This document shows, piece by piece, positions 1-33,978 of a DNA stretch of 33,978 nucleotides. A program made the position numbers and the translations under genes. Position 1 is the stretch's first letter; each line of letters opens with the position of its first letter. The notes under the pieces were generated by a model. The model did not search any database. It was not told the origin of the DNA and worked only from the letters and a program-made list of their open reading frames with translations. Source of the DNA: Candidatus Omnitrophota bacterium (GTDB lineage: Bacteria > Omnitrophota > Omnitrophia > Omnitrophales > Aquincolibacteriaceae); NCBI GenBank assembly GCA_028713205.1, contig JAQTOZ010000009.1, positions 1 through 33,978 on the forward strand. Reading direction: 5' to 3'.

Positions 1-301
1 TCGTTTTCACGCCGGCATCCACAAGCGCCTTGACATTCTCGTCGTCCTGCGCTTTCGTATGTGCGCGGCGCGTGGACCCGAATGCCGTGATCCTGGCCCG
101 TTGGATTCCGGCCTTCTTGATTTCCTTGAAAAACGCGAGGTCTTTCGGATTGGAGCCCGGCCAGCCGCCCTCGATGTAATGGATCCCGAACTTATCGAGA
201 CGCTGGGCGATCAGGATCTTGTCATGCAGCGACAGGCTGACGCCCTCGGTCTGGGTGCCGTCCCTTAACGTTGTGTCGTAAAGTAAAACTTTTTTGAGCA
301 T
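1..301 (-). CDS. cimA: (R)-citramalate synthase, N-terminal part (cut by window edge)
   Basis: About 100 N-terminal residues, beginning [20 protein letters not shown] and continuing with an [11 protein letters not shown] stretch. These match the HMGL-like TIM-barrel start of citramalate synthases ([11 protein letters not shown] metal/substrate motif). The [11 protein letters not shown] segment is typical of the CimA subgroup rather than LeuA. The enzyme condenses acetyl-CoA with pyruvate to make citramalate, the entry to isoleucine synthesis that bypasses threonine. The ATG at 301 lies 10 bp after the lysC stop, so it is probably the last visible gene of the hom-thrC-lysC operon. The rest of the protein (family about 520 residues) lies outside the window. 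2-Isopropylmalate synthase is the alternative assignment and cannot be fully excluded from 100 residues. Confidence 0.85.
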
Positions 302-311
302 GGCCACGTTT

Positions 312-1529
312 TTACTTTTTCCCCAATTTAAATTCGCCGTGCAGGACACGCAGGGCTTCACGGCCCTTGTCCCCGTCCACGACGCAGGAAATTTTAATCT
401 CGGACGTCGAAATCATGTCGATGTTGATCTTCTTCTTGGCCAGCGCCCCGAACATACGTGAGGCAATGCCGGAGTGCGAACGCATGCCGACGCCGACCAC
501 GCTGACCTTGGCGATATTTTCATCGCACACCACGCTCTTGGCCTTCACGGCCTTCGCCGCCTTCTGCACAACGGCCAACGCGCGAGCGAGCTCGTTCTTA
601 AAAACGGTGAACGAGATGTCGGTCGTGTTCGTTTTCGTTTTGTTCTGAATGATCATGTCGATATTGATGTTCGCGTCGGCAAACTTCTTAAAAAGCTGCG
701 CCGCGCTCCCGGGACGGTCCGGCACCTGAAAAATCGTGATTTTGGCCTCGTCTTCCGCCAAGGCCACTCCGCTAACAACAACCTCTTCCATTTTCTTGGT
801 CTCCTTTGTGATCAACGTTCCTTCCCGATTGTTCATGGAATTTCTGACATAAATCGGGACATTGAATTTTTTTCCGACCTCGACCGAACGGGAATGCATC
901 ACCTTCGCGCCGAGGGCGGCCAATTCCAGAATTTCATCATAGCTGATGACATCGATTTTGCGGGCATCGGAAACAATGCGCGGGTCGGCCGTGTAAATTC
1001 CGTCCACGTCCGTGTAAATCTCGCAATGCCTGGCCCGTAGCGCCTTGGCCAGTGCGACGGCGGTCAAATCGGAACCTCCGCGGCCCAGGGTCGTGATCTC
1101 TTCCGAAACCGTTTTTCCCTGAAAACCGGCCACGATGACGACGTTTTGTTCTTTCAATGCCTTTTGAATGCGTTCCGTACTGATATCCAGGATACGCGCC
1201 TTGGTATGAAAACGGTCCGTAATGATACCGACTTGCGGCCCGGTGAAAGACATCGCCTTGACGCCCAGCTGGTGGATCGCCATCGCCAAAAGCGCCACGG
1301 ACACTTGTTCGCCCGTCGAGAGCAGCATGTCCATTTCCCTTTCACTCGGCAGCTTGGTGATTTGGTCCGCCAGTTCGATCAAATCGTCGGTCATATCGCC
1401 CATGGCCGAGACCACCACCACCATCTGATGCCCCTTCTTTTTGGCCGCCACCACGCGCCGGGCAACGCGCATAATTTTCCCGGCATTCGCCACCGAGGAC
1501 CCGCCGTACTTTTGAACGATCAACGCCAT
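312..1529 (-). CDS. lysC: Aspartate kinase
   Basis: A 405-residue monofunctional aspartokinase catalysing ATP-dependent phosphorylation of aspartate, the first step to lysine, threonine and methionine. Visible motifs are KYGGSSVA at residues 8-15, the TTLGRGGSD nucleotide/substrate motif near 147-155 and, after about residue 260, two ACT domains (the first with [12 protein letters not shown]) that normally bind lysine or threonine for feedback inhibition. Length is normal for the lone LysC type (about 400-410). An AAGGAG ribosome site precedes the ATG. It follows the ApgM-like gene by 69 bp and precedes cimA by 10 bp, so it is very likely co-transcribed with hom and thrC. No asd (aspartate-semialdehyde dehydrogenase) gene is in the window. 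Confidence 0.97.
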
Positions 1530-1598
1530 AACTTTTCTCCTTGCTCCTTTCGCAATGAAGTGGTTGGAACCCGCGAAAAAGCGTTTCGCCCGGCTCCG

Positions 1599-2795
1599 TT
1601 ATTTTGAAAGAAAAAACCGAATCAACTCATTGGTTTTCAAGAACTTCAACTCGTTGGCGCGTCCCGTCAACTCCGAAAACTTCTCGCTTTCGTCCGGCAT
1701 CACATTTTTCCCGGCCACGACAAAAGGGACCGCGTCGCGGGTGCGCTTGCGCATTTTCCAGGACGTGACATGGCACGGGGTCACCAGCACGCGCGCTTCC
1801 TTGTTTTCTTCCAGATAAGCCTTGATCTTCGACAACAAAAAGAAATCGCAGGCCTCCAGGGCTGAAATCTTGGCCTTCATGTCGCCGTCCCGCCCGGCCT
1901 CGTCACAATCCTTCAGGAGCATGCACACAAAATCTTTTTCTTTCAGCTCGTCCATGAGGACCTTGGCCTTTTTCTCGTAACTTGCCGCGAGGTCGTCCGC
2001 CTTGTCTTCCACTTCGATCGCCGTCAGGCCGATCAAACGGGCGATCCCGTTCGCGTACGCGGCATTGCTGATCACCGACCCCGTCACGCCGAAAAGTTGC
2101 GTGAATTTTTCGAGTTTCGGTTTGGGCCCCTGTCCCCAAAGCCAAATCATGTTGGCCGGATTTTCCTCCAGGTCGACACGCACCTGATTGATTTCGTGGT
2201 CCTGCAGTAAAAGTTTGGTATCGTACATCAGTTTTTTCAAAAGCTCGCCGCCCGGCCCTTTGGGCAAATGGTCTTCGATGCTTTGACCGATGATGTCGTG
2301 CGGGCAGTCTGTCCGCGCCGAGAGGGCCTCGAATCCGTGCGAATCCTTGAGGACCGCGACGTGCCGGTAACCGGTCCCGGGAAAAAAACGGACAAAATCG
2401 CTGGCCACTTTTTTATTCAGGAAATTGATCAGCGCCCGCGCCTCTTTGGTCGTCACACAGCCCGCGGTCGGATCGGCCAGATTTCCGCCCGCCTCGGTGA
2501 TAAAGTTCACGCGGAAAGGAATTTCATTGTCCTCCAGTTTTAATTCCAGGTTCGCGGCCTCAATGGGACCGCGGCCCGTGTAAACTTTGTCGGCATCGTA
2601 TCCCAGGAGATTCAGGAACGTGATGTCGGGATAAGGCTCGAAATGGTTGGGGGTCAGTTTGGCCTGGCCCATTTTGCCGTTCTTCGCGAAAAAGTGCAGA
2701 TTCGGAAGCTTGGCGGTTTCCAGCGGCGTTTTGCCGTTCAGTTCTTCGGCCGGGTGGTCTGCGGCACCCGCCATTGCAATGATTATGTATTTCAT
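1599..2795 (-). CDS. ApgM-like / proposed homoserine kinase family protein, catalytic residues apparently lost
   Basis: A 398-residue member of the cofactor-independent phosphoglycerate mutase (ApgM) family; the branch found beside threonine genes is modelled as a proposed homoserine kinase (TIGR02535). Recognisable family landmarks are GKTPLETAKLPN (21-32), LLGYDADKVYTGRGPIEA (63-80) and DEAGRDGD (298-305). By eye against the family pattern, key positions are changed: DGxxD becomes AGAAD (Asp to Ala9), PGSD becomes PYPD (nucleophile Ser to Pro56), DEAGHDGD has Arg302 for His, the late Asp-His pair is Cys341-His342, and the last metal His is Arg351. AAGGTG precedes the ATG by 8 bp, and the start overlaps the thrC stop as ATGA. 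Its place between thrC and lysC fits the homoserine kinase step, but the altered centre argues against ordinary catalysis. The frame is intact over the full family length, so it is not an obvious pseudogene. Confidence 0.82.
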   Translation of the reverse strand: MKYIIIAMAGAADHPAEELNGKTPLETAKLPNLHFFAKNGKMGQAKLTPNHFEPYPDITFLNLLGYDADKVYTGRGPIEAANLELKLEDNEIPFRVNFITEAGGNLADPTAGCVTTKEARALINFLNKKVASDFVRFFPGTGYRHVAVLKDSHGFEALSARTDCPHDIIGQSIEDHLPKGPGGELLKKLMYDTKLLLQDHEINQVRVDLEENPANMIWLWGQGPKPKLEKFTQLFGVTGSVISNAAYANGIARLIGLTAIEVEDKADDLAASYEKKAKVLMDELKEKDFVCMLLKDCDEAGRDGDMKAKISALEACDFFLLSKIKAYLEENKEARVLVTPCHVTSWKMRKRTRDAVPFVVAGKNVMPDESEKFSELTGRANELKFLKTNELIRFFLSK

Positions 2796-3877
2796 TTCTG
2801 CATCACCTTTCTGACAGCATCGAGGGTTGGCTTGACCGATTCGACCCCGTCGTTAAAACTCAGGGCGAAATCGGGGTCCTTCAGCCCGTATCCGGTCAGG
2901 GTCATCACCACGCGTGTGCCTTCTTCAAAATAATTCCGTTTCGCCAATTTGATCACGCCCGCCACCGAGGCCGCCGAAGCCGGCTCCGCGAAAATGCCTT
3001 CACGCTCGGCAATAAACCGGTAAGCCTCCGTAATCTCCGCATCCGAGACGGCCTCAATCAGGCCGCCCGATTCGTCACGGGCCGCCACCGCACTCTGCCA
3101 GCTGGCCGGATTGCCGATACGGATGGCCGTCGCCAGCGTTTCCGGATTCTCGACACGTTTGCCCAGCACAATCGGCGCCGAACCTTCTGCCTGAAACCCG
3201 AGCATGCGCGGAAGGATTTCCGATTTCCCGAATTTGTGATACTCCCGGTATCCTTTCCAGTAGGCCGTGATATTGCCGGCATTGCCGACCGGAATGGCGT
3301 GATACTCCGGCGCGTCACCGAGATCATCCACGATCTCGAATGCCGCCGTCTTCTGCCCTTCGATCCGGAAGGGATTGATGGAATTGACAATCGTCACGCG
3401 CCCGTCTTCCGCGACCTGCTTGACCAATTCCAGGGCCTGATCGAAATTCCCTTCGATCATGATCACGTGCGCGCCGTAACGGTAGGCCTGTAAAAGTTTG
3501 CCCTTCGCGATTTTTCCCTGCGGGATCAGCACAAAACATTTCAGTCCGCTGCGCGACGCGTAAGCCGCGGCCGAGGCCGAGGTGTTTCCCGTCGAGGCGC
3601 AAATCACCGCTTTCGACTCAGCCTCCAGCGCTTTGGAAATCGCCATTGTCATACCGCGGTCTTTGAACGAACCGGTCGGGTTCAGGCCTTCGAACTTGTA
3701 ATACATCTTGACGTGCTTCAGCCCGAGTTTGCGGGGCAGCGCCTCCGCCAAAATGAGCGGCGTGTTGCCTTCATTCAATGAAATAATGGGCGTTGCGTCC
3801 GTCACCGGCAAAAATTCCTGGTAACGTTCAATGATTCCGATTTTCTTCACGGCATATTTTCGAGACTTTTGCAGCAT
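2792..3877 (-). CDS. thrC: Threonine synthase
   Basis: A PLP-dependent enzyme converting O-phosphohomoserine to threonine. The fold-type II signature LNPTGSFKDRGM is clear, with the Schiff-base lysine at residue 72 of the form starting at the ATG at 3877. The phosphate-binding stretch STGNTSASAA and the LNEGNTPL N-terminal motif are also present. This start gives 361 residues, normal for short bacterial ThrC, and has GGGAAAGG upstream. A TTG at 3910 would add 11 residues and overlap the hom stop, but its purine-rich stretch is too close to be a good ribosome site. The stop overlaps the next gene start as ATGA, implying coupled translation with the ApgM-like protein. An O-phosphohomoserine supply is required, so some homoserine kinase must exist in this organism. 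Confidence 0.96.
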   Translation of the reverse strand: MLQKSRKYAVKKIGIIERYQEFLPVTDATPIISLNEGNTPLILAEALPRKLGLKHVKMYYKFEGLNPTGSFKDRGMTMAISKALEAESKAVICASTGNTSASAAAYASRSGLKCFVLIPQGKIAKGKLLQAYRYGAHVIMIEGNFDQALELVKQVAEDGRVTIVNSINPFRIEGQKTAAFEIVDDLGDAPEYHAIPVGNAGNITAYWKGYREYHKFGKSEILPRMLGFQAEGSAPIVLGKRVENPETLATAIRIGNPASWQSAVAARDESGGLIEAVSDAEITEAYRFIAEREGIFAEPASAASVAGVIKLAKRNYFEEGTRVVMTLTGYGLKDPDFALSFNDGVESVKPTLDAVRKVMQK

Positions 3878-3906
3878 GCCAAACCTTTCCCGGTATTCCC
3901 CGGCGT

Positions 3907-5202
3907 TCAATTTCCTTCGATGCGAATCACCTGCGACTTGCCGCGGATGACATCCAAACGGGCAATCAGCCGGATGGCGTCGCGGACATCCCGTTCGTGG
4001 GCATGATGGGTAAGCAGAATGAGAGGGACGATCTTTCCCGCGCTGGTTTCTTTTTGCACACAGTCCGAGATACTGATGGAATGCGCGCCCAACACCCGCG
4101 AAATTTTAGCCAGCACGCCGGGACGGTCAATCACATGAAACCGCAAATAATAGCGCGACAAAATCGACGAGATGTTTTTGACCTTCAACCGCGCACGAAG
4201 ACCGCGCAACAAAATCATTTCATCCTCCAGCCGGCCCGGCATGCGCTTGGCAATGTCCGTCAAATCACTGATAATCGCGCTGGTCGTCGGCCGCTGACCG
4301 GCGCCCCGGCCGTAGAACAGCACGTCTCCGACCTCGTCGCCGCGCAGCAAGACCGCATTAAAGGCCTCGTTCACATTCGCAAGAATATGCGCTTTCGGCA
4401 GCAGTGTCGGCTGGACACGCGCTTCGATACCGGCCGCGGAAGCCTTGGCGATGGCAAGCAATTTGATGCGGTAACCGAATTCTTCGGCAAACGCGATGTC
4501 CTCGCTGCGGATTTCGGAAATGCCTTCGCAGTGAATGTCCTTGAACCGTACCTTGCCGCCGAACGCGAAACGCACCAGAATGGCCAGCTTGTGCGCCGCG
4601 TCAATCCCTTCGACATCCAGGGTGGGGTCCGCTTCCGCGTAACCTTTTGCCTGCGCCTGTTTGAGCGCGACTTGAAAATCCAGACCATCCTGTGTCATGC
4701 GCGTTAAAATATAATTACTGGTACCGTTGATGATGGAATGGATCGATTCGATGCGGTTCGCCACAAGCCCTTCCCGTAGCGCTTTGATCACGGGAATACC
4801 TCCGCCGACACTGGCTTCAAAAGCAATCATGCGGCGTCGCCGGACGGCCAACCCAAAAACTTCATCGCCGAATTCTGCCAGAAGTGCTTTATTCGCGGTC
4901 ACGACATGTTTCCCGTGCCGAAGAGCTTCGAGAACGACTTTACGGGCAACGCGCGTGCCGCCGATGAGCTCGATAATCACATCAATCTTCGGGTCCCGGA
5001 TGACTTCGAAGGCGTCGGTGGTAAACACGCCGGCCGGGATTCTCAGCGCACGCTGTCTTTCTTTGCGCACGTCCGCGACTTTCACGAGGTCGAAGGAGAC
5101 ACCCAGTTCCTTCTGATATAATTTGTGTTTGGCCCGCAAAACAGAATAAACGCCGGTACCAATCTGTCCCAACCCTAAAAGCCCGATGTTAAGTTTGCGC
5201 AT
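3907..5202 (-). CDS. hom: Homoserine dehydrogenase
   Basis: A 431-residue NAD(P)-dependent homoserine dehydrogenase reducing aspartate semialdehyde to homoserine. It begins with a Rossmann motif LLGLGQIGTGV (residues 8-18). The family core includes NGTSNYILTRM near residue 160 and EADPTLDVEGIDAAHKLAIL. It ends with an ACT regulatory domain (RFHVIDRPGVLAKISRVLG) near 350-430, the site of threonine feedback in characterised homologues. It is the first gene of the threonine operon and sits behind a clear promoter at 5251-5279 with a leader of about 40 nt. The ribosome site is weak (TAGGGA). thrC starts 29 bp after its stop. Confidence 0.97.
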   Translation of the reverse strand: MRKLNIGLLGLGQIGTGVYSVLRAKHKLYQKELGVSFDLVKVADVRKERQRALRIPAGVFTTDAFEVIRDPKIDVIIELIGGTRVARKVVLEALRHGKHVVTANKALLAEFGDEVFGLAVRRRRMIAFEASVGGGIPVIKALREGLVANRIESIHSIINGTSNYILTRMTQDGLDFQVALKQAQAKGYAEADPTLDVEGIDAAHKLAILVRFAFGGKVRFKDIHCEGISEIRSEDIAFAEEFGYRIKLLAIAKASAAGIEARVQPTLLPKAHILANVNEAFNAVLLRGDEVGDVLFYGRGAGQRPTTSAIISDLTDIAKRMPGRLEDEMILLRGLRARLKVKNISSILSRYYLRFHVIDRPGVLAKISRVLGAHSISISDCVQKETSAGKIVPLILLTHHAHERDVRDAIRLIARLDVIRGKSQVIRIEGN

Positions 5203-5250
5203 GACGTTCCCTAACCTTAAGTCTCGTACGGTGTTAAGAAAAAACGTGTT

Positions 5251-5279
5251 AGTATATCGCAGCCTTTTCCAAAAAGCAA
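5251..5279 (-). promoter_or_regulatory. Sigma-70-type promoter of the hom-thrC-lysC operon
   Basis: Reading the minus strand, TTGCTT (5279-5274) is followed by a 17-bp spacer and TATACT (5256-5251). Both hexamers and the spacing fit a housekeeping promoter. The predicted transcription start is near 5244, giving a leader of about 42 nt before the hom ATG at 5202. This leader is too short for a T-box or other large riboswitch. Assigned by pattern only. Confidence 0.6.
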
Positions 5280-5300
5280 ACTGAACAACAACCCCGCAAA

Positions 5301-5339
5301 GTGCCTTTCCGGAAGTTCCGGCACGGATTCGACATGTCG
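5301..5339. other. Palindromic elements in the divergent hom / secreted-protein intergenic region
   Basis: Between two divergent genes lies TTCCGGAA, a perfect 8-bp palindrome, followed after one base by a second TTCCGG copy, and flanked by GTGCC and GGCAC arms (5301-5324). Six bases on is a perfect 10-bp palindrome CGACATGTCG (5330-5339). They lie 22-60 bp upstream of the hom promoter -35 hexamer, where a regulator could bind. I know of no specific regulator for either sequence, and short palindromes occur by chance. Confidence 0.3.
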
Positions 5340-5387
5340 GAGCGGTGGATTTCTATAAATTTCGGTCCTGGATATTGACGCATCGGT

Positions 5388-5393
5388 TATAAT
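5388..5393 (+). promoter_or_regulatory. Possible -10 element for the secreted-protein gene
   Basis: A perfect TATAAT lies 48 bp upstream of the ATG at 5441. A TTGACG occurs upstream but only 7 bp away, so it cannot be the matching -35 of a standard promoter. The sequence at the correct distance is poor. The element may use an activator or may be chance. Confidence 0.3.
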
Positions 5394-5440
5394 ACTGACC
5401 TCGTTGACGTCGTTTTTTCAATCTACTGCCGGAGGGTCTT

Positions 5441-5872
5441 ATGAAAATCCGAATGTGCGGTTGGGTTTTACTCGTCCTATCACTTTCCGTTTCCCAACTC
5501 GCCATGGCTCGTCATGGCATTTATGACGAAGAAGCACGCGAGGCCGAACGCATCGCCAAGCAAAACAGAACCTCTGAGTCCGAACCCCATCACCCGCTTA
5601 AAGGCATTGCCAGCGGAGTCAAGGAAGCGACGGTGGATAGCACCGAAGGTCTTTTGGTCGACACCGCGGAAGGGTCTACCTCGGGGAATCCCGTCACCGG
5701 GACATTGGAAGGCGCGCGCAAAGGCACGGGACAAGTCCTGGATAAAACCGTCAAAGGCGCGTACAAGGTCGCCACGTTGGGATTCGGGGACCTGAAAAGC
5801 TACGAAGTGGAACCGCCGGAATCCGAGTCCGGCGACACAACCAAAATCAAAATCAAAATTCCCGGTACCTGA
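5441..5872 (+). CDS. Small secreted protein of unknown function
   Basis: A 143-residue protein with a typical signal peptide: positively charged start MKIRMCG, hydrophobic core WVLLVLSLSVSQLAMA, probable cleavage after AMA near residue 23. GGAGG lies 7 bp before the ATG. The mature part opens with a charged helix-like stretch, then a Gly/Thr-rich segment (GIASGVKEATVDSTEG, then GTLEGARKGTGQVLDKTVKG) with small residues at regular spacing, resembling amphipathic glycine-zipper helices. It ends in TKIKIKIPGT. I do not recognise the family. The periodic G/S/A pattern followed by an aromatic-containing YKVATLGFG segment is loosely reminiscent of the TIGR04073-like protein at 11580-11960, but that resemblance is weak. 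It stands alone on the plus strand, divergent from hom. Confidence 0.75.
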   Translation: MKIRMCGWVLLVLSLSVSQLAMARHGIYDEEAREAERIAKQNRTSESEPHHPLKGIASGVKEATVDSTEGLLVDTAEGSTSGNPVTGTLEGARKGTGQVLDKTVKGAYKVATLGFGDLKSYEVEPPESESGDTTKIKIKIPGT

Positions 5873-5984
5873 TTACTTCAGCGATTCGTTTCGGTTAGAC
5901 CATAAACACAGACCCAAGTCCCAAGTCATAAGACTGTCACTCATTCACCGTGTCGCTTGTCTTCCGCTCCGCTGTTTTCGCGGC

Positions 5985-6836
5985 TTAGTTTTGATAAGCT
6001 TCCGTGGCGAGTTCTTCGGGAGTGATACCATAAATGCGACGGAAGGCCGTGGTAAAGGCGCTGCCCTTTTTCATGGTGCTCAAAAGCTCACGCAATTTTT
6101 CAAACCCGTATTTCTCGACCAGGTGTTTGGCAATGACATAGGATTGCGAATAGAAATCCCGCCCACTCTCCCGGTATTGTTTCCACAAATCCTTCTTGAA
6201 GAATTTCGCGGTCTCGACTTTCTTGCCGCGGCTTTCCATATACCGGACGAAGGACTGCCCCTCGTCCTCGAGACCGGTGCCCTTGCCTCTCTCTTCATAT
6301 TCGGCCAGGCCTTCTTCCAGCCAGCGGGGAGTCCTGCCCCCATCGCTGGCGCAAATGACCAAATGCGTATATTCGTGCAGAAAGGTCTCCTGTAATTTCA
6401 GGCCCAGCGACTCCGCCGGCAATGACAAATCAATATTGATCCGAATACGGATTTTCTTATTCGCGTAAAAGCCCCCGCTCGAAAGACGGGGATCACTCAC
6501 CTGACGGTACGTGGGCGTGGAAAGCAGCAAAATCTCCATCGTATCATCAGGCGTATAGCCAAAATCGGAATCGACCGTTTGCGAGGCATCGCGGATGACC
6601 TTACGAACGACTTCTTGATATTCTTTTGACATGGGTTGGTCGGTCAGAATCTCAAAATGACCGACGCTAAACCGTGCCAGATTTTCTTTGAGGTCCTTCT
6701 CGCGTTCGCGATATTGGTAGGTCACACGATCCACGCGGCGGGCATCAAGCAGGGGCGTGCCCGTGAAATGTCCCCAGACAAGGAGAAACACCAGGGTCAC
6801 AACAATGGATTTGATTCTTCGTTCAGGGGTATACAT
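5985..6836 (-). CDS. Secreted or membrane-anchored HExxH metallopeptidase (peptidase MA-like)
   Basis: A 283-residue protein with an N-terminal hydrophobic segment (residues 9-21, IKSIVVTLVFLLVWG) acting as signal peptide or anchor, so the rest is probably periplasmic. The zinc motif HEYTH is at 154-158, and the downstream WLEEGLAEY at 172-180 supplies the third, glutamate ligand, as in gluzincin/peptidase MA-like proteins. The C-terminal part is helical and ends near a GITPEELATEAY motif common in this group. The start chosen is the ATG at 6836, which best fits a signal peptide. An in-frame GTG at 6890 overlaps the upstream stop as GTGA and would add 18 residues, so translational coupling is possible. 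The substrate is unknown. Confidence 0.85.
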   Translation of the reverse strand: MYTPERRIKSIVVTLVFLLVWGHFTGTPLLDARRVDRVTYQYREREKDLKENLARFSVGHFEILTDQPMSKEYQEVVRKVIRDASQTVDSDFGYTPDDTMEILLLSTPTYRQVSDPRLSSGGFYANKKIRIRINIDLSLPAESLGLKLQETFLHEYTHLVICASDGGRTPRWLEEGLAEYEERGKGTGLEDEGQSFVRYMESRGKKVETAKFFKKDLWKQYRESGRDFYSQSYVIAKHLVEKYGFEKLRELLSTMKKGSAFTTAFRRIYGITPEELATEAYQN

Positions 6837-6886
6837 ACCTTGTACCACACCGGACACCGTTCCGTTGACGGATAAACGCTTCAATC

Positions 6887-7534
6887 TCACCGGTGTGCGA
6901 CGAAAGCAGGAATGGCAATGGCAGCAAGTATCCCCAAAATCACTATACCCGGGATGATGGAAAGCACGATAATGGTCCAAATCGTAAACAAGGAAGTCTT
7001 CGCTTTATATGGCAGATGTTCCGATTGCACGGCCAGACTTGCTTTCAGCTCTTTGATCAAATAGGCCAGCACCGAAAAATTGACCAAATACCATATCAGC
7101 GGCAGTACCGTCAAAAACATTCCTGAAAACAACATGCCCAAACCCGGCAGCCATCTGGGGATGGTCTTGGTTCCGCTTCTGGTTTGGATGAACGTAAGCA
7201 TCTCGGCCGGCCATTTGAAACGCCAGTAAAGCGTATAAACCGGAATAAAGCCAAACCCGACGGCCTTGCCGGGAGAAATCGGATAACTTCCGCCGGCGAT
7301 CATCAACACGCTCTGGTGCAGTCGGTACACGCACACATTCCAATACACAAATCCCGCAAGGTTGACCGACAAAGCCAAAATATTGAGGGCCTGGCTCAGA
7401 GGTTGTCCTTCCCCGGAGATCAGTGTCAATGCGGCGATGATGATCAGTAAAAACAGCAATGCCAGAACAAAACCCGGCCAAATCTTGGGAAATTTAAGGG
7501 TTTTGGAATCGCTACTTCCGGTGATTTCTTCCAT
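6887..7534 (-). CDS. Multi-pass membrane protein of unknown function
   Basis: A 215-residue integral membrane protein with about four hydrophobic segments: near residues 20-42, 52-72, 130-155 and 182-210. A conserved-looking loop, SPGKAVGFGFIPVYTLYWRFKW, joins the second and third; such PGKA..FIPxxxLYW patterns occur in small uncharacterised membrane proteins. The last segment, GILAAIAIPAF, copies the N-terminal hydrophobic signature of type IV pilins, here at the C-terminus and without a prepilin peptidase site. AGGAGG lies 9 bp before the ATG. It lies between msbA (53 bp upstream) and the peptidase gene (overlapping or adjacent), so the three are likely one transcript. Confidence 0.85.
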   Translation of the reverse strand: MEEITGSSDSKTLKFPKIWPGFVLALLFLLIIIAALTLISGEGQPLSQALNILALSVNLAGFVYWNVCVYRLHQSVLMIAGGSYPISPGKAVGFGFIPVYTLYWRFKWPAEMLTFIQTRSGTKTIPRWLPGLGMLFSGMFLTVLPLIWYLVNFSVLAYLIKELKASLAVQSEHLPYKAKTSLFTIWTIIVLSIIPGIVILGILAAIAIPAFVAHR

Positions 7535-7587
7535 AGCCTATCTCCTCCTTGTCCATCGGACTCCGTCCGGTTGGATGAATGCTGCCT

Positions 7588-9339
7588 TCAAATATTAAAT
7601 TGCAGATCGTAGAGTTTTTTATAGGCGCCGCCTTCTTTCAAAAGCGATTCATTCGTGCCTTCCTGGATAATTTTGCCTTCATCCAGCACAATGATGCGAT
7701 TGGCACGTTGAATGGTCGAAAGGCGGTGAGCAATCACGAACACCGTGCGGCCGACCATCAAATTCTCGATGGCGGTCTGGACTTCGCGCTCGCTTTCCGT
7801 GTCCAGATGCGATGTGGCCTCGTCAAAAATAAGGATGGGAGGATCTTTCAAAATCGCCCGGGCAATCGCCAAACGCTGGCGTTGGCCGCCGGAAAGTTTC
7901 AGGCCGCGCTCCCCCAGCGGGGTGTCATATTTTTGAGGCTGGGCCTCGATAAATTCGGCGGCGTTCGCGGCCACGGCGGCATGCCGGATATCTTCAAAGC
8001 TCGCATCGGGACGGCCGTAGGCGATATTTTCCCTGACGGTTCCGTTAAACAGGATGGTATCCTGCGAGACGATGCCGATGAGCGCGCGCAGTGAATGGAG
8101 AGTGAACTTGCGGATATCGGTCCCGTTGATATAAATCGCGCCCCGGCTGGGGTCGTAAAAACGCGGCAAGAGATTCACCAGCGTGGTCTTGCCCGCACCG
8201 CTGGGACCGACGAGCGCGAACACCTCGCCCTGCTTGACGCCCAACGAGATGCCGTTCAAAACTTCCGCGCCGGTTTCATACGAGAAATTGACATTTTCAT
8301 AACGCACTTCCCTGACCGGCTCATGAAAATCGATCGCATCGTCGACATTAAAAATCGTCGGCTTCGCGTCCATCACCTCGAAAATTCGTGCGCCCGAAGC
8401 AATCGATTGTTGGATGGTGCTGTTGACTTTGCTGATTTTTTTCAGCGGCTCATAGAAAAGGAAAAGCGATCCGACAAACGCGACGAAACGGTCCGGCGGC
8501 AAATTGTGCAACCCGAACCAAACGGCGATCGCCGCGCCGACCGCGCCCATCACTTCCACGAGCGGGCGCTGAACCAGCGTGATGCGGATGGTCTTCTTGA
8601 AAAACTCGAACACGCTTTTGTTGATTTGCTGAAAACGCGAGATCTCATCCTGCTCGCGATTGAAGGCCTTGACGACATTGATACCTGCCAGTGTTTCGCC
8701 GATGAACGCCGTGATGTCCGCGGTCCGTTCCTGCATGCGCTTGGTTGTGCGCCGGAGCGTACGGCCGAGGTAAACGATCGGAACGGCCACGAGCGGGAAA
8801 ATAAGAATGGCGAAGACGGCATTGGGTCCGCCCCAGATAAACACCCACGGAATGTTGAACAAAATCACCAGCGGCTGCTTGACGAGATCGACGATGACAT
8901 CCGTGACAGCGCCCTGAATCTGGCCGACGTCATTCATGATACGGCTCAGATAATCCCCGGTGCGGCCGCGGGAGTAAAAATCATTCGAAAGGGAAACCAA
9001 ATGTTCGTACAAATCGTCACGCACCTTGCGGACAATGCGGATACCGATACTGGCCATCTGATAGCTGGAAAGGTACTCAAAAAGACCGCGCAGGAGGAAG
9101 ACGCCGATCATGACAACCGGGATCCAATAGGCCGGAAAGCGAAAATCGATCGTGAAGGGCAAATGGGGCAGGTCGTTGACAACGACCTGGGTTTTGTTCT
9201 GCAGGCCGTTGACGATAATATAGGCCATGGCCGAGACAAGCGAATGCGCCAGCGAATAGCAGAACATCGAAATGATTGCGATGAACAGGCGCCCGCGGTT
9301 GGGCTTAACATACGCCAAAAGCCTTCGGTAAATATCCAA
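7588..9339 (-). CDS. msbA: ABC transporter, lipid A flippase MsbA-like
   Basis: A 583-residue half-transporter with an N-terminal six-helix ABC membrane domain (about residues 10-310) and a C-terminal ATPase. Walker A is GPSGAGKTT, the signature is LSGGQRQRLAIARA, Walker B is PILIFDEATSHLD, and a switch histidine occurs in IAHRLSTI. Size and the lipid A genes nearby support export of core-lipid A across the inner membrane, but related multidrug exporters look alike. I chose the TTG at 9339: GAGGGG lies 7 bp upstream, the protein then starts MDIYRRLLAYVKP as usual for the family, and a predicted promoter (9384-9412) lies between this start and an upstream in-frame ATG at 9405. That ATG would add 22 atypical residues. 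Confidence 0.9.
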   Translation of the reverse strand: MDIYRRLLAYVKPNRGRLFIAIISMFCYSLAHSLVSAMAYIIVNGLQNKTQVVVNDLPHLPFTIDFRFPAYWIPVVMIGVFLLRGLFEYLSSYQMASIGIRIVRKVRDDLYEHLVSLSNDFYSRGRTGDYLSRIMNDVGQIQGAVTDVIVDLVKQPLVILFNIPWVFIWGGPNAVFAILIFPLVAVPIVYLGRTLRRTTKRMQERTADITAFIGETLAGINVVKAFNREQDEISRFQQINKSVFEFFKKTIRITLVQRPLVEVMGAVGAAIAVWFGLHNLPPDRFVAFVGSLFLFYEPLKKISKVNSTIQQSIASGARIFEVMDAKPTIFNVDDAIDFHEPVREVRYENVNFSYETGAEVLNGISLGVKQGEVFALVGPSGAGKTTLVNLLPRFYDPSRGAIYINGTDIRKFTLHSLRALIGIVSQDTILFNGTVRENIAYGRPDASFEDIRHAAVAANAAEFIEAQPQKYDTPLGERGLKLSGGQRQRLAIARAILKDPPILIFDEATSHLDTESEREVQTAIENLMVGRTVFVIAHRLSTIQRANRIIVLDEGKIIQEGTNESLLKEGGAYKKLYDLQFNI

Positions 9340-9383
9340 TTCAGTACCCCTCTCGTCTTCGAGCCGCTCCGGTGAAAGCGTAC

Positions 9384-9412
9384 AATGTAACATATGCATT
9401 GACACGTCTCAA
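9384..9412 (-). promoter_or_regulatory. Predicted promoter of msbA
   Basis: On the minus strand, TTGAGA (9412-9407), a 17-bp spacer and TACATT (9389-9384) match the housekeeping pattern at 5/6 and 4/6 positions. Transcription would start near 9377, 38 nt before the TTG start at 9339. If correct, it excludes the longer reading of msbA from 9405. Confidence 0.45.
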
Positions 9413-9506
9413 GGTCGTTTGCTACGATTCTAAAAATAGCGCAGGAATTTGTTCCCCCGTCACCGTACGGTAAATGGTCTTAATGATTGCACAATAAGGT
9501 GTTACG

Positions 9507-10457
9507 ATGAGCAATAAATTGCGTTTAGGCGTTGTGGGGATCGGTCATTTGGGCAAGGAGCATGCCCGCATTTATCATGAACTGACGGAATCCGAGCTTA
9601 TCGGACTCTGTGATGCGGATGCCTCCAAAAAGGAAAAGGCCGATCAGTTAAACGCCCGGTTCTTTAAAAACCACCATGACCTGATCGGCATCGTCGACGC
9701 CGTCAGTATCGCCACCCCCACCTCCACGCATTACGCCATCGCCAAAGACTTTCTCAAAGCCGGCATTCATACCCTAATCGAGAAACCGATTACCCTGAAC
9801 CTCCGCGACGCGGACGAACTCATCGCCCTGGCCAACGAAAAACATTGCGCCCTGCAGGTCGGACATATCGAGCGGCACAATCCAGGTTTCAAACGCATCG
9901 GTGAAATCGCGAAAAACATACGCTTCTTCGAAATCCACCGGCTTGGCCCGTTCACCGGGCGTATCAAAGACTGCGGCGTCGTACTCGACCTCATGATCCA
10001 CGACCTGGACATCGTGCTCAGCCTGGTGAAATCCGAAATCGCGTCTTTCGACGCCGTCGGCATCAATGTCCTCACGCCTTACGAGGACATCGCCAATGTC
10101 CGCATCAAATTCAAAAACGGAGCGGTCGCCAATATCACGGCCTCCCGCCTGACGCCTGAGCGACAGCGGAAAATCCGCATCTTCCAGGAAGACGCCTACA
10201 TCTCGCTGGACTACGAGGCCCAACAAGCCAAGATCTTTCGCAAGCAGCTGATGCAAATCACGCAGGAGACCATCGACATCCAGAAGTCCGAACCGCTCAA
10301 AGAAGAATTGCGTTTTTTTATCCAGGAAATTATCTCCGGCCGCAGTCTCGGACGCCCCGACACCGCCGCGCGCAACGCGCTGAGTTTCGCGCTCGAAATT
10401 GTCGAAGCCATCAAAAAAAACCAGCTTGAACAAATGGCGTTTACACGCCCCCGCTGA
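9507..10457 (+). CDS. Gfo/Idh/MocA-family sugar-nucleotide oxidoreductase, possible GnnA
   Basis: A 316-residue NAD(P)-dependent dehydrogenase. The Rossmann motif VVGIGHLGKEHA is at residues 9-20, the family EKPIT motif follows near 93-97, and the C-terminal domain has MIHDLDIV, supplying the usual catalytic Asp/His region. AAGGTG lies 5 bp before the ATG. The stop overlaps the lpxB start by one base (TGATG), so the two are co-translated. In Acidithiobacillus and Leptospira the family member GnnA oxidises the 3-OH of UDP-GlcNAc, and GnnB aminates it, to make amide-linked lipid A; gnnA there lies beside lpx genes. The pairing with lpxB makes a lipid A or related UDP-sugar role likely, but no gnnB aminotransferase is visible here. 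Confidence 0.88.
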   Translation: MSNKLRLGVVGIGHLGKEHARIYHELTESELIGLCDADASKKEKADQLNARFFKNHHDLIGIVDAVSIATPTSTHYAIAKDFLKAGIHTLIEKPITLNLRDADELIALANEKHCALQVGHIERHNPGFKRIGEIAKNIRFFEIHRLGPFTGRIKDCGVVLDLMIHDLDIVLSLVKSEIASFDAVGINVLTPYEDIANVRIKFKNGAVANITASRLTPERQRKIRIFQEDAYISLDYEAQQAKIFRKQLMQITQETIDIQKSEPLKEELRFFIQEIISGRSLGRPDTAARNALSFALEIVEAIKKNQLEQMAFTRPR

Positions 10458-11602
10458 TGCCGAAAAAAATCTATCTCATTGCCTGCGAGGCCTCCGGTGA
10501 TTTGCATGCCGCGGAATTGATCGCGGCCTTCCGCGAGCGCGCACCTGAAGTTGAATTCAGGGGGCTGGGCGGCCCTCAAACAGCACTGGCCGGGATGACC
10601 GTCCTCGAGGACATGACGAAGATATCGGCATTGGGACTGAGCGACGTTCTCAGGCAATATTTCCGTTATCGCAAAATTTTTTACCGGACCCTTGCGGACC
10701 TCAAACACTGGCAGCCGGATGCGTTGATCCTGGTGGACTCCCCTGCGTTTAATTTGCGCCTCGCCAAAAAAGTGAAGAAGGCGCTTCCGCAGTTGCCCAT
10801 CCTTTATTACATCTGCCCGCAAATCTGGGCGTGGGGACACCGGCGCATCGTCACCGTCAAAAAGAACATTTCCAAAATGTTTTCCATTCTGCCCTTCGAA
10901 GTCGACTATTATCAAAAAGCCAAAGTCCCGTGCGAGTTCGTCGGGCATCCCCTGCTGGACCATGTCAAGACATCCGCCGACCGTACGACACTACGGAAGG
11001 ACTTCGGGATCGCAACGGACGAATTGGCGGTCGGCCTTTTGCCCGGCTCGCGCTCCAGCGAGGTTCGAAGGATACTGCCCGTCATGCTGAAAACGGCAGG
11101 GCTGATTTGCCGGGACGTCCCGCAAATCATTTTTTACATCGCGCGCTCGGACAACGTTGAGGATTCCGTCTACGACGACATCCTGGCCAAGGCTGCCGTG
11201 ACTTTCCGCAACATCCATAACCGTTATTATGATTATGTCTCGGCAATGGACTTTGCCCTCGTCGCCTCCGGGACGGCCACCCTGCAAACGGCACTGGTGG
11301 GAACACCGTTTTTCCTGCTCTACAAGGCCAGCTTATCCACTTACCTGCTCGGGAAACAGCTCATCCGTGTTCCTTATCTCGGTTTGGTCAACCTCCTCGC
11401 GGGACGCCCGATTGTTCCGGAATTCATTCAGTACGACGCCCATCCGGAAACCATCGCCCACGAAGCGAAATTTATTTTGCTCAATGCCGAGTACCGGCAG
11501 AAGATGCAGGAAGAATTCGCGGAGGTCCGTGAGAATTTGGGCAAAGGCGGCGCCAGCCGGCGGGCGGCTGACGCGATGCTTACCTTTTTGGCTTCCCGTT
11601 AG
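10457..11602 (+). CDS. lpxB: Lipid-A-disaccharide synthase
   Basis: A 381-residue GT19 glycosyltransferase joining UDP-2,3-diacylglucosamine and lipid X into the lipid A disaccharide, working at the inner face of the cytoplasmic membrane. The family start IYLIACEASGDLHAAELIAA is at residues 5-24. YYICPQIWAWG lies mid-protein, LLPGSRSSEVRR begins the C-terminal nucleotide-binding half, and ALVASGTATLQTAL supplies the donor-binding region. Length matches E. coli LpxB (382). It starts inside the stop of the preceding dehydrogenase gene. Its 3' end overlaps the convergent TIGR04073-like gene by 23 bp, and I see no separate terminator. Confidence 0.97.
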   Translation: MPKKIYLIACEASGDLHAAELIAAFRERAPEVEFRGLGGPQTALAGMTVLEDMTKISALGLSDVLRQYFRYRKIFYRTLADLKHWQPDALILVDSPAFNLRLAKKVKKALPQLPILYYICPQIWAWGHRRIVTVKKNISKMFSILPFEVDYYQKAKVPCEFVGHPLLDHVKTSADRTTLRKDFGIATDELAVGLLPGSRSSEVRRILPVMLKTAGLICRDVPQIIFYIARSDNVEDSVYDDILAKAAVTFRNIHNRYYDYVSAMDFALVASGTATLQTALVGTPFFLLYKASLSTYLLGKQLIRVPYLGLVNLLAGRPIVPEFIQYDAHPETIAHEAKFILLNAEYRQKMQEEFAEVRENLGKGGASRRAADAMLTFLASR

Positions 11603-11960
11603 TTGCGGGCGGCGGCAGCTCGTCCCAGGGGAATTCTGGATAAATCAAAGGCGCATAATTTTTCGGCCACGGCAACGGTGCGGTCACCGCATCGTACACT
11701 CCGGCACACGCACGGCCGAACGTGAAAAACGCACCGAGAAAAACCCCCTTTAACCACTTTGGTTCAAATTGGCTGGTCTGGTCGTTGGCTTCGATTTGCA
11801 TGCGGTTCGAAATCTCGATGGGCGCGAGGGCCATGTTGGCGATGCCCCGTTGAAATTTCCGGGCCATGGTTCCTTCGGCGGCCAGTTCGGCTGCCGAAAG
11901 TACCGGAGTCCCCAAACAAGCGCCGACGAAAATCGAAAAAAGAAACAAGCGGATTTTCAT
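11580..11960 (-). CDS. Secreted protein resembling the exosortase-system-associated TIGR04073 family
   Basis: A 126-residue protein with a signal peptide (MKIRLFLFSIFVGACLGTPVLSAAE) and, in the mature part, RKFQRGIANMALAPIEI, then GRACAGVYDAVTAPLPWPKNY and a PEFPWDE end. I recognise this as the pattern of the TIGR04073 family: R-rich start, amphipathic helix with ANxxxxPIEI, GxYxxxTxPxPxPKxYxPxxxPEx. Models describe it as found in genomes with exosortase/PEP-CTERM-type sorting, but its function is unknown. The ATG at 11960 is chosen for the signal peptide; no good ribosome site is visible, and a TTG at 11996 would add 12 residues. It lies downstream of glnA beyond a terminator and overlaps lpxB tail-to-tail. 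Confidence 0.75.
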   Translation of the reverse strand: MKIRLFLFSIFVGACLGTPVLSAAELAAEGTMARKFQRGIANMALAPIEISNRMQIEANDQTSQFEPKWLKGVFLGAFFTFGRACAGVYDAVTAPLPWPKNYAPLIYPEFPWDELPPPATNGKPKR

Positions 11961-11985
11961 GGCGTGCAATTTAGCATAGAAGCCG

Positions 11986-12025
11986 TTTAAAAACAAGAAG
12001 GGCCTGACTCTTGCGAATCAGGCCC
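11986..12025 (-). terminator. Rho-independent terminator of glnA
   Basis: On the minus strand, GGGCCTGA pairs perfectly with TCAGGCCC (12025-12018 and 12007-12000) around a 10-nt loop, followed by a T-rich tail reading TTCTTGTTTTTAAA. It starts about 50 bp past the glnA stop. The opposite strand lacks a T-tract, so it is directional. Confidence 0.8.
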
Positions 12026-12077
12026 ATTCTCTCTAGTGTGGCTGATCAACGCCCCTTGACCAACCACTTCTTCCAGC

Positions 12078-13571
12078 TTATACGTCGAAATACAAATAGA
12101 ACTCGTGCGGATGCGGACGAAGACTCATCTCGGCAATGTCCACCTGCCGCTTGTATGAAATCCACGTGTCGATGACATCCTTGGTAAACACATCGCCTTC
12201 GAGCAAAAAGGCGTGGTCCTTCTCGAGGGCATCGATGGCCTCGGCCAAAGAACCGGGGACATTTTTAATATTGACCTTTTCTTCGGGCGACAAATCGTAA
12301 ATGTTTTTGTCGATCGGCTGGCCCGGATCAATTTTGTTGCGGATCCCGTCCAAGCCCGCCATGAGCATGGCGGCAAACACGATGTACGGGTTCGCGCTCG
12401 GGTCCGGCGCCCTGAATTCCACGCGCTTCGCCGAAGGGGATGCGGAATACATCGGGATGCGGCAAACGGCCGAACGGTTTCTCGCGGAGTAGCACAAATT
12501 CACCGGCGCTTCGTAGCCCGGAACCAGGCGGCGGTATGAATTTGTCGTCGGCGCGCCGAAGGCCAGGATCGCAGCCGCATGCTTCAGGAGTCCGCCGATG
12601 TACCATTTGCAGACATCGCTGATCAACGCGTAGCCTTTCGGATCGTAAAACTGATTGACGCCTTCTTTCCAAATACTGGAATGGACGTGCATGCCCGATC
12701 CGTTGTCCTTGAAAATCGGTTTCGGCATAAACGTGGCGGTTTTCCCGTATTTCTTGGCGGTGTTCTTGATCACATACTTGAACATCAGGAGCTGGTCCCC
12801 CATTCTCACCAGCGGCGAATAACGAATATCGATTTCGCACTGGCCGCCGCTCGCAACTTCGTGATGATGACACTCGATCGGCACGCCCACTTTGCGGAGT
12901 GTGAGCATAATCTCCGAGCGGATGTCCTGCAGGGTGTCGTGCGGCGGTACCGGGAAATAGCCTTCCTTGTAGCGGGGTTTGTACCCGAGGTTCGGCTTCT
13001 CGTCCTTACCGGTATTCCAATCGCCTTCGACGGAATCGATGTAGTAATACCCGAAATTTTCGCCCTGATCGAAGCGGATATCGTCGAAAATAAAAAATTC
13101 GGCTTCCGGTCCCCAGTAACTCATATCGCCGATTTTGGATTTCTTCAAATATTCCTCGGCCTTTCTTGCGATAAACCGCGGATCCCGCGAGTACGGCTCT
13201 TTGGTGATCGGATCGTAAATATCGCAGATAAGACTCAGGGTCGGAACCTGACACACGGGATCAATGACCGCCGTCGTGGGGTCCGGCATAAGAAGCATGT
13301 CGCTTTCCTGGATCTGCTTAAATCCGCGGATGCTCGACCCGTCGAAACCGACTCCCTCGGACCAAATGCTTTTTTCGACTTTTTCGTAATCCACGAGCAC
13401 GGCCGCGGGTATCGAAAAGTGCTGCCACATGCCGGGTAAATCGTTAAACTTGAAATCGATGATCTGAATTTTGTTTTTCTGAATAAATCGTTTGACTTCT
13501 TCGGGCGTAGTCGGCCGGGTCGATTCCACAAGCTCTTCTTCCCGGTCTTTCGATGTCACTAGAGTGGTCAT
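12078..13571 (-). CDS. glnA: Glutamine synthetase type I
   Basis: A 497-residue type I glutamine synthetase condensing ammonia and glutamate at the cost of ATP. Motifs present are GSSIRGF, PEAEFF (metal-binding glutamates), GSGMHVHSS (ATP/metal), NRSAVCRIP and [12 protein letters not shown]. The [10 protein letters not shown] stretch carries the tyrosine (residue 425) that is adenylylated in GSI-beta enzymes, so GlnE-type control is plausible. The ATG at 13571 has GAAGGAGAC upstream and is preferred; an in-frame ATG at 13619 would add 16 Lys/Asn-rich residues. The N-terminus is about 20 residues longer than E. coli GlnA. A sigma-54-type promoter lies upstream and a strong terminator downstream, so it is probably a single-gene transcript. 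Confidence 0.97.
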
Positions 13572-13687
13572 GTTATTGTCTCCTTCATTTTTTTTCTTAT
13601 CGGTATTTGATGTTTTCATACGAAGCCTTTTCTTTGACGTACGGTCGTTCTGATGTCTGAGATGTTTTCTATAATATCATAGTGGAG

Positions 13688-13706
13688 TAAGCAATATCCG
13701 TACCAA
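13688..13706 (-). promoter_or_regulatory. Sigma-54 (RpoN) promoter of glnA
   Basis: The minus strand reads TTGGTACGGATATTGCTTA. Against the RpoN consensus TTGGCACG-N4-TTGCW it differs at one base. The diagnostic GG (-24) and GC (-12) doublets are exactly 10 bp apart. Start of transcription would be near 13680, leaving a leader of about 110 nt. Sigma-54 control of glnA through NtrC-type activators is classical, and a sigma-54 activator is encoded at 20121-21746. Confidence 0.75.
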
Positions 13707-13775
13707 GAGCGTAAAGCTATATTTTGATATCTGGTGTTATATGTTGCTTTAACTAAAACTGCATGCTTAAGACAT

Positions 13776-13806
13776 AAATGTAAAAATGAGACGACAGCTT
13801 ACATTT
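13776..13806. promoter_or_regulatory. Inverted repeat upstream of the glnA sigma-54 promoter, possible enhancer
   Basis: AAATGTAA (13776-13783) and its exact complement TTACATTT (13799-13806) are separated by 15 bp, in an AT-rich stretch. The centre lies about 110 bp upstream of the predicted start, the usual distance for an enhancer bound by a sigma-54 activator. It does not resemble the NtrC consensus TGCACC-N5-GGTGCA, so the binding protein is unknown. The rest of 13620-13906 holds no convincing gene. Confidence 0.4.
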
Positions 13807-13879
13807 TTGTCACACAAAGAGCCTATTTCAGGCACACCAAACACCTATGAACCCAAAAACCTTATTTCACCGGGGAAAA

Positions 13880-13918
13880 GCAACAACCAACAGGCAAACC
13901 GCCCGTCTATTTTGCCTG
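13880..13918 (-). terminator. Probable terminator of the etf operon
   Basis: On the minus strand, CAGGCAAA (13918-13911, inside the last codons of etfA) pairs perfectly with TTTGCCTG (13898-13891) around a 12-nt loop. It is followed by TTGGTTGTTGCTTTT. The T-tract is interrupted by G, so efficiency is uncertain. Position at the end of the operon supports it. Confidence 0.5.
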
Positions 13919-14959
13919 AACAACGCATTCTTTGCCGGCAAGTTCATTGACCTTCTTCATAACTTGGAATGCGTCCGCGACATAAAGGACATCGGCTTTG
14001 CCCTGCGCCCAGCCGCAATTGGGATCGAGATTCACGGCGCGCCGTTCATTAATGAACCGCCAGCCGACCACGTGCGGTTCTTCGCCATGGCAACACGTCG
14101 CCAATCCTTTGGGATGCCGTGGCGTCGATCCGGTTTGTCCGACTTGATTCAGATGACTCAGACACGAGAGGACTGCCGCGCCTTCGGTGGATTGGTCCAC
14201 CAGCGATTTGCTGCTCCCCAAAGAAGCCTGCGTTTTGGCGAGAAAATCCAGGATAAGCTGCTCGGCTTCTTTGACATGCGTTTGCCCATCCGACTGTTTT
14301 TTTGTCCAGCCCGCACCGGCAACAAAAAGGAGTTCCGCGTCCGGACGGATGGTCTGTTGGCTGACTGCCGGCGCCTGAAACCCGAGGACTTGGGTGCGCT
14401 TGGCTTTTTCCGTCAAAGCGACCGGCACAAGCTCTACGGACGCCGTTCCGGTTTTGCCCTGCCACGGTTGAAAGACACCCGAATCCATCAACAGGATCCA
14501 AGGACGCGTCGTCCGTGTCATCGTTGCCATCATGCGTTGACGGTAATACCAGCGCTGAATACTTAACTTGCCGCCGTCCGTTTCGAACCCGCTGACATGC
14601 GTATCCGTGCGGCCGTTGAGACGATAAGCAGCACCCGGCATGGCACGGGAAAACCGCGAGGTTGCGGGCGCGATGACCAGCGTCGCTCCCGACTGGCGGA
14701 TCAAAACCTGCAAGGCCTCTGCGTCACTGGCGTAACGGGAACTTGCAAAATCGGGACCGGCAACGCCCAGTATTTTGGCGGCGCCCGCGCCGGCAATCGC
14801 GTTGGCGGCCGTTTGAACGTCCCCGCCGATAAGTCCGGCGCTGAGCGTTGCCCCTGAAAGTTTCTGGGTCAATTCTAGCGCCGCGCTCAGAACTTCGAAT
14901 GCGATTTTGGGTAAAGTCCCGTCAGGTTGTGTGTGTGCGAGATAAAGAATTTTTTCCAT
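13907..14959 (-). CDS. etfA: Electron transfer flavoprotein alpha subunit (divergent)
   Basis: A 350-residue ETF-alpha/FixB homologue. The N-terminal domain starts MEKILYLAH and the C-terminal FAD domain keeps NQVGQTGST (271-279) and AVNLDPN (308-314). Other FAD-contact motifs are altered: the usual GxSRxxxDxG reads GSSKSLVDQS (Ser-Arg to Ser-Lys at 250-251), and the GISGAIQH box reads CCHGEEPH (289-296), retaining only the glycine and final histidine. ETF shuttles electrons from acyl-CoA-type dehydrogenases to a membrane ETF:quinone oxidoreductase. It is the last gene of the acyl-CoA dehydrogenase, ETF-QO, etfB, etfA run and starts 26 bp after etfB. Sure of family; less sure that it binds FAD in the standard way. 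Confidence 0.88.
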   Translation of the reverse strand: MEKILYLAHTQPDGTLPKIAFEVLSAALELTQKLSGATLSAGLIGGDVQTAANAIAGAGAAKILGVAGPDFASSRYASDAEALQVLIRQSGATLVIAPATSRFSRAMPGAAYRLNGRTDTHVSGFETDGGKLSIQRWYYRQRMMATMTRTTRPWILLMDSGVFQPWQGKTGTASVELVPVALTEKAKRTQVLGFQAPAVSQQTIRPDAELLFVAGAGWTKKQSDGQTHVKEAEQLILDFLAKTQASLGSSKSLVDQSTEGAAVLSCLSHLNQVGQTGSTPRHPKGLATCCHGEEPHVVGWRFINERRAVNLDPNCGWAQGKADVLYVADAFQVMKKVNELAGKECVVQAK

Positions 14960-14985
14960 GATTTTTCTCCTGGGACGATTCTGTG

Positions 14986-15795
14986 TTAACCTTTAATCCA
15001 CGTTATGATTTCTTTGGCGATTTCCTCAACCGGCACGTCCTTGACGATTCTCGTCTCGCGCTTTTGTTGAGGCAGTTCGACTTTCGCGAAAGTGACGCCT
15101 TCCGCGCCGACTTTGGCCGGTTGGGCCTTTTGAAGAGCCGGCATGATTCCGCGCATATTCGCCATGCCGACTTGCGGATTATTGGGAGGCTCGGGCAAAT
15201 TGCCCGTGGCCCACGCCAGTACGGCCGGCGCACCGGCGCATTCGGAGGCCTGATACTGACCGCCTTCGATACGCTCCAAAACTTTGAAGGCGCCGCTGGG
15301 TTGCACCGTCAACTCATCCACACCGAGGAACTGGTCTGCGATGCCGAGCTGTTCCCCGATCATCTGCATCGTCACACTTGCATCGCGGGACGCCGAAGCG
15401 CAACCGCCGAACACCAAAAGCCGTGACCGGTCGAGCCCCGGAATTTTTTCGATCGCCGAAGCCAACGCCGCTGCCGCTTCAAAGGGATCCGTGAAACCGC
15501 TCGCGGAACCGTCGACCACCACCAATTCGAACGGGGCTTTTTGCGCGATGGTCATCATCAACTGCTGCAATTTGGCTTTCGGTCCTAAGCTGACCAGCCA
15601 GACTTTGCTGCCGGCCGCAGTCTTGGCCAAATGGGCCGCTTCGTAAAGCGCATGCGCCGCCCAGGGATCAAGCACGGAGGGCAGCATCATTTCATTTTTC
15701 AGGGCCGGCCCGGCAGGGCCTGCGATCGGCTCCAAGGTTTGCAGTGGATCCGGCACCAAACTTCCGCAGACAACGATATGAAATCCTGATGACAT
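14986..15795 (-). CDS. etfB: Electron transfer flavoprotein beta subunit (divergent)
   Basis: A 269-residue FixA/ETF-beta homologue. It opens with a Rossmann-like strand FHIVVCGSLVPDPLQTLEP, has the DPWAAHALYEAA helix where the family has NPxDxxAxExA, and continues KVWLVSLGP and the LLVFGG strand followed by SRDASV. The C-terminal PAVLAW..NLPEPPNNP segment parallels the family PAVIT..NEPRYPS region. It forms the heterodimer with EtfA that carries electrons between the acyl-CoA dehydrogenase homologue and the ETF-QO homologue encoded upstream. Divergence from textbook ETF-beta matches that of its partner. Starts 33 bp after the ETF-QO-like gene. Confidence 0.87.
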   Translation of the reverse strand: MSSGFHIVVCGSLVPDPLQTLEPIAGPAGPALKNEMMLPSVLDPWAAHALYEAAHLAKTAAGSKVWLVSLGPKAKLQQLMMTIAQKAPFELVVVDGSASGFTDPFEAAAALASAIEKIPGLDRSRLLVFGGCASASRDASVTMQMIGEQLGIADQFLGVDELTVQPSGAFKVLERIEGGQYQASECAGAPAVLAWATGNLPEPPNNPQVGMANMRGIMPALQKAQPAKVGAEGVTFAKVELPQQKRETRIVKDVPVEEIAKEIITWIKG

Positions 15796-15828
15796 GTTCT
15801 ATTTTCCTCCGTGGTTAAATCATTCCGA

Positions 15829-17703
15829 TTAATTTTCGGCCGAATGAAGGCCGCCTGAGCCGGCGCGGAAATCGATATTGCTTTGCTCCGGGTCACCGTC
15901 ACGCGGTTTGACACAGTTCCAAAAGCAGGCGCCGCAATGGATGCATTTTTCGCGGTCGAATTGCGGCACGCCGTCGTTTTCGCCGTGCGTGATGGCCTGC
16001 GCGGAACACATGGAAATACAAAGTTTGGTCTCGCATTGTTCGCAGAGACGGGGATTTAAAAAAAGCACGTGGTCGGCATAACCGCCCGCCGCCTGAACCT
16101 TGCCGCCCAAAAGAAGGGCGTCCTGATGCGAGACGAGCAATTTCCCGTCATACGGAACTTTCGGCCAGCCGCTTGCGTCCAGCAAAGCATCATGCACGGC
16201 CACGTTTGCGGCACGCGCTTCTTTCTTGATGCGGTTAAGTTCGTCACGCGAAATTTTGCCCCGGTAATATTGTTCGTAAGAAGGCACCCTTTCATAGGGA
16301 CGCTTGATGGTCCCGGGAAAATTGAGAAGGCCGCCGGTCATGCCGGTCAACCCCATCCCAAAGAGACCTGCGAGAAAATCCGTTTGGAATCCGTCGCGCG
16401 ATTTTTTCGCGATCCGGCCTTCCTTTTCGACCCAGCTTGCGCGCCGCCGCCGGACATAAGCTCCGTCCAAATTCTCTTTCGTAAACGGTTTGCCGGCCTT
16501 CGCCAGTTCGATCACACCTTCGGCGAGCTGAACGCCCGTCGCCCAAGCTTCGTCGACGCCGGAACCCGTCAGCACGTTGGTGCTCCCAGAACCTTCGCCG
16601 ATACGCGCATAACCGTCGCCGGCCAGGATTGTCTCGCCGCGTTTGCCGGATTCCTGAAGCGTTTTTGCGCCCCAAGATTTCAAGGTACCGCCCTTGAGAT
16701 AGCGCCAAAGATACGGATGCATCATCCAATACTGAAGATAGCGATAACTGGTACGCACAGGCGAATCCATCCAGGTCGGGATAAAAATCCCGAGCGATGC
16801 CAGGCGGTTGGGATACACATAAAGGAATCCGAAAATTTCAGGTTCGGGATAACCAAACGTATGCAAAACCGTTCCGGGTTTCAGCGGCGTATCTTCCGGT
16901 AACTCCACGACCGCTTTCATGCCGACGGCCCAGTCGCGCTGATGATTGCCGTCAGGCATCCCGAATTGATCATTGAGCTCTCGTCCAACCGGCCCCACGG
17001 GCCCGTCGCCAAGCACGGTCAGCTGAGCGCGGATATCCATGCCGGGCATGTACCCCGCATCCGGTTTCCCCGATTTGTCCGTTCCCTGATCCACCAACCG
17101 CACGCCGACGACTTTACCGTTCTCGGTAAGCGCCCGGTTCACCGGCATACCGGGCCAAATCTGTACCGTTCCCGAGCCCATCAGCTGTGATCCGACCCAT
17201 TGATTGAACTGGCCGATCGAAAGCACCATGCCTTCTTCTTTGCTCATAAACGGCGGTATATAAGGAAGCTCGACCGCGTGTTCTTGGATAAACGGGACAA
17301 ACGGAAGTATTTTATGTGCGAGCCGCGCGCACCCGTCCGCAATCCGGAGAAGCCATGAACGCCTGCTCGCACCGATCGGGTCCATGAGATAAACAACTTT
17401 CTCATGCTCGACCCGATGGGCCATAGGAATCTGCGATAGGTCCAGGTCGGGAAAAGTTTGGCGGAGACTGCGTCCCTTGGTCACAACACCGGAAACGCCG
17501 AAGCCGATGTCGTCTGCACGTTCATAGCAAACGACCTGCAGCGGCAAACCGGGCGTCGTTTTGCTTTCCAAAAGCGTCTGGCCGTTGGCATCGACCATTG
17601 CGCGAGAAAGCGTGGTCAGAAAACCGCCCACCGCCGGACCGAAACCGACACAGACAATATCGATATCCATACTTTGACGTTCGTGTTTCATGGGATCCGT
17701 CAT
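15829..17703 (-). CDS. ETF:quinone oxidoreductase-like flavoprotein with dicluster ferredoxin tail
   Basis: A 624-residue protein of the ETF-QO/FixC family with a FixX-like ferredoxin end. The N-terminal dinucleotide fold reads VCVGFGPAVGG (residues 17-27). A mid-protein TVLGDGPVG replaces the usual AEGxxG, and the second FAD signature AGDGYARIGEGSGSTNVLTGSGVDEAWATG is intact in type. The tail has cysteines 554, 557, 562, 566 (Cx2Cx4Cx3C) and 587, 590, 593, 597 (Cx2Cx2Cx3C). Characterised ETF-QO has one [4Fe-4S] cluster with four cysteines, so a second cluster is likely here. It should pass electrons from ETF to membrane quinone. It begins 6 bp after the acyl-CoA dehydrogenase stop. Start codons at residues 5 or 12 are also possible. 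Confidence 0.87.
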   Translation of the reverse strand: MTDPMKHERQSMDIDIVCVGFGPAVGGFLTTLSRAMVDANGQTLLESKTTPGLPLQVVCYERADDIGFGVSGVVTKGRSLRQTFPDLDLSQIPMAHRVEHEKVVYLMDPIGASRRSWLLRIADGCARLAHKILPFVPFIQEHAVELPYIPPFMSKEEGMVLSIGQFNQWVGSQLMGSGTVQIWPGMPVNRALTENGKVVGVRLVDQGTDKSGKPDAGYMPGMDIRAQLTVLGDGPVGPVGRELNDQFGMPDGNHQRDWAVGMKAVVELPEDTPLKPGTVLHTFGYPEPEIFGFLYVYPNRLASLGIFIPTWMDSPVRTSYRYLQYWMMHPYLWRYLKGGTLKSWGAKTLQESGKRGETILAGDGYARIGEGSGSTNVLTGSGVDEAWATGVQLAEGVIELAKAGKPFTKENLDGAYVRRRRASWVEKEGRIAKKSRDGFQTDFLAGLFGMGLTGMTGGLLNFPGTIKRPYERVPSYEQYYRGKISRDELNRIKKEARAANVAVHDALLDASGWPKVPYDGKLLVSHQDALLLGGKVQAAGGYADHVLFLNPRLCEQCETKLCISMCSAQAITHGENDGVPQFDREKCIHCGACFWNCVKPRDGDPEQSNIDFRAGSGGLHSAEN

Positions 17704-17709
17704 GGCACG

Positions 17710-19845
17710 TTATACCGGATAATCCAATGCTTCGGGAATCATCACCTGTGTTACCGCATTGGCAGCGCGGTCTTTGGCAAGCCGTGCACCGGCGAGACAT
17801 TCATCCAATCGATTGCGCAAATGGACAAAGGTTTCCTTGCCGTCAAAGCTGACGCCCGAACCGGCCTTGAGCGAACACGCGCAAGTGCCGCTCCCTTCCG
17901 GAAGCCGATGATAACCGTAAACAAGTTCCGCGCAGATTTTGCCGGCTTCTCCGGCGGCACGTGCCGCCTGCACCGCGCAAAGGTCCGAGAAGAAATTGAC
18001 AAATCCCGGCAAGGCCTCGGTCAGCACGGGATTCGCAGGCCCCTTGGCCTTCAATTCCAACGTGTCCAACATCTGATAGCGGACGGCCAAAAGCCAGCAC
18101 AGCGCATCCGCCAGCGGGAAACAAACGCCGTGGCGCTGGCCGTGATACAGCACTTTGCCGTTCTCGTCCTTGGCTGTCGAGAGATGTTCCAACGTCCACA
18201 GCCAGAGTTCCATCGCGACGGCCAATGTCCCGGCGCCGATACAGGTATTTTCCGCGGCCAGTTGGCGCATCTCTTTGATCCACTCACGATACTGCTCGAG
18301 GAAAAGTTCGTTGGTCATGGTCACCGACAATTGCCGCCGCTGAACGGCCTCGGGGCCTTCGTAGGTGGCCTCCAATTGCGTGTCCATCCATTTCTGTCCG
18401 AGAAAGCCTGGGCAATCTTCCGTAATACCGTAACCGCCCATCAAACTCACAGCCTCACGCATCATGTCGGCGCCGTGGCCCGTGTTCCAAAGCTTGCAGG
18501 CCGGGCACAAAACGTTCGCGAGGGAATCGGTCACCAGGAATTGGACCAGCGTGTCTTTGCCGAGTTCCTCGAAACGTTTCTGGTCCCGCTTGCCGCCCTG
18601 ATATAAAAGTTTGATATATTCCAAAGCGCCTTGCTGCGGGACTTTTAACGCCTTCATCTGTGCCCGCGCACCTTTGATCCCCTGCTCTTCGAAAATCTGG
18701 TTCTTACGTTTCTCGACCTCGTCGAGCGCGTCAAAAAGCCGCGCCGCCGCGAATCCCAAGGAAGCGCTCGCTTCGCCGCTGGCCCAAACATCCGTCAGAC
18801 GATGGACGGCATCTTCTTTCTGCTGCAGTCCCAGGTCATAGCGCGGCGTACCGGGCGCACCGGAATCCCCGCCGCGAAATCTCCCACGCTGATAACGGAT
18901 CACCGGTTCGATGGCCGACAGAAGTTTTGCCGAACTCATCAGCGCCACCGTCACGCGGGTACGGCGAAACACCGCTTCGATCACTTCACCGTGGCTGAAA
19001 TTAGGGATAATCACACCGTCTTTAATCGTATAACCGCCGATGATACGGTTGGCGGGAACTTTGAGACTGAGAATCGGATCGCAGGTGGATGAAAGCTGAT
19101 GCACGAGTTTGAGCGTGGCCGAACCGCGATCGTAAATCCCCGGGTCACCTTCTTCGAGGATAATCATGCAGCTGGACTTGATCCGCTCATCCGCGGTGTC
19201 CACCACGGCGGTCACGAAATTCGCGAACCCCATGTTCGTAATGAAGCGGCCGCGTTTGTCGACTTGCAGCACCGGTTCTTTGCCTTCTTTCCATTCCGCC
19301 ACGCGGACCTTTCCGGAGACAACCCCGGTATCGACTCCGACATACGGCAGTGGCTCGGTCAAAGCGAAGGCCCCGCGCCAGGGTTTGCGATTCTCACCCG
19401 GCTGGGCCGGCAAGCAACGGCTCATGTAAGTGTGCTTTTGTTCGTCTGTCCCTTTTTCATGGATCGGCGCCAGGGCCAAATTACCGGCCAAACTGCAGGT
19501 CGCGGCGCCGGCATCGACCCACGATAATTCAAAGGCCACCAAGGCTAGGGCCATATTTTTGGGGCCCGCAATGAACCCGCCGTCCTCGGGGTCCATAAAT
19601 ACCGCGGTCACGCCCGACTCGTCAAACGCCTTGAGCATTTCGGCCTTTTGCTCGTTCCATTCATGGGAATTACGCGCCCCGTCCGCCACCAATTTGGCCA
19701 CGAGTCCGCGCGCCACGGAACGCGTTGACTGAACCACCATCTGCAAATCGTACCGGTCCGCAAACCGCCACATGATTTGCCGCACATCATCGCCGGGAAG
19801 TGTACTCAAAACCGCTGTATTATGATCCGAATTTGTTTGACTCAT
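17710..19845 (-). CDS. Acyl-CoA dehydrogenase family protein, long form
   Basis: A 711-residue flavoprotein of the acyl-CoA dehydrogenase superfamily. Landmarks are GAFALTEP (158-165, flavin-contact strand; the following GSD is GVD), GRFITNMGFAN, LMGGYGITED (468-477) and TYEGPEAVQRR, with Glu496 at the position of the catalytic base in short- and medium-chain enzymes. About 200 residues follow this, and there is a mid-protein insertion, so it is far longer than the 380-residue classical enzymes and closer to VLCAD/FadE in size. AAAGGAG lies 10 bp before the ATG at 19845; an earlier TTG at 19866 would put that site inside the gene. It heads the ETF operon. No other beta-oxidation genes are present, so its substrate is unknown. 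Confidence 0.9.
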   Translation of the reverse strand: MSQTNSDHNTAVLSTLPGDDVRQIMWRFADRYDLQMVVQSTRSVARGLVAKLVADGARNSHEWNEQKAEMLKAFDESGVTAVFMDPEDGGFIAGPKNMALALVAFELSWVDAGAATCSLAGNLALAPIHEKGTDEQKHTYMSRCLPAQPGENRKPWRGAFALTEPLPYVGVDTGVVSGKVRVAEWKEGKEPVLQVDKRGRFITNMGFANFVTAVVDTADERIKSSCMIILEEGDPGIYDRGSATLKLVHQLSSTCDPILSLKVPANRIIGGYTIKDGVIIPNFSHGEVIEAVFRRTRVTVALMSSAKLLSAIEPVIRYQRGRFRGGDSGAPGTPRYDLGLQQKEDAVHRLTDVWASGEASASLGFAAARLFDALDEVEKRKNQIFEEQGIKGARAQMKALKVPQQGALEYIKLLYQGGKRDQKRFEELGKDTLVQFLVTDSLANVLCPACKLWNTGHGADMMREAVSLMGGYGITEDCPGFLGQKWMDTQLEATYEGPEAVQRRQLSVTMTNELFLEQYREWIKEMRQLAAENTCIGAGTLAVAMELWLWTLEHLSTAKDENGKVLYHGQRHGVCFPLADALCWLLAVRYQMLDTLELKAKGPANPVLTEALPGFVNFFSDLCAVQAARAAGEAGKICAELVYGYHRLPEGSGTCACSLKAGSGVSFDGKETFVHLRNRLDECLAGARLAKDRAANAVTQVMIPEALDYPV

Positions 19846-19878
19846 AAATGCCGATCTCCTTTTCAAACTTGTCAGTTA

Positions 19879-20109
19879 TTAGCTTTCGAAATTACCCTGC
19901 GGGGTCTTTCCAGCGTGGGTTTTCGTACGGTATCCGCAACCACAAAACTCCGGACGCAATCCCAAGCGAGTGACAACCGATCGATGCTGGCCGGGATACC
20001 GCGCCCGCGTTTCGGTGCCTATCTTAACGGCGGAGCGTGTCACATTCAAGCGAATTTCCCTTTGAGCAATCCCGTCAAAAACACCGTCAATCGTCTTCAA
20101 AAAAGCCAT
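19879..20109 (-). CDS. Doubtful small open reading frame upstream of the acyl-CoA dehydrogenase
   Basis: A 76-codon frame starting MAFLKTIDGVFDGIAQ and ending PQGNFES, in the 275 bp between the sigma-54 activator and the acyl-CoA dehydrogenase. The middle is rich in Arg/Thr/Gly with GCGY and no recognisable domain. The purine-rich stretch before the ATG (GACGAGGC) is a poor ribosome site. A 115-codon frame on the other strand covers the same bases, which shows how little weight length carries here. The interval might instead be leader or regulatory DNA for the redox operon. I found no sigma-54 motif (GG-N10-GC) and no good sigma-70 pair in it. Confidence 0.2.
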   Translation of the reverse strand: MAFLKTIDGVFDGIAQREIRLNVTRSAVKIGTETRARYPGQHRSVVTRLGLRPEFCGCGYRTKTHAGKTPQGNFES

Positions 20110-20120
20110 GCCTCGTCATC

Positions 20121-21746
20121 CTAAGTCGTTACAATGCCGTAGTTTTTGATCTTATACCCTAAAATTCTTTCCGTTACTCCGAGAAGCTTGGCGGCTTGCC
20201 GTTGATTCCCTTTGGTCTTTACCAGGGCATCCCGGATCATCCGTTGCTCAACCCTTTCGACCGCTTCCGGCAAATTCTCAGGGCTTTGAGCCGGAACCGC
20301 CCCTTTGTCTTCCAGCGTTGAAAGCGGTTCGGGTGGTTTGAACCCCTGCAGCACCGGATGCGTCTTGTTTCCCGGAATGGGCAATACTTCGAGAGTAATC
20401 GTATCGCCTTTGCACATAATCACGGAACGTGTGACCGCGTTTTCAAGTTCGCGAATATTTCCGGGCCAGCTGTAATTCATCAGATATTCCATGGCTTCGT
20501 CCGCAATGTACTTCACGTCCTTGCCATTTTCCTGGTTCGCCAGCTTCAAAAAGTGATTGAAGAGTATCGGTATGTCTTCCCGGCGCTCGCGCAGCGGCGG
20601 GAGGAAAATAGGAATCACGTTTAACCGGTAATATAAATCCTCGCGGAACTTTCCCGTCCGGACCAGTTCTTCCAAATCCTGGTTGGTCGCGGTAATCAAC
20701 CGGATATTGACCCGCAGAGTCTCCGTCCCGCCGACTTTTTCAAATTCCTTTTCCTGGAGGACACGCAGCAGTTTGATCTGGGTGCTGGGGGAAATATCGC
20801 CGATTTCGTCCAAAAAAAGTGTCCCGCTGTTGGCCATCTCGAACCGGCCGAGCTTGCTTGTTACCGCCCCGGTGAACGCACCTTTTTCGTATCCGAAAAG
20901 TTCGCTTTCCAAAAGCGATTCCGGCAGGGCCGCGCAGGAGACTTTCACAAACGGTTTGTCCGAGCGGGAGCTATTATAATGAATAGCATTTGCGACGAGT
21001 TCTTTGCCGGTCCCGCTTTCTCCGCGCAGGAGCACCGTGGCCTGGCTTTGGCTGACCAGTTCGATGGAGGCATAGACATCGGTCATGCGTTTGCTTTGGC
21101 CGATGATATTCGCGGGCCGGAATTTGCTTTTGAGTTCGCGCTTCAGAAACGTATTTTCCTTCTCGAGTTTTTCTCTTTCTTTCTGGACCATTTGATGAAT
21201 GCGCACCGCCTGGGCGACAATCGAACTGATGATGGTTAAGAGCCGGAGGTCCTCTTCTAAGGCCACGTGCCCGCCGAGCAAACGGTCTACGCTCAAGGCG
21301 CCGATGGTCTTTTGTTCCAGGTTGATCGGGACGCAAAGATACGCGATGGTGTTGCGCTTCAGATCGCCGCGCGACTTGGTGCGGTCGAGAAACAGGGGTT
21401 CTTTGCCGACGTTGGGGATGATCATAGGTTCGCCCGCAGCGACCACCCGGCCGATGATCCCTTCGCCGAGACGATACCGTCCGAGACGGACTTGTTCTGC
21501 GCTGATGCCATGCGCCACCTCGATCGAAAGCTCATTGGTTTTTGTGTCCAGAAGCGTCAGCGTCCCACGCTCCATGCCCATCTTCTCATGCAAAATGCTC
21601 AAGACACGCTCCATGGTCTTTTCCAAGTCCAGCGACGCAGTCACGGCCGAGGAAATTTCCAGAAGCACGCTCAATTCCTGAAGCTCGTGCTTGAGCCCGG
21701 AAATCGCCTTGCTCTCTTTGTCCGGTTTGGCAGATTTTACTTTCAT
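20121..21746 (-). CDS. NifA-like sigma-54-dependent transcriptional activator
   Basis: A 541-residue enhancer-binding protein with three domains. An N-terminal GAF sensor spans about 25-190. The AAA+ ATPase spans about 212-440, with Walker A GESGTGKE (242-249), the sigma-54-contacting GAFTGA loop (289-294) and FLDEIGD (311-317). The C-terminal Fis-type helix-turn-helix has RQAAKLLGVTERILGYKIKNYGI. The GAF and DNA-binding parts resemble NifA most, but no nif genes are present. There is no receiver domain, so it is not a plain two-component regulator and likely senses a small ligand or a partner protein. Its ATG overlaps the lpxI stop (ATGA), which ties its expression to the lipid A operon. Candidate targets are glnA (sigma-54 promoter at 13688-13706) and the redox operon just downstream. 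Confidence 0.95.
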   Translation of the reverse strand: MKVKSAKPDKESKAISGLKHELQELSVLLEISSAVTASLDLEKTMERVLSILHEKMGMERGTLTLLDTKTNELSIEVAHGISAEQVRLGRYRLGEGIIGRVVAAGEPMIIPNVGKEPLFLDRTKSRGDLKRNTIAYLCVPINLEQKTIGALSVDRLLGGHVALEEDLRLLTIISSIVAQAVRIHQMVQKEREKLEKENTFLKRELKSKFRPANIIGQSKRMTDVYASIELVSQSQATVLLRGESGTGKELVANAIHYNSSRSDKPFVKVSCAALPESLLESELFGYEKGAFTGAVTSKLGRFEMANSGTLFLDEIGDISPSTQIKLLRVLQEKEFEKVGGTETLRVNIRLITATNQDLEELVRTGKFREDLYYRLNVIPIFLPPLRERREDIPILFNHFLKLANQENGKDVKYIADEAMEYLMNYSWPGNIRELENAVTRSVIMCKGDTITLEVLPIPGNKTHPVLQGFKPPEPLSTLEDKGAVPAQSPENLPEAVERVEQRMIRDALVKTKGNQRQAAKLLGVTERILGYKIKNYGIVTT

Positions 21747-22561
21747 GACGCGCTGTCCACTCCCATAAGAACGATCCCTTTTTGATTGGCGCGATCGATA
21801 AAATCTTCCCGGTCCATGATGATGGTCTTGCCGGCCTCATAGGCAAAGGCCTCCGCTTGGGCCGCGATAAGCTCCTTCATGGTATGCAATCCCACGGTCG
21901 GTACGTCAAAGCGCATGTCCTGATTCGGCTTGGCCACTTTGACCACGGTCACCTTGCCTCCGCCCAATTCACCGCCGCGGCGAATGGCATGGTCGGTCCC
22001 CTCAATGGCCTCGACGGCCATAACGGCTTTCTTTTTCACCACTACGGTTTGACCAATATCAAGTCCCGCGATCGATTTCGCCATCTGAAAACCGAAGCGG
22101 ATGTCTTCCATCACGGCCTTGGAAGGTTTATGCCGTCCCTGCACTCCCGGACCGGGCAGATGATCTTTTAAGAAAATGGTGGAATCCAGCAATTGAATGC
22201 CCTTTCCGGCGAGAAAATCGGCAATACCGGCAAGAAGCGAATCGTCCTTGAAATCGCGCGTCTTCATGAGAACTTTGATCATCTCGAAATCCGGGCTCAC
22301 ATTTTCCTGAAAAAGCCGGACCTTTTCCACCTTACCCGCCATGAGGGCTTCGGTCACGTTTTCCTTCTGAAAAAAATCCACCAGCTTTTTGAGTTCGCCG
22401 ACCTTGACCCACCGGCAGGCATCGGCCTGTTTCTCGATGCTTTCATCCGCTTCACGAAGAATGGCGCAGACCACAACGCGATAACCTTGCACGCGTGCCT
22501 CCCGGGCCACCAGCAACGGGAAACAGCCGTTTCCTGCAATCACGCCAATGGTTTTCGTCAT
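21743..22561 (-). CDS. lpxI: UDP-2,3-diacylglucosamine diphosphatase LpxI
   Basis: A 272-residue LpxI (DUF1009 family) enzyme hydrolysing UDP-2,3-diacylglucosamine to lipid X and UMP, the step done by LpxH in E. coli. It begins TKTIGVIAGNGCFPLLVARE, the family's N-terminal domain. It also has a MAGKVEK segment, then GLDIGQTVVVKKKAVMAVEAIEGTD and the PNQDMRFDVPTVGLHT block of the C-terminal domain. The ATG at 22561 has GAGGG 8 bp upstream; an earlier in-frame ATG at 22588 lacks one. It lies 90 bp after lpxA and overlaps the sigma-54 activator gene by 4 bp. With lpxA, lpxC, lpxB and msbA it gives most of the lipid A pathway. Confidence 0.95.
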   Translation of the reverse strand: MTKTIGVIAGNGCFPLLVAREARVQGYRVVVCAILREADESIEKQADACRWVKVGELKKLVDFFQKENVTEALMAGKVEKVRLFQENVSPDFEMIKVLMKTRDFKDDSLLAGIADFLAGKGIQLLDSTIFLKDHLPGPGVQGRHKPSKAVMEDIRFGFQMAKSIAGLDIGQTVVVKKKAVMAVEAIEGTDHAIRRGGELGGGKVTVVKVAKPNQDMRFDVPTVGLHTMKELIAAQAEAFAYEAGKTIIMDREDFIDRANQKGIVLMGVDSAS

Positions 22562-22651
22562 GAACTTTACCCTCGATCTAACGCTCACCGATGATGATCA
22601 CGATCGGAGACGGAATTCGCCCTTCCGGCCAGCCATTCCGTTTTCGCGAGC

Positions 22652-23422
22652 CTACCGGCAAATTCCCCGTTCTGAAGTTTTCAAGAACTGCAATAAGACC
22701 TGAATGGTAGGATAGCTACTCAAACCTTCTTCTTCGATCTGGCTGATCGCGCTCTTTAAGGCGAGCTGGGACTTGAAAATAATCTTGAATGCCTTTTTGA
22801 GTGGTGCCCGATCTTCCTTGGCGATTTCGGCACGGTCCAACCCCACGGAGTTGATCCCGTAGGCGCGGGCGGGATGACCGTCGACCATCATGAAAGGGGG
22901 AATATCCTGAACGACCTTCGAGCAACCGCCGATTAAAGCCAACTTTCCGATGCGGACAAACTGATGCACGGCGCTCAATCCGCCGATCACGGCACGGTCG
23001 TCCACAATCACATGACCGGCCAGCGTCGCCTGATTGGCAAGCACCGCGAAATTGTGGACGATGCAATCATGGGCCACATGGCTGTAAGCCATCAACAAAT
23101 TATCGTTACCAATGACCGTACGTGTTCCTTCCTTGGTCCCCGGATTGATGGTCACGTACTCCCGTATCCGGTTCCGGTCGCCAATATCCAGGTAGCTGAT
23201 CCCGCCGTCAAATTTTTTATCCTGGGTGCGGCTGCCGATGACGGCGCCGGTGAAAATCTCGTTGTCAACACCGAGAACGGTATGCCCCTCAATCACGGCA
23301 TGCGCACCGATTTTGGTGCGGGCACCGATTTTGACGGTCCCTTCGATAATCGAATAAGGTCCGACCGAAACCCCTTCGCCCAGCTCAGCGTCCGGATGAA
23401 CGATGGCTGTGGGATGGATCAT
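22652..23422 (-). CDS. lpxA: UDP-N-acetylglucosamine O-acyltransferase
   Basis: A 256-residue left-handed beta-helix acyltransferase transferring the first 3-hydroxyacyl chain from ACP to UDP-GlcNAc (or to a 3-amino analogue if GnnA/B act). It starts MIHPTAIVHPDAELGEG and shows hexapeptide repeats throughout the first 180 residues. SHVAHDC carries the catalytic histidine (residue 118, equivalent to E. coli His125). The C-terminal helical domain contains YGINSVGLDRA. The ATG at 23422 overlaps the lpxC-fabZ stop as ATGA and gives the usual N-terminus; the frame is open 13 codons further upstream, but those residues are not family-like. E. coli LpxA has 262 residues. Confidence 0.96.
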   Translation of the reverse strand: MIHPTAIVHPDAELGEGVSVGPYSIIEGTVKIGARTKIGAHAVIEGHTVLGVDNEIFTGAVIGSRTQDKKFDGGISYLDIGDRNRIREYVTINPGTKEGTRTVIGNDNLLMAYSHVAHDCIVHNFAVLANQATLAGHVIVDDRAVIGGLSAVHQFVRIGKLALIGGCSKVVQDIPPFMMVDGHPARAYGINSVGLDRAEIAKEDRAPLKKAFKIIFKSQLALKSAISQIEEEGLSSYPTIQVLLQFLKTSERGICR

Positions 23423-24702
23423 TGCCGATCGACGACCGCAAACTTCACTTCCGCTTCGCATACCAGTTTATCTCCGACATAGGCCCGCCCGACACATTGC
23501 CCCGTGCGTGCCCGTTTTTTGAGGACCTCGACTTCCATGCGCAAGACGTCACCCGGCACAACCGGCTGACGGAATTTCGCCGAGTCGAGACTCATAAAAT
23601 AAGCGATCTTCCCGCGATTGGCCGGCTCGCTGAGCATGATCACGCCGCCGACTTGCGCCATGGCTTCGATGATGAGCACGCCCGGCATGACCGGATGACC
23701 CGGAAAGTGGCCTTGAAAAAAATAATCATTCATACTCACTTGTTTAAAACCCGTTGCTTTGACGCCCGGTTCGAACTTCTCGATCCGGTCTACAAAAAGA
23801 AACGGATAACGGTGCGGAATAATTTTTTGAATGTCCTCCACCAAAAGCACCGACGGAAACGAAATAGGTTCTTCCTTGTGCACCATGGCTATTTTCCTCA
23901 CGAGTTCCAAATTTAAGGAGTGTCCACTCCGGGTCGCGATGACGTGCCCACGGATGAACCCTCCGGCCAAATAAAGATCCCCCAATAGATCTACAATTTT
24001 ATGACGGCACGCTTCATCCGGAAACCGCAACGTATTTTCGACCGGCAGGTTCCGTTCGAAAACGAGGGTATTATCCAAATTAGCGCCCTTGCCAAAACCC
24101 TGCGCCAAAAGCTGTTCGGCTTCCTGCTTCAGACAAAACGTCCTTGCCGGCGCGAGTTCCCGCTCAAAGATCTCGGGCAGGATCGTGATCGAAAGAAACT
24201 GATCGTTCAGATCCTCGTGACGGTAGCTCAGGGTGTAAGAAATCGAAAGATGCGGCCCGGGCATGAGCACGATCGACTGGTCGCCCAAATCCACAAAAAT
24301 CGGGGCCGTAATTTCAAGCCAGCGTCTTTCTTCCGCCTGCTCGACAATGCCCGCCTGCAAAAAGGCGTCCGCAAAATCCTTGGCACTGCCATCCATGCCC
24401 GGCAATTCTTCGCCGTCCACTTCCACGACGGCATTATCAATGCCGAGCCCGTGGAAAGTCGCCATCAGATGCTCGATGGTTCGGACGACGCCCGTACCGA
24501 TGACAAGGGACGTCTGACGCGTTTCGTCCCGCTGCACATGTTCGAAAGTCGCACGCACACGCAAACCGGGATCCAAATCCACGCGCGCAAACACGATGCC
24601 GGTATTCGGTTCCGCGGGACACACACGGACCATGACCTCCTTGCCCGTATGCAGTCCCAATCCGTGAAACGCTACCGCTTGTTGTAAGGTTCTCTGTTTC
24701 AT
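23419..24702 (-). CDS. lpxC/fabZ: Bifunctional LpxC deacetylase / FabZ dehydratase
   Basis: A 427-residue fusion. Residues 1-280 are LpxC, the zinc deacetylase that commits UDP-acyl-GlcNAc to lipid A. IEHLMATFHGLG holds zinc ligand His78, RHKIVDLLGD gives His234 and Asp238, and GHSLN (His261) is the active-site base region. Residues 285-427 are FabZ, the 3-hydroxyacyl-ACP dehydratase: KIIPHRYPFLFVDR, then GHFPGHPVMPGVLIIEAMAQ with catalytic His332 and Glu346. Such fusions are known in Bacteroidetes and several other phyla; they place two enzymes competing for the same 3-hydroxyacyl-ACP pool in one chain. The start overlaps the skp stop and the stop overlaps the lpxA start, both as ATGA. Confidence 0.97.
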   Translation of the reverse strand: MKQRTLQQAVAFHGLGLHTGKEVMVRVCPAEPNTGIVFARVDLDPGLRVRATFEHVQRDETRQTSLVIGTGVVRTIEHLMATFHGLGIDNAVVEVDGEELPGMDGSAKDFADAFLQAGIVEQAEERRWLEITAPIFVDLGDQSIVLMPGPHLSISYTLSYRHEDLNDQFLSITILPEIFERELAPARTFCLKQEAEQLLAQGFGKGANLDNTLVFERNLPVENTLRFPDEACRHKIVDLLGDLYLAGGFIRGHVIATRSGHSLNLELVRKIAMVHKEEPISFPSVLLVEDIQKIIPHRYPFLFVDRIEKFEPGVKATGFKQVSMNDYFFQGHFPGHPVMPGVLIIEAMAQVGGVIMLSEPANRGKIAYFMSLDSAKFRQPVVPGDVLRMEVEVLKKRARTGQCVGRAYVGDKLVCEAEVKFAVVDRQ

Positions 24703-25223
24703 GACTTTTTGACTTTGACGTAATTCTTGTTGAGGTCTTCTAAGATTTTGTCGGTGATATCAAATTTTTTGTTCTGATAGAGCAGCGCGCGGTCATTGAG
24801 AATATAGTCATACCCTTTGGCTTGACCATATTTTTGCACCACCCCGTCGATGTCATTGAAAATTTCTTTGATCACCGCTTGTCTCTTTTCGCCCAAAGTC
24901 CGGCGGACCTGCAAATCAAAATCCTGTAGCTCGCGCACTTTTTGATCGATGGCGTCTTGCTTGGCCTTCTTGGCATCATCATTCAAAAGCTCAAGCTCGT
25001 CTTTCATCTTGCGGACTTCATCTGCGAGGGCGTCCTTCTCTTTCTGTTTCTGAGTTCCTTCTTCCTGAAGGGTCGCATCGTTGTCCTTGGTCTTCTGATA
25101 TTCATCGAACAACTTGGCGACGTTGACCGTAGCATAATTGTCACCGGCCGCAAAAACCGCCGGACTCGAAAAAAACATCAACCCTGCGACAAGCATCGCA
25201 ACCATTTTTGTAGCAAACTTCAT
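24699..25223 (-). CDS. skp: Periplasmic chaperone Skp/OmpH-like
   Basis: A 174-residue secreted protein with signal peptide (MKFATKMVAMLVAGLMFFSS, cleavage near VFAAG). A short strand, NYATVNVAKLFDEY, is followed by a long, highly charged coiled-coil from about residue 40 to 130 (repeats of K/E/D/Q with LXXE), then a DYILNDRALLYQNKKFDITD end typical of the OmpH family. Skp trimers hold unfolded outer-membrane proteins for delivery to BamA. It lies directly between bamA (26 bp) and lpxC-fabZ (4-bp overlap), the conserved bamA-skp-lpx order. Confidence 0.93.
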   Translation of the reverse strand: MKFATKMVAMLVAGLMFFSSPAVFAAGDNYATVNVAKLFDEYQKTKDNDATLQEEGTQKQKEKDALADEVRKMKDELELLNDDAKKAKQDAIDQKVRELQDFDLQVRRTLGEKRQAVIKEIFNDIDGVVQKYGQAKGYDYILNDRALLYQNKKFDITDKILEDLNKNYVKVKKS

Positions 25224-25249
25224 ACATGATCCCCCTTTGATTTTTTGTG

Positions 25250-27673
25250 TTAAAAACCCCGGCCCAAACTGAACTCAAACCGGCCGTTCTTATCTTTCGT
25301 ATCCCGATTCGCTATCGGAAAACCGTAATAAAACGCAACGGGTCCAATCGGCGTCTTGATCTTGATGCCGGGACCGACGCTAACGGCAAACTTGCCGAAA
25401 TCGAGGTTATAAGAGTCAAAATCCACTTGCCCCACGTCCACAAACGCCGCCCCGCGGAACGCATCCAGGTTAAGAATCGGGAATGTGTATTCCAAATTCG
25501 TCACGGCGATCGTTTGACCGCCGATCGCGTCCCCATCTTCGATCGGACCGACACGGCGGTAGTTATAGCCACGCACCGTCCCGAGACCGCCGGCATAGAA
25601 ACGGTCAAAAACCGGGGTATCGTTTGTATCACCAAACGACTGCGAAGCCCCCAAATGGATCCGGTACTCAATCACATGCTTCTTAAAGAGCCGCCAATAC
25701 TTGGTAAAACTGGTCTCCAAAATATAATAACTCTGATCCCCGCCCAAAAACCCTCCGATGAGATCTCCATTCAAAGTGGCTAACATACCCTGAGTCGGGT
25801 TAAAGATATTATCACGAGAATCGTATGATGTAAAAGCCCTCACGCGCGAGAGCCAATTGGTACCCGCAAAATCCGTGACCGAAGTCGGCGCATCTTCCGA
25901 GATGTCGTCTAAATGCACACGCTCAAGCGTATATCCGGTCCCGACACGGAACAAATCCTTGAAGAGCCGTGACAGCGTAAAAGCAGCGCCCAAGCGCTTT
26001 TGCGCAAAATCGACATTATAATCGTCACGGCGCACATTAAAAAGATTGACGCCGAAAGAATAGGGCCGGTTGAACAAATAAGGCTCGACGAAGTTCACAT
26101 TAAAATCCTGGCTGATGCTGCCGATGCGCGCGCTCACGGAAAGCGATTGACCGCCGCCGGTAAAGCGCGGCCAGTTCCAAAGGTCGAAGTTGCGCTGCGA
26201 GATCTCCGCAAAACCCAAAAACTTGTCGACGGAACTGACACCGCCGCCGAAGGACAGTTCGCCCGTTCTCTTTTCTTTGACGCGCCAGATGATATTCTTA
26301 CGGTTCGTCGCGTCCTGCACGGGCTCCGTATCGTAAGTAATTTCTTCGAAATAACCCAGGTTTTCGAGACGTTGCTTGGATTTGTCGATTTTTTGTCCGT
26401 CAAAGCGGTCGCCGGGACGGATGCGCAGTTCGCGACGAATGACAATATCCTTGGTCTTGGTGTTCCCGCGAATCACCACTTTCTCGACGAAATAAAGGTC
26501 GCCTTCCTGAATTTCATAAGTCACATCCACCTTGCCCGTGTCGCGATTCATGCGCACATCGGGCAGGATTCGCGCTTCCATATAGCCGCGGTCGAAATAA
26601 TACTTCCGGATCTTTTCCACATCCTTAAACAAGTAATATTGCGAATACGTCAGGCCCGGCAACATTTCGAGTTCCTGCCAAAGGTCGGTCTCCGGAAAAA
26701 CGTCATTGCCTTTGATCAAGACTTCCCCGGTCACGTAATGCCGGCCTTCTTCGATCACGAGCGTGATGAAGATACGCTTCTGTTTTTCTTCGTAATCAAA
26801 ACGGGGTTCGACTTTCACGTCCAAGTAACCTTCCTGCTGATAAAATAACTTGATCCTTTCCAGGTCCTTCTGAAAATCGGATTCCTTAAACACGCCGGTC
26901 CGGATCAACCATAAATTGCGCGCCTTTGTCTTCAACAACCGGGCCAATTTGCCGGGTTTGAAGGCCGCGGCGCCTTCAAACTGAATTTTTTTAATGCGGT
27001 ATTTCTCGCCTTCGACAATCCGGATCTTCACGGTCGCTTCTTTGGTCGGCCGGTTGACCTCAATCTGGCTTTGGACGTCCACAAAACGATACCCTTTATC
27101 GGCATACAGTTTACGGATCGCGGTTTCGCCTTGCTTGACCGCTTTTTGATCCAGGATCTGTCCTTCAATCAACTTGAGCGTCTTGCGAAGTTTGTCCTCT
27201 TTAAAAACGCTGTTCCCTTCGATAAGGACCTGCCGGATGATCGGTTTTTCATCCACAATGATTACAAGTTTGTATCCGGTCTTGCGCTGTTCGACCTCAA
27301 TGCGGATGTCCTGGAAAAACCCGGTGGCGTAAAGATGTTTTAAATCCTCGTTAATCGTTTCCTGGACAAGAGAACCACCTTTGGTGGAACGGATCTTGCT
27401 CAAAATCGTGTTCGTACTCACAATTTGATTGCCTTGAACCTCCACCTCTTCGATCACAAGCGGAACGCGCGGGGCCGGAGGATTCGTTTGATCCGCAGCC
27501 GCCTGCGGTGCGGACGGCGAAGATCGCGCCTCGCCCCCGGCGGGTCCGGTCTTATCAGCCTTGTCCGTAGCAACATCCGCGACCTGGGACGTTGTGTCCT
27601 CGGTGGCACACAAGCTCGGCATAAAACCTAAAGCAGTGATCAACAAAACAAACAGCAAAAACAAACGTCTCAC
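25250..27673 (-). CDS. bamA: Outer membrane protein assembly factor BamA
   Basis: An 807-residue Omp85-family protein inserting beta-barrel proteins into the outer membrane. It has a signal peptide (residues 1-23) and a Pro/Ala-rich linker to about residue 70. Five POTRA repeats run to about residue 435; recurrent IxGNxxxxxxxI and YxxxGYxxxxV patterns mark them. A 16-strand barrel follows. Loop 6 carries VRGY (the VRGF/Y hallmark in GLGTVRGYNYRR), and the last strand ends FEFSLGRGF with the terminal phenylalanine expected of a barrel signal. The start is a GTG overlapping the dnaB stop (GTGA). Length equals E. coli BamA (810). Confidence 0.97.
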   Translation of the reverse strand: MRRLFLLFVLLITALGFMPSLCATEDTTSQVADVATDKADKTGPAGGEARSSPSAPQAAADQTNPPAPRVPLVIEEVEVQGNQIVSTNTILSKIRSTKGGSLVQETINEDLKHLYATGFFQDIRIEVEQRKTGYKLVIIVDEKPIIRQVLIEGNSVFKEDKLRKTLKLIEGQILDQKAVKQGETAIRKLYADKGYRFVDVQSQIEVNRPTKEATVKIRIVEGEKYRIKKIQFEGAAAFKPGKLARLLKTKARNLWLIRTGVFKESDFQKDLERIKLFYQQEGYLDVKVEPRFDYEEKQKRIFITLVIEEGRHYVTGEVLIKGNDVFPETDLWQELEMLPGLTYSQYYLFKDVEKIRKYYFDRGYMEARILPDVRMNRDTGKVDVTYEIQEGDLYFVEKVVIRGNTKTKDIVIRRELRIRPGDRFDGQKIDKSKQRLENLGYFEEITYDTEPVQDATNRKNIIWRVKEKRTGELSFGGGVSSVDKFLGFAEISQRNFDLWNWPRFTGGGQSLSVSARIGSISQDFNVNFVEPYLFNRPYSFGVNLFNVRRDDYNVDFAQKRLGAAFTLSRLFKDLFRVGTGYTLERVHLDDISEDAPTSVTDFAGTNWLSRVRAFTSYDSRDNIFNPTQGMLATLNGDLIGGFLGGDQSYYILETSFTKYWRLFKKHVIEYRIHLGASQSFGDTNDTPVFDRFYAGGLGTVRGYNYRRVGPIEDGDAIGGQTIAVTNLEYTFPILNLDAFRGAAFVDVGQVDFDSYNLDFGKFAVSVGPGIKIKTPIGPVAFYYGFPIANRDTKDKNGRFEFSLGRGF

Positions 27674-29037
27674 AACGCAGGTTCCTCAACGCGATGAAAT
27701 TCCATGTTTTCAAAACGAGTCCATTCCTTGAGAAAAACCAATTCAATCGAGCCTGTGGGGCCGTTACGCTGCTTGGCGATGATCGCCTCCGCCTTGTTGC
27801 GATTCTCTTCCGACGGGCTGTAATACTCTTCGCGAAAGAGAAAGACGACGACGTCCGCATCCTGCTCAATGGCTCCCGATTCGCGCAGGTCCGACAGCTG
27901 CGGGCGATTACCCGTACGGCTCTCGACCGCGCGGGAGAGCTGACTCACGGCAATGACCGGCACGCGCAGTTCACGCGCCAAAGCCTTCAGCGACCTTGAA
28001 ATCTCGGAGATTTCCTGCTGGCGGCTCTCCGCCCTTCCCACTCCCTGCATCAGCTGCAAATAGTCCACCACCACCAACGAAAGATCGTTTTGCATTTTCA
28101 AACGCCTTGCCTTCGCACGCACTTCCAACACGGTCTGCGCAGGGGTATCATCGATATAGATCGGAGATTCCGACAATTTGCCGGCAGCGCTCGTCAGCTT
28201 CGGCCAATCTTGATGTGAAAGATATCCCGTGCGCACTTTCTGGGCATCGATCTTGGCATGCGAGCACAGCATGCGCTGCACCAACTGTTCCTTGCTCATT
28301 TCCAGCGAAAAAAACGCGATCGGCTTTTTCAAAACGATACCGATGTGTTCGCAAACGGATGAAACAAACGCCGATTTTCCCATCGAGGGGCGTCCGGCCA
28401 CAATGATTAAATCGGAAGGTTGTAATCCCGCGGTCTTGATATCAAATTCATGAAAACCGCTCGCCAGCCCCGTCACATGTTCGCGGCGCTGATACAGCTT
28501 GTCAATCGTCTCCATACTGCTGTGAATAATTTCCTTGAGCGCGTAAAAACGCCCTTCGATCTGCTTCTGCCCGATCTCAAAAATCATTTGCTCCGCGCGA
28601 TCGACGAGCTCGTTGACGTCGCTGGAAGGCTCAAAGCTTTCCTGCACAATCTGCGTGGAGGTGTGAATCAAATTGCGCAGCAAAAATTTTTCTTTCACAA
28701 TCCGGGCATAATGCTCGAGATGTGCCGCCGTGGGAAGCTGGGACACCAGTTGAGTGAGACGGCTTGCACCTCCGACGTTTTCAAGCTGCTTGCGGCTGCG
28801 GAGCTCTTCCGTGACAGTCACCATATCCACGGGCTGGTTTTTCTCGAAGAGGGCCTGAATGGATTCAAAAATATGCTGATGGCCTTCTTCGTAAAAATAA
28901 GAGGGATGGAGTATTTCCAGTGCCCGGACGAGCGCCGATTCTTCCATGAGCATGGCACCGAGCACGCTCATTTCGGCCTCGCGGCTTTGCGGGGGAACCT
29001 TTTCAAGAAGACTCACTGTAGTTTTGGAATCCGCCAT
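27670..29037 (-). CDS. dnaB: Replicative DNA helicase DnaB
   Basis: A 455-residue hexameric helicase unwinding DNA at the replication fork. The N-terminal primase-interacting domain (PPQSREAEMSVLGAML, residues 15-30) is followed by a RecA-like motor with Walker A AGRPSMGKSAF, Walker B LVVVDYLQLM, VSQLSRAVESR and QLSDLRESGAIEQDADVV. Family length is normal, with no intein. It lies between rplI (23 bp) and bamA (4-bp overlap). rpsF-ssb-rpsR-rplI-dnaB is a common bacterial order; the direct coupling to bamA is less usual. No strong ribosome site precedes the ATG. Confidence 0.98.
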   Translation of the reverse strand: MADSKTTVSLLEKVPPQSREAEMSVLGAMLMEESALVRALEILHPSYFYEEGHQHIFESIQALFEKNQPVDMVTVTEELRSRKQLENVGGASRLTQLVSQLPTAAHLEHYARIVKEKFLLRNLIHTSTQIVQESFEPSSDVNELVDRAEQMIFEIGQKQIEGRFYALKEIIHSSMETIDKLYQRREHVTGLASGFHEFDIKTAGLQPSDLIIVAGRPSMGKSAFVSSVCEHIGIVLKKPIAFFSLEMSKEQLVQRMLCSHAKIDAQKVRTGYLSHQDWPKLTSAAGKLSESPIYIDDTPAQTVLEVRAKARRLKMQNDLSLVVVDYLQLMQGVGRAESRQQEISEISRSLKALARELRVPVIAVSQLSRAVESRTGNRPQLSDLRESGAIEQDADVVVFLFREEYYSPSEENRNKAEAIIAKQRNGPTGSIELVFLKEWTRFENMEFHRVEEPAL

Positions 29038-29060
29038 AGAGTCTGTTGGTGTTTCTAAAA

Positions 29061-29507
29061 CTAAGCTTTGCGAACCACGTCGATCGTCACGCTGGTCTTG
29101 ACCTGAGGATAGACCTCCACGACCACCGTATGCGTGCCCAAAGCGCGTATCGGATCTTTGAGCTGAATCCGTTTCTTGTCCACGTTATAGCCTTTATCCG
29201 CGAGGGCTTGACGAATATCCTCCGCCGTGACAGAACCAAAAAGTTTTTCATTATCACCGGCAGCGGCTTCCACCGCAAGAGTCATTTGCTCCAGTTCTTT
29301 GGCCTTACGTTCCGCTTCGGCTTTTTCCTGGGCGTGTCTTTTTTCGGCGCGCATTTTTTGTTCTTCGATAAATTTCCGGCTGGCCCCGGTCGATGGGAAA
29401 CCCAACCCTTTGGGAATTAAAAAATTACGAGCATAACCATCCCGGACATTGACTTCCTGACCTTTACGTCCGACACTCTCGACATCTTTCAATAAAATCA
29501 TCTTCAT
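29061..29507 (-). CDS. rplI: 50S ribosomal protein L9
   Basis: A 148-residue L9. It has the N-terminal rRNA-binding domain MILLKDVESVGRKGQEVNVRDGYARN..IPKG, a long charged connecting helix (residues 45-80, with many K/E/A) and the C-terminal domain ending VEVYPQVKTSVTIDV. The ATG at 29507 is chosen because AAGGAG lies 8 bp before it; a second ATG two codons later is the usual family start. Part of the rpsF-ssb-rpsR-rplI cluster. Confidence 0.96.
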   Translation of the reverse strand: MKMILLKDVESVGRKGQEVNVRDGYARNFLIPKGLGFPSTGASRKFIEEQKMRAEKRHAQEKAEAERKAKELEQMTLAVEAAAGDNEKLFGSVTAEDIRQALADKGYNVDKKRIQLKDPIRALGTHTVVVEVYPQVKTSVTIDVVRKA

Positions 29508-29599
29508 TCGATTAACTCCTTCGCACAACTCGATTTCCCCAAGAACCGCCGAGATTGAACTGTTCGTGCGGAATTCCGTTACCTGACTCTGGGGAGTGT

Positions 29600-29902
29600 T
29601 TATACTTCCTGAAACGCAATAATGGCAGCGTGCCGCGCACGTTTAATCGCCCGCGTCAACATCCGCTGATGCCTGGCACAAGTCCCGGTGGTACGGCGAG
29701 GGATGATTTTCCCCTTCTCCGTCAGAAACCGGATAATCCGATCGCGGTCTTTGAAATCAATGAGGACCGCATGGTCCTGGCAAAAGCGGCAAACCTTTCT
29801 GCGCAGCATGGGCCGCTTGCCCGTTCTCCTGGGTTGCGCATGACCATCTCTTCGTGTATCTCTACGTGTGTCTCTTCTAGGTGCGTGAGGTTTCATCATC
29901 AT
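29600..29902 (-). CDS. rpsR: 30S ribosomal protein S18
   Basis: A 100-residue S18. The conserved core from KVCRFC to ARHQRMLTRAIKRARHAAIIAF is complete. CRFC together with TCARH gives the four-ligand zinc-binding (C+) version. An N-terminal extension of about 30 residues contains three consecutive RRD units (RRDTRRDTRRDG) encoded by a 12-bp tandem repeat. S18 binds S6 on the platform of the small subunit, which fits the neighbouring rpsF. It lies 6 bp after the ssb stop, with no obvious ribosome site, so translation is probably coupled. Confidence 0.96.
   Translation of the reverse strand: MMMKPHAPRRDTRRDTRRDGHAQPRRTGKRPMLRRKVCRFCQDHAVLIDFKDRDRIIRFLTEKGKIIPRRTTGTCARHQRMLTRAIKRARHAAIIAFQEV
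29843..29878 (-). repeat. 12-bp tandem repeat (three units) in rpsR
   Basis: Three 12-bp units reading, on the coding strand, AGAAGAGACACA, CGTAGAGATACA and CGAAGAGATGGT encode RRDT, RRDT and RRDG in the N-terminal extension of S18. The unit length is a multiple of three, so copy number could change without shifting frame. Confidence 0.7.
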
Positions 29903-29908
29903 CGATCA

Positions 29909-30382
29909 TCAAAACGGGATATCACTATCCGGTTCTAGCTCCTTTTTTGAAATCGGAATGGGCCGCCCCTGAGGGCTCCCTTCCGTCGGTTCTTCGAAAA
30001 TTGCGGTATCTTCTTCCGCCGCGGGTTCGGTCGAAGCCTGTCCGCGATTTGAACGCGAAAGAAATTGGATATTTTGTGCGACCACTTCCACCGTCGAACG
30101 CTTGCTCCCGTCTTGAGCTTCCCAGTTACGCGTCTGCAACCGGCCCTCGACAAACACGGGGCTGCCTTTCTTGAGATATTCATTACAAACTTCCGCGTGC
30201 CGGGCCCAAGCCACGACACGAATGAAGCTGACTTCTTCCTTCTTCTCGCCGCTTTGAGAATTATAAGCACGATTCACCGCGACGGTAAAATTCGTCACGG
30301 CTTGTCCTGACGGAAGATAACGCATTTCGGGATCACGCGTTAAATTTCCGATAATCATCACTTTATTGAGACTTGCTGCCAT
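29909..30382 (-). CDS. ssb: Single-stranded DNA-binding protein
   Basis: A 157-residue SSB. The OB fold covers about residues 1-110 (LNKVMIIGNLTRDPEMRYLPSG, then FIRVVAWARHAEVCNEYLKKGSPVFVEGRL). A flexible acidic linker follows, and the tail ends DSDIPF, the protein-interaction tip recognised by replication and repair partners. Length is typical. It lies between rpsF and rpsR, the conserved arrangement. Confidence 0.98.
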   Translation of the reverse strand: MAASLNKVMIIGNLTRDPEMRYLPSGQAVTNFTVAVNRAYNSQSGEKKEEVSFIRVVAWARHAEVCNEYLKKGSPVFVEGRLQTRNWEAQDGSKRSTVEVVAQNIQFLSRSNRGQASTEPAAEEDTAIFEEPTEGSPQGRPIPISKKELEPDSDIPF

Positions 30383-30399
30383 AGCGGATACCCCCTCCT

Positions 30400-30780
30400 T
30401 TAGGACACTGTCGGCGAAGGTGCTGGCGCCGGCGCCGGTGCTGCCGGTTTCGCCGCTTGAGCGGCGGCCCGCTTGGCCAATTTGGCGGCGGCTTTGAGAT
30501 CTTTCACCGTCAGCATGTACTTCAACACTTCTTCGCTCAATTCAAGCGCTTTACGGAATTCGTCAATCTTGGCAGGATCCATTTGAAAATGTAAAACGAG
30601 AAAATAGCCATCGCGGAATTTCTTCAACGAATAGCCCAGTTGCCTTCTGCCTAAGTCTATTTTTTCGGTAATCGTCCCCTGGAATTTCTTGATCAAATCG
30701 TCAAGCGTCCGGAATTCCCGCTCCCGAGTATCCGTCCCGCTGTCCGGCGGATAAATAAAAACACCTTCATATGCTTTCAT
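30400..30780 (-). CDS. rpsF: 30S ribosomal protein S6
   Basis: A 126-residue S6. The fold is complete: MKAYEGVFIYPPD, GRRQLGYSLKKFRDGYFLVLHF, and LELSEEVLKYMLTVKD. It is followed by a low-complexity Ala/Lys/Pro tail (AKRAAAQAAKPAAPAPAPAP). S6 pairs with S18 on the 30S platform. It is the first gene after the promoter at 30901-30929; GGGAGATG precedes the ATG. Confidence 0.97.
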   Translation of the reverse strand: MKAYEGVFIYPPDSGTDTREREFRTLDDLIKKFQGTITEKIDLGRRQLGYSLKKFRDGYFLVLHFQMDPAKIDEFRKALELSEEVLKYMLTVKDLKAAAKLAKRAAAQAAKPAAPAPAPAPSPTVS

Positions 30781-30808
30781 TGGTTCATCTCCCTGAAAAT
30801 AACAAATT

Positions 30809-30877
30809 GCCCCCCGCTTGTTCTATCATTGAAGCTAAGAGTTTCGGCTGTTGCTCAAAATATCTTGTCCGGAGGGC
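30809..30877 (-). promoter_or_regulatory. Possible structured leader of rpsF (S6:S18 autoregulatory candidate)
   Basis: In the roughly 114-nt leader between the predicted start and rpsF, GCCCTC followed by CGGAC (30877-30867) can pair with GGGGGC downstream (30814-30809), closing a stem around about 57 nt. Many bacteria regulate rpsF through S6:S18 binding to a leader stem bearing a CCG element; a CCGGAC follows the stem here. The match is by eye, and the interior fold is not resolved. Confidence 0.3.
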
Positions 30878-30900
30878 TACATTTTTGAAAACAGCGTATC

Positions 30901-30929
30901 AATCTAACATAAATGAAAACAATAAGCAA
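30901..30929 (-). promoter_or_regulatory. Predicted promoter of the rpsF-ssb-rpsR-rplI-dnaB run
   Basis: On the minus strand, TTGCTT (30929-30924), a 17-bp spacer and TAGATT (30906-30901). The -35 hexamer and spacing are identical to the hom promoter at 5251-5279. It sits in the 204-bp gap after pth, the largest gap in this co-directional run. Confidence 0.5.
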
Positions 30930-30984
30930 GTATCGGTTTGGTAATTTAACTCATTGCATGGCCTGCATTTACAACATTCATGGC

Positions 30985-31560
30985 TTAATCAATCGGTTGC
31001 GCTACCCATAACCGGACAGCCTCATAACCCCTGGCCATCATCAAAGGGAGAAGTTCTTCCTCTTGGGCACTAAATGAAGAGAGGACATACTTTTCAAGCT
31101 TTTCAAGCGCGCCTTCCCCTTGCACAAGAGCTTTGCCGTCTTCCCCGGTACGGGCAATTCCAAGCCGGAGCCGTGCATAACCGGATCCGTCCAACGCAAG
31201 GTTGATGGACTTAAGCCCGTTATGCCCGCCGTCGCTCCCGCGCGAACGAAGGCGCAAGCGGCCGAAAGGCAACGCAACATCATCGACGAGAATCAAAAGA
31301 TTTTTCTGAGGATCAATCGAGTAATGACGGACAAGTCCGCCCACCGCCTCGCCGGAACAGTTCATAAAAACTTCCGGATAAGCCAGCAGGATTTCTTCCT
31401 CACCGAGATCACAAAGGGCGGTGGACGCCGACAGGTTCTTGGATTTAACAAATTGAAGCTTGTGCCGGAGAGCCAATTCCTCGACAAGTCTACGTCCCGC
31501 GTTGTGACGGGTCTTCTTGTACTTTGCACCCGGATTGCCAAGCCCAACGACAAGTTTCAT
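30985..31560 (-). CDS. pth: Peptidyl-tRNA hydrolase
   Basis: A 191-residue enzyme freeing tRNA from peptidyl-tRNA dropped by ribosomes. VVGLGNPGAKYKKTRHNAG (residues 4-22) carries the catalytic histidine of the TRHNAG motif. EVFMNCSGEAVGGL and DDVALPFGRLRLRSRGSDGGHNGLKSI are the other family blocks. Length is normal. It follows the L25 gene by 38 bp, in the conserved prs-rplY-pth order. Confidence 0.97.
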   Translation of the reverse strand: MKLVVGLGNPGAKYKKTRHNAGRRLVEELALRHKLQFVKSKNLSASTALCDLGEEEILLAYPEVFMNCSGEAVGGLVRHYSIDPQKNLLILVDDVALPFGRLRLRSRGSDGGHNGLKSINLALDGSGYARLRLGIARTGEDGKALVQGEGALEKLEKYVLSSFSAQEEELLPLMMARGYEAVRLWVAQPID

Positions 31561-31598
31561 CTCACGCCGCCCAAAGGTTCCAGATCGCCGTCAAGAAA

Positions 31599-32312
31599 TT
31601 ATTCTTTTTTCTCGGACTTCACGGCCTTTTCGGTTGTTTTCTCAGCGGCAGGCGCTGCGCCTTCCTTCGCTTCTTCCTTCTTGCCTTTTTCAATGACTTC
31701 CGGTTGCGCGACTTCGCCTTCGGCGGCCGGAGCTTCTTCGACTTTCTTGGGCGCATGCAATGCAACAATCACTTCGTCCGGATCCAACTTGCAGTCAACC
31801 CCTTCAGGGAACGAAAGGTCTTTCACATGAAAGGCGTCGCCGATTTTCATGTCTTTGACATTGACTTCAAATTTTTCCGGAATCTGCGTCGGCAAACATT
31901 CGATCGGAAGTTCATGATGGACGACGTCCAGAATACCACCCTCCTTGACCCCCACCGCTTCGCCGGTGTTCAACGCAATCAACGGAACGTTGACCACGAT
32001 TTTTTCCGTCAGGGAAATGATCGCAAAATCCACGTGCTGGATTTCATCCGTCACGGGGTTATGCTGGATGGCTTTGATCAAACAGGTCTTCTCTTTGAGA
32101 CTCGCGCCTTCGACTTTGAGGTCGAGGACCACGTTTTCACCGGCCTTGGTATTGAGCGATTGCAGGAGCGCCTTGCGATCCACTTCGAGCGCCAAAGGTT
32201 GCATCCCGTGACCATAAAGAATGGCCGGGACTTTTCCCGCCCGGCGCACCGCTCGCGCGACGCGCGTACCGTCCGGTTGTCTTGTCTTCACCGCTAAAGA
32301 AACAGTATCCAT
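31599..32312 (-). CDS. rplY: 50S ribosomal protein L25, CTC (general stress) form
   Basis: A 237-residue long-form L25 (also named Ctc). The N-terminal 5S rRNA-binding domain has RRAGKVPAILYGHG near residues 23-36, followed by the TL5-type second domain (to about 190). An Ala/Glu/Lys-rich tail runs to the end (GEVAQPEVIEKGKKEEAKEG and further). AGGAGG precedes the ATG. It sits between prs and pth as in many bacteria. Confidence 0.95.
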   Translation of the reverse strand: MDTVSLAVKTRQPDGTRVARAVRRAGKVPAILYGHGMQPLALEVDRKALLQSLNTKAGENVVLDLKVEGASLKEKTCLIKAIQHNPVTDEIQHVDFAIISLTEKIVVNVPLIALNTGEAVGVKEGGILDVVHHELPIECLPTQIPEKFEVNVKDMKIGDAFHVKDLSFPEGVDCKLDPDEVIVALHAPKKVEEAPAAEGEVAQPEVIEKGKKEEAKEGAAPAAEKTTEKAVKSEKKE

Positions 32313-32365
32313 TGAAATTACCTCCTAAAAAGTATTTTTGATTTCGGAATTTTTATTTCGAAAAA

Positions 32366-33346
32366 TCAGGCTTCAACCCCCGCCTTGGAAAAAAGCGAAC
32401 TGATGGATTCGTCCTGATGAATCCGCTTGATCGCCTCAGCCAAAAGAGAGCCGACGGAAATTTGAATGATTTTCGGAAGCCTTTTCTCGGGCAGAATCGG
32501 AATCGAATTGGTCACAATCAATTCTTTAAGCTCGGAATTCTTAATCCGCTCGATGGCGGGCCCGCAAAGAATCGGATGGACCACCGCCGCGTAAATATCC
32601 AGCGCACCCGCCCCTTTGAGCGCCTTCACCGCTTCGATCAAAGAACCGGCGGTCGAAACCATGTCATCGATAATGACAACGTTTTTCCCTTCGACGGAAC
32701 CAATAATATGCATCACATGCGTCTGCGACGCATCCTCGCGCCGTTTGTCGACGATGGCCAGTTGAACATTCAGCAATTTGGCATATCCGCGCGCCATCTT
32801 GATACCGCCCACATCGGGAGATACGACAACCAAATTCCGCGGGGCCCTTTGATTGACGACATCGCCGATCACATTGATCGAATAAAGATGGTCCACGGGG
32901 ATATCAAAAAATCCCTGGATCTGCCCCGCATGGAGGTCCATCGTCAAAACCCGGTTGGCGCCCGCCTGGGTAATGAGGTTCGCGATGAGCTTGGCCGTGA
33001 TCGGAACACGCGGTTTGTCTTTGCGGTCCTGACGGGCATAGCCGAAAAACGGCAATACGGCCGTCACCCGGGCCGCGGAAGCGCGCCTCGCAGCATCGAT
33101 CAAAATCAAAAGCTCCATCAAATTTTCATTGGGCGGCGTGCACGTCGACTGAACGATAAACACGTCTTTGCCCCGGATGTTGTCGTGAATCTGGACACGC
33201 ACTTCCCCTTCGGGGAAGCGATCGACCAGCACATCGGCGACCGGGACATTTAAATGCTTCGCGATTTCAGAAACCAATTCCGGATTCGAATTTCCTCCCA
33301 ACACCACAAGCGACTTATTCCCTTCTTTTGACGAAAACCCAAACAT
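32366..33346 (-). CDS. prs: Ribose-phosphate pyrophosphokinase
   Basis: A 326-residue PRPP synthetase making phosphoribosyl diphosphate from ribose 5-phosphate and ATP for nucleotide, histidine and tryptophan synthesis. It shows the RFPEGEVRVQI N-terminal strand, FFGYARQDRKDKPRVPI, the metal-binding MDLHAGQIQGFF and the PRPP loop VVIIDDMVSTAGS. It begins 2 bp after the glmU stop with AGAGGAAAT upstream, so translation is likely coupled to GlmU. Confidence 0.98.
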   Translation of the reverse strand: MFGFSSKEGNKSLVVLGGNSNPELVSEIAKHLNVPVADVLVDRFPEGEVRVQIHDNIRGKDVFIVQSTCTPPNENLMELLILIDAARRASAARVTAVLPFFGYARQDRKDKPRVPITAKLIANLITQAGANRVLTMDLHAGQIQGFFDIPVDHLYSINVIGDVVNQRAPRNLVVVSPDVGGIKMARGYAKLLNVQLAIVDKRREDASQTHVMHIIGSVEGKNVVIIDDMVSTAGSLIEAVKALKGAGALDIYAAVVHPILCGPAIERIKNSELKELIVTNSIPILPEKRLPKIIQISVGSLLAEAIKRIHQDESISSLFSKAGVEA

Positions 33347-33348
33347 GG

Positions 33349-33978
33349 TTATTTCCTCTTTGTTTTTAGCGGTCGTGCCGGCACGCCGACAAAGACCTCT
33401 CCAGTTTTAATTTTGCTTCCGCGGGTCACCACGGCGCCGGCACCCGTGCGGGCGCTGTCAGCCACGGTCACGGGAGCGACAAAAATAGTATCCGAACCGA
33501 TCAAAACATTTTTCCCGATACGCGTTTTATTTTTCTTCACACCATCAAAATTGGCCGTGATCGTCCCGGCACCGACATTGGTCCCGTCCCCGATCACCGC
33601 ATCGCCCAAATAAGCAAGATGTTTCGCATTCACTTTCTTCCCGATCTTTGAGCGGTTCACCTCGACAAAACTACCGATGGCCGAACCGTCATCGACCGTG
33701 CTACCTGCGCGGATTTTTGCAAAAGGGCCGATCTCGCAACGGCATCCGATTTTGACACCGGACTCGATGTAACACCACGGATAAATCACGGTATCCGCTC
33801 CGATGGTGACGCCTTTGGCAACAAACGTCTGCTCCGGCGCCACGAAGGTCACCCCTTTTTCCATGTGTTGATGAATTTCCCGCATCCCCATGATTTTAAT
33901 CACTCCCGCCAAATCTTTTCGATCATTGATGCCTTGCCCTTCTACCGAGGAGGCCAGCGGAAAAGCCGAAACCGTCCG
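33349..33978 (-). CDS. glmU: GlmU, C-terminal part (cut by window edge)
   Basis: The open frame runs to the right edge: 209 visible residues beginning mid-protein. They hold the end of the pyrophosphorylase domain (VEGQGINDRKDLAGVIKIM, the family NdRxxLA linker) and the left-handed beta-helix acetyltransferase domain. KHLAYLGDAVIGDGTNVGAGTITANFDG carries the catalytic histidine of GlcN-1-P acetylation. The product UDP-GlcNAc feeds both peptidoglycan and the lipid A genes downstream in this run. Internal TTG/ATG codons near 33912 and 33888 are not the true start, since the linker sequence continues upstream of them. The N-terminal roughly 220 residues lie outside the window. Confidence 0.92.
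   Translation of the reverse strand, partial: RTVSAFPLASSVEGQGINDRKDLAGVIKIMGMREIHQHMEKGVTFVAPEQTFVAKGVTIGADTVIYPWCYIESGVKIGCRCEIGPFAKIRAGSTVDDGSAIGSFVEVNRSKIGKKVNAKHLAYLGDAVIGDGTNVGAGTITANFDGVKKNKTRIGKNVLIGSDTIFVAPVTVADSARTGAGAVVTRGSKIKTGEVFVGVPARPLKTKRK

Follow-up and report, generated by a model that had tools for sequence, protein, structure and literature searches.

A ThrB2-type protein of the Omnitrophota threonine operon with a broken two-metal centre is probably a non-catalytic accessory of threonine synthesis

The third gene of a threonine operon in an uncultured Omnitrophota bacterium encodes a ThrB2-type protein that has lost most residues of its metal centre (hereafter pseudo-ThrB2). 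Sequence comparison suggests that this protein is probably a neofunctionalised pseudoenzyme that assists threonine synthesis non-catalytically, by means of its cap domain, while O-phosphohomoserine would be made by a kinase not yet recognised or, in some members, by an intact paralogue. The stretch of DNA analysed, called the window, comprises 33,978 nucleotides of contig JAQTOZ010000009.1 (assembly GCA_028713205.1), and its operon has the order hom-thrC-[pseudo-ThrB2]-lysC:

3907..5202, minus strand: hom, homoserine dehydrogenase with a C-terminal ACT-like region, 431 aa (NF004976, 528 bits, cut-off 205)
2792..3910, minus strand: thrC, threonine synthase, 372 aa (TIGR00260, 327 bits, cut-off 167)
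1599..2795, minus strand: pseudo-ThrB2, degenerate ApgM/TIGR02535-like protein, 398 aa (family profiles, alignments, AlphaFold2 model with mean pLDDT 95.5)
312..1529, minus strand: lysC, monofunctional aspartate kinase, 405 aa (NF005155, 596 bits, cut-off 346)

hom, thrC, and lysC each scored above the cut-off of a specific family model, and pseudo-ThrB2 was the exception. Its reading frame, running from 2795 to 1599, starts with ATG, contains no internal stop, and encodes the full-length 398-residue member that a sequence-only reading of the window had described. The start overlaps thrC by 4 nt (ATGA) in the window. The same 4-nt overlap, as ATGA or GTGA, was found repeatedly among relatives, and locus comparison indicated that the hom-thrC-X-lysC order is kept around the degenerate orthologues. 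A scan for promoters and terminators gave counts no higher than those in shuffled sequences. In other Omnitrophota, thrC was observed to be separated from the intact ThrB2-like gene by a CoaB-like gene (phosphopantothenoylcysteine synthase domain, called by eye; loci L103, L113, L119, L140, and L152).

The active-site positions were mapped by pairwise alignment of the window protein to the archaeal phosphoglycerate mutase (PGM) structures 2zkt and 3kd8, by aligning a profile of intact relatives to 2zkt, 3kd8, and 3idd, which gave the same columns, and by aligning the window protein to the intact relatives, which agreed with the structure-based mappings. Seven positions were identified, which we take, from what is known of phosphoglycerate mutases, to form the two metal-binding sites and supply the nucleophile that characterise the alkaline phosphatase superfamily. 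Site 1 consists of D298, H302, and H351, and site 2 of D9, S56, D341, and H342. At positions 9, 56, 298, 302, 341, 342, and 351, intact proteins have D S D H D H H and the window protein has A P D R C H R; five of the seven residues are gone (D9A, S56P, H302R, D341C, and H351R), and D298 and H342 are kept. The substituted codons are as follows:

2769..2771, minus strand: codon 9, GCG, Ala in place of the metal-ligand Asp of intact relatives
2628..2630, minus strand: codon 56, Pro in place of the Ser that is nucleophile and metal ligand in intact relatives
1890..1892, minus strand: codon 302, Arg in place of the metal-ligand His of intact relatives; 29 of the 33 degenerate copies have Arg
1773..1775, minus strand: codon 341, Cys in place of the metal-ligand Asp of intact relatives; no degenerate copy (0 of 33) has kept the Asp
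1743..1745, minus strand: codon 351, Arg in place of the metal-ligand His of intact relatives

The five substitutions read from the sequence alone were thereby borne out, as no alignment restored an intact Asp, Ser, or His at these positions. Since the gene is also degenerate in 32 other genomes, each with a full-length orthologue, the losses are not due to chance, and sequencing or assembly error was ruled out as their cause. An AlphaFold2 model of the window protein, built from an alignment of the window and locus proteins, had a mean pLDDT of 95.5 and a pTM of 0.92, and the predicted fold was intact. The best PDB match of the model was the archaeal PGM 2zkt_B (TM 0.78, 25% identity), followed by 3kd8 and 3idd. 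The fold of pseudo-ThrB2 is kept in the model, while its chemistry is gone.

To place the protein among its relatives, we compared 47 genomes of the order, mostly incomplete MAGs, from families designated f1–f8. The degenerate set consists of 33 full-length operon orthologues from f1–f4 of this single order of uncultured Omnitrophota, with identities of 50–66%. In none of the 33 is site 1 or site 2 complete; D341 is gone in all of them and H302 in 32. All 65 other Omnitrophota operon copies, two of them with a truncated N-terminus, keep DSDHDHH. In the tree, the degenerate copies formed one monophyletic group (support 100/100) nested among intact operon copies; its sister was the intact L038 of family f7, although the joining branch was weak (89/22). 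Judging from these sequences, both metal sites were apparently broken on the stem of the f1–f4 clade, minimally through loss of D341 and H302, in a single main origin. The 80 relatives listed in GTDB genomes were Omnitrophota/Omnitrophica MAGs, except for one labelled 'bacterium' and one Candidatus Kappaea frigidicola. A profile search of the phylum found a TIGR02535 member over the cut-off in 200 of 245 genomes; the 45 without such a match comprised 28 of the 47 in the order and 17 of the 198 outside it. In one genome (G025), a contig-end fragment of the degenerate gene (L030) carries an in-frame TAG, possibly reflecting decay or a sequencing error.

TIGR02535, the ThrB2 model, has previously been proposed to represent a homoserine kinase. 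The window protein scored 362 bits against it (cut-off 446.3), which is below the curated cut-off of 446, and 373 bits against NF003242 (cut-off 426), also below; against the broad model TIGR00306 it scored 368 bits and exceeded the cut-off of 320. Membership in TIGR02535 therefore failed by score, a correction to the sequence-only reading, and the wider family relationship and the place beside threonine genes stood. The protein shares with ThrB2 the linkage to threonine genes, a genome without ThrB over the cut-off, and descent from operon copies, and it lacks the two-metal site and Ser nucleophile of that family, as well as the catalytic residues of the ApgM proteins covered by TIGR00306. 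The catalytic residues are gone clade-wide (33 of 33 copies), under purifying selection (dN/dS 0.04–0.10) and with the intact predicted fold, as in a pseudoenzyme. By sequence, the degenerate copies are filed as a putative pseudoenzyme clade of the known ThrB2 family, lying outside that family by function. Annotation calls for caution, as the window protein passes the phosphoglycerate mutase model TIGR00306 despite its lost catalytic residues. A literature search, which left most subscription journals outside, found no report joining Omnitrophota with a pseudoenzyme.

The retained frame and operon place had been taken to imply selection, and we found this to hold. None of the 33 full-length degenerate frames contains a stop codon, the operon place is conserved, and dN/dS of close degenerate pairs was similar to that of hom, thrC, and lysC; a pseudogene was ruled out by the open frames and dN/dS. 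Over longer times the degenerate protein changes faster, because at a thrC identity of 75–80% it is 55% identical (a set that includes L048, described below) versus 73% for intact copies. The change is unevenly distributed along the protein, and conservation in the degenerate clade peaks in the following region:

2187..2525, minus strand: cap domain (residues 91-203), part of the PF10143 match at residues 37-203

Mean pairwise identity in the degenerate copies was 69.4% in the cap versus 54.4% in the core. In intact operon copies it was 55.7% in the cap versus 64.5% in the core, and no comparable reversal was seen in the quarter-by-quarter identities of hom, thrC, and lysC. Among sites invariant in intact copies, 31 of 99 were lost in pseudo-ThrB2, 2 of 81 in hom, 5 of 150 in thrC, and 3 of 140 in lysC. 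Many columns of the former catalytic site and pocket had an entropy of 0 in intact copies and of 2–3 bits in degenerate ones; in the cap, entropy dropped. Positions 351, 245, 266, 271, 113, 341, and 295 are among the most variable columns of the degenerate clade, and the substrate-pocket motifs at 109–113, 166–168, 242–247, and 266–271 are also gone. The conservation of the cap is not wholly new, since part of its motif (KDxxGFxALSA) already occurs in the intact sister L038, as KDSHGFTALSA. These sequence patterns indicate that, in the degenerate clade, the cap domain has taken over from the metalloenzyme core as the more constrained part.

We searched the genomes for the missing homoserine kinase. 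GHMP-type ThrB over the cut-off was absent from 46 of the 47 genomes of the order, including the window genome, in which the search had been proposed; weak GHMP matches in the window genome and in the four relatives checked were identified as IspE and rejected as ThrB. The alternative kinase thrB_alt (TIGR00938) gave no match over the cut-off, and its few weak matches lay in long ORFs. A second shikimate kinase, for which Desulfovibrio provides a precedent (PMC5764234), was not found in 27 genomes of the family: 26 have one full-length shikimate kinase gene each, and none was found in G010. hom and thrC are strongly conserved in the genomes with the degenerate copy, and loss of threonine synthesis is therefore unlikely. 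As neither ThrB nor thrB_alt nor a second shikimate kinase was found, and as the degenerate copy is the sole family member in 22 of the 33 genomes, on paper the pathway lacks a homoserine kinase. Giant ORFs are known from Omnitrophota (PMC10066038). The weak, kinase-like TIGR00938 matches lie inside frames of about 1,300 to 15,700 codons, both in loci L161–L164 (G007, G002, G010, and G015) and at places in G018, G036, G004, and G042. Likewise, iPGM-like matches (TIGR01307) lie within long ORFs and not in a free-standing mutase (L165 in G032, 1303 codons; L168 in G038, 5231 codons). A glycolytic mutase role of pseudo-ThrB2 was considered and rejected: GpmI was absent over the cut-off, and GpmA was over the cut-off in 38 of the 47 genomes.

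A second, intact copy, suggested as a further check, was present in the window genome and missing from most relatives with the degenerate copy. This non-operonic paralogue (C182:1202-2398, L003/L007) is 36% identical to pseudo-ThrB2, scores above the TIGR02535 cut-off, and has DSDHDHH complete; its clade is separate from the degenerate clade (support 100/100), and mean pairwise identity within this L007 type was 59.2% in the cap versus 71.4% in the core. Among the 33 genomes whose degenerate copy is full-length, 10 also carry the L007-type gene: the window genome and 9 of the 32 others. One genome (G020) has a distant, different family member (L033) beside the degenerate copy, and 13 of the 22 genomes with no other family member are at least 90% complete. 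In f1 and f4, the L007-type neighbours are an aldo/keto reductase gene and a ThiF-rhodanese gene, and in f3 they are other genes; threonine genes are absent. In the window genome, the paralogue is flanked by the aldo/keto reductase and ThiF/MoeB-rhodanese genes (L003:196-3607 in G000:C182), a neighbourhood whose role may be in sulfur or amino acid metabolism. The arrangement was observed, whole or in part, in the f1/f4 loci L029, L031, L032, L055, and L056, and is absent in f3.

Since no replacement homoserine kinase was found, pathway logic alone still allows the operon protein to be the kinase, and the sequence-only reading had left the choice between a pseudoenzyme and altered catalysis open. 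A homoserine kinase or phosphotransferase with a metal-independent or rebuilt site, the main catalytic rival, would account for conserved hom and thrC alongside the kinase types not found, for the 22 genomes without another family member, and for the near-fixed Arg302 (29 of 33). We nevertheless consider it improbable and disfavour it, because no replacement residue set is fixed in the pocket: the former active-site positions vary more than almost any others in the clade, the pocket motifs are gone too, and the best conserved region is the cap and not the core. The pseudoenzyme arm is favoured by the nested clade of 33, the variable ligand positions, the low dN/dS, and the shift from core to cap. 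The degenerate protein might instead be a non-catalytic partner of the intact L007-type paralogue, the two together forming a homoserine kinase or a regulated heteromer. Both genes occur in the window genome, and within the order the L007-type gene is confined to f1, f3, and f4, which are families with the degenerate copy (0 of 7 genomes in f5–f8). Its presence in just 10 of 33 genomes, the 13 near-complete genomes with the degenerate copy alone, and its neighbours outside the threonine genes make such a partnership very unlikely.

Relaxed decay, in which catalysis was lost because a host or neighbouring organisms supply threonine and the gene persists as a relic, would fit the core evolving faster than in intact copies and the TAG in the G025 fragment. 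It is scarcely credible against 33 stop-free full-length frames with dN/dS of 0.04–0.10, strongly conserved hom, thrC, and lysC, and a cap conserved above the level of intact copies. A further possibility is that ThrB2 has had a non-catalytic role from the outset, in addition to the proposed kinase step or in its place, for example as a scaffold for threonine synthase, and that the clade kept that role alone. BT2402 of Bacteroides thetaiotaomicron is needed for threonine synthesis and threonine-free growth, yet does not complement E. coli thrB (PMC7311316), which agrees with this view. The G040 copy (L048, family f5), in which D9 and S56 were lost independently, also agrees, as it is kept in the only one of the 47 genomes with a true GHMP ThrB over the cut-off; this single case equally favours our preferred explanation, being what one would predict had catalysis become dispensable and the protein been retained. 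However, not one of the 65 intact Omnitrophota operon copies deviates at the metal site, and they therefore most likely catalyse something; we regard the ancient role as unlikely. It overlaps our preferred explanation and differs in the timing of the non-catalytic role. Somewhat more plausible, but still tentative, is that the ThrB2 family has a second, non-catalytic cap function, e.g. as a partner or sensor of threonine synthase, kept alone here, with a kinase of an unknown family making O-phosphohomoserine.

Here, we propose a model in which pseudo-ThrB2 is a non-catalytic accessory. The ancestor would have been the ThrB2-type (TIGR02535) protein, a proposed homoserine kinase, that Omnitrophota normally encode at position X of their hom-thrC-X-lysC operon. 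Before f1–f4 diverged, both metal sites would have been broken on the stem of their clade, at least through loss of D341 and H302, giving a stable pseudoenzyme. The protein would now act, via its cap domain and without catalysis, as an accessory or regulator of the threonine pathway; its likeliest binding partner would be threonine synthase, to which it is translationally coupled, or another enzyme of the operon. O-phosphohomoserine would come from an unrecognised kinase or, in some members, from the intact non-operonic paralogue. Of the earlier suggestion of a regulator or subunit of threonine synthesis, the non-catalytic protein under selection is upheld, and the specific role is our inference. 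A metal-less operon clade separates catalytic from non-catalytic roles in the ThrB2 homoserine kinase question and makes a second role testable, and genomes with hom and thrC and no recognisable homoserine kinase are a concrete place to seek a new one.

Among known systems, TIGR02535 has been named ThrB2 and found to be complementary to ThrB (PMC9026213), and the zinc-site residues are conserved in BT2402 (PMC9765024). The window protein resembles ThrB2/BT2402 in full-length homology, adjacency to hom and thrC, and occurrence in genomes without GHMP ThrB (PMC7311316, PMC9026213, PMC9765024), but BT2402 keeps its Zn-site residues, whereas the window protein lacks five of seven and scores 362 versus 446 bits. 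With archaeal ApgM (2zkt, 3kd8, and 3idd; TIGR00306) it shares the fold over the whole length and a score over the TIGR00306 cut-off; unlike ApgM, it has neither the two-metal centre nor the Ser nucleophile, and its organisms have GpmA. The C182 paralogue belongs to the same family at 36% identity but lies outside the threonine operon in a separate clade, with DSDHDHH complete and the core more conserved than the cap.

Follow-up and report, generated by a model that had tools for sequence, protein, structure and literature searches.

The presence of acyl-CoA dehydrogenases (ACADs), ETF and ETF-quinone oxidoreductases (ETF-QO) is usually taken to mean fatty-acid or amino-acid oxidation. Several described systems are close to the locus considered here. 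The long ACADs (~550-620 aa) include FadE5 (6kpt), FadE1 and FadE2 from P. aeruginosa (8pns, 8png), 3owa from B. anthracis, 2z1q from T. thermophilus and VLCAD/ACAD9. The ETF-ubiquinone oxidoreductases combine FAD and quinone domains with a C-terminal Fe-S region, the mammalian enzyme holding one [4Fe-4S]. Lastly, two types of systems include their own EtfA and EtfB, i.e. EtfABCX/FixABCX (7koe) and Bcd-EtfAB or the caffeyl-CoA reductase-Etf CarCDE (5ol2, 6fah).

The four-gene module found in an Omnitrophota MAG resembles each of these systems in part. Like EtfABCX/FixABCX, it groups the genes of EtfA, EtfB and an EtfC-like FAD protein and encodes ferredoxin-like clusters; unlike these bifurcating systems, it includes a dehydrogenase, its EtfB is devoid of the bifurcation motif, and a single protein combines the clusters with the EtfC-like part. 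Like Bcd-EtfAB and CarCDE, it encodes an ACAD with its own EtfAB, but these are NADH-dependent bifurcating reductases with short ACADs (~380 aa) and no quinone oxidoreductase. A search of open-access papers gave no description of the four-gene module.

The locus and its four proteins

The window, i.e. the whole stretch of 33,978 nucleotides analysed, belongs to a MAG that is 93% complete (G000). A reading of the sequence alone (the sequence-only reading) had recognized four adjacent co-directional genes at 13907-19845, and their ORFs and Pfam domains bear this out: they lie on the minus strand in the order ACAD, ETF-QO-like, EtfB, EtfA (Table 1), with intergenic gaps of 6 nt (ACAD/ETF-QO), 33 nt (ETF-QO/EtfB) and 26 nt (EtfB/EtfA). 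The ATG of the ACAD gene, at 19845, is preceded by AAGGAGA; a longer ORF, starting from a TTG at 19866, is also possible. As that reading had also claimed, no beta-oxidation partner is encoded nearby. Indeed, acyl-CoA ligase, enoyl-CoA hydratase, hydroxyacyl-CoA dehydrogenase and thiolase were not found among the Pfam-identified genes of the window, whose sole dehydratase domain belongs to an LpxC-FabZ fusion, as its FabZ half; an acyl-CoA ligase is present only elsewhere in the genome, on contig C131. Control by sigma-54 through an adjacent NifA-like gene was rejected, the -24/-12 matches of the window being not above shuffles, as was plasmid carriage (0 plasmid records cover 80% of the ACAD, and every match has <60% identity).

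Table 1. Genes of the module in the window
Product	Coordinates	Strand	Length	Pfam match
ACAD	17710..19845	-	711 aa	PF02771/PF00441
ETF-quinone oxidoreductase-like	15829..17703	-	624 aa	PF21162
EtfB-like subunit	14986..15795	-	269 aa	PF01012, 38.5 bits
EtfA-like subunit	13907..14959	-	350 aa	PF01012, 84.6 bits

The first protein displays the features of the ACAD superfamily: N and C domains (Acyl-CoA_dh_N, 45.6 bits; Acyl-CoA_dh_1, 39.3 bits, both above cut-off), the FAD-binding LTEP and W/F-I-T motifs (here LTEP and FITN), a catalytic Glu and the fold. Its ACAD core carries a helical insertion near residues 380-430 and is followed by a ~200-aa C-terminal helical extension. The putative catalytic base is E496 (YEGP); in the alignment, this YEG-position Glu and the Glu and Pro of LTEP are conserved in all homologues (81/81). 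The nearest folds found by Foldseek for the AlphaFold2 model (pLDDT 87, pTM 0.90) are long ACADs of ~550-600 aa. Like these best matches, the module ACAD has a core, a C-terminal helical domain and a catalytic Glu located in the C-terminal domain; unlike them, it is ~100 aa longer, with 14-17% identity and a TM of 0.58-0.63 by query, it is encoded with a private ETF and ETF-QO, and it occurs in genomes without beta-oxidation. Furthermore, the AGSD part of its LTEP loop is altered (LTEPLPYVGVD/E), model confidence being low at residues 164-174. Identity reaches 66-77% with 68 aligned family members, which retain the catalytic Glu, versus only ~30%, over the N-terminal half, with any solved ACAD. 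Judged by its sequence, the module ACAD is a separate family. The sequence-only reading would have fallen had trees placed each of the genes in ordinary fatty-acid-oxidation clades; for the ACAD, the module clade is separate from the ordinary ACADs compared; as 1-2 wrongly picked ORFs are present among the ordinary ACADs of each of the two trees, only this gross separation is used.

The second protein consists of a FAD domain, a quinone-binding domain (ETFQO_UQ-bd, 38.7 bits, above cut-off) and a C-terminal CxxCx4CxxxC...CxxCxxCxxxC region that is predicted to hold two [4Fe-4S] clusters; Fer4 matches are weak. The first two domains are those of ETF-QO, and porcine ETF-QO (2gmh) is both a phmmer match (E 6e-24) and the best structural match (Foldseek rank 1, TM 0.75-0.83), EtfC of 7koe being rank 3. 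The protein therefore shares the FAD and quinone domains, the C-terminal Fe-S region and the fold (TM ~0.8) of ETF-ubiquinone oxidoreductases, including 2gmh and the canonical copy encoded on contig C19 of the same genome. It differs from them by its 20% identity and by eight Cys in two ferredoxin-like motifs, invariant in all 54 aligned homologues (one row is gapped there). The canonical Fer4_ETF_QO domain (PF05187, one [4Fe-4S]) has no match in it, whereas the C19 paralogue matches PF05187 at 4.9e-38.

In the PDB, EtfA and EtfB match 5ol2 and 6fah best. As in canonical ETF, both subunits carry PF01012 and EtfA has the flavin motif QVGQTG, QxGQTG being conserved across homologues; PF00766 gave no match. 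The flavin-site Arg of canonical EtfA (GASRxxVD) is replaced by Lys251 (GSSKSLVD), a Lys found in 32/32 homologues. Alignment with the canonical fused EtfBA of the same genome, which carries a bifurcation-type DGDTA motif, places SRDA/SRGA where bifurcating EtfB has the second-FAD motif DGDTA(Q)VG; DGDTAQVG is thus absent from the module EtfB.

Distribution and co-inheritance

A scan of species-level genomes yielded 461 relatives. Among the best 80 of them, 32 loci display the full order ACAD-ETFQO-EtfB-EtfA on one strand; 28 of these 32 belong to the 50 fetched loci having at least 5 kb downstream. This recurrence in other genomes indicates that the gene set is beyond chance. The full order occurs in at least eight phyla (Omnitrophota, Acidobacteriota, Thermodesulfobacteriota, Verrucomicrobiota, Methylomirabilota, Myxococcota, Bdellovibrionota and Armatimonadota). 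The trees of the four proteins have 11-15 of 27 splits in common, versus at most 4 in shuffles, and their pairwise distances correlate at 0.54-0.87, versus at most 0.37. Outside Omnitrophota, no neighbour of the module recurs among the fetched loci. The proposal of a closed co-evolved unit, for which gene order across genomes and trees of all four proteins had been suggested as checks, is therefore upheld: the four genes are passed on together in at least eight phyla, including relatives of Geobacter, and is kept by organisms devoid of the rest of the pathway.

Two candidate partners were rejected. An alpha-acetolactate decarboxylase gene between those of ETF-QO and EtfB is restricted to Omnitrophota. 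The ~830- and ~600-aa genes located upstream in relatives, which would suggest a hidden beta-oxidation operon, are FadB-like and acyl-CoA-ligase-like by length only and encode a GH57/DUF3536 protein and a protein without Pfam match.

MAGs classed as Geobacter and Geobacteraceae are among the carriers, and a cultured host may therefore be found. The module is not the cluster GSU2795-2797 of Geobacter sulfurreducens, for which a b-type cytochrome-FeS-ETF set is described (PMC5585712); G. sulfurreducens reportedly has one ETF pair, and none of the listed ACAD types was identifiable in it (PMC2700814).

Beta-oxidation and respiratory genes of the carriers

The carriers are nearly all draft MAGs and single gene absences are therefore weak. 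Nevertheless, in seven Omnitrophota carriers that are 93-97% complete (G000, the window genome, G005, G009, G015, G018, G022 and G054), no true 3HCDH, no MaoC hydratase at true-member scores and no second ACAD was found. By contrast, a 3-hydroxyacyl-CoA dehydrogenase is present in each of the ten nearby genomes that lack the module. Together, these gene contents argue against regarding the module simply as the entry reaction of beta-oxidation. Family searches of the window genome found no hydratase, 3-hydroxyacyl-CoA dehydrogenase or thiolase; a thiolase gene could be hidden in the gap preceding C131, a contig that opens within the gene located just after that of the thiolase in relatives. The independence from ordinary beta-oxidation that had been proposed is supported for the window genome, where no beta-oxidation set is found elsewhere, and for at least six relatives. 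Annotation pipelines would likely label the module beta-oxidation. A chain kept without the rest of the pathway implies either a novel one-step reaction that feeds the quinone pool or takes from it, or a novel way to finish beta-oxidation.

A quinone chain in the host had also been proposed as a check. Two PF02621 genes are present in each of 11 carriers, which indicates, from gene content, menaquinone synthesis by the futalosine route. No haem-copper oxidase was found in the window genome, and COX1 is absent from 10 of the 11 carriers.

Possible reactions of the module

We consider, with a probability of about 0.55, that the four genes encode a dedicated acyl-thioester:menaquinone electron-transfer unit, which works in one step through carriers of its own. 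The ACAD would take two hydrogens from C-alpha and C-beta of an acyl thioester, with E496 as base and FAD as hydride acceptor. The EtfAB pair would ferry the electrons singly to the ETF-QO variant, which, through FAD and its two predicted [4Fe-4S] clusters, would hand them to menaquinone at the membrane. This unit would perform a single oxidation step, apart from the other ETF system of the genome and from classical beta-oxidation. We infer this reaction, electron path and direction, as well as the substrate class, most likely long-chain acyl-CoA or a similar thioester. Of the sequence-only reading, the closed unit is supported, whereas the 'specialised' substrate is no more than a suggestion: as the ACAD keeps the canonical Glu and a ~600-aa long-chain ACAD fold, and as a ligase is present in the genome, plain long-chain acyl-CoA is a possible substrate. 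Against a dedicated unit, a lone dehydrogenation would leave a product without visible next enzyme.

Furthermore, oxidation of saturated acyl-CoA is thermodynamically uphill with menaquinone as acceptor, as in the window genome, where no haem-copper oxidase was found. The module might run in reverse, from menaquinol through ETF-QO and EtfAB to an ACAD that saturates enoyl-CoA, as an electron sink or for biosynthetic double-bond reduction. This is rather doubtful, although menaquinone genes are present, COX1 is mostly lacking and electrons pass downhill from menaquinol (about -80 mV) to enoyl-CoA (about -10 mV). The nearest NCBIfam model to the ACAD is an acryloyl-CoA reductase, with a score far below cut-off. 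Menaquinol could be supplied by a second ETF system that is partly or wholly in view downstream of the module in four relatives (L066, L067, L080, L096), with a canonical ETF-QO in all and a fused EtfBA in three. However, the lipase, thiolase and ligase genes conserved in relatives (see below) suggest activation or breakdown of fatty acids, and Acidobacteriota and Verrucomicrobiota also carry the module; aerobic relatives are common there, and oxidation would run downhill. Tentatively, the module could be a widespread, undescribed 'acyl-thioester:menaquinone oxidoreductase' performing one redox step on a lipid or thioester, apart from beta-oxidation. In anaerobes it might run backwards, with menaquinol supplied by the neighbouring ETF/ETF-QO, two quinone-linked ETF systems then driving enoyl-CoA reduction. 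Unsaturated-fatty-acid synthesis as in FabX (PMC8626469) was rejected, no supporting evidence being found.

The module is unlikely to be the entry into fatty-acid beta-oxidation, a reading in which unrelated enzymes that escape the family searches (e.g. FabZ- or FabG-like) would perform the hydration and the 3-hydroxyacyl dehydrogenation. In most FadB-less relatives, a thiolase adjoins an acyl-CoA ligase and lipases, in a cluster encoding a patatin lipase, the thiolase, a lipoprotein-like protein, a long-chain acyl-CoA ligase and an alpha/beta hydrolase (L138, L139, L141-L144), the last two genes of which are found at a contig start in the window genome (L140). This cluster, which also speaks against a dedicated unit, hints at fatty-acid breakdown by unrecognised enzymes, and true 3HCDH is present in 14 of 22 carriers outside Omnitrophota. 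However, besides the missing 3HCDH and MaoC hydratase, ECH is absent from five of the seven FadB-less Omnitrophota carriers, each having at most one, and in five carriers from other groups, no ECH scores above cut-off and no 3HCDH reaches real scores. Furthermore, no beta-oxidation family recurs beside the module loci, and where FadA/FadB are encoded, the genome also has a distinct ACAD of ~620 aa, which in L146 and L149 directly adjoins FadA/FadB in an ordinary FadE-FadB-FadA cluster.

Another chemistry of the ACAD fold (AidB-like or hydroxylase-like) with a borrowed ETF chain could account for the large insertion, the C-terminal extension and the altered loop, but it is very improbable, as every member has the YEG-position Glu and the FAD-site residues and as the protein is frequently paired with ETF and ETF-QO, which AidB- or hydroxylase-like flavoproteins do not need.

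The four-gene module and its co-inheritance

The sequence-only reading had claimed a self-contained ACAD, ETF-QO, ETF-beta and ETF-alpha module, and its gene description and coordinates are correct: the four genes form a compact run on the minus strand, with gaps of 26 nt (EtfA/EtfB), 33 nt (EtfB/ETF-QO) and 6 nt (ETF-QO/ACAD). The run is flanked, at more than 250 nt on each side, by a NifA-like sigma-54 activator upstream (557 bits, above the NCBIfam NifA equivalog cut-off of 528.9 bits) and a type I glutamine synthetase gene downstream. A -24/-12-like site with one mismatch precedes the latter, such sites being no more frequent in the window than expected by chance. The other identified genes belong to lipid A, outer-membrane, replication, ribosomal and threonine-pathway functions. 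The window corresponds to contig C141 in a 3.15 Mb MAG (295 contigs, 93% complete).

Features of the window and of loci fetched for comparison (L numbers)
Feature	Position	Strand	Context
EtfA-like gene	13907-14959	-	module
EtfB-like gene	14986-15795	-	module
ETF-QO-like gene	15829-17703	-	module
ACAD gene	17710-19845	-	module
GAF-AAA-Fis sigma-54 activator	20121-21746	-	between lpxI and ACAD
-24/-12-like site	13691-13705	-	5' of glnA
LpxC-FabZ fusion protein	23419-24702	-	beside lpxA, lpxI, OmpH/Skp-like and bamA genes
Two adjoining ORFs (171 and 426 aa)	7579-9375	+	without Pfam match; upstream of Gfo/Idh/MocA oxidoreductase and lpxB
Second ETF system of the window genome	L051 (contig C19), 4385-8100		canonical ETF-QO (PF05187), then fused EtfB-EtfA
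Conserved cluster in relatives	L138, L139, L141-L144, L147		cNMP-binding patatin lipase, thiolase, lipoprotein-like protein, long-chain-type acyl-CoA ligase, alpha/beta hydrolase
End of this cluster in the window genome	L140 (contig C131), 1-3110		

The closest named relatives of the window ACAD are Candidatus Omnitrophota records. Among 285 Omnitrophota genomes, the long ACAD occurs as a near relative only in the window's family and order and in one genome of another family, most remaining matches being ordinary ACADs of ~390 aa. A scan of 84,980 species genomes found relatives encoded in 461 stretches; the best 80, assigned by submitter titles, include Verrucomicrobiota (24), Acidobacteriota (21), Omnitrophota (13), Thermodesulfobacteriota (10), Myxococcota (3), Methylomirabilota (2), and Bdellovibrionota, Armatimonadota and Eiseniibacteriota (1 each). 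The full one-strand order ACAD-ETFQO-EtfB-EtfA is found in 32 of these 80; where 5 kb or more of downstream sequence is available (50 loci), all four genes are there in 28, ACAD-ETFQO in 14 and ACAD alone in 8. Clustering of all neighbouring ORFs in the fetched loci revealed no further family shared broadly between phyla, each of the next commonest being confined to six loci or fewer (the two identified among them are an Omnitrophota-only pair). For 30 complete loci, any two of the four gene trees have 11-15 of 27 splits in common (shuffled maximum 4), and tree distances correlate at 0.54-0.87. This agreement beyond shuffles supports co-inheritance of the four genes, which fits both vertical descent and joint transfer.

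Beta-oxidation genes in carriers

Genomes carrying the module ACAD (13 from the window's order, and G125 from another family) were compared with 10 non-carriers of that order. In seven carriers that are 93-97% complete (G000, the window genome, and G005, G009, G015, G018, G022, G054), which are not independent of one another and fall at two or more positions of the ACAD tree, the module ACAD is the sole ACAD. Family searches of these seven found no true 3-hydroxyacyl-CoA dehydrogenase (3HCDH), no MaoC hydratase at true-member scores (the weak match of the window genome is its LpxC-FabZ) and, in five, no enoyl-CoA hydratase family (ECH) member. All 10 non-carriers encode a 3HCDH (>190 bits) and an ACAD of ~530-650 aa. 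Among carriers outside Omnitrophota, whose genomes may be incomplete, no true 3HCDH was found in 8 of 22, nor ECH above the cut-off in five of these (by title a Myxococcota, a Desulfuromonadaceae, a Bryobacteraceae and two Verrucomicrobiota: G286, G290, G294, G298, G306). Where a genome encodes FadB and FadA, it usually also has a distinct ACAD of ~620 aa, adjoining them in L146 and L149. The module thus probably does not serve beta-oxidation in its usual form, partner enzymes being missing in several carriers. Its parts belong to known families, but their closed arrangement, an ETF-QO with eight Cys and the presence in beta-oxidation-free genomes appear undescribed. In the open-access literature searched, no description of the set or of its occurrence without beta-oxidation was found.

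Module proteins and the second ETF system

Matches of the ACAD to PDB chains are confined to its N-terminal half (best E 2e-13; 7e-15 with a profile of 68 sequences). Its AlphaFold2 model (pLDDT 87, pTM 0.90) is nearest to the long ACAD class (2z1q, 3owa, FadE5, PA0506/PA0508) at 14-17% identity, and predicts a core split by additional helices, then a helical extension of ~200 residues. All 81 of 81 homologues keep both the catalytic Glu position (Y-E496-G-P) and the Glu/Pro of LTEP unchanged. In trees, of which only the gross separation was used because one or two wrong ORFs stand among the ordinary-ACAD rows, module ACADs form one group distant from ordinary and ~620-aa Omnitrophota ACADs.

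The ETF-QO model resembles porcine ETF-QO (2gmh; TM 0.75-0.83, 20% identity). Mammalian ETF-QO holds one [4Fe-4S] cluster; two are predicted here, since eight Cys in two ferredoxin-like motifs are conserved in all 54 aligned homologues, except one row gapped there. Module EtfB lacks the DGDTA motif present in the other EtfB domain of the window genome, and in module EtfA an invariant Lys251 replaces the Arg of the canonical copy.

That other domain belongs to a 666-aa EtfB-EtfA fusion, with a bifurcation-type DGDTA motif, on contig C19, which also carries a NifA-like fragment. No dehydrogenase adjoins this second system, the only ACAD of the genome being the module's. In four relatives (L066, L067, L080, L096) a canonical ETF-QO gene follows the module, with the start of a fused EtfBA in three, so that one gene run, sometimes interrupted by a DUF2490 gene, holds two ETF systems. 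An alpha-acetolactate decarboxylase gene (PF03306) lies between ETF-QO and EtfB in these four and in L073.

Proposed electron path and its direction

We infer that electrons would pass from an acyl thioester to the ACAD FAD, then through EtfAB and ETF-QO (FAD, two [4Fe-4S]) to menaquinone. Two PF02621 genes indicate futalosine-type menaquinone synthesis in the window genome, where no COX1 was found. A long-chain thioester is proposed mainly because the patatin-thiolase-ligase cluster, which includes a lipoprotein-like protein without Pfam match, suggests that these cells make acyl-CoA from lipids. This cluster occurs in Omnitrophota genomes without FadB, except at L147, which lacks the thiolase and whose genome encodes FadAB elsewhere. 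The window genome has one stand-alone acyl-CoA ligase, on contig C131. By visual inspection of its translated end, this contig begins within the gene that in relatives comes next after the thiolase, so an assembly gap may be all that hides the thiolase. Operation in reverse, from menaquinol to enoyl-CoA, is a serious rival to this oxidative path, since that transfer is downhill and a second ETF system lies directly downstream of the module in four relatives.

In six Omnitrophota loci (L066, L068, L071, L073, L080, L096), the module is preceded by a ~600-aa protein, which carries a P-loop-like motif (LLLMGDTGAGKS) and matches no Pfam family, then a GH57/DUF3536 protein. Diverged homologues of the 171/426-aa ORF pair likewise lie upstream of the Gfo/Idh/MocA oxidoreductase and lpxB genes in L071.
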